A stretch of DNA of 64,000 nucleotides from Prevotella koreensis. GTDB taxonomy: Bacteria > Bacteroidota > Bacteroidia > Bacteroidales > Bacteroidaceae. The notes beneath the pieces are model-generated. The model saw only the letters and a program-made list of their open reading frames with translations, did not search any database and was not told the DNA's origin. The DNA lies in NCBI RefSeq assembly GCF_003977605.1, contig NZ_RYYU01000001.1, positions 1,050,039 to 1,114,038 on the forward strand. The letters run 5' to 3'. Position numbers and translations under genes: made by a program. This document shows positions 1-64,000 of the stretch, one piece after another (position 1 is the stretch's first letter; each line of letters starts with the position of its first letter).

Positions 1-110
1 TGCCTCGTGGCAGGTGGCGGATTTTCTGCAGTTTGCGCCGTATGTCCTTAATAATCAAGCCCAATTGCGTTAAACTGCCGACTTTATGCAAATATTACAG
101 CAATTTTGTG

Positions 111-118
111 TAACTTTG
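111..118 (+). promoter_or_regulatory. Bacteroidetes -7 promoter box
   Basis: TAACTTTG fits the Bacteroidetes sigma-ABfr -7 consensus TAnnTTTG. It lies about 50 bp before the ATG chosen for the secreted phosphodiesterase gene, so it is the likely promoter of that gene. No convincing -33 TTTG box at ideal spacing was found. Confidence 0.6.
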
Positions 119-169
119 CGCCCGAACTACGAGTACATCGTTCCGAACAATAAAAAGCAACATATACTT

Positions 170-1207
170 ATGAAGAAATTTTTGATTTTTCTATTCTGCA
201 TGGTTGCCGTGGCTACATACGGGCAGAAGAAATTCCATGTTTATGGCGTGGGATTTTACAACCAAGAGAACCTTTTTGACACATGCCATGACGAGGGAAA
301 AAACGATTACGAATATCTGCCGACAGGGGCAAACCGCTGGGGTGAGATGAAATACAAGAACAAACTGCGCAACATGGCACGCGCACTCGCAGACATGGGT
401 ACAGAAATGTTGCCCAATATCGGCTGCGCAATAATCGGTCTGTGCGAAGTGGAGAATTCGAAGGTTCTCGACGACCTTGTGGCTCAAGAGCCGCTACGCG
501 CACGAGGATATAAATACGTTCATCTCGAAGGACCGGATGTCAGAGGTGTAGATTGCGCAATGCTCTACAACCCTGCGATATTCGAGGTACGCGACTATAA
601 ACTTGTACCATACGTTCAGGAACTGGAAAAAGACAGCGCATACCACACGCGTGGTTTCCTCACCGTAAGCGGAACGCTTGCCGATGAGCACGTGACAGTA
701 ATCGTATGCCACTGGCCAAGCCGATTCAGCACATCTTTCTACCGCGAGTCGGCAGGACGACAGGTGCGCGCATTAAAGGACTCGCTGCAGCGCGAAGACC
801 CGGATGTAAAGATTATGGTAATGGGAGATATGAACGATGACCCTATGGATAAGAGTATGCGTATAGCACTCGGAGCAAAGGCAGAAATGTCGGAAGTGGG
901 ACCGGACGACATGTATAACCCTTGGTATAACACCCTTGCAAAGAAAGGACAGGGCACACTGAGTTATCAAGGCTCATGGAATCTGTTCGACCAAATAGTA
1001 CTCACACCTAACCTTATTGCCGGAACGCAGAACAAAGACTACTCGAAGTTAACGTTCATGAAGCACAACATACAGTTGCGCGACTATCTGATGCAGGACG
1101 AGGGAAAATACAAGAGAACACCAAAGCGCACACACGGAGGCGGAGTTTGGCTCAATGGATACAGCGACCACCTGCCCGTGGCAATCTTTCTCGTGAAAGA
1201 GAAATAA
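170..1207 (+). CDS. Secreted endonuclease/exonuclease/phosphatase family protein
   Basis: 345 aa, starting at the ATG before a clear signal peptide (MKKFLIFLFC, cleavage near residue 18); an ATG 28 codons earlier precedes the promoter box and is rejected. The body has the EEP (DNase I-like) fold motifs: YNQENLFD near residue 30, GLCEVEN with the metal-binding Glu near 93, CHWPSR with a catalytic His near 181, GDMNDDP near 219 and a C-terminal SDHLPV near 332. Family members are Mg-dependent phosphodiesterases cutting nucleic acids, phosphoinositides or sphingolipids. The substrate here is unknown. The signal peptide places it in the periplasm or outside. A small DNA-glycosylase-fold gene follows after 6 bp, so the two are probably co-transcribed. 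Confidence 0.85.
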   Translation: MKKFLIFLFCMVAVATYGQKKFHVYGVGFYNQENLFDTCHDEGKNDYEYLPTGANRWGEMKYKNKLRNMARALADMGTEMLPNIGCAIIGLCEVENSKVLDDLVAQEPLRARGYKYVHLEGPDVRGVDCAMLYNPAIFEVRDYKLVPYVQELEKDSAYHTRGFLTVSGTLADEHVTVIVCHWPSRFSTSFYRESAGRQVRALKDSLQREDPDVKIMVMGDMNDDPMDKSMRIALGAKAEMSEVGPDDMYNPWYNTLAKKGQGTLSYQGSWNLFDQIVLTPNLIAGTQNKDYSKLTFMKHNIQLRDYLMQDEGKYKRTPKRTHGGGVWLNGYSDHLPVAIFLVKEK

Positions 1208-1213
1208 ACCGCA

Positions 1214-1786
1214 ATGCACATCGAAAGACACCCATTGCAACCATTCATTCCCGAAGGGGCGCGGTTGTTGATGCTCGGTAGTTTTCCGCCGGCACGTCAT
1301 CGCTGGTCAATGGATTTTTTCTACCCGAATTTTCAAAACGACATGTGGCGCATCTTCGGGCATTTGTTCTTCGCCGACAAATTGCACTTCGTGGACGTTG
1401 ATGCAAAGACTTTCCGCCGCGAGGAGATTATATCACTGCTGACCGAGAAAGGAATTGCACTCTACGACACAGCAATAGAGGTGAACAGAACGCGCAACAC
1501 GGCTTCAGACAAAGACCTCGAAGTGGTGACACCGACCGACCTTGACGGCCTTATCGGTCGTATGCCGATGTTGGAAACGGTGGTGACAACAGGACAAAAG
1601 GCGACCGAACTGTTCGCAAACCATTTCCAAATACCCCAACCGAAAGTGGGCGAAAGCGTACAATTCACTACAGGAGGGCGCATAATCCGACTATGGAGAA
1701 TGCCAAGCAGTTCGCGTGCCTACCCAATGAAGGTGGAGAAAAAGGCTGAGGAATACTCGAAAGTGCTGTCATCACTAAACGGATAA
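1214..1786 (+). CDS. Uracil-DNA glycosylase superfamily protein
   Basis: 190 aa, no signal peptide, starting 6 bp after the preceding stop. The N-terminal LGSFPP (about residues 21-26) followed by an aromatic-rich NDMWRIFG segment, and a late PSSSRAYP segment (about 163-172), match the G-S-F-P...S-S-R pattern of Mug/UDG-fold proteins common in Bacteroidetes. Family members remove uracil or mismatched bases in base-excision repair, but many in this branch are uncharacterised and activity cannot be assumed from the motifs. Likely co-transcribed with the upstream EEP gene. Confidence 0.7.
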   Translation: MHIERHPLQPFIPEGARLLMLGSFPPARHRWSMDFFYPNFQNDMWRIFGHLFFADKLHFVDVDAKTFRREEIISLLTEKGIALYDTAIEVNRTRNTASDKDLEVVTPTDLDGLIGRMPMLETVVTTGQKATELFANHFQIPQPKVGESVQFTTGGRIIRLWRMPSSSRAYPMKVEKKAEEYSKVLSSLNG

Positions 1787-1851
1787 AGAACAGTGGTGCA
1801 AACTACATATTACCCGCAAAACATCAATCACTAATTGTCAACAACAAAGTT

Positions 1852-2487
1852 ATGACCATAATAGGAATTGCCGGGGGCACCGGCTCGGGAAAAACCACAG
1901 TGGTGAAGAAACTGGCTGCTGCACTGCCACCGCACTATGTGGCCGTGGTGCCGCTCGATTCTTACTACAACGACACCACGGGAATGACCGATGAGGAGCG
2001 ACGCGCCATAAACTTCGACCACCCCGACGCTTTCGATTGGAAACTACTGATAAAGCAAATAAACGAACTGCGCAGCGGTAACGCCATAGAACAGCCCACC
2101 TACTCGTACATCATCAGCAACCGACTGGAAGAGACGGTGCATGTAGAGCCGAAACCTGTAATAATAATAGAGGGAATCATGACGCTCATCAACCGTAAAC
2201 TTCGGGATATGATGGACTTGAAAATTTATGTGGACACCGATGACGACGAACGCCTGATACGCAATATCCAACGCGATGTGATGGAGCGCGGGCGCACCGT
2301 GGAGATGGTGATAGACCGCTATCTGAAAGTGCTCAAGCCAATGCACGAGCAGTTCATAGAGCCTACAAAGAAGTATGCCGACATAATAATACCGCAGGGA
2401 GGGGAAAACCTGAAAGGCATAGGAATACTATGCAAATACATCGAGGGCATAGTTCCGCAAGGCCATGAGCCACAGATAAAAGACTGA
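1852..2487 (+). CDS. udk: Uridine kinase
   Basis: 211 aa, usual length for the family. Walker A GGTGSGKTT at residues 8-16, the LDSYYND substrate segment near 36, FDHPDAFDW near 55 and the RDVMERGR lid region near 140 identify uridine/cytidine kinase, which phosphorylates uridine and cytidine with ATP or GTP in pyrimidine salvage (cytosolic). It sits 65 bp after the glycosylase-fold gene. Fourteen bases after its stop begins a 22-bp repeat array (2501-2588), which takes the place of an ordinary terminator. Confidence 0.93.
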   Translation: MTIIGIAGGTGSGKTTVVKKLAAALPPHYVAVVPLDSYYNDTTGMTDEERRAINFDHPDAFDWKLLIKQINELRSGNAIEQPTYSYIISNRLEETVHVEPKPVIIIEGIMTLINRKLRDMMDLKIYVDTDDDERLIRNIQRDVMERGRTVEMVIDRYLKVLKPMHEQFIEPTKKYADIIIPQGGENLKGIGILCKYIEGIVPQGHEPQIKD

Positions 2488-2500
2488 CAGACATCCTATC

Positions 2501-2588
2501 ATAAACCAATTTCGCCCATTTTGCAAATCAATTTGGGCGAAATTGCAATGCAATTTGGGCGATTTTGTTTTCCAATTTCGCCCAAATT
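2501..2588. repeat. 22-bp repeat array A (4 units)
   Basis: Four contiguous 22-bp units at 2501-2522, 2523-2544, 2545-2566 and 2567-2588. Each carries a 16-bp core of the type CAATTTCGCCCAAATT or its reverse complement plus a variable 6-bp leader. Core orientation is F, R, R, F (F reads TTCGCCC, R reads GGGCGA). Same family as arrays at 20715, 42729 and 52335. The array begins 14 bp after the udk stop and ends 82 bp before an IS982 relic. Function unknown. Adjacent opposite cores could form RNA hairpins. Confidence 0.9.
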
Positions 2589-2669
2589 ACTTTTTTATCC
2601 TATATCATAGCCCACTTAACTGATTTTGCTCGATTGTTGAGCAGATGTGTTGACGTTTCATTGAAAGCA

Positions 2670-3732
2670 TTATGCCAGTTCGGGATAAGTTTAGCATGAA
2701 AAGAGTTCCAACTGCCTTGATTTTTCCACATATACAGGCAGTGCCTACGGCTTATTCTCAAAAAACAATATGCCGTAAGGGCAGAACACAAGTTCATGAT
2801 AAAGTTATGTATGGAGCGATGTCGTGAATATACAAGGTTTGCTTTGTTCTTGAGCAGTTCGTTAATGTACTCGAATATGTACCTTTTTCTCAGCATGATC
2901 TTGTCCCACATAGGCATAAGTTTATTCTTCATTTTAGCCTTGAGCCCAAGAACGAATTGGATACCTTGATTGAACAGACTCTCGAATAGTTCCTGATTGA
3001 CATATCCCCTGTCGGCAAAGATCTTCCCATACAAAACCTTTGCAAACATCGTCCATATCCTGCTATCCCAACATTTGCTCCTGTAAGACAGAATGTTATC
3101 ACTTCGCCGGAATCATTGCAGAGCAGATGCAGTTTGAATCCATGACACCATCCCATAGCGCCCTTACCGTTCTTGGCAAGACAGGAAAAGACCTTGTTGA
3201 AATACCGTCTTACATTGTGACATACCGGAATCATCGTACTGTCAACGAACGTTATACCTGTACATTTGCCGAAGGCATAGAGTTTCATGAGCAACATCAT
3301 CTTAAAGAACACACGGGGCATGAGTTCTACAAAACGATTGTTGGATACGGCTGTGAGAAAATCACGCTTCAGATAACCTTTGATATAGTGAATATAATAA
3401 TCATTGAAAGTCCGGTGTGTGCTGAAATGATAGCATATCATAATGGTCATTATTTCACTTTCTGACATTTGACCTTTGCGGTTATGATAACATCTGCCGG
3501 TAGCATCAAACGATGGTAAAAAAGATTTTTAGAAAGTTCGGCATTAAAATTCTTGTTAAATTCGCCGATAATACAGAAAATTTGTAGAGTTTCCTTGAAC
3601 GAAGTGAAAAACTTTGTCCTCAGTAATCATAGTTTAGTTGTTTTGTAAGTCATTTATTCTCAACCATAAAGTTACAAAAGACTAACGAGATTACCAACTT
3701 TTACAAGGATTTTTTTAGCCAAACTGGCGTAA
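2670..3732 (-). mobile_element. IS982-family insertion sequence, decayed
   Basis: About 1.06 kb, the size expected for IS982 elements. The outer ends are matching inverted sequences: TTATGCCAGTT at 2670-2680 and AACTGGCGTAA at 3722-3732. The interior encodes an IS982-type DDE transposase on the minus strand broken by several frameshifts, so the copy is dead. A second, internally deleted copy lies at 6440-6720. No target duplication is obvious. The right end lies about 20 bp from the promoter of the next gene. Confidence 0.8.
2691..3630 (-). pseudogene. IS982-family transposase, frameshifted
   Basis: Reading from the ATG at 3630, MITEDKVFHFV is followed by a frame change near 3595, a second near 3525 (before the FDATGRCYHNRKG segment), a third near 3070-3080 (after LTGANV) and a fourth near 2765 (after SALTAYCF). 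Joined, the frames give a complete IS982 transposase: FVDSTMIPVCHN with the first catalytic Asp, KIFADRGY with the second, and RKRYIFEYIN with the catalytic Glu. Compared with the copy at 6440-6720, the last frameshift is the loss of one G in an A-rich run. The protein cannot be made intact. Confidence 0.85.
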
Positions 3733-3750
3733 TCTTATGATAATTTTTTA

Positions 3751-3758
3751 TAACTTTG
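3751..3758 (+). promoter_or_regulatory. -7 promoter box for the orphan nuclease gene
   Basis: TAACTTTG (TAnnTTTG type) 30 bp before the ATG at 3789 and 19 bp outside the right end of the IS982 relic. The promoter therefore belongs to the host flank or was left intact by the insertion. Confidence 0.65.
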
Positions 3759-3788
3759 CAGCAATTATTAACCTAAAAATACTACTCT

Positions 3789-4883
3789 ATGGACTTCAAA
3801 GACTCTATTAAACAACTTGCCGAAAAAATCGGGCAACTTAAAGATGGTATTCTTACCGAAGAAGCAACCAAAAACGCATTCATAATGCCGTTCATCAATG
3901 CCCTGGGATATGATGTGTTCAACCCTTTAGAGGTCATTCCTGAAATGGATTGCGACCTGGTCAAGAAAAAAGGAGAAAAAATAGACTATGCCATCATGAA
4001 AGACGGTGCGCCTATTATTCTTATTGAGTGCAAGCACTGGCAACAAGACCTGTCATTACACGACACGCAATTAAAAAAATATTTTGTCGCTTCTAAAGCG
4101 AAATTTGGTCTACTTACCAATGGCATAAAGTACTTGTTCTACACTGACCTCGAAGACCAAAATATCATGGACGAGAAGCCTTTCCTTGAATTAGACATCA
4201 CAGACGTGAAAGACTATCAATTCGAGGAGTTAAAGAAATTCCATAAGTCATATTTCGATATTGACAACATTCTTAATTCGGCCAGTGAACTAAAATATTC
4301 AACTGAGTTGAAAAAAATTTTTGCAGAAGAAGTTGTAGAACCTTCTCCCGAAATAGTTAAGTATTTCGCTAAACAAGTCTATGACGGAGTAATAACGGCA
4401 AAAGTACAAGAGCAATTCTCCACCTTGGTAAAAAGAGCAATCAGTAGTTACATCAACGAGTTGATATCAAACCGCTTGAAGACTGCACTGAATAATGAAG
4501 AACAACGAGACAGCATTTCTACGACAAACCAAACTTTAGAGGAGCAGCCCGCATCTGTTGCGGAAGAACCTGCTGAAGGAAAAATTGTCACAACACAGGA
4601 AGAACTTGATGGCTTTAACATTGTCAAAGCCGTAGTGCGCAAGTCTGTTGACGTGTCAAGAGTTGTTTACCGAGATGCTTTATCGTACTTTTCAATACTG
4701 CTTGATGATAATAATCGCAAACCCATATGCCGATTGTATTTCAATGGAAAGTCAAAAAAATACATCTCGACATTCGATCAAGACAAAAAAGAAACAAAAC
4801 ATGAAATCACAGACCTCAATGATATCTTTAATTTTGAAACTGAATTATGCGAGGTAATAAAAGCCTATAATGAAAAAATATGA
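3789..4883 (+). CDS. Orphan HsdR-N-type restriction endonuclease domain protein
   Basis: 364 aa, cytosolic. Residues 1-150 match the type I restriction HsdR N-terminal (PD-(D/E)XK) domain: IDYAIMKDG with Asp near 66 and LIECKHW with Glu80 and Lys82, then LLTNGIKYLFY near 107. Residues 160-230 are helical, 235-265 are a low-complexity Glu/Thr/Ala linker, and the last 100 residues form a separate compact domain of unknown identity. There is no helicase domain and no hsdM or hsdS in the window, so it is not a standard type I R subunit. Stand-alone proteins of this kind are common in Bacteroidetes and are of unknown function; a role in defence or nucleic-acid cleavage is inference. Flanked by an IS relic and a hairpin-promoter repeat. 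Confidence 0.75.
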   Translation: MDFKDSIKQLAEKIGQLKDGILTEEATKNAFIMPFINALGYDVFNPLEVIPEMDCDLVKKKGEKIDYAIMKDGAPIILIECKHWQQDLSLHDTQLKKYFVASKAKFGLLTNGIKYLFYTDLEDQNIMDEKPFLELDITDVKDYQFEELKKFHKSYFDIDNILNSASELKYSTELKKIFAEEVVEPSPEIVKYFAKQVYDGVITAKVQEQFSTLVKRAISSYINELISNRLKTALNNEEQRDSISTTNQTLEEQPASVAEEPAEGKIVTTQEELDGFNIVKAVVRKSVDVSRVVYRDALSYFSILLDDNNRKPICRLYFNGKSKKYISTFDQDKKETKHEITDLNDIFNFETELCEVIKAYNEKI

Positions 4884-4901
4884 AAAATAAATGATAAATA
4901 A

Positions 4902-4938
4902 AATAATCCCCGAAACGTCAAATGTTTCGGGGATTATT
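4902..4938 (+). terminator. Perfect 15-bp stem hairpin after the orphan nuclease gene
   Basis: AATAATCCCCGAAAC, 7-nt loop, GTTTCGGGGATTATT. It sits 18 bp after the nuclease stop and would terminate transcription in either direction, though no long T-run follows. The same hairpin with one mismatch recurs at 6128-6165. Confidence 0.6.
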
Positions 4939-4940
4939 CA

Positions 4941-4954
4941 TATCTTTGCCATCG
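4941..4954 (+). promoter_or_regulatory. -7 box downstream of hairpin, repeated at 6168
   Basis: TATCTTTG at 4941-4948 followed by CCATCG. Together with the hairpin at 4902-4938 this forms a unit of about 53 bp that is repeated at 6128-6181. Transcription would start near 4955, with no convincing gene in the next 460 bp. Confidence 0.5.
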
Positions 4955-5418
4955 GTTAGAAAATCGTGAAGCATCACGCCGCAGGGCATCGGTTATTGCT
5001 CGGCTACATTGCATGGGCTTTTTTAATGTCCACATAATAAGATTTTGGCGGTTGCCATTCCGTAAATTGTATAAGTCCTTCGGGTGAAGTCACGATTTTT
5101 ATCCAGCGAGATGTGCAGTCGCTTTTCTGTATCACTGTCCCGGCAGTTCCGGAGAATGGTTAAAAAATCGTGTATTATGGCAACAACAATCAACGCCAAC
5201 CAAGCCTCCGGGCGCTCGCTCCCCATAAAAGATTGGGCAAGCGAAAAAACAATCAATACATAATGAATATATAAATAATAATCACATTTCGTTCATAAAC
5301 AGTTAAAGTTTGACAAATATTTCTCCATAATGATACAATGTTCCGGATATATAGTTATATTTGCAAAAAGAATTATTCAAAGATGTATCTGTTTTTATTT
5401 TCAAAAGGAGGTGCTTTT
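4955..5418. other. Gap with short ORF remnant, no clear gene
   Basis: No full gene is recognised. Two stretches resemble each other (near 4958 and 5158, both GGTTAxAAAATCGTG). At 5177-5263 a 28-codon plus-strand ORF reads MATTINANQASGRSLPIKDW then ASEKTINT. Its SLPIKDWA part faintly resembles the start of RadC proteins, so it may be a truncated gene start. A 77-codon minus-strand ORF across 5023-5256 shows no family features. A small RNA starting at the box at 4941 is possible but unsupported. Confidence 0.3.
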
Positions 5419-5670
5419 ATGTGTTTTATTGAAAGCATATTAACTTTTATATCCGATGGTATTTCAACTCTGAAAGATACTATCCATGGTCGTTATGGAT
5501 TGCAGACAGAAGAGGCCTGCAAAATGCGAGAAGACATTTTTTCTAATCAGTCAAGCCCTGATGATGATAAAAAGAAACTTCAAAATGACAGGCTTGCAGT
5601 GGGAGGTGATTTTCGTAGGGCATTCACCAAAATAACAACAAAATATGGGCAAGAAGCAAATAAGCAATAA
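5419..5670 (+). CDS. Small hypothetical protein (83 aa)
   Basis: Start set at 5419 because an unusually perfect AAAGGAGG Shine-Dalgarno lies at 5404-5411, 7 bp upstream; upstream in-frame ATGs lack one. The protein begins MCFIESILTFISDGISTLKD, then a hydrophilic Lys/Asp-rich stretch, ending KYGQEANKQ. The first 20 residues could be a short amphipathic or membrane-associated helix. No family recognised. Its 3' end overlaps the DUF2335 gene by 26 bp, so the two are translationally linked. Confidence 0.6.
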   Translation: MCFIESILTFISDGISTLKDTIHGRYGLQTEEACKMREDIFSNQSSPDDDKKKLQNDRLAVGGDFRRAFTKITTKYGQEANKQ

Positions 5671-6067
5671 AGAAACGAAAGTTGCAACACAAGGAGGTAT
5701 AGGACAGCAATACGAACAAACAGTAACTGTTGATGATAATACCCTCCCTTCCCCACAAGAGTTAGCAGAGTACAAAACCATAGACCCAAGAATCGTTGAC
5801 TACCTTCTTGATGCTGCAAAAGAAGAACAACGACACAGACATAAAATAGAAGAAGATAAAGTTAAGACCGTTAAAAACGCAGAACGTAGAACCACAAGAA
5901 TGAATTGGTGGGGGATGTTTTTTGCATTCTTGGCTTTAGTAGCCCTTATAGTTCTTTCAGCGTTTGCATTATACTTAAATCATCCTTGGTTTGCGGGGAT
6001 ATTCAGTTTTGCAACAGCAGTTTCAATACTCTCTATATTTGTAGATGGAGGAAAGAAGAAAAAATAA
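5645..6067 (+). CDS. DUF2335 membrane protein
   Basis: 140 aa. The central segment LPSPQELAEYKTIDPRIVDY and AAKEEQRHRHKIE (residues about 34-72) matches DUF2335, a family of small predicted membrane proteins often found in accessory and prophage regions. Two hydrophobic helices follow (about 88-111 and 114-132) and a Lys-rich C-terminus. Probably an inner-membrane protein with a cytosolic N-terminal half. Overlaps the 83-aa gene. The pair is bracketed by the duplicated hairpin-promoter units at 4902 and 6128. Function unknown. Confidence 0.75.
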   Translation: MGKKQISNKETKVATQGGIGQQYEQTVTVDDNTLPSPQELAEYKTIDPRIVDYLLDAAKEEQRHRHKIEEDKVKTVKNAERRTTRMNWWGMFFAFLALVALIVLSAFALYLNHPWFAGIFSFATAVSILSIFVDGGKKKK

Positions 6068-6127
6068 TAATGCGTTTTTCATAGTTCATGCACAACATGC
6101 GTAACCCTAATTTTATAGATAAATATG

Positions 6128-6181
6128 AATAATCCCCTAAACATTTGCACGTTTCGGGGATTATTCATATCTTTGCCATCG
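6128..6181 (+). repeat. Second copy of hairpin-promoter unit
   Basis: AATAATCCCCTAAAC (6128-6142), 8-nt loop, GTTTCGGGGATTATT (6151-6165), then CATATCTTTGCCATCG with -7 box TATCTTTG at 6168-6175. The right half is identical to 4924-4954. It acts as a likely terminator for the DUF2335 pair plus an outward promoter. The downstream gene, if there was one, is gone: an IS5 relic begins at 6243. Confidence 0.7.
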
Positions 6182-6242
6182 CTAAACTTCGAGAAATATT
6201 TCTCAAATAAGGGTGAGAGTAACATCAAGCCCCGAACTTATT

Positions 6243-6439
6243 TAGTCGTTCCTTAATAAATCCTACTCCTTTACTCATTTTCTTTTGCAAACGCATATTC
6301 CTGTGAAAAGTTGCTTCCTTTCAACTTTTCACAAATTATTTTTTGAGCCACATAAGAACTCTCATTGCTCTTTTGAAGTTGTATGCCGCCGCAGCCAACA
6401 TTATATTTATAGCATCTCCTTTCACACCTTTGTAAAAGT
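6243..6439 (-). mobile_element. IS5-family element, terminal relic
   Basis: Begins with the terminal inverted-repeat sequence TAGTCGTTCCTTAA at 6243 and encodes, on the minus strand, only the last part of the transposase (NFYKGVKGDAINIMLAAAAY, then NFKRAMRVL). Nearly the same sequence ends the larger copy at 38947-39973 and the relic at 36541-36714. It is cut at 6439 where an IS982 derivative begins, and the rest of the element is missing. Confidence 0.85.
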
Positions 6440-6720
6440 TACGCCAGTTCGGGATAAGTTTAGCATGAAAAGAGTTCCAACTGCCTTGATTTTTCCACAT
6501 ATACAGGCAGTGCCTCCGGCTTATTCTCAAAAAAGCAATATGCCGTAAGGGCAGAACATACGTTCATGATAAAGTTATGTATGGAGCGATGTCGTGAATG
6601 TACAAGGTTGGCTTTGTTCTTTAGAAGTTCATTAATGCACTCGATGATATATCTTTTTCTTAGCATGGTCTTGTCCCATATAGGCATAAGTTTATTGGGT
6701 TTTTATTCCGAACTGGCGTA
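6440..6720 (-). mobile_element. Internally deleted IS982 derivative (281 bp)
   Basis: Both ends of an IS982 element are present, TACGCCAGTTCGGGATAA at 6440-6457 and TTATTCCGAACTGGCGTA at 6703-6720, but about 780 bp of the interior is absent. What remains is the transposase C-terminus in an open frame (6460-6694: WDKTMLRKRYIIECIN with the catalytic Glu, then SALTAYCFFENKPEALP). With both inverted repeats kept it resembles a MITE-like derivative that could be moved by an active IS982. It lies inside or against the IS5 relic. Confidence 0.85.
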
Positions 6721-6857
6721 CATTATAAATAAACCAAACAAGACAATCGGTGTTTTTCGGCATACTAATTATAGAGGTGAAATTATTACGCAAATTCGGA
6801 ATAAAGAAATAAGAAAACGATGCAACAAAACGTTGCCCAACAAGTCATTTACAAATA

Positions 6858-6938
6858 ATTTACGTCCCATTCACGTCAATTTACGTTCAAAAAACTTAAT
6901 ACAAATGAACGTGAATTAAACATAAATGGGACGTAAAT
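6858..6938. repeat. Long inverted repeat over the end of the YARHG gene
   Basis: Left arm 6858-6889 (begins ATTTACGTCCCATT) and right arm 6906-6938 (ends AATGGGACGTAAAT) pair over about 32 bp with a few mismatches and a 16-nt loop. The right arm contains the stop codon and last codons of the minus-strand YARHG gene. It may act as a terminator, or be a pair of ends of a small mobile element. Confidence 0.75.
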
Positions 6939-7998
6939 AGTTTTTAGACAAAAATGTTTTTACAGGTTGTTGTCCGTTCATAATTTTCTGTTTTTCGGCT
7001 CTTTTTATCTGTTGCACGTTAATCTTTTCTATCTCAGAAAGTTCTGCTACAGCCGCATCATTGTTGTCACGAGGCGAGTACCACGGACATGCAGAGAAAT
7101 ATTCTTGCATATCGGGAGTTGAGAAGCGGTAGCCGTGGCGAGCATAAATCTCGTTGCGCATGAGTCGCAGTTCGTTATTAGTGAAGTTGCCAAGCCAGTC
7201 GATATAAAGCATTTCATTGGAAGCGAAGTCGAAACGCGAGGTCTTGCCGGCAGTACCTTTCATCTGATTTGGCAGGACATGGTATAGTTTCACTTTGTAT
7301 TCCGTTGGCTCAAAGTCTCCGGAATCGTCCCGTCTTTTCTTCATCCTGGTAAGGGTCAGACCATCGTCATCATGCTCAATTTCATATATAGTGCCATCAC
7401 TCAACTTGATTAGTCTATCCGGCATATCATACATCTCCATTATCTTGTATGCGCTACCACCCTTATTCAGTCCGTAAACATCTTGTCCTTTTGCACTGAA
7501 AGTGACCAAGTCACCTTTAGAGTCTATGTATTCTCCCGCTAACAAAATCTTCTGAACGATTCTTTTCTCAAGAGCGTAAAGCCCGGTACTTTTTTCCGAA
7601 AATGGTTTTCCTTTCTCTTCGTGGAACACAGTGACAAGTTCCTTTCCTGAATAGAACAACAAATAACGTTTATCTGAAATCGTCTTCAGTTCCACCTTAA
7701 CATTCTTTGCTTCATACAAGAGATATTGACCGTACTGATACATTTGAGAACCTTTCGGCTCACCATTATCAGTTTCCACAAGAATATATTTCCCATCCTT
7801 GCCTTGCAGGCCGAACAACACGCCACCTTCATGTAGAGTGCCACCAGACCCGACATAGAAATCTTTTTTATTGCTATGGGGATTAAGAACGAAAAATGTC
7901 ATTCCGTCTGTCCAATAACTATCATCTTGGTTTGAAAAATCCTGAGCCACACATGACAACTGCATCAACACAAGTAAAAAAACGATTATCTTTTTCAT
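6916..7998 (-). CDS. Secreted YARHG-domain protein
   Basis: 360 aa from the ATG at 7998, which starts a signal peptide (MKKIIVFLLVLMQLSCVAQ); two upstream in-frame Met codons lack one. The cysteine in LSCVAQ could make it a lipoprotein, though the spacing also allows ordinary cleavage. The middle resembles repeated short beta strands (GKYILVE, GSAYKIMEMYD). Residues about 278-330 contain the YARHG domain (LMRNEIYARHGYRF...CPWYSP), an extracellular domain of unknown function. The last seven residues (YLRPIYV) come from an inverted repeat, so the natural C-terminus may have been replaced. Confidence 0.8.
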   Translation of the reverse strand: MKKIIVFLLVLMQLSCVAQDFSNQDDSYWTDGMTFFVLNPHSNKKDFYVGSGGTLHEGGVLFGLQGKDGKYILVETDNGEPKGSQMYQYGQYLLYEAKNVKVELKTISDKRYLLFYSGKELVTVFHEEKGKPFSEKSTGLYALEKRIVQKILLAGEYIDSKGDLVTFSAKGQDVYGLNKGGSAYKIMEMYDMPDRLIKLSDGTIYEIEHDDDGLTLTRMKKRRDDSGDFEPTEYKVKLYHVLPNQMKGTAGKTSRFDFASNEMLYIDWLGNFTNNELRLMRNEIYARHGYRFSTPDMQEYFSACPWYSPRDNNDAAVAELSEIEKINVQQIKRAEKQKIMNGQQPVKTFLSKNYLRPIYV

Positions 7999-8063
7999 AT
8001 ACATTTTATTATTAAAGATGAATTTCTTGATAGTTTCTAAATATCTATAATCATGCACGAAGT

Positions 8064-8819
8064 TTACTTCATGACTGTTAGGTTAAAACCATTACCATTC
8101 CATACATATCTACATCGTTGTATTTCAGAAGGTTCAAATTCATCTTCGTTAGAGATATGTATTTCAATATTCTTACCCTTGCGTGGCAGGTCGAATATTA
8201 ATGCCCAATCCTTCAAGAGGTCATCATCATCATCATCTTCTTCATCAATGCCCTTAGCAACCTTATCACTTACGTGACGGGCTTCTCTGATTTTTTCGGG
8301 GCTTGCATTCTTTAGGTTCATAAAATCGATGGGCATCACCTTTCTGTCATACGGAGCCGGAATTTCATGCATCATCCTGGTCGCATTGTTATACCTGAAA
8401 AATGTCATTATGCTTTTCATTCCTGCACAACGAGTCACAATCCAGTTTATGGCAAAGATTTTCTCCTGTTTGTTATCGCAGTTCCAATAGCACATCTCAA
8501 TCTTGATTAAAGAGCCACATTCAAAACCGTCCAACAGCTCCCACGAGACATATCCGCTATTCACATCTTTCACTAACTTTATTTTTCTATATTCACCCTC
8601 CTTATAGACTCGTGAGCCTTTTTTTATATCCTTCACAAAGTCTTTGATCATTTCATCATCAGGATTAGCAAGCGAGTAACTATTCATAAAATCAAGTATT
8701 GTAGGATGATCTCCTTTGAAAGAAACTTTAATGGTCGAAGATTCCGTTTGTGCGATAGAAACCTGCACGCCCAACATCAAAGCGATAAAAACAATCGAAT
8801 AATTAAATATTTTTTTCAT
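8064..8819 (-). CDS. Secreted hypothetical protein, paralogue of the next gene
   Basis: 251 aa with a signal peptide (MKKIFNYSIVFIALMLGVQV...AQ). It shares its plan with the protein at 8925-9617: IKVSFKG near the start, a KIEMCYWNC block, an IPAPxDRKVxPxDF block, an acidic insert (DEEDDDDDDLL near residue 200) and an ending RYVWNGNGFNLT. No known domain recognised. The acidic run is unique to this copy. A 5' leader AAACCTAAAAA is shared with the paralogue. Confidence 0.75.
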   Translation of the reverse strand: MKKIFNYSIVFIALMLGVQVSIAQTESSTIKVSFKGDHPTILDFMNSYSLANPDDEMIKDFVKDIKKGSRVYKEGEYRKIKLVKDVNSGYVSWELLDGFECGSLIKIEMCYWNCDNKQEKIFAINWIVTRCAGMKSIMTFFRYNNATRMMHEIPAPYDRKVMPIDFMNLKNASPEKIREARHVSDKVAKGIDEEDDDDDDLLKDWALIFDLPRKGKNIEIHISNEDEFEPSEIQRCRYVWNGNGFNLTVMK

Positions 8820-8924
8820 AACAAGTTTTTTTAGGTTTAATTTTATAACTCTGTGTATTCCGCAAAGACGAAAAACCCTTTTGGAAAAGACACATATAAG
8901 TGTTCTGATTATTATGCACGAAAA

Positions 8925-9617
8925 TTAATTAACGCGCGTGAGAGTGAAGCCGTTGCCATTCCATACATATCGCAATCGTTGTCTTTCTGATGGTCTTAAC
9001 TGGTTAGCATCTGCAATTCTTATTTCGATATCCTTCCCAATACGCGGAAGTGTGAATATAGGTGCCCAAGCATTGGCATCCTCGTTCCTTACGTTGCGCG
9101 CATAATTGATACGTTCGGGGCGTGTCTTTTGTGGGTTGGCAAAATCTACAGGTTTCACCTTTCTATCGAAAGGAGCAGGTATCTTCTTCATTACTCCGTT
9201 GGCCTTGTCATAACGATAGAACGTTATGGAAGATTCGTCAAAACCACCATTTTCGAGAGATATAACGTTGACGGCAAATATTTTCTCTTTTTTGTTCGCA
9301 CAGTTCCAGTAGCACATCTCTATTTTGCTAACAGAACCATCTTCTCCACTCTCCACCTCTCGCGACACATAGGCATTCTTCACATCGCTAACAATCTTTG
9401 TGCCCACATAGTTTCTCGTTCCTTCTTTTACGTCATTAGCAAAATCAGAGAACAATTCGTTGTTGGAATGAGCGCGCGAGTAACTCATCACAAAATCAAT
9501 TATTGTAGGACTGTTTCCTTTGAAAGAAACTTTCACTGTCAATGGCTGAGCCTCTGCGACCTCTACACTCAACGCCAAAGTGATGAGAAGAAGCAAGTAA
9601 TAAATTGGTTTTTTCAT
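8925..9617 (-). CDS. Secreted hypothetical protein, paralogue of 8064-8819
   Basis: 230 aa starting at the ATG at 9617, before a signal peptide (MKKPIYYLLLLITLALSV...AQ). A longer open frame reaches 9833 but runs through the antisense of tRNA-Arg and is spurious. Conserved blocks with the neighbour: TVKVSFKG, KIEMCYWNC, PAPFDRKVKP, RYVWNGNGFTLT. The two genes look like a tandem duplication. Function unknown; exported. Confidence 0.78.
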   Translation of the reverse strand: MKKPIYYLLLLITLALSVEVAEAQPLTVKVSFKGNSPTIIDFVMSYSRAHSNNELFSDFANDVKEGTRNYVGTKIVSDVKNAYVSREVESGEDGSVSKIEMCYWNCANKKEKIFAVNVISLENGGFDESSITFYRYDKANGVMKKIPAPFDRKVKPVDFANPQKTRPERINYARNVRNEDANAWAPIFTLPRIGKDIEIRIADANQLRPSERQRLRYVWNGNGFTLTRVN

Positions 9618-9660
9618 AATCAGTCTTTTTAGGTTTATTGTTAATGTTTTGTATCTGCTG

Positions 9661-9668
9661 CAAAGATA
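9661..9668 (-). promoter_or_regulatory. -7 promoter box
   Basis: On the minus strand TATCTTTG, about 44 bp before the ATG at 9617. It supports the shorter start of the secreted protein. Confidence 0.6.
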
Positions 9669-9740
9669 ATAATAATTTTTTAATAAGAAATAAATATTCA
9701 AAAAAGATAGGAATAATTTTGAAATGAGGTCAATATTTTG

Positions 9741-9748
9741 TACCTTTG
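9741..9748 (+). promoter_or_regulatory. -7 promoter box of tRNA-Arg
   Basis: TACCTTTG ending 10 bp before the tRNA 5' end, as usual for Bacteroidetes tRNA genes. Confidence 0.65.
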
Positions 9749-9758
9749 CGCAACATTT

Positions 9759-9832
9759 GGCTCCGTAGCTTAGTTGAATAGAGCGTCGGATTCCGGTTCC
9801 GAAGGTCCTGGGTTTGAATCCCAGCGGGGTCA
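9759..9832 (+). tRNA. tRNA-Arg(CCG)
   Basis: 74 nt cloverleaf. Acceptor GGCTCCG pairs with CGGGGTC, discriminator A, no encoded CCA. Anticodon stem TCGGA/TCCGA encloses TTCCGGT with anticodon CCG (reads CGG). The T arm contains GGTTTGAATC. It has its own -7 box at 9741. Confidence 0.95.
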
Positions 9833-9895
9833 CTTGGATTGAGATAAAAAAACTTAAATATTATAATCTGTAAACTTTAAACCCATACTATAACA

Positions 9896-11119
9896 ATGAA
9901 TATACAGGAACGCTTCATCAACTACACCAAGTTCGACACACAGTCGAGCGAGGAAAGCGAGAGTGTGCCCAGCACATCGAAACAACTTATTTTTGCGAAA
10001 TATCTGAAAGAGGAACTCGAAAGAGAAGGCCTTGAAGACGTGGAAATGGATGAGATGGGATATATCTATGCCACTCTTCCGGCCAACACGAAAGACGATA
10101 TTCCAACAATAGGATTCATAAGTCACTATGATACAAGTCCCGACTGCAGCGGTGCGAACGTAAAACCGAGCATCGTGAGCAACTATGACGGTACTGACAT
10201 TGAACTGTCGCCGGGCATTGTGAGCAGTCCGAAGAAATTCCCCGAACTGCTGAACCACATCGGTGAAGACCTCATCGTTACCGACGGAACAACACTTCTG
10301 GGTGCTGACGATAAGGCCGGTATAGCCGAGATAATGCAGGCGATGTGCTATCTGCGCGACAATAAAGAGATAAAGCACGGCAAGATTCGCGTTGCATTTA
10401 ATCCCGATGAGGAAATAGGAAAGGGTGCACACAATTTCAACGTAGAAAAGTTCGGTTGCGAATGGGCCTATACCATTGACGGAGGAGACCTCGGAGACCT
10501 TGAGTTTGAGAATTTCAATGCCGCATCAGGCAAAGTAAGCATTAAGGGAGTGAGCGTTCATCCCGGATATGCAAAGGGCAAGATGATTAATGCCAATCGT
10601 TTGGCAACTGAGTTCGCAAACATGTTACCGGCAGGCGAAACACCCGAGGAGACCGAGGGTTACGAGGGATTCTATCATCTGTTAGGAATAGAGTCGGGAA
10701 CAGAATGTGCGAAGATGAACTACATCATACGCGACCATGACCGCGGCCGCTTTGAAGACCGTAAAGTATTCTTCAAGCGTTGCGCCGACAAGATGAACGA
10801 GAAATACGGCGAAGGAACGGTTACAGCCGTTGTCAGCGACCAGTATTACAATATGAAAGAGAAAATAAGCCCTAACATGCACGTTATCGACATCGTACTA
10901 AAAGCGATGCAGGAGTGCGATGTGCCACCAAAAGTGGAGCCTATCAGAGGTGGAACCGATGGTGCACAACTGTCGTTCAAGGGTCTGCCCTGCCCCAACA
11001 TCTTTGCCGGCGGTGTAAACTTCCACGGCCCTTATGAGTTCGTCAGCATTCAGGTGATGGAAAAGGCGATGCAGGTAATTGTGAAGATTTGCGAAATAAC
11101 GTCTTCATACAACAAATAA
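9896..11119 (+). CDS. pepT: Peptidase T (tripeptidase)
   Basis: 407 aa, full family length, cytosolic. M20 metallopeptidase motifs are all present: SHYDTSPD (zinc His77, Asp79), LLGADDKAG with the bridging Asp near 138, DEEIG with the catalytic Glu172 and zinc Glu173, TIDGGDLG with Asp near 195, and NFHGPYEF with the last zinc His. PepT removes the N-terminal residue from tripeptides. An inverted-repeat terminator follows at 11147. Confidence 0.95.
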
Positions 11120-11146
11120 AAAACACTCAAGGAATGAGGAAAAGAC

Positions 11147-11220
11147 AAGTGGGTGTTAACAATTAAAGAAAACAAAAGATACCATATCTACACTTAATTG
11201 CGAACACCCACTTTTATCAT
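11147..11220 (+). terminator. Terminator hairpin after pepT
   Basis: AAGTGGGTGTT at 11147-11157 pairs with AACACCCACTT at 11203-11213 and AATTAA with TTAATT inside it, followed by TTTAT. Confidence 0.65.
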
Positions 11221-11263
11221 TCACTACATTTCAATTATATATAACTAATAATAAGAAAAGAAT

Positions 11264-13519
11264 TTGTCTGAAATCCCAGGATTAATAAAAGACCTTGCGC
11301 TGATACTTATTGTAGCAGGCGCGGTAACATTATTGTTCAAGAAACTAAAACAACCGCTGGTGTTGGGTTATATAGTGGCAGGTTTTGTAGTGTCGCCACA
11401 CATGCCCTACACAATGTCTGTTGTAGATCAAACCGACATAAAGACATGGGCAGACATCGGAGTTATGTTCTTACTCTTCTCGCTCGGTCTAGATTTCTCT
11501 TTCAAGAAAATTATTAAGATGGGCATGCAACCCATCATTGCCACCATAACCATTTTGTTCTCCATGATAATGCTGGGCATAACGGTCGGCAAGATAATGG
11601 GTTGGGATAAGATGGATTGCATCTTTCTCGGCGGCATGCTTGCAATGAGTTCCACCACTATTATCTATAAGGCATTCACCGACTTAGGCCTACGACAGCA
11701 ACGTTTTGCCGGTATTGTGATGAGTGTACTGATACTTGAAGACATACTCGCGATAGTGATGATGGTGATGCTCAGTGCCATTGCCTCCGGAAACAATCCT
11801 GATGGAGGTGAGATGCTCGGTTCGGTGTTTAAGATTGGCTTCTTCCTCATACTATGGTTTGTGGTTGGAATCTTTGTTGTCCCTCTGTTCCTGAGATATA
11901 CCAGACGACTAATGAATAACGAGACGCTTCTCATTGTTGCTCTCGGATTGTGCTGCGCTATGGCCGTATTGAGCACAAAAGTAGGTTTTTCAAGTGCATT
12001 CGGAGCTTTCGTGATGGGTAACATCCTTGCCGAAACAATCGAGGCAGAGAAGATAATAAAACTTGTTGAACCGGTGAAGAACCTGTTCGGAGCAATATTT
12101 TTCGTGTCGGTGGGAATGCTTGTCGACCCGAATATACTCGTCGATTACGCACTCCCTATAATGCTGTTGGTGTTTACGATAATCTTTGGGCAGGCAACGT
12201 TCGGTACGTTTGGATACCTCATCAGCGGTCAGTCACTGAAATCTGCAATGCAGTGCGGTTTCTCTATGGCACAGATAGGTGAGTTCTCATTCATTATCGC
12301 ATCTCTCGGACTTGCACTTGGTGTCATTGGCGAGTTTCTGTATCCTGTGGTAGTAGCGGTCAGTGTGATAACCACTTTCCTCACACCATACATGGTGCGA
12401 GCCTCCGTTCCGGCTTACAACAAAGTGGAAAAACGACTCCCCAAGAAATGGATACGCAGTCTCAACCACACCACTACCGGCATACCATCGTCAGGAGAGA
12501 AGAACCTTTGGCGGTCGCTGCTCAGCGCAATGTTGCGCACAATGATAATATATGGAATATTGTCAACAGCAGCGATAGCGGTGATGTTCACTTTCGTACT
12601 TCCTCTTGCACGGCAAATACTACCCAGCTGGGATCTCCATTGGTATGCAAATGCCATAACAGGGGCACTCACAATACTGCTTATATCACCCTTCTTGAGA
12701 TCTATCGTGATGAAGAAGAACAATAGCGAAGAGATGAAGCAACTGTGGAGTGCGAGCCGACTGAACCGTTTCCCACTAATATTCACAATACTTGTGCGTA
12801 CGGCCTTTGCGGCATCGTTCATATTCTATATCATCAATTACCTGTCGCGATTTGCCAATGCACTCATTATAACTATTGCCATTGTCATAGTGATACTTAT
12901 TGCACTCTCACGCCGACTAAAACGTCGAAGCATAAAACTGGAACGAATGTTCATTCAGAACTTGCGTTCGCGAGACATCGAAGCGCAGGTGAAAGGGCAA
13001 CGCAAACCGCTATACGAAGGTCGTTTGCTCGACCGCGATATTCACATCGGCGACTTCGAGATTCCCGAAGGGTCGTTATGGGCCGGCAAAACACTTCAAG
13101 ACTTGCAACTCCGTAACCGATTCGGAGTTCACGTTAGCAGTATTCTCCGTGGCAAGCAGCGCATCAATATTCCCTCAGGAAGCACCATTGTCTATCCGTC
13201 TGACAACCTTCAAGCTATCGGTAGCGACGAGCAACTGAAGGCTTTGGGACACGCCATTGAAGAAGATATGTTCAGAGGAGACCCGGAAATAGAAAAGCGA
13301 GAGATGAAACTGCGACAGATTGTGATAAAAGGAACAAGTCAATTCGCAGGGAAGACACTCATGGAAAGCGGTATTCGCGACACCTTCAACTGTATGGTTG
13401 TAGGCTTGGAGCGCGGAGAAGAAAACCTATGGCAACCCACTCCTGACTATATTTTCAAGAAAGGAGACATTATATGGATTGTAGGTGAAGAAGATTCCCT
13501 CAACCAAATGATGAACTGA
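11264..13519 (+). CDS. CPA2-family cation:proton antiporter with two RCK-C domains
   Basis: 751 aa with a TTG start at 11264, chosen because the frame directly continues into the first membrane helix and no nearby ATG fits. Residues 1-400 are a 12-helix sodium/proton exchanger domain (LGYIVAGF, LLFSLGLDFS, FSSAFGAFVMG, FFVSVGML). A second membrane segment of about 4 helices follows (about 420-550). The C-terminus carries two TrkA-C/RCK-C-like domains, each with an AGKTL motif (about 605-670 and 685-750). There is no RCK-N nucleotide-binding domain. Family members exchange K+ or Na+ for protons across the inner membrane. The ion cannot be deduced from the sequence. Confidence 0.85.
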   Translation: MSEIPGLIKDLALILIVAGAVTLLFKKLKQPLVLGYIVAGFVVSPHMPYTMSVVDQTDIKTWADIGVMFLLFSLGLDFSFKKIIKMGMQPIIATITILFSMIMLGITVGKIMGWDKMDCIFLGGMLAMSSTTIIYKAFTDLGLRQQRFAGIVMSVLILEDILAIVMMVMLSAIASGNNPDGGEMLGSVFKIGFFLILWFVVGIFVVPLFLRYTRRLMNNETLLIVALGLCCAMAVLSTKVGFSSAFGAFVMGNILAETIEAEKIIKLVEPVKNLFGAIFFVSVGMLVDPNILVDYALPIMLLVFTIIFGQATFGTFGYLISGQSLKSAMQCGFSMAQIGEFSFIIASLGLALGVIGEFLYPVVVAVSVITTFLTPYMVRASVPAYNKVEKRLPKKWIRSLNHTTTGIPSSGEKNLWRSLLSAMLRTMIIYGILSTAAIAVMFTFVLPLARQILPSWDLHWYANAITGALTILLISPFLRSIVMKKNNSEEMKQLWSASRLNRFPLIFTILVRTAFAASFIFYIINYLSRFANALIITIAIVIVILIALSRRLKRRSIKLERMFIQNLRSRDIEAQVKGQRKPLYEGRLLDRDIHIGDFEIPEGSLWAGKTLQDLQLRNRFGVHVSSILRGKQRINIPSGSTIVYPSDNLQAIGSDEQLKALGHAIEEDMFRGDPEIEKREMKLRQIVIKGTSQFAGKTLMESGIRDTFNCMVVGLERGEENLWQPTPDYIFKKGDIIWIVGEEDSLNQMMN

Positions 13520-13630
13520 AGAAACAATAAAATAACGGTAGATAAGACACTGTTTTGTCCTCCTTTTTGTTTTTTGCAGCGAAACATTGATTTTTTTCGG
13601 TGAAAAATTAGGTTTTTAGAAAAAAAACGC

Positions 13631-13638
13631 TACTTTTG
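13631..13638 (+). promoter_or_regulatory. -7 promoter box
   Basis: TACTTTTG, close to the TAnnTTTG consensus, 58 bp before the carboxyltransferase gene start at 13697. Confidence 0.55.
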
Positions 13639-13696
13639 CAATTATAAATTTATATACAAATACATTAAAGTTTTTATAACACTCAAATCAACAACT

Positions 13697-15472
13697 ATGA
13701 AGAAAAGAATCCAATTCAGTCTCGTTTATCGTGACATGTGGCAAAGTTCCGGTAAGTTCCAGCCACGCAAGGATCAGTTGGAAAGAATAGCACCGGCCAT
13801 AATTGACATGGGAGTATTCGACCGTGTAGAAACCAACGGTGGTGCTTTTGAGCAAGTGAACCTTTTGGCGGGCGAGAACCCTAATGAAGCCGTGCGGGCT
13901 TTCTGTAAGCCTTTCAACGAGGTAGGCATAAAGACACACATGCTCGATCGTGGCCTCAACGCACTGCGAATGTACCCCGTGCCCGATGATGTACGCGAGT
14001 TGCAGTATAAAGTCAAGCACGCACAGGGAGTGGATATACCACGTATATTCTGCGGCTTGAACGACACCCGAAATATCATTCCGTCTATAAAGTGGGCAAA
14101 AGCAGCAGGCATGACACCGCAGGCTACACTTTGTATCACAACCAGTCCGGTGCATACGGTAGAATATTATTCTAACATTGCCGATGAGGTAATCGCTGCC
14201 GGAGCAGAAGAAATCTGTCTCAAGGACATGGCCGGAATAGGACAGCCGGCAATGCTCGGTGCGCTCACAAAGTCAATAAAGACAAAGCACCCGGACGTAA
14301 TAATACAATATCACGGTCACTCCGGCCCGGGTCTCTCTATGGCAAGTATTCTCGAAGTTTGTAACAATGGTGGTGATGTTATCGACACAGCCATTGAACC
14401 GCTGTCATGGGGTAAGGTTCATCCGGACATCATCTCTGTTCAGTCTATGCTGAAGAACGAAGGATTCGAGGTGAAAGAGATAAACATGAACGCCTATATG
14501 CAGGCACGTTCACTGACACAGGAATTCATCGATGATTGGCTCGGCTACTTCATAAACCCCGGAAACAAGCACATGTCTTCACTGCTTCTCGGTTGTGGAC
14601 TTCCCGGCGGTATGATGGGTTCGATGATGGCAGACCTCGCAGGTATGCACCGCACCATCAACTCAATACGCGCTAAGAAAGGATTGCCGGAATATTCTAC
14701 AGACGAACTGCTCGTGAAACTGTTCGATGAGGTGGCATACGTATGGCCACGCGTTGGTTACCCACCACTCGTTACACCATTCTCGCAGTACACCAAGAAC
14801 ATCGCCCTCATGAACCTGCTCACCATAGAGCAAGGCAAGGGTCGTTTCGTAATGATGGACGAGTCTATGTGGGGAATGATTCTTGGCAAGTCAGGAAGAA
14901 TCCCTGGAGAGATTGCACCGGAACTCAAAGAACTGGCAGAAAAGCAAGGACGCGAGTTTACGACAGCCGACCCGCACACTCTCATCCCGAATGCACTCGA
15001 CGATTTCCGCAAGGAGATGGACGAAAACGGCTGGGACTATGGCAAGGACGACGAGGAACTCTACGAACTTGCAATGCACCCGGAACAGTATCGCGACTTC
15101 AAGAGCGGCATAGCAAAGAAGCGCATGCTCGAAGATTTGCAGAAAGCAAAGGACGCGAAACTCGGTTCTTCACTCTCACCGGAGGAATTGGCAGCATTCA
15201 AACACGCAAAGGCAGACGCTCTTGTGGCTCCTGTGAAAGGTCAGATATTCTACGAGTTCAATGGCGACGGCGAGTGCGCACCATGCGTGGAGCCATTCAT
15301 CGGACAACACTACGAAGAGGGACAGCCGTTCTGCTACATACAGACACCTTGGGGAGAGATAGAAACAATCCCTGCTGCTCTTGGCGGAAAACTTGTTGAA
15401 ATTGCTGCAAAACAAGGAGCAAAAGTAAGCAAGGGTCAGACTCTCGCATACATCGAGCGTGACCACGAATAA
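13697..15472 (+). CDS. Oxaloacetate decarboxylase alpha/pyruvate carboxylase B-like carboxyltransferase
   Basis: 591 aa, cytosolic. A TIM-barrel carboxyltransferase domain spans about 1-300: YRDMWQS near 11-17, the active-site lysine in CLKDMAG (Lys176) and the metal-binding YHGHSGPG (His206, His208). A PYC/OADA conserved domain follows to about 500. The last 75 residues have the biotinyl/lipoyl beta-sandwich pattern (APVKGQIF...), but where relatives have EAMKM or EAMKT there is IQTPWGEIET, so the biotin-accepting lysine is absent. The enzyme must therefore use a separate biotin carrier or have changed function. The usual RDxHQS motif reads RDMWQS, as in some Bacteroidetes homologues. Monocistronic, with promoter at 13631 and terminator at 15519. 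Confidence 0.85.
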   Translation: MKKRIQFSLVYRDMWQSSGKFQPRKDQLERIAPAIIDMGVFDRVETNGGAFEQVNLLAGENPNEAVRAFCKPFNEVGIKTHMLDRGLNALRMYPVPDDVRELQYKVKHAQGVDIPRIFCGLNDTRNIIPSIKWAKAAGMTPQATLCITTSPVHTVEYYSNIADEVIAAGAEEICLKDMAGIGQPAMLGALTKSIKTKHPDVIIQYHGHSGPGLSMASILEVCNNGGDVIDTAIEPLSWGKVHPDIISVQSMLKNEGFEVKEINMNAYMQARSLTQEFIDDWLGYFINPGNKHMSSLLLGCGLPGGMMGSMMADLAGMHRTINSIRAKKGLPEYSTDELLVKLFDEVAYVWPRVGYPPLVTPFSQYTKNIALMNLLTIEQGKGRFVMMDESMWGMILGKSGRIPGEIAPELKELAEKQGREFTTADPHTLIPNALDDFRKEMDENGWDYGKDDEELYELAMHPEQYRDFKSGIAKKRMLEDLQKAKDAKLGSSLSPEELAAFKHAKADALVAPVKGQIFYEFNGDGECAPCVEPFIGQHYEEGQPFCYIQTPWGEIETIPAALGGKLVEIAAKQGAKVSKGQTLAYIERDHE

Positions 15473-15518
15473 GAAAGAATCAACCCTTACTCCATAACAA
15501 GGAGAAAGAAAACAAGAA

Positions 15519-15557
15519 AACTGCTCTCAAACATATTATTGAGAGCAGTTTTTTTAT
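15519..15557 (+). terminator. Rho-independent terminator
   Basis: AACTGCTCTCAA, 8-nt loop, TTGAGAGCAGTT, followed by seven T. Confidence 0.9.
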
Positions 15558-15653
15558 TCATAAAACAATAGCAATACGTCGATTCCATAGACGATAGAAT
15601 TATAAATATAAGAATAAAAACACCCCCTAACATCATTATTAACAAATAATGAC

Positions 15654-15661
15654 TACCTTTG
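15654..15661 (+). promoter_or_regulatory. -7 promoter box almost touching the start codon
   Basis: TACCTTTG ends 5 bp before the ATG at 15667, so transcription would begin at or within a few bases of the start codon. Confidence 0.6.
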
Positions 15662-15666
15662 CAAAC

Positions 15667-16233
15667 ATGGACTATCAGATGATAATAGACAAATACTACA
15701 AAGAAAACAACGCACTGCGAGATATTCTTCTCACACACAGCCGCGCGGTGGCCGACAAAGCATTGAAAATTGCCTATGCCCATTCGGAACTCAATATTGA
15801 CAAACAGTTCGTGGAAGAGGCTGCAATGCTTCACGATATTGGCGTTTTCCGTTGCGATGCACCCGGCATAGAATGTCACGGGACGGAACCTTATATCTGC
15901 CACGGATACATCGGTGCAATGTTACTGAGAGAAGAGGGGTTTCCACAACATGCACGTGTATGCGAACGACACACAGGAGCGGGACTTACGCTCGACGAAA
16001 TAGTGTCGCGTAATCTCCCACTACCCCATCGCTCGTTCCTACCAGAAACAACAGAGGAAATATTGATATGCTATGCCGACAAGTTCTTTTCAAAGACACA
16101 TCCCGACCGCGAAAAGACAATAGAACAGGCCGAACGTTCACTTATGAAATTCGGAGAAGAAGGTTTGCAGCGTTTCAGAGAATGGCATAAACTGTTCAGC
16201 CCCTTAAAAATCGCGGCAAAGGATAGCGTATAA
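15667..16233 (+). CDS. HD-domain hydrolase
   Basis: 188 aa from the ATG at 15667; an ATG at 15649 lies upstream of the promoter box and is rejected, and 15679 is an alternative. HD-superfamily metal ligands are visible: LTHSRAVADKAL (His near 25), AMLHDIGVF (His-Asp near 55), then further His residues (YICHGYIGA, CERHTGAG). The protein resembles the small HDIG phosphohydrolases of unknown substrate. The LptD gene follows with its own promoter. Confidence 0.75.
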   Translation: MDYQMIIDKYYKENNALRDILLTHSRAVADKALKIAYAHSELNIDKQFVEEAAMLHDIGVFRCDAPGIECHGTEPYICHGYIGAMLLREEGFPQHARVCERHTGAGLTLDEIVSRNLPLPHRSFLPETTEEILICYADKFFSKTHPDREKTIEQAERSLMKFGEEGLQRFREWHKLFSPLKIAAKDSV

Positions 16234-16248
16234 TAAAAAAATAAGTTG

Positions 16249-16256
16249 TAACTTTG
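16249..16256 (+). promoter_or_regulatory. -7 promoter box of lptD-like gene
   Basis: TAACTTTG 17 bp before the ATG at 16274. It excludes the TTG at 16265 as a likely start. Confidence 0.6.
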
Positions 16257-16273
16257 CACACAAATTGGCTCTG

Positions 16274-19045
16274 ATGAGAAGGAACACGTTGATTTTTATG
16301 TTGCTCGGTGCTTTCATATTCATGATGGCAGGTACCAACGTGAACATGCTCAAGGGCGTACAGATAAATACAGAGAATGACTCCACCGAAACAGACACAA
16401 CAAACGCCGACTCTCTACGGCTCGCTATAATGCAGCACAACAAAGTCATCGATGACTCCATTCGCCTTGACAGTATCAACCGAAGCAAGTCGAGTGGCAT
16501 AGATGCTCCTGTTACATATTCCGCAAAGGATTCTCTCGTGTATTATGACGCAACGCGCACGGCTCATCTTTACGGCTCTGCAAAGGTGAAGTATGAGAAC
16601 ATGGACTTGGCAAGTGAGCGCGTCTATATAAACATGGACAGCAACATTATACATGCCAACGGAGTGGCAGATACGCTGGGAAATCTGAATGGCAAACCTG
16701 TGTTCAAGATGGGTTCCGACGAATATGAAAGTGACGATATGGCGTTCAATTTCAAGACGCGAAAGGGTTTTGTCAACAATGTGTTTTCTGAACAGGAAGA
16801 TGGTTTCTTGAGAAGCGAACGCTCGAAACATGACTCCACCGGAGTGCTTTATCTCGAACACGGAAGATATACTACCTGCAACGAGGAACATCCGGATTTC
16901 TACATAGCCCTGTCAAGAGCAAAAGTGCGCCCGGGAAAAGATGTTGTCTTCGGCCCTGCATATCTTGTGGTATGCGATGTTCCACTGCCCCTTGCCATCC
17001 CCTACGGCTTCTTCCCATTCACGAAAAAATATTCCAGCGGATTCATAATGCCATCTTACGGCGATGAGAACGCGCGCGGTTTCTATCTGCGCGATGGTGG
17101 TTACTATTTTGCCATCAGCGACAAAATGGATTTGAAACTGCTCGGCGAGATTTACACCAAAGGTTCATGGGGAGTCAGTGCGGCATCAAACTACTACAAA
17201 CGATACAAATATAGCGGCTCGATATTAGTTAGTTACCAAGACACGAAGAACGGAGACAAGGGCATGCCCGACTTCGTTGAGCAAGAGAGTTTCAAGATAC
17301 AATGGAATCACAGGCAGGACAGTAAGGCCAATCCATTCAGCACATTGTCGGCAAGTGTGAATTTCGCCACCTCGAGTTACGAACGTAACAACCTCAACTC
17401 AATGTATAACCCGCAGAGCATGACACAGAGCACGCGAACCTCTTCGGTAAGTTGGAACACCACGTTCTCAAGCATAGGAATGTCGCTGAGCAGCACAATG
17501 AACCTCAACCAGAATATGCGCGACTCCACAATAGAACTTACACTGCCCGACCTTAACGTCTCAATCTCGCGCTTCTACCCATTCAAACGCAAGCACGCGG
17601 CGGGTAAGGAAAGATGGTATGAGAAGATTTCAATGAGTTATACCGGACAGATACGCAACTCTATTTCAACCAAAGAAAACCGTCTGCTACACTCCAACCT
17701 CATGCGGGATTGGCGCAACGGAATAAGTCATCGCATACCAATACAAGCGAGTTTCACGCTTTTCGATCATATCAATATCAACCCTTCGTTCAACTTCACC
17801 GACCGTATGTACACCAATAAGGTGATGCGTTCGTGGGACATAGCTAACCAAAGGGAGGTGACCGACACCATAAACGGTTTCAATAACCTGTATAACTGGA
17901 ATTTCAGTGTCAGCGCATCAACGAAACTATACGGTATGTATATCCCTTCGAGAAAAATCTTCGGAAACAAGATTGAGGCCGTACGCCACGTGCTGACTCC
18001 AACCGTAAGTTTCAACTATTCGCCCGATTTCAGTACAGAACGTTACGGTTATTATAAAACATATCAGAAGACAGATGCCGGCGGAAACGTATCGCTTGTG
18101 GAGTACACACCATACCAAAACGGTTTGTTCGGAGTGCCCGGCAAAGGAAAAACAGGAAGCATCGCCGTGACACTTGGCAACAATGTCGAAATGAAAGTGC
18201 GTTCTGACAACGACTCTACGGGTTTCAAGAAAATAAGCATCATAGACGACCTAAGCCTCAACATGTCGTACAACATGGCCGCAAAAGAGAAACCTTGGAG
18301 CGATCTCGGAATGAATGTACGACTGAAATGGTGGAAAAACTACACGTTCAACGTAAATGCACGCTTTGCAACCTACGCCTACGAACTTGATGCCAACGGC
18401 AATCCTTACGTTGGCAATCACACCGAATGGGGTTACGGCAGGTTCGGTCGTTTCCAAGGTATGTCGCAGAATTTCTCGTTTACTCTGACTCCGGAGAAAA
18501 TAAAGAAATGGTTCGGCGGAGGAAATGATGAGGAAGAGGAACCACAGGAAAACGATGAGGGTACAGACACCAACATCGAGAGCAACATTGACGATGACAT
18601 GGAACGCGGCAAGACCGGTGCAAGTAGGAAAAAGGCGGGCAAGGCTGCGACAGACGACGATGGTTACATGGCATTCTCTATGCCGTGGTCGCTCACCATA
18701 GGCTATGGCATCACGATGAGCGAAAATAAGGCAGGCAGGTTCAATACCAAGACCATGCGTTACCCATACAAATTCACACAGACGCTGAACCTTAGCGGAA
18801 ACGTGCGCATCAGCGACGGTTGGAACATAAGTTTCTCAAGCGGATACGACTTCGAGAATCACAAGATAAGCATGACAACGGCATCGCTATCACGCGACCT
18901 GCACTGTTTCAACATGTCGTGCTCAGTGGTACTCGCCCCATACGCCAGTTATAACTTCACGTTCAGGTGTAACGCCGCAACGCTCGCCGATGCGTTGAAG
19001 TACGACAAACGTTCGGGCTACTCCAATGCCGTGCAATGGTATTAA
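16274..19045 (+). CDS. lptD: LPS-assembly protein LptD-like outer-membrane protein
   Basis: 923 aa. N-terminal hydrophobic export segment (about 5-20), then an OstA/LptA-like periplasmic beta-jellyroll region (about 85-220, with LYGSAKVKYENMDLASERVY), then a long C-terminal beta-barrel with the LptD landmark AIPYGFFPFTKKYSSGFIMP and many alternating aromatic strands. Bacteroidetes LptD proteins are of this length. LptD inserts LPS into the outer leaflet. An acidic low-complexity insert (EEEEPQENDEGTDTN, about residues 755-770) sits in a late loop and is not typical of proteobacterial LptD. The window holds no lptE. Confidence 0.85.
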   Translation: MRRNTLIFMLLGAFIFMMAGTNVNMLKGVQINTENDSTETDTTNADSLRLAIMQHNKVIDDSIRLDSINRSKSSGIDAPVTYSAKDSLVYYDATRTAHLYGSAKVKYENMDLASERVYINMDSNIIHANGVADTLGNLNGKPVFKMGSDEYESDDMAFNFKTRKGFVNNVFSEQEDGFLRSERSKHDSTGVLYLEHGRYTTCNEEHPDFYIALSRAKVRPGKDVVFGPAYLVVCDVPLPLAIPYGFFPFTKKYSSGFIMPSYGDENARGFYLRDGGYYFAISDKMDLKLLGEIYTKGSWGVSAASNYYKRYKYSGSILVSYQDTKNGDKGMPDFVEQESFKIQWNHRQDSKANPFSTLSASVNFATSSYERNNLNSMYNPQSMTQSTRTSSVSWNTTFSSIGMSLSSTMNLNQNMRDSTIELTLPDLNVSISRFYPFKRKHAAGKERWYEKISMSYTGQIRNSISTKENRLLHSNLMRDWRNGISHRIPIQASFTLFDHININPSFNFTDRMYTNKVMRSWDIANQREVTDTINGFNNLYNWNFSVSASTKLYGMYIPSRKIFGNKIEAVRHVLTPTVSFNYSPDFSTERYGYYKTYQKTDAGGNVSLVEYTPYQNGLFGVPGKGKTGSIAVTLGNNVEMKVRSDNDSTGFKKISIIDDLSLNMSYNMAAKEKPWSDLGMNVRLKWWKNYTFNVNARFATYAYELDANGNPYVGNHTEWGYGRFGRFQGMSQNFSFTLTPEKIKKWFGGGNDEEEEPQENDEGTDTNIESNIDDDMERGKTGASRKKAGKAATDDDGYMAFSMPWSLTIGYGITMSENKAGRFNTKTMRYPYKFTQTLNLSGNVRISDGWNISFSSGYDFENHKISMTTASLSRDLHCFNMSCSVVLAPYASYNFTFRCNAATLADALKYDKRSGYSNAVQWY

Positions 19046-19110
19046 CAGAAAGAACACATTCAACGAACTTAAAAAGAATAATCCTAAACTACCAATAAAA
19101 ATATAATAAT

Positions 19111-19869
19111 ATGGAAACATTAACCAGCGACAGCATAGTCATCATTCCTACTTACAACGAGAAGGAGAATATAGAAAAGATTATCAGGGCGGTTTTCGGC
19201 CTCGAAAAAGTGTTCCATATCCTTGTCATAGATGACGGTTCGCCCGACGGAACGGCAGGCATAGTCCATTCAATGATTGACAAAGAGTTCTCTGACAGGC
19301 TCTTCATTCTCGAACGCTCAGGCAAACTCGGATTGGGAACAGCCTATATCATGGGATTCAAATGGGCACTCGAGCACGGCTACGACTACATTTTCGAAAT
19401 GGATGCCGACTTCAGTCACGACCCGAAAGACCTGCCACGCCTATACAGTGCATGTGCCGACGAGGGCTACGACCTCGCCATCGGCTCACGCTATGTCAGC
19501 GGTGTGAATGTTGTTAACTGGCCCATCGGTCGCGTACTGATGAGTTATTTCGCGTCAAAATATGTGCGCATCGTCACCGGTTTCAGTGTACACGATACCA
19601 CCGCCGGCTTCAAGTGCTACAAGCGTCGCGTGCTTGAGACTATCGAACTCGACAAGATACGGTTCAAGGGTTACGGCTTCCAGATAGAAATGAAGTACAC
19701 CGCCCACAAAATCGGATTCCGCATCAAAGAGGTTCCGGTAATCTTCGTGAACCGCAGAGAGGGTGTTTCAAAGATGAGCGGGGGCATCTTCGGCGAGGCC
19801 TTCTTCGGTGTTATGAGGCTGAGACTTGACGGTTGGACAAGAAAATACCCACCAATGCCAAAGAATTGA
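19111..19869 (+). CDS. Polyprenol-phosphate mannosyl/glycosyltransferase (GT2)
   Basis: 252 aa, no C-terminal membrane helices. GT2 motifs: IIPTYNEKENI near 11-21, VIDDGSPDGT near 39-48, EMDADFSHDP near 93-102 (metal-binding DAD), and the DPM1-type YGFQIEMKY and VNRREGVSKMS segments. Resembles dolichyl-phosphate-mannose synthase: transfer of a sugar from a GDP- or UDP-sugar to a polyprenyl phosphate at the cytosolic membrane face. Sugar identity not deducible. The acyltransferase gene begins 19 bp later, suggesting an envelope-lipid operon. Confidence 0.85.
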   Translation: METLTSDSIVIIPTYNEKENIEKIIRAVFGLEKVFHILVIDDGSPDGTAGIVHSMIDKEFSDRLFILERSGKLGLGTAYIMGFKWALEHGYDYIFEMDADFSHDPKDLPRLYSACADEGYDLAIGSRYVSGVNVVNWPIGRVLMSYFASKYVRIVTGFSVHDTTAGFKCYKRRVLETIELDKIRFKGYGFQIEMKYTAHKIGFRIKEVPVIFVNRREGVSKMSGGIFGEAFFGVMRLRLDGWTRKYPPMPKN

Positions 19870-19888
19870 AACATAGGAGGACAACGAT

Positions 19889-20650
19889 ATGCTACACATA
19901 TTATACTGCATATATCAGATTTTCGTTTTCATACCTCTGTTGATTATCTCCACAATCGTCACTGCTCTCATTGTTAGCATTGGAACGATGATTGGCAATG
20001 CCGAATTTTGGGGCTACTATCCGGGCAAGTGGTGGGGAAGGTTTGTCCTATGGACACTGTTGATTCCTGTAAAAGTGGAGGGACGCGAAAACCTTAAAAA
20101 AGGTCAGAGTTATGTCTTCGTATCTAATCATCAAGGCTCGTTCGACATATTCCTCATCTTTGGTCATCTGTGCCGTAAGTTCAAATGGATGATGAAGCAA
20201 CAGTTGAAGAAAATACCATTCGTGGGCTATGCCTGCGAAAAGAGCAACCAGATTTTCGTTGACAAACGCGGACCGAGCAAGATAAAGCAGACCTACGACA
20301 AGGCTCGCGACATATTGCGCCACGGCACAAGCGTGGTGGTATTTCCGGAGGGAGCACGCACGTTCACCGGTCACATGGGCAAATTCCGACGCGGCGCATT
20401 CATGCTTGCCGACGAGTTGGGACTCCCCGTGGTTCCGATTACCATAAACGGTTCGTTCGACATCATGCCACGCACCAAGTCCCGGTCCTTCGTTCACTGG
20501 CATCGCATGTCACTAACAATCCACAAACCGATAGAACCGATAGGTCGCGGAGCCGACAATACCAACAACTCAATGGAAAAGAGTTACTCCGCAATAATGT
20601 CCGCACTCGTGCCGGAATATCAAGGATACGTAGAAAATCCCGACCAATAA
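19889..20650 (+). CDS. plsC: 1-acyl-glycerol-3-phosphate acyltransferase (PlsC family)
   Basis: 253 aa. An N-terminal membrane helix (about 3-30) is followed by the acyltransferase motifs VSNHQGSFD (catalytic HxxxxD near 80-86), FVDKRGPSK and VVFPEGART (near 148-156), and PVVPITINGSFDIMP. Transfers an acyl chain to lysophosphatidic acid to give phosphatidic acid. Co-directional with and close to the glycosyltransferase. A terminator and 22-bp array B follow. Confidence 0.88.
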   Translation: MLHILYCIYQIFVFIPLLIISTIVTALIVSIGTMIGNAEFWGYYPGKWWGRFVLWTLLIPVKVEGRENLKKGQSYVFVSNHQGSFDIFLIFGHLCRKFKWMMKQQLKKIPFVGYACEKSNQIFVDKRGPSKIKQTYDKARDILRHGTSVVVFPEGARTFTGHMGKFRRGAFMLADELGLPVVPITINGSFDIMPRTKSRSFVHWHRMSLTIHKPIEPIGRGADNTNNSMEKSYSAIMSALVPEYQGYVENPDQ

Positions 20651-20654
20651 ATAC

Positions 20655-20712
20655 AACTCGGTAATGAGAAACACTCCAAAGAAATGCTTATCATTACCGA
20701 GTTTATTTTTTT
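20655..20712 (+). terminator. Terminator hairpin after plsC
   Basis: AACTCGGTAATGA (20655-20667) pairs perfectly with TCATTACCGAGTT (20691-20703), followed by a T-rich run. It lies directly before repeat array B. Confidence 0.8.
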
Positions 20713-20714
20713 AT

Positions 20715-20802
20715 TCAGACCAATATGGGCGAAATTACTAAGCAAATTGGCCGATTTTGCAAACCAATTTCGCCCAAATTGATTTTCAATTTCGCCCAAA
20801 TT
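20715..20802. repeat. 22-bp repeat array B (4 units)
   Basis: Units 20715-20736, 20737-20758, 20759-20780 and 20781-20802, in the same 22-bp register as array A. Core orientation R, R (degenerate, TTGGCCGA), F, F. It fills the space between the plsC terminator and the end of the convergent AraC-type gene (stop at 20811), so it lies between two 3' ends. Confidence 0.9.
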
Positions 20803-20810
20803 GCGCCCCA

Positions 20811-22019
20811 TCAGACGTGCTCTGTATCATTCGCCGACACCGTTTTCTTGCACTGTTTCTTCCAAGCAAGCGGAGTAATGCCAACCATTCTTTTGAACAC
20901 TCTGTAAAAAGAACTTTCGCTTGAAAAACCGGATTGCTCCCAAATTTCCGACAACGTAAGTGTATCACCGAAATCTTTAATGAGAATTTGTGCATGACTT
21001 AAGCGGTACATGTTGATGAAATCGGAAAAGGAAAGATTCAACTCGTTGTTGATGTAATTTGAAATATACGAACGGTTGACACCAAGATGGGAAACGAAGT
21101 CAGACAGCGACAAGTCATGTTGTTTGAAGATTTCCTGATTTTCCATCAGTTCAAAGATTTGGACTTTTAACAATTCCTTTGTGTCCTCTGCCAATTTCAC
21201 CTTATTATTCTGCTTCCTCTTCCTTTCTATCTCATCCGCTTCACGGAGTTCACGATAGAAGTCGGCAGCGGTAAATCTCTGCTTGTAACCGACAAATCCC
21301 ACGGAGAAAAGCAATATACTGAACAGAACGGAAGGAATGCAAATCATCCACCATTCCTTTATAAAAAACTCACGGCCGAGGAAATTGGCCGTCACTGACA
21401 CACAGGCATATACTAACAACGTTATCAGCAACACCCTTACAGGCCACAATGTCTTATTCTCCGTGTCGGCATAGAAATTACGGATACTATCGTCAAAGCG
21501 TTTCAGTTTCTTATAACCGAAATAACACACCGGAATGATTTGCACCACATAAAGCAATTTCATCACATACACCCTGTATATCTGTGCATTGACCACCCAT
21601 GACAAATCATGGCCGTGCGACTCGTGTGTATAAAACTCATGCACGACAAAACAGCAACGCGTTTCTTCATCCATTAGAAGATAGAGCACCATTGCCACCA
21701 AAGCCACTATCAGCGATGGCAGCAAAACCCAAAAACGACGCAACGTACACGGCTTTTCATCCGTAAGATTTGAAATGTAAAGATAGTAAAGAGGATAGCC
21801 GGACAAAGTACAAAATGAATAGACAGCCTCAACGTGCGCAAACAAAGAGTATTTATGGTTGAAATAAATGGCATGGGCAATGTATAGGAGTACGCACAGA
21901 AAGAAAAACAATACGAGTAATCTTTGTGCAGAATCGGCTTTTCTGTATCTTGCAGCAAAAGCAACAAACCAACCCAAACTTACCGACAATGGCAATACTG
22001 AGAAAAAGATATTAATCAT
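20811..22019 (-). CDS. Membrane-anchored AraC-family transcriptional regulator
   Basis: 402 aa. About seven hydrophobic helices fill residues 1-245 (PLSVSLGWFVAF, LLVLFFFLCVLLYIAHAI and later VLLITLLVYACVSVTANFLG). A charged linker (EIERKRKQNNK) follows, then an AraC/XylS double helix-turn-helix at about 300-395 (LSLSDFVSHLGVNRSYISNY and IWEQSGFSSESSFYRVFKR). This 7TM-AraC architecture is frequent in Bacteroidetes and is thought to sense a membrane or periplasmic signal. The target is unknown; the divergent outer-membrane gene at 22414 with direct repeats in its upstream region is a candidate. Confidence 0.88.
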   Translation of the reverse strand: MINIFFSVLPLSVSLGWFVAFAARYRKADSAQRLLVLFFFLCVLLYIAHAIYFNHKYSLFAHVEAVYSFCTLSGYPLYYLYISNLTDEKPCTLRRFWVLLPSLIVALVAMVLYLLMDEETRCCFVVHEFYTHESHGHDLSWVVNAQIYRVYVMKLLYVVQIIPVCYFGYKKLKRFDDSIRNFYADTENKTLWPVRVLLITLLVYACVSVTANFLGREFFIKEWWMICIPSVLFSILLFSVGFVGYKQRFTAADFYRELREADEIERKRKQNNKVKLAEDTKELLKVQIFELMENQEIFKQHDLSLSDFVSHLGVNRSYISNYINNELNLSFSDFINMYRLSHAQILIKDFGDTLTLSEIWEQSGFSSESSFYRVFKRMVGITPLAWKKQCKKTVSANDTEHV

Positions 22020-22413
22020 GAGTCAAGTTCTTCTTAAGGTATTTTTGCAATCTATTGCAAAGATAATCATTTTTTTGAAAAGCCTGCTAAAATGTAATTA
22101 AAAAAATATCTGCCGTAAAATATTTTCTTTTTAACATAATAAAAAGAATAGTAAACGTACGATTATTTATCATTGCCAATGTCCTTACAAAAGACTTAAA
22201 AACGCTTATAAAACAAGCATTTTTTACGATTTGAGAGTCGAAATTTACGATTTAAGAGTAATGATGCACGTAACACGTCTTCTTAATCTTTTTTAACACT
22301 AAAAACTTGACTTGCTTTTTGTTTTTTTACAACTTTGTGATAACAAACACAGTTTTGAATAATAAACTATATTTTATTTTACTTTAATTTATTAACATTA
22401 AAAAACAGTACTT
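22020..22413. other. Divergent intergenic region, AT-rich
   Basis: 394 bp between the AraC-type gene and the beta-barrel gene. It contains the direct repeats at 22223-22259 and a probable plus-strand promoter near 22329 (TACAACTTTG, roughly TAnnTTTG with one deviation). No ORF or RNA gene is recognised. Confidence 0.5.
22223..22259 (+). repeat. Two 16-bp direct repeats at 21-bp period
   Basis: TTTACGATTTGAGAGT (22223-22238) and TTTACGATTTAAGAGT (22244-22259) differ at one base and are spaced by two helical turns, about 90 bp before the predicted promoter of the beta-barrel gene. This is a typical arrangement for a dimeric activator site. The cognate regulator is unknown. Confidence 0.6.
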
Positions 22414-23088
22414 ATGAAAAAGTTAGTAGTTATTTTAGCAATGGTCGTTTTGGGTGTAACCCAAGGTCATGCACAGTTTTATGCGGGTGGTTCTTTTGGT
22501 TTTACCAGTAGTAAATTATCTTTTGGAAAAGGCACAGACGGACAAAGTGGCTCTTCATTCAAAATCCTTCCGGAGGTTGGTTATCAGTATAGTGAGAACC
22601 TCGCTTTCGGTGTAAGCACAGGCTACATCAAAGGTTATGCCGCTTTCGGCTCTATCGATGTGACCGATTTCAAGGCTTTTGCAAATGCCATAATAAGCAC
22701 GGCATCAGATATAGGTGCGGACGATGACAAGTTGAACATCAAGTGCTTTCGCTTTGCCCCTTATGCTCGTTATACCGTTTACAGGAACGGAGGTTTTGAA
22801 GTGTTCGTTGACGGAGTTATTGGCCTGAACGCAATAACCGGCGGCCAGAATATTAAGAGCACGGGTGGGACAGAAATAAGCAACGAAGACTATGACGTAA
22901 CGGCTCTGGAATTCGGTGTAAAACCCGGTTTTGCATTCAGTGTAAGCAAAAACGTAAAACTTCTTGCGAAAGTCGGTTCGTTCGGATACCAGCACCTGTC
23001 TGTAAAAGACCACGATATTTCTCTCTCTCGTTTCGGTCTTGATGTAGATGGCAACAACATGCTTTTGGGTGCGGTAGTTTATTTCTAA
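22414..23088 (+). CDS. Outer-membrane beta-barrel protein (OmpA/OmpW-like porin fold)
   Basis: 224 aa with a signal peptide (MKKLVVILAMVVLGVTQGHAQ). The mature part is alternating amphipathic strands (FYAGGSFGFTSSKLSF, NLAFGVSTGYIKGYAAF, FAPYARYTVYRNGGFEVFVD) ending in a terminal aromatic strand LLGAVVYF, typical of 8-stranded outer-membrane barrels. No specific substrate. Monocistronic: terminator at 23111. Two direct repeats upstream suggest regulation. Confidence 0.8.
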   Translation: MKKLVVILAMVVLGVTQGHAQFYAGGSFGFTSSKLSFGKGTDGQSGSSFKILPEVGYQYSENLAFGVSTGYIKGYAAFGSIDVTDFKAFANAIISTASDIGADDDKLNIKCFRFAPYARYTVYRNGGFEVFVDGVIGLNAITGGQNIKSTGGTEISNEDYDVTALEFGVKPGFAFSVSKNVKLLAKVGSFGYQHLSVKDHDISLSRFGLDVDGNNMLLGAVVYF

Positions 23089-23110
23089 ACCCTTTACCCC
23101 ATAAACAAAG

Positions 23111-23165
23111 AAAGGTCTGTTTCTTCCCTAAAGGAAAGACTTGGGGAAGACAGATCTTTATTTTT
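23111..23165 (+). terminator. Terminator hairpin
   Basis: AAAGGTCTGTTTCTTCCC (23111-23128) pairs with GGGGAAGACAGATCTTT (23143-23159) with a small bulge, then a T-rich tail. Confidence 0.75.
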
Positions 23166-23244
23166 CAATAAAGTTGGATACACCATATAGAATTTATCTA
23201 TAATTATATATATATTTCAAACATATAAATATATACACGTCCTC

Positions 23245-24000
23245 ATGAAAGCAAAAGTCCTCATCCTGTCAATACTCGCATTGTGCTCTACCCTATCTGC
23301 ACATGCACAGTCGCTTTCTGCCTATCAGATAATAGAGAAAGCACACAAGAACCGTGACCTGCAATCATTCAGAAGCGAAGGCAGGATGACAATTTTGCGC
23401 CCCACTTGGAAAAGAGTTGTAGGTGTGAAGACTTGGGTCAAGACACGAGACATGACATTGGTGCTGATTACTGCTCCAGCAAAGGAAAAGGGACAGGCTT
23501 TTCTGAAAAGGGGGAATAACCTATGGAATTGGCAACCTTCAATCGGACGCACCATAAAGATTGCAGCATCGGCTTCCAACCAATCGTGGATGGGAGGTGA
23601 TTTTACGACAGACGAAATACTGCGATATGTTTCTTTCATTGATGATTTCACACACAAACTATTGGGAAAAGAGACGTTTGATGGTGAGAATTGCTACAAA
23701 GTGCAACTCACACCCAAACCGAACAATGCCGTGGTATGGGGCAAAATAATATCATGGATAAGTGTGAAAGACTTTGTGGAAAGAAGAATAGAATATTATG
23801 ATGAGAACGGAAAACTAATTAGAACTTGCAGGATGAGCAACGTGAAGACATTCAACGGACAGAATGTTCCGATGCTAATCGAAATCACGCCTGCCAACAA
23901 GAAAGGACACAAAACCATTCTTGAAATAACCGACCACACCCCTGTCGCATCCCTGCAAGAGAGTTTCTTTTCACTACAAAACATCAAACGACTGCATTAA
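23245..24000 (+). CDS. LolA-like outer-membrane lipoprotein-sorting protein
   Basis: 251 aa with a signal peptide (MKAKVLILSILALCSTLSAHAQ). The body matches the LolA_like/outer-membrane lipoprotein-sorting family: FRSEGRMTI, an AFLKRGNNLWNWQPSIGRTIK segment, a SWMGGDFTTDEIL motif and repeated beta strands. Proteins of this fold bind lipids or acyl chains in the periplasm. First gene of a tight cluster with two FtsX-type permeases, an ATPase and a beta-barrel; its stop overlaps the next start (TAATG). Likely carrier of the cluster's substrate. Confidence 0.8.
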   Translation: MKAKVLILSILALCSTLSAHAQSLSAYQIIEKAHKNRDLQSFRSEGRMTILRPTWKRVVGVKTWVKTRDMTLVLITAPAKEKGQAFLKRGNNLWNWQPSIGRTIKIAASASNQSWMGGDFTTDEILRYVSFIDDFTHKLLGKETFDGENCYKVQLTPKPNNAVVWGKIISWISVKDFVERRIEYYDENGKLIRTCRMSNVKTFNGQNVPMLIEITPANKKGHKTILEITDHTPVASLQESFFSLQNIKRLH

Positions 24001-25223
24001 TGCTGAAACTGGCTTGGCTGAACATAAACAGAAACAGACACCGAACACTGATTACGATGATTTCGGTGTTCATCGCCGTGTTCTTCTGTATAATGCTTAA
24101 TTCCGTCCATAAAGGAATATGGGACTCGTCAATCAACAGCATGCTGAAAATGACCGGTGGGCATGTGGAAATTCACAAAAAGGAATTTGTGCAAAGCAAG
24201 TCTATCGATGACATCATGACTGTGGAACAGAGCACCTTTGATTCTATTTCCGCCATACCACATGTGCAAGGAGTGTTGCCTTGTCTTGAGTCGTTTGTAC
24301 TTATTTCTCACTCATCGGGAAGCACGAGCAAGGGTGTTGCATTGGTGGGCGTAGATCCGGAAGCAGAGAAACAACGTCTTGGATTAGTAACAAAAGTAAT
24401 TGAAGGAAAAGGGCTTGCAGAAGCAAACGGTGGTATCCTGATTGGCAAGAATCTCAGCGAACAACTGAAAATTGGAGTGGGCGATAGTGTTATCATAATA
24501 GGCAAAGGCTATCATGGGACGAGCGCAGTAGGCATGCTCCCTATCTTGGGAATACAGGAAATACCTGTTGCCAATATAGACAAGACCACCGTTTTCACCA
24601 CTTTGGAAACAGCACAGGAGTTGTTCGGAGCATACAAAGGATACAGCAGCATCTATATAATGGCAGACCAAACGGACAAGGTGGACGACATAAAACGCAA
24701 TATTGGCAACATACTCCCGACTGACGAACATGACGTGAGCGACTGGAAAACCAGGCTCGGCGACCTTATGGAGTATTCCGACCTGACAGAAGCACTCGGA
24801 TATGTGGTAAAGTTCTTCCTCTATCTGATTGTCGGTTCAAACATATTGGGAACTGTTATCATGCAGACAAACGAGAGAAGACAAGAGTTCACGATGATGA
24901 TTGCTCTTGGAATTTCCCGGAAACGATTGTGCCTGTCGTTCTTCTACGAACTGATGATTATTGTCACAAGCGGTATTTTGGCTGCTTCGGTCATAGGTTT
25001 TGCCATTGCTTACTATTTCAACGGACATCCGATAACACTATTGGGGAAGAGTGCAGAGATATTGCTGAAATACGGTATCTGCCCCCAAATCACTTTGGCT
25101 ATCAGCAAAGAACTCTTCATTAATCAAATACTCATAGTGCTTTGCATCTGCATGGCGATTATAATGTATCCCATATCAGTAATCAGGCATCTAAGAGTTG
25201 ATATGTGCCAAAATAAACTTTAA
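24000..25223 (+). CDS. ABC transporter permease (FtsX/LolC-LolE type)
   Basis: 407 aa. Topology of MacB/LolE permeases: one N-terminal helix (about 16-34), a large periplasmic domain (about 40-265), then three C-terminal helices with the FtsX core (LYLIVGSNILGTVIMQTNERRQEF, MMIALGISRKRL). Overlaps the LolA-like gene by one base and precedes the second permease by 4 bp. Probably forms a heterodimer with it. Such transporters extract lipids or lipoproteins from the inner membrane rather than importing solutes. Confidence 0.88.
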   Translation: MLKLAWLNINRNRHRTLITMISVFIAVFFCIMLNSVHKGIWDSSINSMLKMTGGHVEIHKKEFVQSKSIDDIMTVEQSTFDSISAIPHVQGVLPCLESFVLISHSSGSTSKGVALVGVDPEAEKQRLGLVTKVIEGKGLAEANGGILIGKNLSEQLKIGVGDSVIIIGKGYHGTSAVGMLPILGIQEIPVANIDKTTVFTTLETAQELFGAYKGYSSIYIMADQTDKVDDIKRNIGNILPTDEHDVSDWKTRLGDLMEYSDLTEALGYVVKFFLYLIVGSNILGTVIMQTNERRQEFTMMIALGISRKRLCLSFFYELMIIVTSGILAASVIGFAIAYYFNGHPITLLGKSAEILLKYGICPQITLAISKELFINQILIVLCICMAIIMYPISVIRHLRVDMCQNKL

Positions 25224-25227
25224 AGAA

Positions 25228-26448
25228 ATGAACGCAATCATCAAACTTGCCTGGAAGAATATCTGGCGGAAGAAATGGCGAAGCATCCTTATGATAGGAC
25301 TTGTCGGTATCGGTGTTTTCGCCGGCACATTTGTTGTGGCGTTCATCAACGGATGGATGGAAAACGGCATTGAGGAGCATTTGCAGATGCAGACTTCTCA
25401 TCTGCAAATTCATGCCAAGGGATATGACGACACTAACGATATAGGCCGTTTCATGGACAGGAATGAAGTGGAAAAGGCGGTGAATAGCGTCAAGGAAATA
25501 GCGAGTGCATCATATAGACTGAAGACCAACGCACTGCTGACCACTGCCGAAACAAGCGTCGGACTTATCATGATAGGCGTGGATGCCAATGAAGAAAAAG
25601 AAGTTTCGGGCATACATACTACCATTGATACTGACTCCGGAACGTTTCTCGGCAAGCCCACTAATCACCCTGTCGTCATAAGCCGTTACACGGCACGGAA
25701 ACTCAATGCGCGTATCAACTCCAAAATAATAGTGACATTCCAAAACTCCAATGGCGACATGCAGGAAGTCATGCTTCGAGTGGGAGGAATATTCCATACC
25801 AACAGCAAGCGATTTGACAATAACACTGCCTATATGCTCAAGGAAGATCTGCTCCCTTACCTGTCGCTTCCGGCGACCGCTGTTCACGAAACGGCCATCA
25901 TATTGAAACATTTCGACTATTGCGAAACCACAAAAGACAGTCTGGCAATGGCACTGAAGAACTGCAGCGTACAAAAATGGGACGAGGTTTATCCGTTGAT
26001 GGAAATATTGTCGGCTTGGCGCGAAATATTAAATATTTTTCTGTTGGGCATTTTTTTCACCGCTCTGGCATTCGGTATAATGAACTTTATGCTTATGTCT
26101 GTCATGGAAAGAGAGGAAGAATTGAATATGTTAAGAAACATCGGAGTGAGCCGAAGGCGCATCATGTATATGATTCAAACAGAAACCCTTGCACTCATAT
26201 CAACCGGCACAATGGCGGGAATAGCATTGTGTTTGATAATGGTTGCATATTTCTCGGAGTCCGGTTTCGACATCTCATTTCTCCTAAGCGACAACGTAAA
26301 CTATGGCTTCAGTTCGATAATTCATCCTAAAATCGTCGTAAGCAATTTTGTTGAGATAGTATTATTCGTACTTCTCTCATGCTTCTTTGCCTCGACAAGT
26401 CCTGTAAGAAAAGCCATTCGTAACAATAAAAACAAGCAACAAACATGA
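25228..26448 (+). CDS. ABC transporter permease (FtsX/LolC-LolE type), second subunit
   Basis: 406 aa from the ATG at 25228; an in-frame ATG at 25198 lies inside the previous gene and adds an unlikely N-terminus. Begins with the basic IIKLAWKNIWRKKWRS segment and first helix (MIGLVGIGVFAGTFVVAF), a periplasmic domain, and three C-terminal helices containing MEREEELNMLRNIGVSRRR. Same plan as the partner permease but clearly diverged. Its stop overlaps the ATPase start (ATGA). Confidence 0.88.
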   Translation: MNAIIKLAWKNIWRKKWRSILMIGLVGIGVFAGTFVVAFINGWMENGIEEHLQMQTSHLQIHAKGYDDTNDIGRFMDRNEVEKAVNSVKEIASASYRLKTNALLTTAETSVGLIMIGVDANEEKEVSGIHTTIDTDSGTFLGKPTNHPVVISRYTARKLNARINSKIIVTFQNSNGDMQEVMLRVGGIFHTNSKRFDNNTAYMLKEDLLPYLSLPATAVHETAIILKHFDYCETTKDSLAMALKNCSVQKWDEVYPLMEILSAWREILNIFLLGIFFTALAFGIMNFMLMSVMEREEELNMLRNIGVSRRRIMYMIQTETLALISTGTMAGIALCLIMVAYFSESGFDISFLLSDNVNYGFSSIIHPKIVVSNFVEIVLFVLLSCFFASTSPVRKAIRNNKNKQQT

Positions 26449-27149
26449 AAGGAAATAATATTATCAAGCCCTCTGCCATAGTACAAACGCAAAATCTTTG
26501 CAAGATGTTTCGCAATGGATTGTCGGAAATAAAAGCTGCCGACAACGTGAATATCAACCTAAGCCAAGGCGAGTTCTCTGCAATAGTGGGACCTTCGGGG
26601 TCGGGAAAAACCACATTGCTCAACCTCATTGGCGGACTTACCTACCCCACTTCCGGAAAGGTTCTGGTAAATGGGAAAGACATCGGGGCGTTGAAAGACA
26701 ATGAGTTGGTGGACTTCCGACTTCATAACATCGGTTTCGTGTTCCAGTCGTTCAACCTTATTCCTGTACTGACGGTAGAGGAAAACATATCGTTCATCAT
26801 GGAGTTGCAGGGCACTGAAAAAAGCAAACGCAGACAACGCACCGACGAATTGCTGGAACTTATAGGACTGAAAGACCGTGCAAAATCACACCCCTCCACA
26901 TTGTCGGGCGGTCAGAAGCAGCGTGTTGCCGTAGCAAGGGCATTAGCCTCGAAACCGCTTTTCGTGCTGGCAGACGAACCTACGGCAAGTTTAGACATCA
27001 AAGCGGCAGGGAAATTGCTTGATACGATGCAACTGTTGAACGAACAGGAGCACATCACATTCTTGTTTTCGACCCACGACCCACGCGTAATGGAGAGAGC
27101 AAGGCGCATTATCACGATTGAAGACGGACGTATCATAAAAGACGAATAA
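26445..27149 (+). CDS. ABC transporter ATP-binding protein (LolD/MacB type)
   Basis: 234 aa, single nucleotide-binding domain. Walker A GPSGSGKTT (49-57), Q-loop FVFQSFNLIP, signature LSGGQKQR, Walker B LFVLADEP, H-loop FSTHD. Closest by motif to the LolD/FtsE/MacB group, which fits the two FtsX-type permeases it is coupled with (4-bp overlap upstream, 3-bp gap downstream). Confidence 0.93.
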   Translation: MKGNNIIKPSAIVQTQNLCKMFRNGLSEIKAADNVNINLSQGEFSAIVGPSGSGKTTLLNLIGGLTYPTSGKVLVNGKDIGALKDNELVDFRLHNIGFVFQSFNLIPVLTVEENISFIMELQGTEKSKRRQRTDELLELIGLKDRAKSHPSTLSGGQKQRVAVARALASKPLFVLADEPTASLDIKAAGKLLDTMQLLNEQEHITFLFSTHDPRVMERARRIITIEDGRIIKDE

Positions 27150-27152
27150 TAT

Positions 27153-28304
27153 ATGACGGGAAAAGTTATCATGGCGTGCATGTTCCTCGCGGGCTGTTGC
27201 ATAAAAGGAAACGCACAAGGTTTCAACATATCGGGTTATGTTGACAACTATACCATGATAGTTGAAACCGACCCCAAAATAACAGATGAGACATTATGGC
27301 AGAACGTAACTTGTCAGCGGTTGAATGCAGAATGGATGCCTAATGAGCATTTGCAAATAGGAATAGGAATGAGAAATCATCTGATTTGGGGAAATGATAA
27401 GGTGACAGAAGAACTTGGAGAGTGGTTAAGAAAGAACGATAACCTGTTAGACTTGTCATGGCAAGCAATCAGCAAAAAGGGACTGATGATGAACCTTGCG
27501 TTAAACCGTTGCATGGTGCAATGGTCGGCCGAGCAATGGGAAGTGAAAGTTGGACGGCAACAAATCAACTGGGGACAAACCATCGTATGGAATCCCAACA
27601 ACATCTTTGGCACGTCTCCGTTCATAACTTCATACTATTCGGAATATTCGGTATGCGATGCTGTCAGAACGACATATTACCACAACGAGACATCAAGAAG
27701 CGAATTGGCAGCATCCGCAGACCGTGCAGGGAAACCTACCATAGCACTTCTCCACACCAACCACATAGGCAATACCGACCTACAAGTACTGGGCGGTGTT
27801 TATAAAGGCAACAACATGGTGGTTGGTGGAGGCTTTTCAACTTCTGTGAATGATGTCAATATACGTATGGAAGGCTCTTATTTCCATAACTTCAAAGCCA
27901 CCAAAGAGAAAGCAGACATAGTGGAAATTGCCTTGGGAGCAGACAGAATTTTCCCTAACAATCTCACGTTGCAGGGAGAAGTGCTTTACACTAATAATCC
28001 TATTAAAGTCTCCGTAGAGGACTTTTGGGAACGTTCATTCCTGCAACCATACGCAGGACTATTGACCATTTCGCATTGGAGTTTCGCCTGTGGCCTGCAT
28101 TATCCATTCACGGCGCGATGCTCTATCAAAGCCGTTGGTGGCTACTGGTATGACCATCGTGCAATTTATGCCGACGTGGAATTGAAATACCAAATAGCAC
28201 AAGACTTGCAGATTTCTGCCATTGCACATGCTGCCGACCATAACGATGACCCGATAAGGATTGACGCACGCATGGGAACACTGCGGTTGAAGTGGAATTT
28301 CTAA
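27153..28304 (+). CDS. Outer-membrane beta-barrel protein of the Lol-like cluster
   Basis: 383 aa with an N-terminal export signal (MTGKVIMACMFLAGCCIKGNAQ; two adjacent cysteines leave lipidation possible). The mature part is a series of amphipathic strands (FNISGYVDNYTMIVE, WEVKVGRQQINWGQT, IRMEGSYFHNF) ending MGTLRLKWNF, an outer-membrane barrel C-terminus. GRQQINWG resembles the start of DUF1302-like barrels that elsewhere sit beside LolA-like and transporter genes. Inferred as the outer-membrane end of the system encoded by the four preceding genes. Confidence 0.75.
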   Translation: MTGKVIMACMFLAGCCIKGNAQGFNISGYVDNYTMIVETDPKITDETLWQNVTCQRLNAEWMPNEHLQIGIGMRNHLIWGNDKVTEELGEWLRKNDNLLDLSWQAISKKGLMMNLALNRCMVQWSAEQWEVKVGRQQINWGQTIVWNPNNIFGTSPFITSYYSEYSVCDAVRTTYYHNETSRSELAASADRAGKPTIALLHTNHIGNTDLQVLGGVYKGNNMVVGGGFSTSVNDVNIRMEGSYFHNFKATKEKADIVEIALGADRIFPNNLTLQGEVLYTNNPIKVSVEDFWERSFLQPYAGLLTISHWSFACGLHYPFTARCSIKAVGGYWYDHRAIYADVELKYQIAQDLQISAIAHAADHNDDPIRIDARMGTLRLKWNF

Positions 28305-28375
28305 ACTGTATTTTCTAACTAACAGGTGCTATTCTTTAATTATATATGTACTAACAATTAATCAAAACAAACGAT

Positions 28376-29653
28376 ATGAAATATCTTTTAAACTTAACAT
28401 CTTTGACGAAATGGTGCTTTACAATGATAGTTGCCATGTTGCTTTTTTCTTGTGAAAAAGATTCTTACGCGCCTCCTTTTCAGGAAATAGTATATGATAA
28501 GTTTGCGGGTCAGTTGTTCGAGAAAGAGGTTAACTTGAAAGAGGACATACAAAAGACCCTGCATGATGTGTATGGAGTAGAATCATTTGAGCAACTGGTG
28601 GCAAAAAGAGGATATTCAGACGCTAATCTCAAATCAAATATTGAAAAACTGAATCTTTTTATCAAGATGGCACCTAAATATAACATACACGGGATAACTT
28701 ACCACACCATCGACCCATTCGGCAATCCGATAGTGGCATCCGGAGTTATATATTATCCAAAAAAGATGAAACCCAAAGGTGTTATCCTGATTTCTCCAAC
28801 ATTGAAAACCAAGGGGTATGCCGGAACTGACATTCAGTTAGCCTACGAAGCATTTCCCGGATTGACTGGATATGTATGTATCATTCCCGACGGAATAGGA
28901 TTGGGAACTACGGCAAATCTTCCACTCGCCCTCATGCAACACGACAACACAGTAAGAATAACCACCGATATGCAACTGGCAACCAAGGAGTTTCTGCACA
29001 ACCATTATAGGTATGATATGCCACGAGAGACTTTTCTTTTGGGCTACTCACTCGGTGGTCATGGTATTTGGAGCATAGCAAGACACTATCAACAACATCC
29101 GGAATTAGACTTTAAGGCAAACGACATCTTCGTTGGAGGTGGAACATATCAGCCCGAAATTGCGGTAGAACACATTCTTGAATTCGATCATGCAGAATAT
29201 GCCATTAATCCTTATATTATATGGTCGTTCGACCAATATGGAAATCTTAATCTTGATTTCACACAAATATTCAAAGGGAAACTATTGGAAGGAATACCGG
29301 AATTATGCAATGGAGAGAAAAGCATCATTTATACTACGTCTTATATTGGAACTGATGTTCATGAATATATGGTAGAAGATTTCCTGCGCAACAAAAATAA
29401 TCCGCAAAGACTTCTCCTCCTTGAAGCCTTGAAAAAGAACGCGGTTCCAAATGATTGGACTCCTAAAGCCAAAATACATCTTTATCATAGTGCCAACGAT
29501 AGCATCAGCCCGACAATCTGTGGAGACTTTTTGAACAATTATCTGGAGTCTGTAAATGCAAATGTGACATACCACAGACTCGAACAGGATCATTTCGAAT
29601 GTGCCATAAGTATGGCTTTGGACGCTTTCAATTTCTTTAGGGCAAAGAAATGA
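28376..29653 (+). CDS. Lipoprotein alpha/beta hydrolase
   Basis: 425 aa with a lipoprotein signal (MLLFSCEKD, lipid-bearing Cys near residue 26). An alpha/beta hydrolase fold follows: the nucleophile elbow GYSLGGHG, an acid in HSANDSISP and the catalytic His in EQDHFECA near the C-terminus. Similar in plan to secretory lipase/Pro-aminopeptidase-like esterases of Bacteroidetes. 71 bp after the beta-barrel gene with no terminator between, so possibly the last gene of the Lol-like cluster; lipid ester cleavage is plausible but unproven. Confidence 0.75.
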   Translation: MKYLLNLTSLTKWCFTMIVAMLLFSCEKDSYAPPFQEIVYDKFAGQLFEKEVNLKEDIQKTLHDVYGVESFEQLVAKRGYSDANLKSNIEKLNLFIKMAPKYNIHGITYHTIDPFGNPIVASGVIYYPKKMKPKGVILISPTLKTKGYAGTDIQLAYEAFPGLTGYVCIIPDGIGLGTTANLPLALMQHDNTVRITTDMQLATKEFLHNHYRYDMPRETFLLGYSLGGHGIWSIARHYQQHPELDFKANDIFVGGGTYQPEIAVEHILEFDHAEYAINPYIIWSFDQYGNLNLDFTQIFKGKLLEGIPELCNGEKSIIYTTSYIGTDVHEYMVEDFLRNKNNPQRLLLLEALKKNAVPNDWTPKAKIHLYHSANDSISPTICGDFLNNYLESVNANVTYHRLEQDHFECAISMALDAFNFFRAKK

Positions 29654-29705
29654 TACAGTCCACGGCGAAATACAAAAGGAACAAAAATCATGTTGATATT
29701 TGGAA

Positions 29706-30884
29706 TTACCTGCTCGTCCCTTTATGCAGTGTGATTACCACCACTTCCGGTTTCACTCCCAATCGGAACGGAACGAAACCACCGATGCCTGTCGTCACGA
29801 ATAAGGCACGACCGCTATTGTCGAAATACATTCCGTCATATTCTTTGTATTCGATTGCCGCGGGCGATAATCCCGCAATGCGAATCTGCCCCCCATGAGT
29901 ATGGCCGCTCATAGTAAGGTTTGCCGTGGTGCGCGGAAGTATTGTGCGTTGCCACGATGTGGGGTCATGTTCCAGCATTATCGAAAAAGCCTCAGCAGGC
30001 ACACCGGACATTGCCTTATCGACATTTGCACAGTATGTCGTGGTATTCTTACCGTCATTCTGCATTCCGGCAACAAAAATACTGTCGCCTTGTCGTCTAA
30101 TAACAACATTCTCATCGAGAAGCAAATGCCACCCCATCTGTCTCTGACGGTCACACATCAAGAGTTCGTTTCGCCTGCCGGTTACCGAGTCGGCACGCAG
30201 ATAATCATTGTAGTCGTGGTTTCCGAGAACCGAAAGCACACCGTCCTTTGCTTCAAGTCTGCCAAGTATGGGCATTGCCGGAAGCAGTTCATCGGGCTGC
30301 ATATTCTGCAAATCGCCAACAAAGGCTATCATGTCTGCCTGTTGAGCATTAATCGTATCGACAACAACCTGCAGGCGGTCGATACTTCCCCATATATAAC
30401 TCCCCACATGTGCATCGCTGAAAAGTGCAATGCGGTAACCATCGAACGATGCAGGCAACTGTTCGGAGAAATAATCAACATTGCGTACTTGCACGCCATT
30501 GTTACCCCAAAATGAGCCATATAACACCACGATGGCAACCAACAATGCTAATATTATCCCTACTCCACGTCCGCGATTACGCCTAACAAGACCTTTCTTC
30601 AGGAGAAAATCGCCAACGGCCGAGCAAATAGTGAATACCACCGCAGGTGCGAATACCAGACCGAGAACAAGCAGATAAATATACAGTTTCCACGTTTCAA
30701 GCGGAGCGAAACTGCGCAACGTAGCGAGCCAAACGGTATATGCCAGCATCGCCACACATGGCAACCACCATGCAACGCGCCACATTAAACGTCCACGCCA
30801 CCGGTTTCGCATCATGCCAAAATCGACATAAAGGAATGGTAACACAATGAGAACTATAATCAATATGGAAATTCGTGCTATCAT
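29706..30884 (-). CDS. Membrane-anchored metallophosphoesterase
   Basis: 392 aa. Four hydrophobic helices (about 1-125) precede a calcineurin-like phosphoesterase domain with all metal motifs: FSDAHVGSYIWG, AFVGDLQNM, LGNHDYND, MLEHDPTSW and MSGHTHGGQ. The catalytic domain faces the periplasm or the cytosol depending on topology that I cannot settle. The order resembles YkuE/YaeI-type UDP-diacylglucosamine or lipid-directed phosphoesterases, but the substrate is unknown. 56 bp after pyrC, same strand. Confidence 0.85.
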   Translation of the reverse strand: MIARISILIIVLIVLPFLYVDFGMMRNRWRGRLMWRVAWWLPCVAMLAYTVWLATLRSFAPLETWKLYIYLLVLGLVFAPAVVFTICSAVGDFLLKKGLVRRNRGRGVGIILALLVAIVVLYGSFWGNNGVQVRNVDYFSEQLPASFDGYRIALFSDAHVGSYIWGSIDRLQVVVDTINAQQADMIAFVGDLQNMQPDELLPAMPILGRLEAKDGVLSVLGNHDYNDYLRADSVTGRRNELLMCDRQRQMGWHLLLDENVVIRRQGDSIFVAGMQNDGKNTTTYCANVDKAMSGVPAEAFSIMLEHDPTSWQRTILPRTTANLTMSGHTHGGQIRIAGLSPAAIEYKEYDGMYFDNSGRALFVTTGIGGFVPFRLGVKPEVVVITLHKGTSR

Positions 30885-30940
30885 ATTAATCTTACGAAAT
30901 GATAAGAATGTAGAAACAAAAAAGGAAAATATGTATGCCG

Positions 30941-32269
30941 TTATCTGAAAAGAAGTTCCTCGCCCCTACTGTCAAGATCAAACACTCCCTTATTATATAT
31001 ATGGTGTCCGTTGCAGAAAGTATGTTCCACATGCCAAGAGAATTCCCGTCCCTCCAGCGGACTCCACCCGCACTTGCTCTGTATCACCTCTTTAGTCACA
31101 CGCCAAGTCTCTCCGCGCCTAACTATTGCAATGTCCGCTTTCATTCCTTTGCGCAGAAATCCGCGATCGCGTACCTCGAACAATCGCGCAGGGGCATGAC
31201 ACATCAGTTCGGCAACGCGCTCTATTGTGAGCACTCCCTCGTCAACGAGTTGCAGCATCGAAACCAACGAGAACTGTATCATTGGCATTCCGGATGCCGC
31301 ACGAGCACAACCGCCCTCTTTGTCTGCCGGCAAGTGTGGTGCATGGTCTGTGCCAACAACTGTTATTCTGCCATCGGTGAGTGCTTGTCGCAGTGCATCA
31401 CGGTCGGCTCGCGACTTCACTGCGGGATTACACTTGATTGCCGTTCCGAGACGTTGGTAATCCTCGTCAGTAAACATCAGGTGTGCAATAACCGCCTCGG
31501 CAGTAATCTGGGGATACTTAGGGGAGAAGAGCGAGAGTTCCCGGGCAGTGGTAAGATGTGCCACATGCAGACGTGAACCATGATGTCGAGCCAGTTCTAC
31601 GGCAAGCGATGTCGAAGCATAGCACGCCTCTGCCGAACGTATCTCCGGATGACATGTTATGTCGGGGTCATCGCCATAGCGTTCTTTTGCCGCCGACATA
31701 TTACGAGCAATCATTTCCGAATCCTCACAATGCACCATTATCGGAAATCTCGCAGTACTGAAAATCTTATCCAATGCCGCCTTGTCATCAACAAGCATGT
31801 TCCCGGTACTTGCCCCCATGAATAGTTTTATGCCCGGAACACGGTGCTTATCAAGCCTCGCGAAAAGGTCGGAATTATCGTTCGTGGCACCGAAAAAGAA
31901 AGCATAATTCACATGAGAGGCAGCCTTTGCAATCTCTCGTTTCTGCTGCAACGCATCGAGTGTGGTGGTCTGTGGACAAGTATTCGGCATGTCGAAAAAT
32001 GATGTAACACCACCGTATGCCGCTGCACGGCTCTCGCTTTCCATGTCAGCCTTGTGCGTAAGTCCCGGTTCGCGGAAATGAACATGGTCGTCGATGATGC
32101 CGGGCAGAGCCTTTGCCCCTTCGCAGTCAATCACCTTTACATCGTCCACGGTCGGCATCTCGCCGTAGAATATGTCTTCGATATGTCCATTAGCAATAAG
32201 GATTGAGCCGCATCGACTCAATCCTTCATTAACCACCTCGATATTCTTTATCAGTGTTCTGTTTGTCAT
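30941..32269 (-). CDS. pyrC: Dihydroorotase
   Basis: 442 aa from the ATG at 32269; the frame stays open upstream into the preceding gene but that part is not related to the family. Amidohydrolase motifs: DDHVHFREPG (zinc His pair), GIKLFMGAS with the carbamylated-lysine position, MVHCEDSE, HVAHLTT and VGTDHAPH with the catalytic Asp. Catalyses ring closure of carbamoyl aspartate to dihydroorotate in pyrimidine synthesis. The start is 4 bp after the stop of the DUF4369 lipoprotein gene. Confidence 0.92.
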   Translation of the reverse strand: MTNRTLIKNIEVVNEGLSRCGSILIANGHIEDIFYGEMPTVDDVKVIDCEGAKALPGIIDDHVHFREPGLTHKADMESESRAAAYGGVTSFFDMPNTCPQTTTLDALQQKREIAKAASHVNYAFFFGATNDNSDLFARLDKHRVPGIKLFMGASTGNMLVDDKAALDKIFSTARFPIMVHCEDSEMIARNMSAAKERYGDDPDITCHPEIRSAEACYASTSLAVELARHHGSRLHVAHLTTARELSLFSPKYPQITAEAVIAHLMFTDEDYQRLGTAIKCNPAVKSRADRDALRQALTDGRITVVGTDHAPHLPADKEGGCARAASGMPMIQFSLVSMLQLVDEGVLTIERVAELMCHAPARLFEVRDRGFLRKGMKADIAIVRRGETWRVTKEVIQSKCGWSPLEGREFSWHVEHTFCNGHHIYNKGVFDLDSRGEELLFR

Positions 32270-32273
32270 AAGA

Positions 32274-33122
32274 TTATTTTTCTTTCTCGTTCTGGAGTGC
32301 CGGACGTGCAAGATCGTTAGGTGTCGGTGCCACCGGCAACACGTTGTGCTCCACCGGCGGAGCGGCATTGTCTGTCTGGTTCACCAAGTTCTGTTGTTCT
32401 TGGAAAGCCTTGTATAGCCCTGCCACCTCTTCGTCCTGCTTAAATTCCGCAGGTGCTTTGGCCATAATAAACTCTATCCATGACGGCAATCCCTGCATGG
32501 CATGTGTGTAAAGCACATTGGTCATCCACGAAGGATATGGATAATTGTATGGGTCAATCTCGTAAGAAACCCTATATACGAAAGCCCACGGCCCTATAAC
32601 ATTTTTAAAATTATTTGTCACAACATTTGTGAACAGAGTGTCTTTTTGCTCGCTCAAGCCTATCAGTTTGGCATAAAGACGTTTCATTGTCTCCTGTTCG
32701 TCATATCCTTTCATGATGCTTTGGTTCTGCTCGTGTTCCACGTCCATCACCATATCCTGCAATCTGAAGAACGATTTCATGAAATTGTCGAGCGTCCGGT
32801 TGAGTTCCGTGCCGCTAACCGTGGTCTGCGAATTGTCTATTTTCACCGTAATATCACCGCTTTCAAGCACCAACGGCGTAACATAAACATCATCTATGAA
32901 CAAGTTTACGATTCTTATAGAGTCGAGCGTACCATAAAACTTGAACTGCCCATGTACCACATCACATGAATCTATATTCTCCTTATTAGTGTTTTTTACG
33001 CTCTTCAGGTAAAGTTTCTTTCCGTCAAGCATCTGCACACTCGAGGTTCCTGTGATGTTATAAGACTTGGCACACGAGGCCAGCAACGTGGTTGCCATCA
33101 ACGCGTAAAGGATCTTGTTCAT
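32274..33122 (-). CDS. DUF4369-type lipoprotein
   Basis: 282 aa. Lipoprotein signal MNKILYALMATTLLASC with Cys17. Residues about 20-130 match the N-terminal domain (DUF4369) often fused to thioredoxin domains in Bacteroidetes: YNITGTSSVQMLDGKKLYL and DIKVKIDNSQ-like strands (here GDITVKIDNSQTTVSGT). There is no thioredoxin domain; a helical region and a Pro/Asn-rich tail (NAAPPVEHNVLPVAPTP) follow. Likely outer-membrane anchored, function unknown. Same operon direction as pyrC. Confidence 0.75.
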   Translation of the reverse strand: MNKILYALMATTLLASCAKSYNITGTSSVQMLDGKKLYLKSVKNTNKENIDSCDVVHGQFKFYGTLDSIRIVNLFIDDVYVTPLVLESGDITVKIDNSQTTVSGTELNRTLDNFMKSFFRLQDMVMDVEHEQNQSIMKGYDEQETMKRLYAKLIGLSEQKDTLFTNVVTNNFKNVIGPWAFVYRVSYEIDPYNYPYPSWMTNVLYTHAMQGLPSWIEFIMAKAPAEFKQDEEVAGLYKAFQEQQNLVNQTDNAAPPVEHNVLPVAPTPNDLARPALQNEKEK

Positions 33123-33215
33123 ACGTTATTCGTTCTGATAAGCATCGGCAAAAATACAATGTATTATCGAAGTAAAGAAAAATTTTTATGCTATTTAAAA
33201 TATTTTGGGTGGCTT

Positions 33216-33644
33216 TTATAGTTTTTTTGCCTCTTTCTCAAGTTCCGATGATATTCTGTGCGTTGTATATAGTTCTATCACTGCGGCCACAAGCAGTGCC
33301 ACCACCCAATTATTATGTATGTAGTGAACGTATGCATTATAGCCCTCTATACCGCTCTCCATAAACTTGGGCAACAGAAACTTATACGCATTTTCAAGCA
33401 TCAGCAACGCCGCCAACACGAAGAATATGTTACCCACAGTCATTATCGAGCGCAAACGACGTATTGTTAGGTTGTAACCATTGTAAGTCTGTCTCATCTG
33501 CATTGCTACAAATGCCCCTGTCCCGACAATCATCATCCACGATGCCGGCTTGCGTATGGCAAGCACGTATGCCACTGCGGCCACTGCCATCAGCACCGCT
33601 CCGACAACCATTATCACACTCTCCGTCTTACTCAGTTTTCTCAT
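33216..33644 (-). CDS. Hypothetical inner-membrane protein
   Basis: 142 aa from the ATG at 33644, which overlaps the end of the divIC-like gene by 17 bp; a longer frame exists but would run further into that gene. Four hydrophobic helices (SVIMVVGAVLMAVAAVAYVLA, MMIVGTGAFVAMQ, VGNIFFVLAALLMLENAY, NWVVALLVAAVIELYT) with a basic loop RRLRS. No family name recognised. Similar small membrane proteins lie next to divIC in other Bacteroidetes (from memory). Confidence 0.7.
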   Translation of the reverse strand: MRKLSKTESVIMVVGAVLMAVAAVAYVLAIRKPASWMMIVGTGAFVAMQMRQTYNGYNLTIRRLRSIMTVGNIFFVLAALLMLENAYKFLLPKFMESGIEGYNAYVHYIHNNWVVALLVAAVIELYTTHRISSELEKEAKKL

Positions 33645-33966
33645 CTTTCTGCGTAAAAATCTGTTTGTCGTCCGAAAGCACGAATATATCCTCATCGTCT
33701 GCTTTCATGAAATATCTCTCTCGGGCTATCTTTTCTATAGCCTTGGGATTTGTTTCCAATTCGCGCAGGCGTGCCATATTGTCTTCATACCTGCTGTTAT
33801 ACTCATCTATCTGCTCTTTCAAGTCGCTAATCTTGCTTTCCAAACGCACACGTTTCAGGAAACTGTTCTCGTCGATTACGCCCACCACGAGCACACCGAC
33901 AATAATCACTATCCAGTATTTGTTGTGCCCGAAGAACGACAGCACGGAATTAAACTTCTTGCTCAT
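33628..33966 (-). CDS. Septum formation initiator (FtsB/DivIC family)
   Basis: 112 aa. One N-terminal transmembrane helix (YWIVIIVGVLVVGVID, about 16-32), a coiled coil (LKRVRLESKISDLKEQIDEY, about 36-75) and the family signature NPKAIEKIARERYFMKADDEDIF near 78-100. FtsB/DivIC bridges early and late divisome components. Overlaps the next gene by 17 bp and follows queF by 49 bp. Confidence 0.88.
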   Translation of the reverse strand: MSKKFNSVLSFFGHNKYWIVIIVGVLVVGVIDENSFLKRVRLESKISDLKEQIDEYNSRYEDNMARLRELETNPKAIEKIARERYFMKADDEDIFVLSDDKQIFTQKDEKTE

Positions 33967-34015
33967 ATATGTATATTGTTTATGAGTTCGCGGATTGAAG
34001 CCTTATATAGGCAGA

Positions 34016-34480
34016 CTATTGATGAGCGGCAAACCGCTGCTCGGCCAACTGTTCATACTTAGTGCCCGGTCTGCCGTGATTTACGTAAGGATAGATGCTG
34101 ATGCCGCCACGTGGTGTGAATAGTCCCGAAACCTCTATATATTTCGGATTCATCAGTTTGATAAGGTCTTTCATTATAACGTTCACGCAGTCTTCATGGA
34201 AGTCGCCGTGGTTACGGAAACTGAACAGATATAACTTCAGACTCTTACTTTCCACCATGCGCTCTCCCGGAATATACATTATACGTATTTCGGCGAAGTC
34301 AGGCTGTCCTGTGATTGGGCACAGCGTGGTGAACTCCGGGCAGTTGAATCTCACCCAATAGTCGTTCTCCGGATGCTTATTCTCGAATGTTTCAAGCACC
34401 TCCGGAGCATAGTCATCATTATATTCTGTCTTTGCACCTAATGCTCTAAGTCCGTCTTCCTTACGTGTCTCGTTGTTCAT
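34016..34480 (-). CDS. queF: NADPH-dependent 7-cyano-7-deazaguanine reductase
   Basis: 154 aa, the short YkvM type. Active-site Cys54 in [14 protein letters not shown] with Asp61, and the QueF motif [14 protein letters not shown] near 77-90. Reduces preQ0 to preQ1 in queuosine biosynthesis. First gene of a minus-strand run with divIC, two envelope genes, pyrC and a phosphoesterase. Confidence 0.93.
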
Positions 34481-34865
34481 CGTCTCGTTATTTTTGCCAC
34501 AAAGTTACAAACTAATTTCTTTTCCACAAAATATTAGACTGCATATAATCAGGTTTTTTCATTAATCCTTAAATCCACAATCTATCTTTTCCCCTTTGTT
34601 TGTATAGTGAAAAATCCGGACGTATCTGTTTTTAAGTTCTATTTTCTTGAAACACAAGACTGATTAATCGCTCAAAATTTCTACATAATTGAAAACATAC
34701 CACCAAAACCCAAAGATTTTTTATCCAAATTTAAAAAATTAGCACACATTTGTTTGGCAAATTAAAAATAATTCGCTAATTTTGTGCTGTTCACTTGTCA
34801 AGTCAAGAGAAGAAGCAAACTAAAAGTCTAAATACATTCAGTGTTAACTCTAAAATCTTAAACTC
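34481..34865. other. Divergent intergenic region with plus-strand promoter
   Basis: 385 bp, AT-rich, no ORF recognised. A -7 box TAATTTTG at 34777-34784 with TTTG near 34751 at about -33 lies about 82 bp before the ATG at 34866. The long 5' leader between them has no obvious structure. Confidence 0.5.
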
Positions 34866-35882
34866 ATGAAAAGACTATTTTTATTTAGCTTGGCCCTTGC
34901 GGCTACATGTGCTGCTTCCGCACAGACAGTAATCGATTCAAAAATTTTGGCTCCAGGCTATGAGAACCAAATTGTACAAGACCAAAAAGGCAGAATTTTC
35001 AAAAAGTTGGTGAAGCCTAACACCATTGCCAATGAGAAAATTGCACCCACAACAAAGGTCATGAAAGCCGAAAGCAACCTTGAAGAAACGTTCTACGAGG
35101 GCTTCGAGGGTTGGGAGCCGAGCTATGGTATCAACTGGATACCCGAGAATTGGAAAGAGATCAACACCGAGGCGAATATCCCTTCAGAGGAGAACCTGTC
35201 GCACAACGTGAACAACACATGGTTTGTTTACACAAGTAGCAATATGTTTCAAGAACTGACCACTGACGGAGAGAAGGAGGCTTTCATACATTTCGGCTAT
35301 ATCAACGAGGCCTATGGACTGCACGCCGAGGCGCAGGACGAGTGGCTGGTGTCACCTGTAATCTCCTTGAAAGAGAAAGAAACGCTCCATTTCATGTTGC
35401 AGGCCGATTTCTTCAACTTATATAACTGTACCGATTTCGACTGGACTAACCATGTATATAAGAACGGACGCGAGGTCGTGAACACGATGAAAATAATGCT
35501 TTCCACCGACAATGGCGAGACATGGAGCGAAATTTGGGACTTGGTCAACAACGTAGTGTCGCATCTCACCGACCAGGAGTGCTTCGACAACTCCGATTTG
35601 AAAATAAAACACTACGACATAGACCTATCCGACTATGCGGGTAAGAATATCCAATTAGCGTGGAGATACGTCCGTGACGAGGGCGACTGGAAGGGCAACT
35701 CCATGATTCTTGATGGCATTTTCATCAAACACCCCGCTTCGACAGACATCCAAGGCGTATCAACAGGTTCTGTAAGCTATGAGTATTACGACGTGAACGG
35801 AACTAAACTGACGGACAAACCAAGCAAGAAAGGCCTCTACCTCCGCAAGGGCGAAGGCAAAACAACGAAGGTAATGCTCTAA
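34866..35882 (+). CDS. Secreted choice-of-anchor/cleaved-adhesin-domain protein
   Basis: 338 aa with a signal peptide (MKRLFLFSLALAATCAASAQ). Residues about 75-300 look like a cleaved-adhesin/jelly-roll (choice-of-anchor J) domain: ETFYEGFEGWEPS, DEWLVSPVISLKEKETLHF, STDNGETWSEIWDL, YAGKNIQLAWRYV. The last 35 residues (YYDVNGTKLTDKPSKKGLYL) resemble a Por/type IX secretion C-terminal domain, like that of the 56921-59233 protein. Probably surface-exposed or secreted. Single gene with its own promoter and terminator. Confidence 0.75.
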   Translation: MKRLFLFSLALAATCAASAQTVIDSKILAPGYENQIVQDQKGRIFKKLVKPNTIANEKIAPTTKVMKAESNLEETFYEGFEGWEPSYGINWIPENWKEINTEANIPSEENLSHNVNNTWFVYTSSNMFQELTTDGEKEAFIHFGYINEAYGLHAEAQDEWLVSPVISLKEKETLHFMLQADFFNLYNCTDFDWTNHVYKNGREVVNTMKIMLSTDNGETWSEIWDLVNNVVSHLTDQECFDNSDLKIKHYDIDLSDYAGKNIQLAWRYVRDEGDWKGNSMILDGIFIKHPASTDIQGVSTGSVSYEYYDVNGTKLTDKPSKKGLYLRKGEGKTTKVML

Positions 35883-35891
35883 AAAATATTC

Positions 35892-35941
35892 ATGGTGATA
35901 GACAGGTCAAAGGACAAGGACTTGTCTATCACCATTTTTTT
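35892..35941 (+). terminator. Rho-independent terminator
   Basis: ATGGTGATAGACAGGTC, 10-nt loop, GACTTGTCTATCACCAT, then a T-run. Confidence 0.9.
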
Positions 35942-35956
35942 AATACGGTAAGATCA

Positions 35957-36066
35957 TTATTCCACGATGCTCTTGCCCACCATATAGCCCATTGTCCACA
36001 GTGCCTGAAGTATGAAACCTACCATCATGGTATCTATATTTGGCACCCACCCGACAAAGAACTGAT
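35957..36066 (-). pseudogene. Possible C-terminal remnant of a membrane protein
   Basis: An open minus-strand stretch without a start reads FFVGWVPNIDTMMVGFILQA then LWTMGYMVGKSIVE and a stop at 35957. The hydrophobic, gene-like composition suggests the end of a lost membrane protein, cut off at about 36066 where repeated accessory sequence begins. No family identified. Could be chance. Confidence 0.3.
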
Positions 36067-36149
36067 GCTAACACTCCTTGCTTTCAACCTTATTCAAGTT
36101 GAAATTGTCCCTAAAAGAAAACTCCAGAAGCCCCCTAAAACTGTCCTTG

Positions 36150-36220
36150 CAACTTACTTCATAGACATAGTTTGTTTGGGTCGGACAACAATAAATGTGA
36201 ATAGAAATAAAGAGAAAACT
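36150..36220. repeat. Diverged direct repeat flanking the island (left copy)
   Basis: Contains CATAGACATAGTTTGTTTGG and CAATAAATGTGAATAGAAAT, which recur in the same order at about 40007-40190 with an extra 130-bp piece between them. The two copies flank the MITE/IS/SIR2 island. Nature unknown. Confidence 0.55.
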
Positions 36221-36274
36221 TTGGGAGTAATGGGAATTTTGTAGGCTGAAACCTCTCGTATGCCTTTTATTTGC

Positions 36275-36301
36275 TACCTTTGTAGGATTTGAAAACCTAT
36301 G
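36275..36301 (+). promoter_or_regulatory. Orphan promoter and start codon cut by the MITE
   Basis: -7 box TACCTTTG at 36275-36282, 16 bp later ATG at 36299-36301 followed by AAAAAAAATATT (MKKNI). The MITE begins at 36311 and brings a stop within five more codons. This looks like the promoter and first codons of a gene whose remainder was lost. Confidence 0.5.
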
Positions 36302-36310
36302 AAAAAAAAT

Positions 36311-36540
36311 ATTGCTGTCCGGTAAAAGCAAATTGAACGTTTGCAATCCTTTTGTCTAAGGGCAATACAGACGTTTTTAGATCTATGGGGCTTGTATTCC
36401 AGTTATAAATCGTAAGCATTATAAAAGTGCTTGTTTTTATAAGATAATGATTTTGTTCTTGGATTTAAGGTCAAATAATGTATTATTAAAGGCAATTCCT
36501 CTTACACAGATTGGGAGAAAAAGTTTTACCGGACAGCAAT
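36311..36540. mobile_element. 230-bp MITE with perfect 17-bp inverted repeats
   Basis: Ends ATTGCTGTCCGGTAAAA (36311-36327) and its exact reverse complement (36524-36540). No coding capacity inside. No parent transposase with these ends occurs in the window. It abuts or interrupts the IS5 relic that starts at 36541. No clear target duplication. Confidence 0.85.
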
Positions 36541-36714
36541 AGCTGTAAATATAATGTTGGCAACGGCGGCATATAACTTCAAAAGAGCAATGAGAGTTCT
36601 TTTGTGGTTCATAAAAATAATCTGTGAAAAGTTGAAAGGAAGCAACTTTTCACAGGAATATGCGCTTGCAAAAAGAAATGAGTAAAGGGATAGAACTTTT
36701 TAAGGAACGACTAT
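36541..36714 (+). mobile_element. IS5-family element, 3' relic
   Basis: The last 174 bp of the same element as 38947-39973 (transposase end TAAATATAATGTTGGCAACG... and terminal repeat TTTTAAGGAACGACTA ending at 36714). The 5' part is missing, cut by the MITE. Its final CTA (36711-36713) serves as the stop codon of the SIR2-TPR gene on the other strand. Confidence 0.85.
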
Positions 36715-38624
36715 AAAATAGCGTTCTTATTATCCTTTTTGTAGCGAGAGAGAAGATTCTTAAAGTCCAAATCATCACGAAGGCCGTCCCAATCAGTATC
36801 CTTTTCCACAAAGTCTACAGAGATTTTACCCCCTTCGAGAGAACGTTCCAAATACTTTAGTGCTTCTCCTTTCTTATTTCTTATAGCATACAAACAAGCC
36901 AAATTATAGGCATCACCTCCATATTTAATCGCTTGCAGATTTTTTTCAACGGTTTCATCGTATAGTTTCTCTGCTGCAACACCGGATTTTGTCTGTGCAA
37001 GATTATATAAAGCAACTCCCCAATTGTAATATACCTCATGATCGTCTGGCTTTATCCGGATTGCCTGACTATACTTCTCAAAGGATTCATTGTATAGTGC
37101 TTCAGCTTCGATACCAGACTTGCTCTGTGCAAGATCGCTTAAAGCAACTCCCCAATTGCAATATACCTCATGATAGTCTGGCTTTATCCGGATTGCCTGA
37201 CTATACTTCTCAAAGGATTCATTGTATAGTGCTTCAGCTTCGATACCAGACTTGCTCTGTGCAAGATCACTTAAAGCATTTCCCCAATTGTTATATGCAT
37301 TGGGATAGTCTGGCTTTATCCGGATTGCCTGACTATACTTCTCAAAGGATTCATTGTATAGTGCTTCAGCTTCGATACCAGACTTGCTCTGTGCAAGATC
37401 ACTTAAAGCATTTCCCCAATTGTTATATGCATTTGGGTAGTCTGGCTTTATCCGGATTGCCTGACGATACTTCTCAAAGGATTCATTGTATAGTGCTTCA
37501 GCTTCGATACCAGACTTGCTCTGTGCAAGATCGCTTAAAGCAACTCCCCAATTGTAATATGCGGCAGAAGATTTAGGGGTTAATACTGTTGCATTCTCAT
37601 ACTCTTTTGAGGCTTCTAAATATTCTCCAGCCAAATGAAACTTTAGTCCTATATTAAAGTGATTTTGGGCTTCTCTCTCTAAAAGAAGTGCTTGTCTTTT
37701 GTATTCATCCTGTACTTGAGCAAGTTGCTCTGAAAGAGAATCTATCTCTTTTTCAGACTCTTTAAGCTGATCTAAAAGTGTCTTCTTTTCCAAACTTTTC
37801 TTTGCTTCCGCAGCTTGCTTAATTGCTACAAGTTGTTCTATAACTTTTGGAATTTCTTCATGTGAAACAACTTGAATAGAAGTTAGGAAATTAAGACTAT
37901 CATCTAATGAGTCAAGGGTAATGATATAGTGTTCTTGGCTGTAGATACCTTGCGTTCTCTTGATTTCCTTAAAAATACCATTGATTTGAGGGTCGCCCAA
38001 GCCCGTACCAATAAAAAGAAAGGTTTTATTGAAAATGAGATTTCGCAAAGCATACAAGGTATGTTCAGCCTCTCGTCCTTCGCTTTTATACATATTGTCA
38101 TAGTCCGATGGGAACAAGACCATAGAGTCTATATGTTCTATACAACCATGTAACTTGAACAAAAAGACGGAATCTTTCTTTAGTCTATTCAGTTCGTAAT
38201 CTTTAGTTTTATACGCTTTTATTTCTTGGAGTTTAGGAACAGCCTTTTCAAAAGCCCTATCATAGTTGGTGGTAATAATCTTTGTAGATAAGTTGAACAG
38301 TTTTTGATGGAAGGAAAGGTCGTTCTTCTCTTGCAATGTAAAATAGTGTTTGACAAACTCACCAACTTCTCTTCTGTTTATTCCTTTTGTTTCCAATTTC
38401 TGAAGAGTGTCTATCGGCGTTAACCTATCGTAACACTGCTTCTCTTCATCTGTAATATAGCCTTTCTTTTTCAGATGCGATGTTATAGATTTAACCATTT
38501 TATCCCATCCTTCAAGAGGCTCATTTATCGTGTTTGTTAAGTTCCAAGACAGACCGGCACCAATGAATAGCACCAGATCATCTGCTTCGATTGCTTCTTT
38601 TAATCCCGGAGGTATCGTTATCAT
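36711..38624 (-). CDS. SIR2-TPR protein, probable anti-phage NAD-consuming effector
   Basis: 637 aa, cytosolic. Residues 1-260 form a SIR2-like NADase domain: LFIGAGLS (20-26), ITTNYDRAF with catalytic-type Asn120, FKLHG with His159 and FIGTGLGDP with Asp211. A coiled coil (about 262-322) leads to TPR repeats from 323. Four copies of a 44-aa unit (355-530) are almost identical, followed by a diverged fifth and a short C-terminal tail. In known systems (Thoeris ThsA, DSR, SIR2-APAZ) such domains deplete NAD+ on phage infection; that role is inferred here. The stop codon lies in the end of an IS5 relic, so the C-terminus may be altered. Bracketed by two IS5 copies. Confidence 0.85.
   Translation of the reverse strand: MITIPPGLKEAIEADDLVLFIGAGLSWNLTNTINEPLEGWDKMVKSITSHLKKKGYITDEEKQCYDRLTPIDTLQKLETKGINRREVGEFVKHYFTLQEKNDLSFHQKLFNLSTKIITTNYDRAFEKAVPKLQEIKAYKTKDYELNRLKKDSVFLFKLHGCIEHIDSMVLFPSDYDNMYKSEGREAEHTLYALRNLIFNKTFLFIGTGLGDPQINGIFKEIKRTQGIYSQEHYIITLDSLDDSLNFLTSIQVVSHEEIPKVIEQLVAIKQAAEAKKSLEKKTLLDQLKESEKEIDSLSEQLAQVQDEYKRQALLLEREAQNHFNIGLKFHLAGEYLEASKEYENATVLTPKSSAAYYNWGVALSDLAQSKSGIEAEALYNESFEKYRQAIRIKPDYPNAYNNWGNALSDLAQSKSGIEAEALYNESFEKYSQAIRIKPDYPNAYNNWGNALSDLAQSKSGIEAEALYNESFEKYSQAIRIKPDYHEVYCNWGVALSDLAQSKSGIEAEALYNESFEKYSQAIRIKPDDHEVYYNWGVALYNLAQTKSGVAAEKLYDETVEKNLQAIKYGGDAYNLACLYAIRNKKGEALKYLERSLEGGKISVDFVEKDTDWDGLRDDLDFKNLLSRYKKDNKNAIL
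36903..37562 (-). repeat. 132-bp in-frame tandem repeats (TPR units)
   Basis: Five consecutive 132-bp units; the four at 37035-37562 are nearly identical at the DNA level (marker TTCAGCTTCGATACC at 37101, 37233, 37365 and 37497), the fifth (36903-37034) is diverged. Each encodes one 44-aa TPR-like unit of the SIR2 protein. Such identity implies recent expansion or gene conversion. Confidence 0.95.
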
Positions 38625-38730
38625 AAGGTTTTAATATTTATGTTATACAACTGCTGTTACAAATGAAAAATCGTGTAGTATAAGACCCGAACCGCAAATC
38701 AGTGTTTTGACTAACAGATTATCACAGATA

Positions 38731-38738
38731 CAAAGGTA
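38731..38738 (-). promoter_or_regulatory. -7 promoter box of the SIR2-TPR gene
   Basis: Minus-strand TACCTTTG about 107 bp before the ATG at 38624, leaving a leader of about 100 nt. It lies between the broken tRNA-Leu and the SIR2 gene. Confidence 0.55.
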
Positions 38739-38783
38739 TAAAAAATATTGGTGCTTGAGGAAAAATTTTCTACGAATTTTCAA

Positions 38784-38866
38784 CCATGGATTTCCTTACT
38801 CGAACCTGCACAACGGAAGTTACCTAATCCTAAGTTTGGCGGGTATACCAATTTCGCCACAGGCGC
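38784..38866 (-). pseudogene. tRNA-Leu(TAG) lacking its 3' end
   Basis: Reading the minus strand from 38866: acceptor GCGCCTG, TG, D arm GCGAAATTGGTA, anticodon arm with CTTAGGA (anticodon TAG), a long variable arm and T loop GTTCGAGT as in class II tRNA-Leu. After the T loop the sequence is AAGGAAATCC instead of the complement needed for the T stem and acceptor (expected CCTGC then CAGGCGC). The anticodon stem has an A-A mismatch. It cannot form a normal tRNA. Its promoter is still present at 38894. Confidence 0.8.
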
Positions 38867-38893
38867 GCAGACGTTCTTTTTAGAAACGTGATG

Positions 38894-38901
38894 CAAAGGT
38901 A
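38894..38901 (-). promoter_or_regulatory. -7 promoter box of the broken tRNA-Leu
   Basis: Minus-strand TACCTTTG about 28 bp before the tRNA 5' end, showing the locus was once an expressed tRNA gene. Confidence 0.55.
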
Positions 38902-38946
38902 GTGTGTTTTTTATGATAATCCAAATTATACGCGGATTATTATATT

Positions 38947-39973
38947 TAGTCGTTCCTTAAAAAAGGTTTATTTTATTGATTTATAGTCAATTATCCTCTT
39001 ATTTATATGTATACTTCTGCAAGTTTTTGTACCTTTACAGTATAAAACTTGCAGAATTTCATGTTAAAAAGAACCTCCAATCAACTATCATTATTCTCTT
39101 CCTTAGAGGATATGCTCAATCACAACCATCCTCTTTACAAACTTGCCAATAAAATCAATTGGCGTAGATTTGAAGACGCGTTTTCTCCTTTATATTGCAG
39201 AACCAATGGTCGCCCTGCCCATCCTATTCGTTTGACGTGCGGTATTCTAATCTTGAAACACGTTCGTAATATTTCCGACGAAAGCGTCGTTCTACAGTGG
39301 AGTGAGAATGCTTATTATCAGTAATTCTGCAGTCAATTGGAATTTCTTCCCAAGGAACCTTGTGAAGCTTCCGATTTGGTTCGTTTTCGAAACCGTATAG
39401 GCGAGCAAGGAATTGAAATAATCCTTGCGGAGAGCATCCGTGTCAATACGGAGAACGATGATGAGGATTATTTTGGAACGGCTTTTATTTATTCTACGGT
39501 TCAGGAGAAGAATTCAGGAATGAATATGACGGGCATACGGTAGAAGCAACCTTACAACAAATGGAAAGGATGACAGGCAGGTGCATTGATAACTTGGCAG
39601 GTGACAGAGAATATATAGGAATAAAGCAAGTCGGGACGAAAAAGATACTCATACCGGAGTACCCAAAACACAAAGATGGTTATTGTCAAAAGAAAAAGAA
39701 ACACAAACTGTTTTAAGCGTGCAGGAATAGAGCCAACCATAGGACATCTTAAAAGTGATTACAGATTATCTCGCAACTTTTACAAAGGTGTGAAAGGAGA
39801 TGCTATAAATATAATGTTGGCAACGGCGGCATATAACTTCAAAAGAGCAATGAGAGTTCTTTTGTGAGTCATTAAAATAATCTGTGAAAAGTTGAAAGGA
39901 AGCAACTTTTCACAGGAATATGCGTTTGCAAAAGGAAATGAGTAAAGGAGTAGAACTTTTTAAGGAACGGCTA
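38947..39973 (+). mobile_element. IS5-family insertion sequence with internal deletion
   Basis: Ends TAGTCGTTCCTTAAAA at 38947-38962 and its near-perfect complement at 39958-39973 (one mismatch). The transposase inside is broken by a stop and a large internal deletion. Direct orientation with the relic at 36541-36714, the two enclosing the SIR2-TPR gene and tRNA-Leu remnant. Confidence 0.88.
39061..39867 (+). pseudogene. IS5-family transposase, degraded
   Basis: Starts MLKRTSNQLSLFSSLEDML at 39061, continues through CGILILKHVRNISDESVVLQ and stops at 39322 within SENAYYQ; the frame then goes on (LEFLPKEPCEASDLVRFRNR...) to STVQEKN near 39510, where some hundreds of bases including part of the catalytic region are missing, and resumes with IEPTIGHLKSDYRLSRNFY and the end NFKRAMRVLL. 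At least two frame breaks. Inactive. Confidence 0.85.
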
Positions 39974-39987
39974 ATTCCTACCTGAAA

Positions 39988-40192
39988 CAACCCATGCAAC
40001 ATACTTTATAGACATAGTATGTTTGGTGTGGGACACCAATTTATGCGCGAGTTCTAGTTAAGAACTCTTTTGTTGAGTCTCCTTATACTGAACTCGCATA
40101 TTAATATTACGCTAAGCATTGGCAATAAAACATAAACAATTAATCTTCAATTTTTACTGGTGCAATAAATGTGAATAGAAATAAAAGGAAAA
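39988..40192. repeat. Diverged direct repeat flanking the island (right copy)
   Basis: CATGCAACATACTTTATAGACATAGTATGTTTGG at its left part resembles 36150-36185 and CAATAAATGTGAATAGAAAT near 40163 matches 36189-36208. About 130 bp between the two halves is absent from the left copy. No ORF. Confidence 0.5.
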
Positions 40193-40197
40193 CTTTG

Positions 40198-40752
40198 TCA
40201 TAGTTTTCCTCTACAATAGTCCATCTCTGACAGATCACACCAACCTGCATCCTTTATCTCGCGAAGGAATAAACGAGCACACATTTCGGCATCGTCACCG
40301 GCACGATGATGTTTACCTTCAGGAATCTCGAATTGTTCACAGAGGAAGCCCAGTGTGTTTGTACAAAAGTCATAGTTCCGACGAGCTACTCGAAGTGTGC
40401 AATAGTAGTCTATATCGGGAGTTTCAAGTTGATGAAACTCTAACGACTGACGAATACAGGATATATCAAATGCAGCATTATGAGCAACTAAAATTGGAGT
40501 TTCAGCAAGATAATTCATAATCTCTGCCCATATTTCAGGAAATTCAGACGCATCCTTAGTGTTTTCCGGATGAATGCCATGAATCTGTATATTCCTATAT
40601 AAGTATGCATTATCCTCAGGACGCACATACCATGATTTGGTATCTACGACCTTTCCATCTTTTACTACACATATACCCGCTTCACAGATGGACGTTCGCT
40701 TATTTGTTGCTGTCTCAAAGTCTATTGCAACAAAATTCAATCCTTTAATCAT
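40198..40752 (-). CDS. DnaQ-like 3'-5' exonuclease (DEDDh)
   Basis: 184 aa from the Met at 40752 (MIKGLNFVAIDFETA); a Met 8 codons earlier is possible. All DEDDh residues are visible: AIDFETA (Asp and Glu, ExoI), ILVAHNAAFDISC (Asp, ExoII) and KHHRAGDDAEMCARLF (His and Asp, ExoIII). Stand-alone epsilon-like exonucleases process DNA or RNA 3' ends. The last codons use the SEMDYCRGKL tail in the zone next to the flanking repeat. It may be part of the island or the host gene at its edge. Confidence 0.85.
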   Translation of the reverse strand: MIKGLNFVAIDFETATNKRTSICEAGICVVKDGKVVDTKSWYVRPEDNAYLYRNIQIHGIHPENTKDASEFPEIWAEIMNYLAETPILVAHNAAFDISCIRQSLEFHQLETPDIDYYCTLRVARRNYDFCTNTLGFLCEQFEIPEGKHHRAGDDAEMCARLFLREIKDAGWCDLSEMDYCRGKL

Positions 40753-40776
40753 AAGTTTTACATACTTTGATATCAC

Positions 40777-41263
40777 ACTATATGTACAATATAGAAATTG
40801 CTTCTATATGTGGATAGTAGTTCTTTAGCACTTGCTGGTGTAGGCAGGCTCTCAACACTATTATGCGCATATTAACCTCTTCAAAATCATTAAGGATCCG
40901 ATAGTAAAAATCTATAAAGATCTAACAAAATCCGCTATTATTACCGAGGGCAAAATTACATAAATTTTATGTATTATCTATGAATTTAAGAAGAATTTTA
41001 GTGTCGAATTCACGAATAACATAATTGCATAGGACGATTTAGCATTTCCGGAAAAAAGCATAGCGATATAAACTTCTGCTAAGTTTGAATTCGTGATTAA
41101 AAGTAACCTGAAATGCACATAAATTGATTTCAAATATCCATTTTAGGTTATTCTAATAAACGATTTATTCAAAAAATCGCTTATCCCAATAAGTTTTTTT
41201 TTATTATTTTTAGGTTATCCCAATAAGTTTCTATAATTTTGCATTCAAATAAAAAACAAAAAT
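40777..41263. other. AT-rich intergenic region with operator-like repeats
   Basis: 487 bp between the divergent exonuclease and ATPase genes. No ORF or RNA gene recognised. The right part holds the repeated TTATCCCAATAAGTTT sites described separately. Confidence 0.5.
41144..41241 (+). promoter_or_regulatory. Promoter with repeated TTATCCCAATAAG operator-like sites
   Basis: TTATCCCAATAAGTTT occurs exactly at 41181-41196 and 41215-41230 (34-bp period) and a weaker form TTATTCTAATAA at 41148-41159. The last copy ends 3 bp before the -7 box TAATTTTG (41234-41241), covering the -33 region of the ATPase gene at 41264. TTAT...ATAA makes each site a partial palindrome. A repressor site is the simplest reading. 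Confidence 0.6.
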
Positions 41264-42460
41264 ATGGAAACGCTATTTAAGAAACATCGAATGCTTATTT
41301 CTCAGACTAACACCAAGATAGTTCGTGAAATCATGAAATCTATAGACTGGGAAAAGCAACTGGTCGCAATCAGGGGTTCACAAGGTGTTGGTAAGACTAC
41401 ACTTGTGCGGCAGTATATACTTGAGACTTATGGTGCTCGTCCTGATAAAGCATTGTATTGCGTAATGGATGGTATGTATTTCACAAATCATTCATTAATT
41501 GACCTTGCCGAACAATTTTATAATATGGGTGGTGAGCATCTGTTCTTGGATGAGGTGCACAAATATCCCACATGGAGTAAGGAAATAAAAGAAATTATCG
41601 ACCTTTGGCCATCACTGAAAATCACTTTTACGGGTTCATCACTTATTCAGATTCTTAATGCTGATGCCGACTTGTCAAGACGTGTTTTAGCATATGACAT
41701 GGCAGGTTTATCGTTCAGAGAGTATTTACGTTTTTACAAAAATATATCTATACCAAAATATTCACTTGAAGAAATTCTTCAAAATGCTGACAATATATGC
41801 GATGAAGTATGCGAAAAATGCCACCCCTTACCTTATTTCGAGGAATATCTGAAAGTTGGTTATTATCCTTTTTATGATGGCAATGAAGAAGAATATTACA
41901 GTAGAATAGAGAATGTTGTAAGTTTTATAATAGATCAGGAAATGACACAATTCTGTGGCGTGGAGCCTGCTTACACTCGAAAAATCAAGGCAATGATGAT
42001 GTTCTTGTCTGACAATCTGCCATACGAAGTGAATATAGCAAAACTGGCATCGTATTTAGAACTTAACAAAACAACAGTATTAAGTTATTTATCCAGTATG
42101 CAGAAAGCAGAGTTACTGAATTTGCTATATACTGACATCAAGTCAGTAACAAAGATGCAGAAACCTGATAAGATTTATCTGCATAACACTAATATTTTAA
42201 ACACACTAAGTACTAAAAAAAACATAGGAACTATACGAGAATGTTTTGCTGTGAATCAGTTGTCTGTATGTCATACGGTAGAGTATGGTAAGATAAATGG
42301 TGATATAAAGATAGATGGCAAAATTACGTTTGAAATAAGAGGTAAAGACAAATCATTCGAACAAATAGCCAACGTTCCTGATTCTTATATATTAGCAGAC
42401 CAAATTGAATTTCCTATTGGAAAGAAATTGCCTCTTTGGATAATTGGGCTGATTTATTAA
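41264..42460 (+). CDS. AAA_14/DUF4143 ATPase
   Basis: 398 aa, cytosolic. AAA_14 domain at about 30-170: Walker A RGSQGVGKTT (37-46), Walker B HLFLDEVHK (near 91-99), sensor TFTGSS. The middle is helical with a winged-helix-like part (AKLASYLELNKTTVLSYLSS). The C-terminal DUF4143 region (residues 310-398, DGKITFEIRG...) resembles a degenerate PD-(D/E)XK fold. These ATPases are abundant and variable in Bacteroidetes genomes and archaea. Function unknown; a role as mobile or addiction-like genes has been suggested by their patchy distribution (inference). Single gene at the right edge of the island. Confidence 0.85.
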   Translation: METLFKKHRMLISQTNTKIVREIMKSIDWEKQLVAIRGSQGVGKTTLVRQYILETYGARPDKALYCVMDGMYFTNHSLIDLAEQFYNMGGEHLFLDEVHKYPTWSKEIKEIIDLWPSLKITFTGSSLIQILNADADLSRRVLAYDMAGLSFREYLRFYKNISIPKYSLEEILQNADNICDEVCEKCHPLPYFEEYLKVGYYPFYDGNEEEYYSRIENVVSFIIDQEMTQFCGVEPAYTRKIKAMMMFLSDNLPYEVNIAKLASYLELNKTTVLSYLSSMQKAELLNLLYTDIKSVTKMQKPDKIYLHNTNILNTLSTKKNIGTIRECFAVNQLSVCHTVEYGKINGDIKIDGKITFEIRGKDKSFEQIANVPDSYILADQIEFPIGKKLPLWIIGLIY

Positions 42461-42466
42461 AGACGT

Positions 42467-42512
42467 AATGGGCATTTGGTAGGCTGATATGCCGGCCTTC
42501 CAAATGTCCATT
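42467..42512 (+). terminator. Hairpin after the ATPase gene
   Basis: AATGGGCATTTGGTAGGC pairs with GCCGGCCTTCCAAATGTCCATT with two small bulges, 6 bp after the stop. No T-run follows, so termination is uncertain. Confidence 0.5.
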
Positions 42513-42728
42513 GCTCCGTTATTGCAGAGATATTATTCTCATAAATATCAAAAACAATAGAATTGCTCAACTGTTTTGTGCCCGGAATAACCTATTTCAG
42601 CACTGCTTTTCTCTAATCTTTGCTCTTTATTTATTATACCGGACATAAGTACTATTACAATTTATTATGAACACACATTAGTAAAGAATAATGATGATAA
42701 TCTCTTGATACTGAGAAGGATTTTTAAG

Positions 42729-42816
42729 GCGTTGCAAAATGGGCGAAATTGGTCTGCAAAATGGGCGAAATTGATGAGCAATTTCGGCGAATTTGGTTTG
42801 CAAAAGGACATGAAAT
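42729..42816. repeat. 22-bp repeat array C
   Basis: Units 42729-42750 and 42751-42772 carry the R core (GCAAAATGGGCGAAATT), 42773-42794 is degenerate (CAATTTCGGCGAATTT) and 42795-42816 only keeps the register (GGTTTGCAAAAGG). Same 22-bp phase as arrays A, B and D. It lies 268 bp after the ATPase stop and before the receptor-like gene. The rest of the 42513-42994 gap holds no recognisable gene. Confidence 0.85.
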
Positions 42817-42994
42817 GAGAAATAAAAAATGTGAAAACGGTGGAAAGAATTAAACAAACGGCGTGATTTTGCATCGAAAATTAAAAAGCAATGGGTATAG
42901 GACTGCATATTAAACCCCAACCGATCATTAGAACGCATGTCTTAGATTAGAGTTTAATGAGTCACTATCATCCTCCGAAAAGATTTTGAACATT

Positions 42995-45979
42995 ATGAAT
43001 TTTAAAAAGATTATGCTTGCGATGCTTGTGACATTCGCAGCAATGATGGCACAAGCACAAGGTATCAAGATTACCGGAAAGATTGTTGACAGCGAAACAA
43101 AGGAGGCTGTAATGCAGAGCACGGTGCAGTTGTTGCGTAGCGACTCTACATTCGTAAGCGGTGCACTGACCGACGAAAAGGGTGAGTTCGCGATAAAAAA
43201 TCCCGGCAATGGGAAGTTCATAGTGAAAGTTTCAAACATCGGATATTCCGTATTAACAAAGGCAATAACTGTCTCACAAGATAAGGAGTTGGTATTGGGA
43301 ACGCTGTCGATAACTCCGGATGCCATAATGCTTGAGGGTGTAACGGCAACGGGACAGGCAAAGAAAATGGTGCTCAAAGAAGATACCTTAATCTACAATG
43401 CCAATGCTTTCCGCACGCCGGAAGGCTCTGTCGTGGAGGAACTTGTGAAACGGCTGCCCGGAGCAGAGATATCAGAAGACGGAAAGATTACCATAAACGG
43501 AAAGGAAGTGAAGAAGATAAAGGTTGACGGAAAGGAGTTTATGACCGGCGACACACAGACAGCATTAAAGAATCTTCCTACTTCGATAATAAGCAGTATA
43601 AAGTCGTACGATGACAAGAGCGACATGGCACGAATGACAGGAATAGACGACGGAAACGAGGAAACCGTACTCGACTTTGGCATAAAAGCGGGAATGAACA
43701 AGGGAACGTTGGCAAACGTAGATCTCGGCATCGGTAATAAGAGCCGTTATGCGGAACGTATGATGGGCGGAATGTTCAACGACAAGATGCGCACCATGGT
43801 CTTCGGGAGTTTCAATAACGCAAACGAAAAAGGATTTCCGGGTGGTGGAGGAAGAGGAGGATTTGGTCAACAGCAGAATGGTCTGAATACCTCGAAAATG
43901 ATTGGCGTGAACTTCAACTATGAGGATAAAGACAAACTCCAAATTGACGGGCACCTGCGCTGGAACCATTCCAACAACGATACGCGTGCCGAACAGGCTT
44001 CCGAGTATTTCGTTGGCGGCTCGTCATCCTTCTCCAACAGTCTGAATCAGAGTTATTCGCGCCGCAACAGGTGGAACTTCCATGCCAAAGTGGAATGGCG
44101 ACCCGACTCTATGACAACATTGTTGTTCCGTCCTTCACTTTCAACGACATCGACTGACAAGCGCAACATCGGTCTTTCGGCAAGTTATACAGACGACCCG
44201 TATCTGCACACAGCCCTACCGCTCGACCCTGCATCAATAGAACAGATGGCAAAAGACGGAACGATGGTGAATACTAATGCAGCAAAATCAGTAACATACG
44301 ATGACAGTAAGACTCTCGGAGGAACGTTGTTGCTGAGCCGTAAACTGAATGGCGAGGGCCGAAACATAACAATCGAGACTGAGGCATCTCACAACAAAAG
44401 TGCAAGTGACAACCTGTCGCTATCTGACGTTCACCTTTACAAGATAAAGAACAGCGCAGGCAACGACTCCACATATAGCATAAACCGTTACAACACGATG
44501 CCTACAACATCGTACAACTACAGTGTAATGGCAACATACACCGAACCTATATTCAGAAAGACATACCTGCAACTGGGTTATAAATTCGGTTTCGGATATA
44601 GCAAAAGCGACCGCTCGACATACGACTTCAGTAATATAGACGGGACGTTGTTCACCGGTATTACACCGGTGTATCGTGGTTGGGACAATTATTTCGCACG
44701 GCTCACCAACCCTAAGGAGTCGTACCTTGACACCGACCTGAGCCGTTTCTCGGAATACAGGAACTATACCCACGAGGTGCAACTGACTTATCGAATGGTA
44801 AGGGATAAGTATCAATTGAATGCCGGAGTGATGTTGCAACCGCAACGCACCAATTACAGACAGGACTATCGTGGCATAAGCATCGACACCACACGCACGG
44901 TGACGAACTTCTCGCCGACATTCGACTTCAGATACGACTTCAACAAGGTGTCAAGACTGCGCATCAATTACAGCGGAACATCAGCACAACCGTCGATGAC
45001 CGACCTCCTCGACATCGTCGATGACAGTGACCCGCTGAACATCACACGCGGAAATCCGGGTCTTAAACCGGCCTTCACACACAGCATGCGACTGTTCTAC
45101 AACAATTACTCGCAGAAATATCAGCGTGCCATAATGACCTTCGCCCACTATAGCAACACGCGGAACGGCATAAGCAGGATGGTGACCTACGACGAGAATA
45201 CGGGAACACGAACCACCCGACCGGTGAATATCAACGGCAACTGGAACGCTGTTGTCGGTCTGATGTTCAACACCGCGGTGGACTCTACGGGATATTTCAA
45301 CTTTAACTCGTTCAGCATGCTAAACTATAACAACCATGTGGGATATGTCTCGATGGGCATGAGTGCCGGTTCGATGAAGAACACCACGCGAACAACGGGC
45401 ATAATAGAACGACTGGGATTGAGTTTCAGAAACTCATGGCTGGAAGTGGAACTGAACGGTTCGCTTAACTATACGCATGGGCGCAACTTGCTGCAGGCAC
45501 AGAACAACCTTGACACATGGCAGTTCGACTACGGCATGAACACGACGATATACCTGCCGTGGGGAACATCGTTATCAACCGACCTACACGCAAAAAGCAC
45601 TCGCGGATATAACGATAAGGCTATGAATACCAACAACTTGATATGGAACGCACAGATAAGTCATGGATTCTTGAAAAACAATGCACTCACTGTGATGCTG
45701 CAGTTCTACGACATTCTGAAGCAACAGAACACGTTCAAGCGTACATTCAATGCCATGATGCGCACCGATACGCAGTATAACAACATCAACAGTTATGCCA
45801 TGCTGCATGTAACCTACCGCCTGAACCTCTTCGGAGGTAAAGGCAATGGCGACAGGCCACCGCACGACGGCTTCAACAATGGTCCCGGAGGACACGGAGG
45901 AGGACACGGATTCGGTGGCAACAACGGTGGATTTGGCAGACCGAGAGGAATAGGTGGTGGCGGACACGGCAACCTATAA
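42995..45979 (+). CDS. TonB-receptor-like outer-membrane beta-barrel protein
   Basis: 994 aa starting at the ATG at 42995 (a TTG three codons earlier is less likely). Signal peptide (MNFKKIMLAMLVTFAAMMAQAQ), a carboxypeptidase-regulatory-like beta-sandwich (about 23-105: GKIVDSETKEAVMQSTVQLL), a plug-like region (about 120-220) and a large C-terminal barrel of the OMP_b-brl_3 type (RYDFNKVSRLRINYSGTSAQ, MTDLLDIVDDSDPLNITRGN). The C-terminus is a Gly/His/Asn-rich tail (about 945-994). No SusD partner follows, so it is not a standard polysaccharide-utilisation pair. Substrate unknown. Confidence 0.85.
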   Translation: MNFKKIMLAMLVTFAAMMAQAQGIKITGKIVDSETKEAVMQSTVQLLRSDSTFVSGALTDEKGEFAIKNPGNGKFIVKVSNIGYSVLTKAITVSQDKELVLGTLSITPDAIMLEGVTATGQAKKMVLKEDTLIYNANAFRTPEGSVVEELVKRLPGAEISEDGKITINGKEVKKIKVDGKEFMTGDTQTALKNLPTSIISSIKSYDDKSDMARMTGIDDGNEETVLDFGIKAGMNKGTLANVDLGIGNKSRYAERMMGGMFNDKMRTMVFGSFNNANEKGFPGGGGRGGFGQQQNGLNTSKMIGVNFNYEDKDKLQIDGHLRWNHSNNDTRAEQASEYFVGGSSSFSNSLNQSYSRRNRWNFHAKVEWRPDSMTTLLFRPSLSTTSTDKRNIGLSASYTDDPYLHTALPLDPASIEQMAKDGTMVNTNAAKSVTYDDSKTLGGTLLLSRKLNGEGRNITIETEASHNKSASDNLSLSDVHLYKIKNSAGNDSTYSINRYNTMPTTSYNYSVMATYTEPIFRKTYLQLGYKFGFGYSKSDRSTYDFSNIDGTLFTGITPVYRGWDNYFARLTNPKESYLDTDLSRFSEYRNYTHEVQLTYRMVRDKYQLNAGVMLQPQRTNYRQDYRGISIDTTRTVTNFSPTFDFRYDFNKVSRLRINYSGTSAQPSMTDLLDIVDDSDPLNITRGNPGLKPAFTHSMRLFYNNYSQKYQRAIMTFAHYSNTRNGISRMVTYDENTGTRTTRPVNINGNWNAVVGLMFNTAVDSTGYFNFNSFSMLNYNNHVGYVSMGMSAGSMKNTTRTTGIIERLGLSFRNSWLEVELNGSLNYTHGRNLLQAQNNLDTWQFDYGMNTTIYLPWGTSLSTDLHAKSTRGYNDKAMNTNNLIWNAQISHGFLKNNALTVMLQFYDILKQQNTFKRTFNAMMRTDTQYNNINSYAMLHVTYRLNLFGGKGNGDRPPHDGFNNGPGGHGGGHGFGGNNGGFGRPRGIGGGGHGNL

Positions 45980-45983
45980 CAGC

Positions 45984-46023
45984 GAAAAAGCGGCGCATGG
46001 GGGTTCCCACACGCCGCTTTTTC
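45984..46023 (+). terminator. Rho-independent terminator
   Basis: GAAAAAGCGGCG, 16-nt loop, CGCCGCTTTTTC. It also serves as an A/T-flanked bidirectional signal toward purN. Confidence 0.85.
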
Positions 46024-46164
46024 AATATCTAATAACAACGATAAAAATATAAGATTAAACCTAAACGGGTTATTATACCGCAAAGTTAAGAATCTCTTTT
46101 TGATAGTCTTGCTTACCGTTATCTTTATCTCAAATCGGTAATCTGTTACATTACCGATTATGGT

Positions 46165-46734
46165 TTAGATCAAGCCTATCTCTTTCTCCACCACCTCGGG
46201 GAAATGCTTCATCTCCAGTTCGTGTATCTTTGCCTCTATATCGCTCACCTCATCGGCAGCAGTAAGCGACACCTTAAACTGTGCCACAATCTCACCACCG
46301 TCGCAAACATTGCTCACACGATGAATGGTGATGCCGGTCTCGGTCTCTCCCGCCGCTTTTACCGCTTCGTGAACGTGATGCCCATACATTCCTCTGCCGC
46401 CATACTTGGGCAGCAACGAGGGATGAATATTGAGTATCCTACCGTCATATTCGTTTATCAGATAGTCAGGAACCATGAGCAGAAAGCCGGCAAGTACGAT
46501 ATAGTCGATACCGTGTTTCTTAAGCAAAGGCAACACATTATCAGGCTTGGCGAAGTCGGCCTTGCCAATAACGGCACTCTCTACGCCAAGGTTTCCGGCA
46601 CGCGTCAGCGCGAAAGCATCGGCACGATTACTGATGACAATTTCCACGCGAGCCGTTTCTGACGAAAGGAAATGGCGTATCAGGTTCTCGCAGTTGGTTC
46701 CGTTGCCGGAAACAAAGATTGCTATTTTTTTCAT
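46165..46734 (-). CDS. purN: Phosphoribosylglycinamide formyltransferase
   Basis: 189 aa. MKKIAIFVSGNGTNCENLI phosphate-binding start, DYIVLAGFL near 80, NIHPSLLPKYGGRGMYG with the catalytic Asn/His near 105-108, and HRVSNVCDGGEIVAQ with the catalytic Asp near 144. Transfers formyl from 10-formyl-THF to GAR in purine synthesis. Last gene of the rplY-pth-S4-purN run, 24 bp after the S4 gene. Confidence 0.92.
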   Translation of the reverse strand: MKKIAIFVSGNGTNCENLIRHFLSSETARVEIVISNRADAFALTRAGNLGVESAVIGKADFAKPDNVLPLLKKHGIDYIVLAGFLLMVPDYLINEYDGRILNIHPSLLPKYGGRGMYGHHVHEAVKAAGETETGITIHRVSNVCDGGEIVAQFKVSLTAADEVSDIEAKIHELEMKHFPEVVEKEIGLI

Positions 46735-46758
46735 AGTAACAGTACTATTTATTGTTTT

Positions 46759-47247
46759 TCAGTCATCAAAGTCGAACTCGTCATCGATGTCTTCGAATCC
46801 GAACATTGCCGGTTCGACGAACGCATCCATAGCACGGCGATCCTTTTTTGTAGGTCGTCCCGTCCCTCTTGCGCGGTCAACAAATCCGCTGATACGACTC
46901 ATTTCGAGTATTTCGTATTGCTTCGGGTCAGTCACATTCTCGTAAATCTCCGGCAGTAACTTTGCACCAACGCGTTGTTCAATGCACTTCAGCACCTTGA
47001 AAGAGTATGTGACAGGCGATTTCCTCACGCTGACCGTCTCGCCCGTCTTTATCATTCGCGATGGTTTCACTGTTGTCCCACCCATCATCACACGCCCGTT
47101 CTTACAAGCATCTGCCGCCACGGATCGTGTTTTGAATATGCGTGCAGCCCACAGCCATTTGTCGAGCCGAGCAGTATCTACCCCCGATTTCGTTCCGTTG
47201 CCGCCCTTACCTGCGTTAGTCTGACGATTGCCGCTATCCTTGCTCAT
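46759..47247 (-). CDS. S4-domain RNA-binding protein (Hsp15 family)
   Basis: 162 aa. A Gly/Lys-rich N-terminus (about 1-24), then an S4 domain ([21 protein letters not shown]...NGRVMMGG), and a C-terminal part with [14 protein letters not shown] and an acidic tail ([11 protein letters not shown]). Matches Hsp15/HslR, which binds 50S subunits carrying stalled nascent chains. ATGA overlap with pth, so translation is coupled, fitting a ribosome-rescue theme. Confidence 0.88.
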
Positions 47248-47861
47248 TGTTTCTTGTCTGAAATATCCTTATCGTCCGTGACAGATTTCGGCTGCGGCTT
47301 ACGTTTGTTGAACGTGTTCATGGTAATGTCCAAGCCCGCAAGCACGAAACTCTTTATCTCCTCCACCGCCACGTCTATCTGCGGACGAAGCGTTTGCATG
47401 TCTTCATCATCATACGTGCCGAGCACCCATTCCACCTGTCCTCCACGCGGAAAGTCATTGCCTATGCCCACTCTGAGGCGTGCATAGTCCTGTCCTATCA
47501 GTTGTTGAATGTGCCCAAGACCGTTATGACCACCGTTACTTCCGCTGCCTTTCAGCCTCAACGTGCCGAGTGGCAACGCAATCTCATCCACCACAACGAG
47601 TAGTCTCTTTTGGTCGATGTTCTCTTTGTTGAGCCAGTATCTTACGGCATTGCCGCTCAGATTCATAAACGTGGTGGGCTTCAGCAGTATCACTTTGCGT
47701 CCTTTCAGCGATGTCTCCGCCACATATCCGTAGCGTTTGTCGCTGAAAACGATATTGGACGCTTCAGCGAAAGCGTCCAATATCATGAATCCTGTGTTAT
47801 GTCGGGTTCGGGAATATTCATCCCCCGGGTTACCCAACCCTACTATCAAATACTTATCCAT
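47244..47861 (-). CDS. pth: Peptidyl-tRNA hydrolase
   Basis: 205 aa. [20 protein letters not shown] with Asn11 and catalytic His21, [22 protein letters not shown] with Asp near 94 and [12 protein letters not shown]. Releases tRNA from peptidyl-tRNA dropped by ribosomes. The C-terminal 15 residues are a Lys/Asp-rich extension ([19 protein letters not shown]). Between L25 and the S4 gene. Confidence 0.93.
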
Positions 47862-47916
47862 CTGTCAATCCAAATCCCGCTTTCGCATTCCACGGATTCG
47901 GAATAAATGAATTATA

Positions 47917-48024
47917 AGTGGTTGTTAACGATTTGGCGCAATATGATTCGCGCTCATTCTTCTGACCAAGAGTGCCTTTACTTTTCGATAAAGACAAGCC
48001 GGTAATCAATTGCGAGCAACCACT
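47917..48024 (-). other. Possible structured leader between rplY and pth
   Basis: AGTGGTTG (47917-47924) pairs with CAACCACT (48017-48024), and CGCAAT near 47937 with ATTGCG near 48009, so the 180-bp gap between the two co-directional genes can close into one long structure with an inner hairpin (CTTTA...TAAAG). No T-run. Could be an attenuator or processing site. No ORF. Confidence 0.35.
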
Positions 48025-48041
48025 CGTTATTTAAGACTTAA

Positions 48042-48653
48042 TTATTCTGACTCGGGGTTTTCTTCTTCATCGGTGCTTGTTACGTTACTCTTACGTGTAG
48101 CCTTGATTGTGCAAACCACGACATCCTTGCTTGTCACCATTTCAAGATCCTCGAAACTGAGGTCACCAACCTTGATGCTCTTGCCGATTGTCATATTGGT
48201 AACGTCGATGTCGAGTGTTTCGGGGATGTCCTTGTATTTAGCACGAACGTTCACCTTGCGCACGATGAGGCTCATACGACCACCATCACGAACACCCTGT
48301 GCCAATCCGTTGAGTTTCACAGGCACGCCAATGGTAACCGGTTTCTCATCGTTGATTGCGAAGAAGTCCACGTGAAGCAGAGCGTCCGTAACCGGGTGGA
48401 ACTGCAGTTCCTTCATTACTGCGAGGTGCTTCTCACCATCAATAAGGATATTCACAACATAGATGTGTGGTGTATATACCAACTTGCGAAGTTCAGACAT
48501 GGGAACAGCGAAAGCCAATGCCTCCGGCAGACCGTTCTCACCTTTCTTCTCGCCGTAGATATTACAAGGTATAAGACCTTCTTTTCTCAACATTTTGGTA
48601 GCCTTCTTGCCAAGGTCGCTACGCTTCTGACCTGTTACATTAATCTCTTTCAT
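48042..48653 (-). CDS. rplY: 50S ribosomal protein L25/general stress protein Ctc
   Basis: 203 aa, the long TL5/Ctc type. N-terminal L25 domain (GQKRSDLGKKATKMLRKEG, then IPCNIYG), a second beta domain (about 95-185: AINDEKPVTIGVPVKL, VRAKYKDIPETLDIDVTNM) and an acidic tail (TDEEENPESE). Binds 5S rRNA. First gene of the minus-strand run. Confidence 0.93.
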   Translation of the reverse strand: MKEINVTGQKRSDLGKKATKMLRKEGLIPCNIYGEKKGENGLPEALAFAVPMSELRKLVYTPHIYVVNILIDGEKHLAVMKELQFHPVTDALLHVDFFAINDEKPVTIGVPVKLNGLAQGVRDGGRMSLIVRKVNVRAKYKDIPETLDIDVTNMTIGKSIKVGDLSFEDLEMVTSKDVVVCTIKATRKSNVTSTDEEENPESE

Positions 48654-48839
48654 AATGTGTTACTCTAAATTAAGTTTGTTAATAATACATGCTCTTAATT
48701 CGCCATCACACGAGAAAACCTCAAACGATGTGCTTAAAAAAGCGCTGCAAAGGTATCACATTTTCTCGAACTGACAAAGTTTTTCCGTTAAAAAGCATAT
48801 AAAAACAGGGCTTTTCTTGCACGAAAAAACTTTTTTAAC

Positions 48840-48847
48840 TACCTTTG
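48840..48847 (+). promoter_or_regulatory. -7 promoter box of the nusB operon
   Basis: TACCTTTG, 51 bp before the ATG at 48899, the only strong box ahead of the nusB-yajC-ybbR-coaE run. Confidence 0.6.
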
Positions 48848-48898
48848 CCAAAAATAATGATGCACCGAAGACTTTAATCCACATACGGAATAACAGAT

Positions 48899-49900
48899 AT
48901 GATAAATAGAGAACTCATAAGAATAAAAGTAGTCCAGTTAACCTACTCATACTATCAAAACGGCAACCGAAACATGGAGAATGCAGAGAAAGAGTTGCTA
49001 TTCAGTCTCTCCAAAGCATACGACATGTATAACATGCTGCTCTCACTGATAGTATCGATAACAAAAGAAGCACGCAGACAGAACGAGATAGCGACCGCAA
49101 GGGCAAAGAGAGAGGGCGCGGAAGAGCCATCACAGAAGTTCTGCAACAACAAGTTTGAGATACAACTTGAGGACAACAAGATGCTGCAAGAGTTCGTGGA
49201 GAACAAGAAAACAACATGGGCAGACGATATTGAAACGGTAAGGAAACTACTGTCACAGATAGAACAGAGCATCATATATAAAGAATATATGGCCAACCCG
49301 GAGGAAGAAACGTATGAGGTTGACCGCGAGTTGTGGAGAAAAATCTACCGCACTCTCATCATGGATAACAGCGAACTCGATGCATTGTTCGAGGAAAAGA
49401 GCATCTATTGGAATGACGACAAGGACATTGTGGACTCTTTCGTACTGAAAACCATAAAGCGATTTGACCCGAAGAACGGCAAGAATCAAGAACTGTTGCC
49501 GGAATATAAGGACGCTGACGACAAGGATTTCGCAAGAAAACTGTTCCGCGCAACGATACTGAACGCCGACCAATACCAAAGGTACATGAGCGAGACATCA
49601 CGCAACTGGGACTTCTCACGACTGGCATACATGGACGTGGTGATAATGCAAATCGCAATAGCCGAAATGGCAACGTTCCCAAACATACCAATAAGCGTGA
49701 CAATAAACGAATACGTGGAACTCGCCAAGGCATACAGCACGCAACGCAGTTCCGGATATATCAACGGTATGCTTGATGCCATAGCACACTACCTTATAGA
49801 AACAGGCAAGGTGATGAAAGCGATAAGACCGGCCAAAGGGTATGCCGAACCTAACGATGAAGAGATGCCGGAAGAAACGGAAGAGAACGGCATGGAATAA
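48899..49900 (+). CDS. nusB: Transcription antitermination factor NusB
   Basis: 333 aa, the long Bacteroidetes form. RELIRIKVVQLTYSYYQNGN at the N-terminus and the conserved C-terminal NusB core (LDRYMSETSRNWDFSRLAYM, then AEMATFPNIPISVTINEYVEL and STQRSSGYINGMLDAI) surround a Bacteroidetes-specific helical insert. With NusE, it binds boxA RNA and allows rRNA antitermination. First gene of a five-gene operon. Confidence 0.92.
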   Translation: MINRELIRIKVVQLTYSYYQNGNRNMENAEKELLFSLSKAYDMYNMLLSLIVSITKEARRQNEIATARAKREGAEEPSQKFCNNKFEIQLEDNKMLQEFVENKKTTWADDIETVRKLLSQIEQSIIYKEYMANPEEETYEVDRELWRKIYRTLIMDNSELDALFEEKSIYWNDDKDIVDSFVLKTIKRFDPKNGKNQELLPEYKDADDKDFARKLFRATILNADQYQRYMSETSRNWDFSRLAYMDVVIMQIAIAEMATFPNIPISVTINEYVELAKAYSTQRSSGYINGMLDAIAHYLIETGKVMKAIRPAKGYAEPNDEEMPEETEENGME

Positions 49901-49937
49901 ACAAAAGAAACGAAATAACAATAAATAAAAAAAGAAA

Positions 49938-50267
49938 ATGACAACAACAATGCTTTTAGAAGGTGCCCAGCAGGGACAGGGCGGCGGATGGACAATGATC
50001 ATCATGCTGCTCGCGGTGTTCGCAATAATGTGGTTTTTCATGATAAGACCACAGCAAAAGCAGCAAAAGAAGATACGCGAATTTCAGAACTCGCTCGAAG
50101 AAGGCGCACGAGTGATAATAGGCGGTGGCATTCACGGAACGGTGAAGCGCATCGACAATAACGATAACGTGATAGAAGTGGAGATTGCCAAAGGTACTGT
50201 GATACGCGTAGATCGCGCACAGGTATATGCCGACACAGCATCGGCTGCTGCAACACCACAGAAGTAA
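49938..50267 (+). CDS. yajC: Preprotein translocase subunit YajC
   Basis: 109 aa. Short Gln/Gly-rich start, one transmembrane helix (MIIMLLAVFAIMWFFMI, about 18-35), then RPQQKQQKKIREFQNSLEEG and the beta domain RVIIGGGIHGTVKRI. Accessory subunit of the Sec holotranslocon. 37 bp after nusB. Confidence 0.93.
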   Translation: MTTTMLLEGAQQGQGGGWTMIIMLLAVFAIMWFFMIRPQQKQQKKIREFQNSLEEGARVIIGGGIHGTVKRIDNNDNVIEVEIAKGTVIRVDRAQVYADTASAAATPQK

Positions 50268-50283
50268 GTCCTAACATAAAGCA

Positions 50284-51270
50284 ATGGCAAAGGATCTCGA
50301 AGGAAAGAGTATGTTACTCAAAATCAGGGATTTCTTGTTCAACACAGCGAACAAGGATTTTCTGATTTTTTTGTTCTTCCTCGTGGCAAGCGGGGGATTC
50401 TGGCTGTTGCTTGCAATGAATGAGGACATCGATCGGGAAATTCTCGTGCCGATAAAACTGACAAACATTCCGAAGAATGTGGTTGTAACGACGAACGTCG
50501 AGGACACCTTGCACGTTAATGTGCGCGATAAGGGATTCTTCATTATGGGATATGTCTATGGCAACAAGATACAGCCGATAGAGATTGACTTCTCGAAATA
50601 TGCCAACGAAAAGCACAGCAGCACAATCGGCAACGCCGACCTGCAGCGCATGATATATCAGACACTGTTCAACTCTACGAAGATAACGGGACTCAGACCC
50701 GACCGCTTCGATATCATTTACAACTACGGCCACAGCAAGAAAGTGCCCGTGAGAATGAGCGGAAGAGTCGATCCGGGAGAGAGTTACTACCTGTCAAAGG
50801 TAAAATTCTGGCCCGACAGCGTGCTCGTATATGCTTCAGACGAACTCATTGACAGCATAAAGGAGGCTTTCACCGAACCGATTTACCTGCAAAACTTCAC
50901 CGATACCGTGACGCGCGACATAGCACTGAAACGCATACACGGAGTGAAATACATACCCGACCGCGTGAAGATAAAACTCTATCCCGACATAATGACCGAG
51001 CAAAGACTCGAAGTTCAGATCACGGCTATCAACATGCCGGCAGGCAAGGTGCTGCGAACGTTCCCACAAAGGGTCAAGGTGGTGTTTGTGACCGGAGCGA
51101 GCATGTATCGCTCAATACGCCCGGAGAGTTTCAAGGTGGTGGCCGACTATAACGACATCATGGCAAATCCGTCCGACAAATGCATGATAAGAGTAACTGC
51201 CGTTCCACACGGAGTAAAAAACGTAAGACCGGAAATTGACAAGGTGGACTATCTCATAGAGGAATTATGA
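50284..51270 (+). CDS. YbbR-like domain protein
   Basis: 328 aa. An N-terminal transmembrane helix (DFLIFLFFLVASGGFWLLLA, about 25-44) anchors a periplasmic chain of YbbR repeats (ILVPIKLTNIPKNVVV, VPVRMSGRVDPGESYYL, LEVQITAINMPAGKVL). Related to CdaR, but no diadenylate cyclase gene is adjacent here. Conserved neighbour of yajC and coaE in Bacteroidetes. 16 bp after yajC; stop overlaps coaE by 4 bp. Confidence 0.85.
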   Translation: MAKDLEGKSMLLKIRDFLFNTANKDFLIFLFFLVASGGFWLLLAMNEDIDREILVPIKLTNIPKNVVVTTNVEDTLHVNVRDKGFFIMGYVYGNKIQPIEIDFSKYANEKHSSTIGNADLQRMIYQTLFNSTKITGLRPDRFDIIYNYGHSKKVPVRMSGRVDPGESYYLSKVKFWPDSVLVYASDELIDSIKEAFTEPIYLQNFTDTVTRDIALKRIHGVKYIPDRVKIKLYPDIMTEQRLEVQITAINMPAGKVLRTFPQRVKVVFVTGASMYRSIRPESFKVVADYNDIMANPSDKCMIRVTAVPHGVKNVRPEIDKVDYLIEEL

Positions 51271-51827
51271 AGACGGCAATAACGGGCGGAATAGGAAGCG
51301 GAAAGAGTCACGTGTGCCAACTCCTGAAACAACAAGGCATAGAGATATACGACTGCGACAGCGCGGCCAAACGGCTTATGCGAACCTCTGACACACTGAA
51401 AGAGCAACTGAAACGTCTCGTTGGCGATGAGGTATATATCGACGGAAATCTCAACAAGCCGATGCTTGCGCAGTTTCTGCTCGCCGGAGAGGAAAACAAG
51501 AGAGCCTTGAACGCCATCGTACACCCGGCCGTGGCACGCGACTTCGAAGCCTCCGGAATGGAATGGATGGAATGTGCGATACTCTTCGAGAGCGGTTTCG
51601 ACCACCTCGTGGATCGCATAATATGCGTATCGGCTCCACGAGAATTGCGCATCGACAGAATAATGAAACGCGACGGGATAACACGCGACAAGGCAGAAGA
51701 GTGGATTGAATGCCAGATGAACCAAGAAGAGGTTGCGAAGCGCAGCCATATCATAATAAACAACGACGGCTCGCCACTCTCTCCGCAAATCGCAAAAATA
51801 CCACTACATACTGCGAACAACAAATAA
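51267..51827 (+). CDS. coaE: Dephospho-CoA kinase
   Basis: 186 aa. Walker A GGIGSGKS near 7-14, IYDCDSAAKRLM, ALNAIVHPAV and the basic lid RIDRIMKRDGITRDKAEEWI. Last step of CoA synthesis. ATGA overlap with the YbbR gene. Confidence 0.92.
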   Translation: MKTAITGGIGSGKSHVCQLLKQQGIEIYDCDSAAKRLMRTSDTLKEQLKRLVGDEVYIDGNLNKPMLAQFLLAGEENKRALNAIVHPAVARDFEASGMEWMECAILFESGFDHLVDRIICVSAPRELRIDRIMKRDGITRDKAEEWIECQMNQEEVAKRSHIIINNDGSPLSPQIAKIPLHTANNK

Positions 51828-51853
51828 CGTATAACCGAATAAACAATAATAAA

Positions 51854-52297
51854 ATGCAACAGACAATCCTATCAATCGCCGGAAAGCCCGGCCTTTACAA
51901 ATTAGTATCACGCGGACGCGCGAACCTGATAGTAGAAACGCTCGACGAAGCACACAAGCGCATGCCGGCATTCGCCACCGACAGAGTGACGAGTCTTGCT
52001 GACATTGCAATATATACCGATGCCGATGACGTGCCACTGATGACAATTCTTGCATCGCTGCGCGACAAAGAGCAGGGCAAGGAGGTTTCACTGAACTACA
52101 AGAAAGCGTCAAGCAAGGAACTGAGAGAATACTTTGCCGAGATACTTCCCGACTTCGACCGCGAGAGAGTTCACGACAGCGACATCAAGAAACTGCTGCA
52201 ATGGTATAACATCCTCATCAAAAACGGCATAACAGATTTCGAATCGGAAATGCAACCTACAGAGGGTGACAATATCGACAACCGCGAAGAGAAGTAA
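51854..52297 (+). CDS. DUF5606 protein
   Basis: 147 aa from the ATG at 51854 (MQQTILSIAGKPGLYKLVSR); the longer frame upstream overlaps coaE and is spurious. Matches the Bacteroidetes DUF5606 family: SLTSLADIAIYTD-type segment (here SLADIAIYTDADDVPL), EVSLNYKKASSKELREYF and DIKKLLQWYNILIKNGI. Function unknown; consistently next to coaE. 38 bp after its stop begins repeat array D. Confidence 0.85.
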   Translation: MQQTILSIAGKPGLYKLVSRGRANLIVETLDEAHKRMPAFATDRVTSLADIAIYTDADDVPLMTILASLRDKEQGKEVSLNYKKASSKELREYFAEILPDFDRERVHDSDIKKLLQWYNILIKNGITDFESEMQPTEGDNIDNREEK

Positions 52298-52334
52298 CAA
52301 CAAGCCCCAACAACAACTCCATAGATGCTTGATG

Positions 52335-52422
52335 ACAGAGCAAAACAGGCGAGATTGCAGAGCAAAATGGGCGAAATTGAAAAACAAAATGGGCGAATTT
52401 GGTAAGTAAATTCGCCCATTTT
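52335..52422. repeat. 22-bp repeat array D (4 units)
   Basis: Units 52335-52356 (CAAAACAGGCGAGATT, slightly diverged), 52357-52378, 52379-52400 (both R cores TGGGCGAA) and 52401-52422 (F core TTCGCCCA). Same 22-bp phase as the other arrays. Lies between two convergent 3' ends (DUF5606 gene and the lipoprotein gene at 52460). Followed by TTTTTTAT. Confidence 0.9.
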
Positions 52423-52459
52423 GTTTTTTATTTTTATATCAATTCGTCTCTATTATGCT

Positions 52460-53491
52460 TCAATCCACACTTACATAGTAGGAATAATACGTACGCATTA
52501 AAAGTTTGTTACCCTTCACTGCAAACACTCCGCATACTACATGTTCCGGTGCTCTGTCTAAGTACCATAGATTCAGCGTACCATTATGCTCCTCAGCCAT
52601 GACAATGTCCATAGAAGGATATTCACCTTCCATGTCAACAGCCCAACCGGCATCGCCGTATTCATCAATCTCGGCCTCCTCCATTTCGCCCATAGCCACA
52701 CCGTCGGGAGTTGTCACCACCTGCATTGCGAAAGCCTTATTGGTTTCGTTCTCGAACAGAATGGTATAGAAACAATACTTGCCTCCGTCTATCTCGCAGT
52801 TCAGTCTGGCACTCTTCACCTTTTTTCCTGTCTTCTGTTCGACGGTCATTCTCGCGGTTTCAGCAAACTTTTTCCCTGGTAAGCGATTTCCGTACCTGTC
52901 ACATTTATTTTTATATTCATACAATTTGTGAGTCTTTAGAAAATTCTCGGTCAGCAGCATGCCGTGCCAGAAATCTTTATTTCTGTGCTTATCACTATTC
53001 GTGAAACGCAAATATTTCATTTTTTCGTTAATTCGATCGTCATTTCCAAATACAACAACATTGGAACTTCCTTTATCAAAATTACACGAAACATAACTCA
53101 CCGCTATCTTCTTGTTATCACATAACACCGTAACATAGCGTTCCTTGTTCTTTTTCAGCATATTAAAGAAAGCCTCACTCACTTTTTCCTGACGCTTAAA
53201 CTCTTCTGACATCTGTTCGTCAGATAAAGCCTCAAACTCTTCACTCGTGAATCGTGACTGTGCCTCATACCCCAATGGTACATACCAATCGGATGTAGTT
53301 TCTAATCCGAAAACATACAATGGCAGATCTTCAAAGTTCTCTGTTACTGCAACTTCATCCTTTGAGTCATCCTTAACATCCGTATTTGCCACGCTGTCAG
53401 TACCAAGCGTTTCGTTTATTTTCTTTTTCAGAGCACCAATACATGATGTCATAAACACCAGTGATAAAACTGCAAATATGGTCTTTCTCAT
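52460..53491 (-). CDS. Hypothetical lipoprotein
   Basis: 343 aa from the ATG at 53491 (a Met 10 codons earlier is less likely). Lipoprotein signal MRKTIFAVLSLVFMTSC with Cys17. A charged linker (DSVANTDVKDDSKDE) precedes a folded domain with no recognised family (LPLYVFGLETTSDWYVPLGY, SARLNCEIDGGKYCFYTILF, EYPSMDIVMAEEHN). Probably outer-membrane anchored. Convergent with the nusB operon across array D. Confidence 0.7.
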   Translation of the reverse strand: MRKTIFAVLSLVFMTSCIGALKKKINETLGTDSVANTDVKDDSKDEVAVTENFEDLPLYVFGLETTSDWYVPLGYEAQSRFTSEEFEALSDEQMSEEFKRQEKVSEAFFNMLKKNKERYVTVLCDNKKIAVSYVSCNFDKGSSNVVVFGNDDRINEKMKYLRFTNSDKHRNKDFWHGMLLTENFLKTHKLYEYKNKCDRYGNRLPGKKFAETARMTVEQKTGKKVKSARLNCEIDGGKYCFYTILFENETNKAFAMQVVTTPDGVAMGEMEEAEIDEYGDAGWAVDMEGEYPSMDIVMAEEHNGTLNLWYLDRAPEHVVCGVFAVKGNKLLMRTYYSYYVSVD

Positions 53492-53663
53492 AATCTCAAT
53501 AAGTTTTTTTATGTTGAACATTTATTTATATTATTTCACAAAGATAATTATTTATGTTTAAAGACGAATATCACAAACAAGTTTTTAATATTGATTAACG
53601 ATAGAATTTTTAATCGTAAGATTATTTACAAACATTTATTCATCATTTTCCCGTCAATTATAT

Positions 53664-53671
53664 TAACTTTG
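53664..53671 (+). promoter_or_regulatory. -7 promoter box close to a start codon
   Basis: TAACTTTG ends 8 bp before the ATG at 53680, so the transcript has almost no leader. Confidence 0.6.
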
Positions 53672-53679
53672 CAGCCATT

Positions 53680-54612
53680 ATGATGAATATTATATATATT
53701 GTTTTCGGCATATTGATGGTGCTTTGGGGAGCAGGAAAACTCACCGACGGAGCAACATCTATCGCCGCAAAAATGAAGATACCGCCAATGATTATCGGTC
53801 TGACAGTGGTGGCGATGGGCACATCGATGCCTGAATTTTTCGTCAGTTTCGTGTCTGCTCTGAAAGGTACGAGCGACCTTGCTGTGGGCAATGTCGTTGG
53901 CAGCAACATCTTCAATACGATGCTCATTGTAGGAACGACGGCATTGGTGACACCTATGGTCATCGCCAAATCTACCGTTAAGAAGGATATTCCTTTTGCC
54001 GTATTGGCTTCTGCAATGCTTTTGCCGATGGCCATTGATGGCAGCATATCACGCATTGACGCAGCAGTGTTATTTGCGGTATTCATCGCTTTCATGTTAT
54101 ATACAGTGCGATCTGCAAAGAAAGAAAAGGATAGCGGCAACGAGGACGAGGTAAAGGAGATGCCGGTGTGGCGTGCGGTGGCTTTCTTTGTGCTCGGTCT
54201 GGCATGCCTCATTGTGGGCAGTAACCTGTTTGTTGATGGTGCCACGGCAGTGGCTTCGTTGCTCGGAGTGAGCGAGGCTGTGATTGGTCTGACGGTAGTG
54301 GCAGGCGGCACATCGCTGCCCGAACTGGCTACGAGTGTAGTTGCGGCGCGCAAAGGACAATGTGCCATAGCAATGGGAAACGTCATTGGCAGCAACGTAT
54401 TCAACATTCTCATGATTTTGGGTATCACGGGAATGATTCACCCGATGAGCATAATCGGCATTACACGGCTCGACTTCATTGTGATGCAACTCAGCATCAT
54501 TCTACTATGGATATTCTCATTCACCAAATACACCGTTGCCCGCTGGGAAGGTGGTCTTCTTGTGGCACTATTCCTTGCTTACATGACATGGTTGGTGATG
54601 CACGCAGTTTGA
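53680..54612 (+). CDS. Calcium/sodium antiporter (CaCA family)
   Basis: 310 aa (a second Met at position 2 is an alternative). Two inverted halves each with the Na/Ca exchanger alpha-repeat: GLTVVAMGTSMPEFFVS...GNVVGSNIFNT and GLTVVAGGTSLPELATS...GNVIGSNVFNI. About ten membrane helices and a short acidic cytosolic loop (SAKKEKDSGNEDEVKEM). YrbG-like exporter of Ca2+ in exchange for Na+. Confidence 0.92.
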   Translation: MMNIIYIVFGILMVLWGAGKLTDGATSIAAKMKIPPMIIGLTVVAMGTSMPEFFVSFVSALKGTSDLAVGNVVGSNIFNTMLIVGTTALVTPMVIAKSTVKKDIPFAVLASAMLLPMAIDGSISRIDAAVLFAVFIAFMLYTVRSAKKEKDSGNEDEVKEMPVWRAVAFFVLGLACLIVGSNLFVDGATAVASLLGVSEAVIGLTVVAGGTSLPELATSVVAARKGQCAIAMGNVIGSNVFNILMILGITGMIHPMSIIGITRLDFIVMQLSIILLWIFSFTKYTVARWEGGLLVALFLAYMTWLVMHAV

Positions 54613-54649
54613 CAATTAACTTAGTTTCAAATCATAAATTTAAATTTTC

Positions 54650-55480
54650 ATGAAAAGAATTGTTTTTTTAATAATGGTGGCTTTAGTTTCCACTTTTGCG
54701 ATGGCACAGGCAGAAACCATACGTACAAACCCGGATTTTTGGAAAAGTAAATATACCAAAGCAATAAACCATATCAGCGAGATAAGCCAGAAATTCGCGA
54801 ATGAAGAACTCGACAAAGAGCAGAAAGATTTACTCATAAAAGAGTATAACAAGGCGGAAGAGGAGTTGATTTCAATCGCAAAAGAGGTGGTAAAAAGTGG
54901 CGACGACCCGGAATTTATTGAGGAAGTTGTAATGCAGATTGGCGGAATGGTAGATTATGAAGACCTGCTCGTTCTGATGCCAAAGGATGCTCCTTACTTT
55001 AACAAACCCGACTTTAAGGGACTGCGCTTGCATATGGAGATGCTGGCAAAGCGTGCGCCGGGCGTTATTTACACCGACCTGAAGATGCAAGACATGAATG
55101 GCAAAGAGCGTTCGTTGTCAGAGTGGTGTGCAAAGGGCAATTACGTGCTCGTTGACTTCTGGGCAAGTTGGTGCCGCCCATGCCGCGAGGAGATGCCTAA
55201 CGTGGTTGAAGCATACAAGCGTTACCACGACAAGGGCTTCGACGTGGTGGGAGTTTCTTATGATACCGATAAGGAAGCATGGAGAAAAGCAGTAAACGAT
55301 CTCGGACTGTCATGGCATCACATCAGCGACTTTAAAGGCTGGGACTGTGCCGCAACATTTGTTTACGGCATAGAAGGCATACCGGCAAATATTCTCGTAG
55401 ATCCAACCGGCAAAATCGTAGCGTCTGACCTGCGTGCCGAGGGACTATTGGAGAAACTCGCAGAAATATACAAGGATTAA
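54650..55480 (+). CDS. TlpA-like thioredoxin-fold protein
   Basis: 276 aa with a signal peptide (MKRIVFLIMVALVSTFAMAQ). A helical N-terminal half (about 25-135, with KAINHISEISQKFANEEL) precedes a thioredoxin domain with DFWASWCRPCREEMP (Cys175, Cys178) and cis-Pro GIEGIPANILVD. Periplasmic thiol reductase/AhpC-TSA type. 37 bp after the exchanger gene and 36 bp before aroB. Confidence 0.88.
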   Translation: MKRIVFLIMVALVSTFAMAQAETIRTNPDFWKSKYTKAINHISEISQKFANEELDKEQKDLLIKEYNKAEEELISIAKEVVKSGDDPEFIEEVVMQIGGMVDYEDLLVLMPKDAPYFNKPDFKGLRLHMEMLAKRAPGVIYTDLKMQDMNGKERSLSEWCAKGNYVLVDFWASWCRPCREEMPNVVEAYKRYHDKGFDVVGVSYDTDKEAWRKAVNDLGLSWHHISDFKGWDCAATFVYGIEGIPANILVDPTGKIVASDLRAEGLLEKLAEIYKD

Positions 55481-55516
55481 ATCGGAGAACACTTATTTCT
55501 CACACCAAGAATAAAA

Positions 55517-56563
55517 ATGCAGCAAATAATATTCCATCGTTCTCTGTCGCACGACCTTGCCGCGGCAATCTCTGAATGTCGACATGACAGAATATTCATT
55601 CTCGCAGACGAAAAGACCGCACGTCACTGTATGCCACAGATTGAGCAATTCGACTGTCTCAATGGGGCAGAAACCATTGTGATAGGACAGGGCGAGGAGA
55701 ACAAGAGCATCGCGACGCTGACCGAAATATGGCAACATCTGAGCCGGAACGGAGCGACACGACACTCGCTGCTGATAAATCTTGGCGGGGGAATGGTTAC
55801 CGACATTGGTGGATTTGCCGCCGCAACATTCAAGCGGGGCATTGATTTCATAAACATACCGACAACATTGCTCGCGATGGTGGATGCTGCCGTGGGCGGA
55901 AAAACGGGGATAAATCTTAACGGACTGAAAAACGAAGTGGGCGCGTTCAGCGATGCCCGCTTCGTTATTATAGACACTACTTTCCTTAAAACACTCGACA
56001 ATGAGAATCTGAAATCGGGTTATGCCGAAATGCTGAAGCATGGACTGATAGGGAGAATGGAGCAATGGGTTGAACTTATCAACTATGACCTCGCACGTCC
56101 GGACTTGGTGATGCTGCAACAAATGGTGAGTGAGTCGCTAGAAGTGAAGCGTAGTATAGTGGCGGAAGACCCTCACGAGCATGGCATACGCAAGGCTCTA
56201 AACCTCGGACACACCGTGGGACATGCGTTCGAGTCGTTCGCAATGACAACAGGAAGGCCAATTCTTCACGGATATGCCGTGGCATACGGCTTGATATGCG
56301 AACTTTATCTAAGTGCTATAAAAGCGGGTTTTCCAACGGATATTCTGCGCCAAACGGTTAGTTTCATTCGCGAAAACTATGGGCAGATGCCGATAACATG
56401 CAACGACTACCCTGCCCTTGTGTCATTAATGCGACACGACAAAAAGAACACGACAGGAACCATAAACTTCACACTGCTTGCCGACATCGGTGACATACGC
56501 ATCGACCAAACAGCAAGCGAGGAGGAGATACGCGAAGCATTGGATTTCTATAGTGAAGGATAA
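55517..56563 (+). CDS. aroB: 3-dehydroquinate synthase
   Basis: 348 aa. NAD-binding GGGMVTDIGGFAAATFKRGI and the IPTTLLAMVDAAVGGKTGIN segment, zinc ligands in ALNLGHTVGHAFE and LHGYAVAYG. Converts DAHP to 3-dehydroquinate in the shikimate pathway. Confidence 0.95.
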   Translation: MQQIIFHRSLSHDLAAAISECRHDRIFILADEKTARHCMPQIEQFDCLNGAETIVIGQGEENKSIATLTEIWQHLSRNGATRHSLLINLGGGMVTDIGGFAAATFKRGIDFINIPTTLLAMVDAAVGGKTGINLNGLKNEVGAFSDARFVIIDTTFLKTLDNENLKSGYAEMLKHGLIGRMEQWVELINYDLARPDLVMLQQMVSESLEVKRSIVAEDPHEHGIRKALNLGHTVGHAFESFAMTTGRPILHGYAVAYGLICELYLSAIKAGFPTDILRQTVSFIRENYGQMPITCNDYPALVSLMRHDKKNTTGTINFTLLADIGDIRIDQTASEEEIREALDFYSEG

Positions 56564-56678
56564 TAACATCAAATAGGGAAGCACAACAAGACAATCACGA
56601 CCCGTTAGCGTTAGAAAAAAGAAAAATGATGTGCCGAAAATGACACACCATTTTATTTTTATCTCCGACAAACAGAAA

Positions 56679-56900
56679 TCAGTCTGTCCAAGCCCTATAT
56701 TTAAAGAGTGAACTCTTCACAGGTGATTCTTCTTCGTCGTCGTCTTCCTCAACATCCATATCAATATGTTTTGCCAATGCGCCACCTTCGTTTCCATCAA
56801 TGGCACCATGATTATTTCCGCTGAAAACTATAACCCCTTCCATCAAATCGGAAGACTCCACCACCCCTGTTTCGGGCATGATATATGTTTTCTTATCCAT
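56679..56900 (-). CDS. Small acidic protein (73 aa)
   Basis: Begins MDKKTYIMPETGVVESSDLM, with a mid segment VIVFSGNNHGAIDGNEGG and an acidic VEEDDDEEES stretch. Its start resembles small MKKTYIxP-type proteins frequent in Prevotella genomes, whose role is unknown. It begins 20 bp after the stop of the secreted Ig-like protein gene, so the pair is probably co-transcribed. Confidence 0.55.
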   Translation of the reverse strand: MDKKTYIMPETGVVESSDLMEGVIVFSGNNHGAIDGNEGGALAKHIDMDVEEDDDEEESPVKSSLFKYRAWTD

Positions 56901-56920
56901 TTTGTTTTCGCTTTATTCTA

Positions 56921-59233
56921 TTATTTAAAAACAACTTTCTTACCATTCTTGATATAGATTCCTTTCTGTGGAGTCTTTGAACGCACACCTTGGAGGTTGT
57001 AAAAAGCACCGTTTTCATCATAATTATCAACTGCTACGCCGTCAATGCCGTTCACTGTTTCATCAAAACCTACGAAGCCCGGCTTTGCCCCACCTACTGT
57101 TCCACCGATTTTGAGATAACCTTTTCCTACCTGCAACGTGTTCTTGAGCATATAGAATCCGATTCCGTTAGAGCCTTTTCCGAGAACATAGACATCGGTT
57201 GAGGTCTGTCCTTCGGTCATTCCTACCACTGTCAAGTCGGTGCAAGCCTTCATCTTGTTGTCTGTCAGTGGCTCAACGCCGGTGGTACGTGTCAGTGTTA
57301 CGGTGCCGTTGCCTTTCAATAATACGGCAGCACCTTTGGGAACAGCATTCACCTCTTCTGCAACTATCCGCTCTTCGGTGGCCTCTTTTATCTGATATGC
57401 CTTTACACCATTCGTATTGGCGAAGTCAATATCATCAGTCGCCACCCATGTAAGATAGCCGGTTTCGCCGAACGTAAGATTAACAAGATGACTATCAGAA
57501 GGTTTGTTTATTTTAAGTTCATATTCAGCACTATATATTGTATGCGGTATTTTTGCCGTGATTTTCACCGTACCGGGAGCAAGAATATCAATGATATTGT
57601 TGTCGTGAAACCTTACTTTAGTTTCATCACTGCTGGTATATACAAGTTCGTCGGAAGAGCCTTCAATGCTTGCCTGCTGCAGATTATAGTTATCGCCATA
57701 GGTTATTTCATCGTTAGTCCTGTCGAAAGAAACCGTTATGTCGTTTACCTTTCGATAAATCTGAATAAGTGGGAAATCACTACTTTCCCAATAAGCAGAA
57801 AACAAAGAATTCTTATCATTGTATTTAATAATCCTGCGACTTCCTATAAACTTCACTGTTACACCATTATTATCTGAAGATATTGATGCCTTGGAATAGT
57901 CATCAACCTTATTTGTTGTTAGCAAGGAATTAGCATTACCTGTTACAGTGCAGAGATAACCATCTTTGGTGTTGAATGTCCATTCGCCGGCTTTTCCTCC
58001 GAGCAATATCTGAGTTACATTTTCTTTATCATCATCCTGCACCTCAACGAAAGACTTATCATTCTCTTTCGAATACACTACTATTGTTCTACCGAAGTTA
58101 TTCGTTTTTTTTACTCCCATTGCCACCGGAAGTTTTTTACCTTGATAAACGAATATCAACTTGTCACCGGCCTGCAGAGTCCCTACATCCGTAACAATTT
58201 CGTAACTCCCCTTAGATATTAGGTTCTCCTCAACAGTAAGAGTATAGGACGCAGATGCAGAGAGATAGGCATCTGTTTCTGCTGTTGTAGCAGTAACGGT
58301 AGTTGTGCCGACATTCAATGCTTTAATGAAACCGGTATTCATTATTTCGGCAATACCGTCTCCTACTATTGAATAAGTTACAGCACCATCTCCGGAATTA
58401 ATTAATTTGGGGCCTTCATTCTCATCGCCTTTAAGCATAAAGAAGTTATCGGGATCGAATTTCAGATCAGGAGTACCTTTACTTACAATAAGTTTATACG
58501 ATGCAGAGCCTTCCGCGTATGTTGCGGTTTGCAAAGTCTTAACGGTGATTGTTGTCTCACCTGCTTTATGCAATGTTATTTCTCCAGACTTATCAATAGA
58601 TGCGACATCCATACTACTACTCTCATAGTTTCTTCCACCATCACTCTTTGTTGTCAATGTCTGTAATGTATAAGACTGGCCGACTGTAGCATTCTCCACT
58701 GCGTTGGCAAAACTATTCTCCGGGTTTTCAGTCCCTTGTGGCACTTCAGTAGAGTATGTCACAACAATAGATTTCACGTATAATGCTTTCTTTGCAGGTT
58801 CTTGTTTTAATTCTACTACGATTTCTCCGGTTGAATTTCCGGTAAAGGTATATGGTTTGTTGTTTGCTGTTAATGATTCTTCACCTCCAAACGGCATACC
58901 ACTTACGGTAACATTAAGTTTTGCAGTGGTATTTTTAGCACCTGATGCATTAACTACAACCTGCGTTATTGTGCCACTAATACCCGAAGTGTTTAGTCGC
59001 AAATAAGATACCGCTTTTTTTGATGTTCCATAATGAATACCTTTAGCAGGCTCAAATGTGGATTCCGATCCATCAGATGTAATCGTCCATTTCACACCAT
59101 CATCGGCTGTACCACTACCATTACATTTACCATTAAATGTCAAAGTGCTCGTCTTTTCTTCTGCATAGCCCCCTACGGAAAATAACACCATTAGCGAAAG
59201 AAGGAGCGTTTTAAACCTCAAGTTGTTTTTCAT
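56921..59233 (-). CDS. Secreted multi-domain Ig-like (Big_2) protein
   Basis: 770 aa with a signal peptide (MKNNLRFKTLLLSLMVLFSVGGYA). Residues about 30-165 resemble a carbohydrate-binding or beta-sandwich module. Several bacterial Ig-like (Big_2) segments follow (about 175-330 and 510-580: VASIDKSGEITLHKAGETTI, AEIMNTGFIKALNVGTTTV, VRFHDNNIIDILAPGTVKI). The C-terminal tail (FYNLQGVRSKTPQKGIYIKN) resembles a type IX secretion/sorting tail. Likely a surface or secreted adhesin-like protein. Followed by the 73-aa gene. Confidence 0.78.
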   Translation of the reverse strand: MKNNLRFKTLLLSLMVLFSVGGYAEEKTSTLTFNGKCNGSGTADDGVKWTITSDGSESTFEPAKGIHYGTSKKAVSYLRLNTSGISGTITQVVVNASGAKNTTAKLNVTVSGMPFGGEESLTANNKPYTFTGNSTGEIVVELKQEPAKKALYVKSIVVTYSTEVPQGTENPENSFANAVENATVGQSYTLQTLTTKSDGGRNYESSSMDVASIDKSGEITLHKAGETTITVKTLQTATYAEGSASYKLIVSKGTPDLKFDPDNFFMLKGDENEGPKLINSGDGAVTYSIVGDGIAEIMNTGFIKALNVGTTTVTATTAETDAYLSASASYTLTVEENLISKGSYEIVTDVGTLQAGDKLIFVYQGKKLPVAMGVKKTNNFGRTIVVYSKENDKSFVEVQDDDKENVTQILLGGKAGEWTFNTKDGYLCTVTGNANSLLTTNKVDDYSKASISSDNNGVTVKFIGSRRIIKYNDKNSLFSAYWESSDFPLIQIYRKVNDITVSFDRTNDEITYGDNYNLQQASIEGSSDELVYTSSDETKVRFHDNNIIDILAPGTVKITAKIPHTIYSAEYELKINKPSDSHLVNLTFGETGYLTWVATDDIDFANTNGVKAYQIKEATEERIVAEEVNAVPKGAAVLLKGNGTVTLTRTTGVEPLTDNKMKACTDLTVVGMTEGQTSTDVYVLGKGSNGIGFYMLKNTLQVGKGYLKIGGTVGGAKPGFVGFDETVNGIDGVAVDNYDENGAFYNLQGVRSKTPQKGIYIKNGKKVVFK

Positions 59234-59435
59234 AATTTATATTTTATTTAATCAATTGCTTTTCTAATGCAAAATTAAGCATTTACTTTGTATTGGCCAA
59301 ATTATAAGAAAAGAAAGGATTTATAATATACGGATTATCAATACCGGATATCAGTTTAGTTCTTCAAAAGCACACCTATATCGAAAATTATGTTAAAGAA
59401 GATACAAAAACAGAACAACTCACTATTTTTAATTA

Positions 59436-59443
59436 TATCTTTG
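59436..59443 (+). promoter_or_regulatory. -7 promoter box
   Basis: TATCTTTG, 36 bp before the ATG at 59480. It excludes an upstream in-frame ATG at 59390. Confidence 0.65.
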
Positions 59444-59479
59444 CAAACACAATTGGACAATAAAAACAAATATCAGACT

Positions 59480-60001
59480 ATGGGATTTTTAGATTTTCTT
59501 AATGGCAATAAGTCGAAGACCATCACATTCTCGACACTGCCGAAAAACATTGACGAACTAAAAGCCATGCCACAGGCCGGGCTTACAGACGAATTTGAAG
59601 TTGCAGCACTCGTAGTTGCTGCACTATGCCGATACGAAGAGAGCATCGAGGACTCGCTTGAAATGCTGAACTATCTTATGGGACCGACACCGATGACCAA
59701 CATTGAGGTGCAGTTTCTACGCGACAGACTCGGTGGAAAGACATACAAGCCACGCTCTTTCTTTGCAGGTGCAACACCGAACAATGGTTATATACCATCG
59801 GTTCCTTACACTATAAAAGTGTCAACCAACCCATACTCTTACGTTGATACATCGGCAAAAATATTTCTATATTCGGGCGGTGCAGACAGCCCTCGCCCGG
59901 TATGTTTGCGCAAGAAACCAAGCACAGGACAATGGTTCGTGACCCAGTTCAGTTTCCTCTCAGACATCAGAGTCCCGGTTTCAGAAGATCCGTGGGCATA
60001 A
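59480..60001 (+). CDS. DUF6935-like protein
   Basis: 173 aa from the ATG at 59480. LPKNIDELKAMPQAGLTDEF, VAALVVAALCRYEES and VQFLRDRLGGKTYKPRSFFAG match a Bacteroidetes/Firmicutes family I recall as DUF6935. No signal peptide. Function unknown. A single-gene transcript ending in the long hairpin at 60016. Confidence 0.7.
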   Translation: MGFLDFLNGNKSKTITFSTLPKNIDELKAMPQAGLTDEFEVAALVVAALCRYEESIEDSLEMLNYLMGPTPMTNIEVQFLRDRLGGKTYKPRSFFAGATPNNGYIPSVPYTIKVSTNPYSYVDTSAKIFLYSGGADSPRPVCLRKKPSTGQWFVTQFSFLSDIRVPVSEDPWA

Positions 60002-60015
60002 ATAGGAATTAAAGC

Positions 60016-60100
60016 CTCCTTATAACTTAAGAAGATTACTTTCCAAACCTAAAACACATTGGTATGAAAAGTAATCTTCTTAAGTTATAAGGAGTTTTTT
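60016..60100. terminator. Bidirectional terminator with perfect 27-bp stem
   Basis: 60016-60042 and 60068-60094 are exact reverse complements (start CTCCTTATAACTTAAGAAG), with a 25-nt loop and T-run after. It lies between the convergent DUF6935-like and cdsA genes. The stem is much longer than ordinary terminators here. Confidence 0.85.
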
Positions 60101-60951
60101 TATAATAATGTTACCGAATACAAATAGACTAAAGCCGCAGGCAAAGCCATTAGCGATGAGTCGAAGCGATCGAGCATTCCGCCATGTCCCGGCAGTATGC
60201 TGCCACTATCCTTGATGCCGACAGTACGCTTGAAAAGACTCTCTACGAGGTCGCCCAAAGTTCCGAACACCACAACAACGAGTCCTAAACCGAGCCATAC
60301 CGGAAGCGTAAGAACACTTCCCGCATCATTACCACCGGTGAAATACCACACCACGGCAGCAGTAATCAGCACAAAAATGCCTCCGCCGATGCTACCCTCC
60401 CAACTCTTGGCGGGCGAAACACGGGGGAACAACTTATGCTTACCGAAAAGAGAACCACAACAATATGCACCTGTATCGCTCACCCAAAGGAAAATGAAAA
60501 CGCTCAACGGCAACATCGTACTGAATGCAATAGTACCGTCACCCTGCTGCATGAAAGCAAGAGCATTTATCGTTGAGAACGGCAGGGCGATATACATCTG
60601 TGAAAGCATGGTGTAAGCCCAGTTGTTTATAGGGTTTTCGGCACATGTATATAATTCGCTTATGAAAAGATATACCACGGTGAGCAGGTACGGCACGAAC
60701 ACCGCACTTGTCGGCACGAAGCCACTGACATATCCCGCCATTGCCAAGAAAAGATACACACCGCCTACCGTACTGATAAAGCGATTCACACTTACGGCCT
60801 TTAACGTATTGACAATCCCGGTAAACTCCCATACCGTAAGTCCCGTGACAATGGCAAAAAGGAATACCATTGTAATAGGACTCAGAAAGCAAGTTACCAC
60901 TGCCGTGACGAAAAACACGCCTGTAATGGCTCTAACTATCAGATTTTTCAT
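60100..60951 (-). CDS. cdsA: Phosphatidate cytidylyltransferase
   Basis: 283 aa, about eight membrane helices. C-terminal CDP-diacylglycerol synthase signature SLFKRTVGIKDSG...LPGHGGMLDRFDS. Makes CDP-diacylglycerol for phospholipid synthesis. Overlaps the end of ftsH by 20 bp; the stop is next to the long terminator. Confidence 0.93.
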   Translation of the reverse strand: MKNLIVRAITGVFFVTAVVTCFLSPITMVFLFAIVTGLTVWEFTGIVNTLKAVSVNRFISTVGGVYLFLAMAGYVSGFVPTSAVFVPYLLTVVYLFISELYTCAENPINNWAYTMLSQMYIALPFSTINALAFMQQGDGTIAFSTMLPLSVFIFLWVSDTGAYCCGSLFGKHKLFPRVSPAKSWEGSIGGGIFVLITAAVVWYFTGGNDAGSVLTLPVWLGLGLVVVVFGTLGDLVESLFKRTVGIKDSGSILPGHGGMLDRFDSSLMALPAALVYLYSVTLL

Positions 60952-62932
60952 TATCGTTATTGTCTTCTTTTATTTCTGCTACAGATGTTTCCTGCACCGA
61001 TTCAACTGATTCTTTTGCCTCCTCTTGCATAATCTCTGAAGAGCGACTTGCCCATGGTCGTTTACCAAAAATTTCCTCAACGTCCTCTGCAAAAATAACT
61101 TCGCGGTCTATCAGGAGTTGCGCCAACCTATTGTGTCCATCCTTATGCTCTGTCAATATCTGTTTCGCACGCTCGTATTGACCTGCTATCAGTTTCATCA
61201 CTTCATCGTCAATCACCTGCGCTGTGGTATCGGAATAAGGCTTTTGGAAATTATACTCCTGATTGTTGTAATAGCAAACATTCGGTATCTTGTCGCTCAT
61301 TCCGGCGTATGCTATCATTGAGTAAGATGTCTTTGTTACGCGTTCGAGGTCGTTCATCGCCCCCGTAGAAATCTGTCCGATGAACAAATCCTCGGCTGCA
61401 CGCCCTCCAAGCAATGCACATATCTCGTCAAGCATCTGCTCCTTGGTCGTTATCTGTCGCTCTTCGGGCATATACCATGCCGCACCGAGAGCACGGCCAC
61501 GTGGCACAATAGTCACCTTGACCAACGGATTGGCATGCTCACAGAACCATGATATGGTGGCATGGCCTGCCTCATGTATTGCTATTGAGCGTTTCTCATG
61601 CGCCGTAAGTACCTTCGTCTTCTTCTCCAGTCCACCGATGATACGGTCAACGGCATCAAGGAAATCCTGTTTCTCCACGGCTTGTTTATCATGACGCGCG
61701 GCTATCAAGGCTGCCTCATTACAAACGTTGGCTATGTCTGCTCCGGAGAATCCCGGTGTCTGACGTGCCAACTGGTCAATATCAAGACTGCGGTCTATCT
61801 TGATAGGCCTCAAGTGTACCATGAAAATCGCCTTGCGTTCATTGAGATCCGGCAGGTCAACATTTATCTGACGGTCGAATCTTCCGGCACGCAACAAAGC
61901 AGAGTCGAGCATATCGACACGGTTTGTTGCAGCAAGAATTATCACTCCGCTGTTTGTTCCGAAACCGTCCATCTCGGTCAACAAGGCATTAAGTGTGTTC
62001 TCACGCTCATCGTTTCCGCCCATAGATGGATTCTTGGAGCGTGCCCTTCCCACTGCATCAATCTCGTCAATGAAGATTATACAGGGTGACTTTTCCTTTG
62101 CCTGACGGAACAAATCGCGAACACGACTGGCACCGACACCCACGAACATCTCTACGAAATCAGAACCCGACATCGAGAAGAACGGCACTCCTGCCTCGCC
62201 GGCAACAGCCTTTGCGAGCAGTGTTTTACCCGTTCCCGGAGGTCCTACGAGCAATGCTCCCTTAGGAATTTTACCTCCGAGGTCGGTATATTTTCTTGGA
62301 TTCTTCAGAAATTCGACAATCTCCTGAACCTCTTGCTTTGCTCCTTCCTGTCCCGCCACGTCTTTGAACGTAACGTTTATCTCGCCTCCCTTTTCATACA
62401 TCTTGGCCTTGCTCTTGCCCACCGAGAACACTCCCGAAGAGCCTGCACCGCCTCCCATACGCTTCATTATCAATATCCATATAACGATGAGTATGATGAA
62501 AGGAGAGAAATTAATAAGGATATTCAGCAAACCGTTGTCCTTACGGTTCTGATAGTCAAGTTGTCCCTTGAACTTCCCTTGTTCTTTCGCAGCACTGATA
62601 AACTCTTCCACCTTGTCAACACTGCCATATTCCACTTCAAGATAAGGATTTTTCCCCACCTTGTCGAGACCTGTCTTGAATATACGTCTCACGTATTCCG
62701 GCTTCACGAACATCTTCAAGACATTGTCGCTTTTGTTCACTTCCACCTTCTGTGCATATCCGCTATCCACATAAGCCTTGAACTCATCATACGTAGCGGT
62801 CTTATTCATACCCCCACCTATGCTGTCACCTCCCGAAAAATAGAATGCCACGAGAGCCAGCAATATCATTATATAAATCCAACTCATGTTGAACTTCGGC
62901 ATCTTCGGACGGTTATTGTTGTTTTGTTCCAT
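60932..62932 (-). CDS. ftsH: ATP-dependent zinc metalloprotease FtsH
   Basis: 666 aa. N-terminal Asn-rich start ([11 protein letters not shown]), two membrane helices (about 15-30 and 128-148) with a periplasmic domain between, then an AAA domain (Walker A GPPGTGKT, Walker [33 protein letters not shown]) and the M41 zinc site IAIHEAGH. Ends with an acidic tail. Degrades membrane and short-lived cytosolic proteins. 86 bp after rsfS; overlaps cdsA. Confidence 0.96.
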
Positions 62933-63018
62933 TTCTCTATCAGACGATTGTCCTTATTGTTTTTAACTTAGAATTTCATATTTTTTCAAACTTCTCTCCT
63001 TATTTTTCGCTCCCGATA

Positions 63019-63378
63019 TTAATCAATATTTGGAATAACGTCCACTTTGGCATCCTCCCACAGTCGCTCTATGTTGTAATACTCACGAGTCTCAGGCAGG
63101 AAAATATGCACCATCACGTCCACATAGTCCATCGCAATCCACTGAGCCTGCTGCTCTCCCACAACGCGTATGGGCTTCTCGCCGGCCTTATCGCGTGCCA
63201 TATCCTCCACCGAGTCCATGATTGCCGACACCTGAGTGGGCGAATTTCCGGTACATATCACAAAATAGTTACAGATTGCTCCCTCTATTCCCTGCATATC
63301 TACAATAACGATTTCTTGCCCTTTCTTCTCTTGAATACCTTGGGTAATAACTTCTACAAGTTGTTTTACTGTTGTCAT
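63019..63378 (-). CDS. rsfS: Ribosome silencing factor
   Basis: 119 aa. RsfS/YbeB/iojap domain: IVIVDMQGIEGAICNYFVIC, VRVVGEQQAQWIAMDYVDV-like core (here IRVVGEQQAQWIAMDYVDVM) and VHIFLPETREYYNIERLW. Binds L14 and blocks subunit joining when nutrients fall. Upstream of ftsH in the same direction. Confidence 0.93.
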   Translation of the reverse strand: MTTVKQLVEVITQGIQEKKGQEIVIVDMQGIEGAICNYFVICTGNSPTQVSAIMDSVEDMARDKAGEKPIRVVGEQQAQWIAMDYVDVMVHIFLPETREYYNIERLWEDAKVDVIPNID

Positions 63379-63536
63379 TTAAGTAATTAATGATTTGATT
63401 TTTTATGCGCTTATTTCGTGCGCAAAATGTTATGCAAAGGTACATCTTATAATCGTAAAACCACTAATATCGATTATTAATTTGATATTTTTTAGAAAAA
63501 AGTAAAGAAAAACCTTTGTATTTTAAAAATTATATG

Positions 63537-63544
63537 TACCTTTG
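63537..63544 (+). promoter_or_regulatory. -7 promoter box of tRNA-Gln
   Basis: TACCTTTG about 68 bp before the tRNA. A short hairpin (CACCCG...CGGGTG) lies in the precursor leader. Confidence 0.55.
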
Positions 63545-63612
63545 CACCCGCAATTCGGGTGTAGTTTGTGGGAGAACAAGCGGAAACACCGTCATCCATT
63601 GCTTTAAATGAT

Positions 63613-63683
63613 TGGGGTATGGTGTAATGGTAACACTACAGATTCTGGTCCTGTCATTCTTGGTTCGAGTCCGAGTACCCCAA
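63613..63683 (+). tRNA. tRNA-Gln(CTG)
   Basis: 71 nt. Acceptor TGGGGTA pairs with TACCCCA, discriminator A. The anticodon loop TTCTGGT gives anticodon CTG (reads CAG); the stem has one A-C mismatch at its base pair next to the loop. T loop GGTTCGAGTCC. No encoded CCA. Confidence 0.92.
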
Positions 63684-63688
63684 CAACG

Positions 63689-63724
63689 AGAGGTTATGTC
63701 GCTATAGGCATAACCTCTTTTTTT
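63689..63724 (+). terminator. Terminator of tRNA-Gln
   Basis: AGAGGTTATG, 10-nt loop, CATAACCTCT followed by T-run. Confidence 0.9.
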
Positions 63725-63741
63725 ACATATATACAAGTAAA

Positions 63742-63775
63742 AAATCCCCGCAACCTGTTACGATTGCGGGGATTT
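63742..63775. terminator. Bidirectional terminator
   Basis: AAATCCCCGCAA and TTGCGGGGATTT form a perfect stem with flanking A and T runs, placed to end the DUF349 transcript coming from the right. Confidence 0.85.
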
Positions 63776-63800
63776 ATATATTATGTTGCACTGCGACTTA

Positions 63801-64000
63801 TTATTGTTCGCTGTTCTCTTCGTCGATAGTCTTTATCTTCTGGCGCACCAGTTCGCATTCATCTTTCAGTTTCTGCACCTTACGGTTCATCTCATCAATC
63901 AGCGAATTACCTTTCTTCGAAGCAACATTTAGGAAGCCGAGGTTGTTCTCGTAGGTCTGAATTTCTTGTTTCAAGCCTTCGTAACGACGCATCAGTCGTG
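63801..64000 (-). CDS. DUF349 protein, C-terminal part (runs off the window)
   Basis: Open to the right edge; only the last 66 codons are visible. YEGLKQEIQTYENNLGFLNV, KKGNSLIDEMNRKVQKLKDE and the coiled-coil end match the C-terminus of DUF349-domain proteins of Bacteroidetes. Stop at 63801. Function unknown; helical repeats. Confidence 0.8.
   Translation of the reverse strand, partial: RLMRRYEGLKQEIQTYENNLGFLNVASKKGNSLIDEMNRKVQKLKDECELVRQKIKTIDEENSEQ

Follow-up and report, generated by a model that had tools for sequence, protein, structure and literature searches.

The chromosome of this Prevotella carries intergenic arrays in which a 17-bp dyad unit recurs on an exact 22-bp register, usually four times, with A/T content helically phased in the flanks and a distance within which a second array is rarely found; the same architecture recurs in related species with other sequences. 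We describe four such arrays in the window, the 64-kb stretch of DNA analysed here, together with those of its 2.69-Mb genome (G000) and of its relatives. That the rhythm is kept in related species but the sequences differ suggests that the arrays shape the chromosome as docking sites and are not RNA hairpins. In our judgement, little is known of how Bacteroidota chromosomes are folded. Should the arrays serve as anchors or topoisomerase sites, about 130 candidates are already mapped in one genome, and geometry is conserved while sequence varies, which is unusual; should they instead be a mobile repeat, they represent a class akin to REPs that lacks the known tags and has an apparent exclusion distance.

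Array anatomy in the window and the genome

All four arrays of the window (Table 1) follow the 22-bp register, and no other tandem period from 15 to 39 bp was present in the window at the same stringency. Array A is flanked by a uridine kinase gene (+) and the remnant of a DDE transposase gene (-), the 3' ends of both facing the array; array B lies between an acyltransferase gene (+, ending at 20650) and a gene for an AraC-type regulator (-, ending at 20811), and array C between genes for an AAA-ATPase (+) and an outer-membrane protein (+). The core orientations that the initial annotation had read in arrays A and D stand as tabulated. Its reading of array B as R, R, F, F is right for units 1, 3 and 4; the second unit has an ambiguous GGCCG core whose central base reads F. 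In array D the last two units make up a perfect inverted repeat with a T-tract after it, and this array could therefore double as a terminator. Rfam matches in the window were limited to two tRNAs, with no RNA family at the arrays.

Table 1. Positions of the arrays in the window, with the units and flanks of array A
Feature	Positions	Strand	Description
Array A	2507..2589	.	four 17-bp dyad units (F, R, R, F), 22-bp register
Array A units	starts 2507, 2529, 2551, 2573		CAATTTCGCCCATTTTG / CAATTTGGGCGAAATTG / CAATTTGGGCGATTTTG / CAATTTCGCCCAAATTA (F, R, R, F)
Left flank of array A	2417..2506	.	member of the flank class with phased A/T (~90 bp), a class-level property
Right flank of array A	2590..2679	.	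member of the flank class with phased A/T (~90 bp), a class-level property
Array B	20721..20803	.	four units: R, ambiguous, F, F
Array C	42735..42795	.	three clear units and a decayed fourth in register (42801-42817)
Array D	52341..52423	.	four units (R, R, R, F)

The transposase (PF13612) adjoining array A is split over two frames at 2600-3468 and is probably a decayed insertion sequence. In an empty-site comparison, the region downstream differs in the nearest relatives and holds no such array at that place. Prevotella sp. UBA4330 has, 3' of udk (L003:4640-4760), a near-perfect inverted repeat of AAGGAGTTA-type units, which differs from array A yet occupies its place. Elsewhere in the window, a 132-bp tandem repeat (36992-37562, 4.3 copies) lies within a minus-strand reading frame of 637 aa.

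Unit anatomy was studied in about 100 array loci of the genome, sampled with 2-kb flanks. The unit is an odd dyad of 17 bp, YAANNNNGSCNNNNTTR, plus a 5-bp spacer, so that 'orientation' amounts mostly to the central G or C and to the asymmetry of the half-sites. At position 8, 195 units have C and 194 have G. The outer CAATTT/AAATTG bases had been taken for a fixed palindrome, but half-sites are drawn from a small and varied vocabulary (CAATTTCG, the commonest, CAAAATGG, CAATTTGG, CAAATTGG, CAAAACAG and others), and a typical unit joins the conserved half CAATTTCG to one variable half. Genome-wide, the spacing between neighbouring units is exactly 22 bp at 286 of 286 junctions (RR 97, FF 90, RF 70, FR 29). 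These include all 99 changes of orientation, which bears out the earlier observation that flips do not disturb spacing. Exactly four units make up 82 of the 105 sampled arrays, and three units 19 of them. The 10-mer AATTTCGCCC has 193 genomic copies against 0 for its reversed control, more than chance would give; it occurs only at background level in 59 sampled congeneric genomes. Even the closest pairs of arrays differ at 8 of 83 positions, slightly fewer than under a unit-shuffled null. Copied arrays were clear in a single case, a segmental duplication in which three arrays (G000:C1:2166277, 2171001, 2180171) share their flanks; other copies have no flanking sequence in common.

Placement, phased flanks and recurrence in other species

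Two further searches gave a near-complete catalogue of at least 130 arrays in G000, placed roughly every 10-20 kb along the chromosome; one orientation class was covered up to 2.36 Mb, and a few more arrays may lie beyond. Among the arrays listed, density is even round the chromosome, the gap mode is 8-14 kb and short gaps are scarce: 2 below 5 kb (27.7 expected), 5 below 7 kb (37.2 expected, with no simulation so low) and 8 below 8 kb (41.5 expected). Two congeners repeat the exclusion distance, with smallest gaps of 6.8 kb (G028, P 0.007) and 6.9 kb (G108, P 0.0001). Nearly all arrays are intergenic (98 of 100), the neighbouring genes being convergent in 33, divergent in 25 and tandem in 38. 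Convergent pairs are thus enriched relative to array-free gaps (12 of 74), and the median distance from the array is 71 bp to a 3' end and 217 bp to a 5' end; since arrays also occupy divergent regions, they are not tied to gene ends.

In flanks that are otherwise unrelated, A/T content follows an 11-bp period that keeps the register of the array, over about 90 bp on each side and in three species (G000, G028 and G108). Within 71 bp, the A/T power at 11 bp is 0.033-0.044 in G000, 0.038-0.040 in G028 and 0.032-0.047 in G108, against 0.005, 0.007 and 0.011, respectively, for randomly shifted flanks. In all three species significance holds for each 44-bp block as far as 93 bp, and blocks beyond are weaker. 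Coherence with the array's phase over 5-93 bp is 0.024-0.037, compared with 0.003-0.008 for the best-phased 1% of non-array windows of the same genome; past 93 bp the difference is small (0.016 against 0.011). Outer positions in register are rich in A/T at the same places as the unit; they lack its G7/C9 core, however, and so are not plain decayed units. Curvature predicted with a wedge model is raised in G000, strongly in G028 and only weakly in G108. In the small, mixed set of 34 flanks from arrays found without a consensus, phasing was not significant. Selection on a two-turn helical phase, which the initial annotation had proposed, is supported by a register that is exact across flips and kept in other species, and by the phased flanks.

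A two-unit pattern matched 23 of 299 congeneric genomes, and its control none. The 23 carriers have the architecture in common while their sequences differ: the arms are TATGG in G108, NATAG in G028 and G285, and several mixed sets in G252, G204 and G225. The unit of G108 (YAATATGGSCCATATTR) is perfectly palindromic about a single G/C, that of G028 and G285 is YAANATAGSCTATNTTR, and only YAA..GSC..TTR is constant across carrier units. Two genomes, G285 and G310, each hold two array families with different arms, which are never mixed in a single array. A looser pattern, applied to 394 genomes across the phylum, returned this genome and two single matches only. Non-coding tandem repeat periods were also sought by self-comparison, which needs no consensus. 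In 80 loci flanking udk, a lag of 22 was the commonest period (14-17 arrays) and 44 the second; 22 was again the commonest in five other Prevotella species (7 arrays in 0.4 Mb), and 0.3 Mb of other Bacteroidota gave one lag-22 array. An odd-centre test found 13 of 24 consensus-free Prevotella arrays significantly dyad-symmetric, their sequences being unrelated. Array positions are not conserved, G000, G028 and G108 having few array-adjacent genes in common, so no given site is essential. A viral origin was rejected, with one match among 2.9 million viral contigs; that contig (L304, 64.6 kb) carries a three-unit array of CAAATTCGGCGGTTTTG type at 1391-1451.

Orientation and the candidate explanations

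The 22 orientation patterns found among 100 arrays show that orientation is not fixed by descent, and they do not bear out descent from one ancestral array without compensation, the alternative that the initial annotation had set against its proposal. Neither is orientation random: in four-unit arrays the conserved half faces inward in the end units (unit 1 is R in 68%, unit 4 F in 73%), and neighbours are co-oriented above expectation (RR 87 against 70.4, FF 71 against 54.4). Compensatory change between F and R units, raised in the same annotation, finds partial backing. Exactly complementary neighbours are in modest excess (R-F 11 against 3.8 expected, F-R 4 against 1.1), so that a subset forms near-perfect inverted repeats, but column-wise covariation in 79 four-unit arrays did not rise above the permutation null. 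A link between orientation and replication strand was discarded, as orientation has no tie to GC skew in three species. In G108, 20 of 24 pairs of neighbouring arrays share one direction along their contig (P 0.0015), a tendency absent from G000.

Pairing of F and R units into RNA hairpins had been offered as the selected property. Arrays would then be transcribed and act as bidirectional terminators or protectors of mRNA 3' ends, with F-R pairs as stems, which we consider quite improbable. Mixed-orientation arrays do fold well (median z -6.1), but arrays are no more stable than those with units permuted between loci (mean folding energy -30.17 kcal/mol against -29.77 +/- 0.67, P 0.27), and arrays of uniform orientation (17 of 81, and the rule in G108) have no strong fold or stem (median z -1.8). 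The excess complementarity of R-F neighbours and the frequency of convergent gene pairs speak for hairpins, yet a quarter of the arrays lie between divergent genes, and the helical phase of the flanks is a property of DNA. Intrinsic terminators combine a G+C-rich hairpin with a T-tract at gene 3' ends; array D has the hairpin and the tract, but just 3 array ends out of 162 carry a T-tract. Some termination may come as a by-product, array D being the example, but it is not the general role of the arrays. It is very improbable that the arrays are neutral minisatellites, short tandem repeats made by slippage and drifting without function. Many genomes do have direct tandem repeats that are frequent and peculiar to the species, but here neighbours of the same orientation are no more alike than chance, which argues against recent tandem duplication, and drift would not lead one to expect a fixed four-unit size, dyad symmetry, a register kept across flips, an exclusion distance or phased flanks.

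The main rival to docking arrays, possible in our view though rather unlikely, is a selfish or domesticated palindrome of the REP/BIME kind, spread between genes by a transposase; species-specific sequence could then reflect co-evolution with the enzyme, and the exclusion distance target immunity. The unit is indeed palindromic, extragenic and in high copy, it occurs in mixed orientations, and the arrays are species-specific at non-orthologous positions; BIMEs, moreover, are regularly spaced REPs of alternating orientation (PMC2817692). Yet the GTAG and CGTC tags by which REPs are defined (PMC3733652) were each found, within arrays +/- 8 bp, in 2 of 100 arrays, below control windows (131 and 165 of 400). 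Target duplication did not exceed a mismatched-flank control, copies outside the one segmental duplication have no common flanking sequence, and mobility alone leaves the phased flanks unexplained. G000 does have one Y1/RAYT-like transposase gene (C1:94459), but it is not flanked by array repeats: it lies amid its own GCCCGTAAGGGC / AATGGGAACGCCCC repeats (L183, G000:C1:92959-96300), unrelated to the 22-mers, and G024, whose one-contig genome does have lag-22 arrays, lacks the family. RAYT was dismissed as the array mobiliser on these grounds.

The explanation we favour, at a little less than an even chance, is that the arrays are binding sites of a putative dimeric, cooperative DNA-bending or DNA-wrapping protein with a chromosome-organising role. 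A homodimer would occupy each 17-bp dyad, and adjacent dimers, separated by two helical turns, would share one face of the helix and could therefore bind side by side whatever the direction of each unit. Bound protein would bend or wrap the DNA, which would account for A/T tracts that keep the phase of the array through about 90 bp of flank on either side. We infer the dimeric protein, its cooperative binding and the wrapping from four features taken together: the unit is a dyad, its direction does not matter, the lattice is exactly two turns and the flanks are phased. As to the chromosomal role, also inferred, arrays that are intergenic, evenly spread and rarely less than about 7 kb apart would most likely serve chromosome organisation or supercoil management, more than the control of single genes, perhaps as domain anchors or as sites for topoisomerase or nucleoid proteins.

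Against docking arrays, a conserved nucleoid protein would not need a complete change of unit sequence between species; a protein that reads the units would need to evolve quickly or to recognise shape. A wider proposal, which we hold as doubtful, is that Prevotella as a genus has architectural anchors in the form of dyad arrays, helically phased and evenly spaced, with conserved geometry (22-bp lattice, phased flanks, spacing of roughly 10-20 kb) and sequence turnover through a fast-evolving reader. PRDM9 sites in mammals offer an analogy, their sequence likewise turning over completely between species. Docking and mobility can also be combined, a once-mobile repeat having been put to architectural use.

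Relation to known systems

The open-access literature that we searched gave no account of such arrays. Plasmid iterons are likewise tandem sites about two helical turns apart, but the arrays are dispersed over the chromosome, palindromic, in both orientations and without a replication gene.

REPs and BIMEs, for example the gyrase-bound BIME-2, are extragenic, high-copy clusters of palindromes in both orientations, species-specific, with a proposed role in chromosome organisation (PMC2817692, PMC6379681). The arrays resemble them in each of these features of sequence and placement but lack the tags and a flanking RAYT, and are distinguished by a 17-bp dyad on a rigid 22-bp lattice, four units, phased flanks and an exclusion distance. 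The BrickBuilt MITEs of Porphyromonas gingivalis are also intergenic elements of Bacteroidales with short tandem repeats, of 23 nt (PMC4596501); they number about 19 copies and have IS5-type terminal inverted repeats and leader and tail segments, none of which was seen in the arrays, where flanks are unique and direct duplications are not above control.

The DNA gyrase motif is long and degenerate, its G+C content phased by DNA wrapping over 130 bp with a 10.75-bp period (PMC6379681). The arrays similarly show composition phased near the helical repeat, but over about 83 + 2 x 90 bp, with an 11-bp period and a strict, species-specific dyad centre; strong gyrase sites phase G+C about a 36-bp centre, and in the arrays a phased array fills the centre between phased flanks. 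Helically phased A/T tracts, as clusters or curved DNA, have been linked with packing of bacterial nucleoids (PMC3940949); A/T tracts are in helical phase at the arrays too, but there the phase is locked to sequence-specific dyads at evenly spaced intergenic sites.
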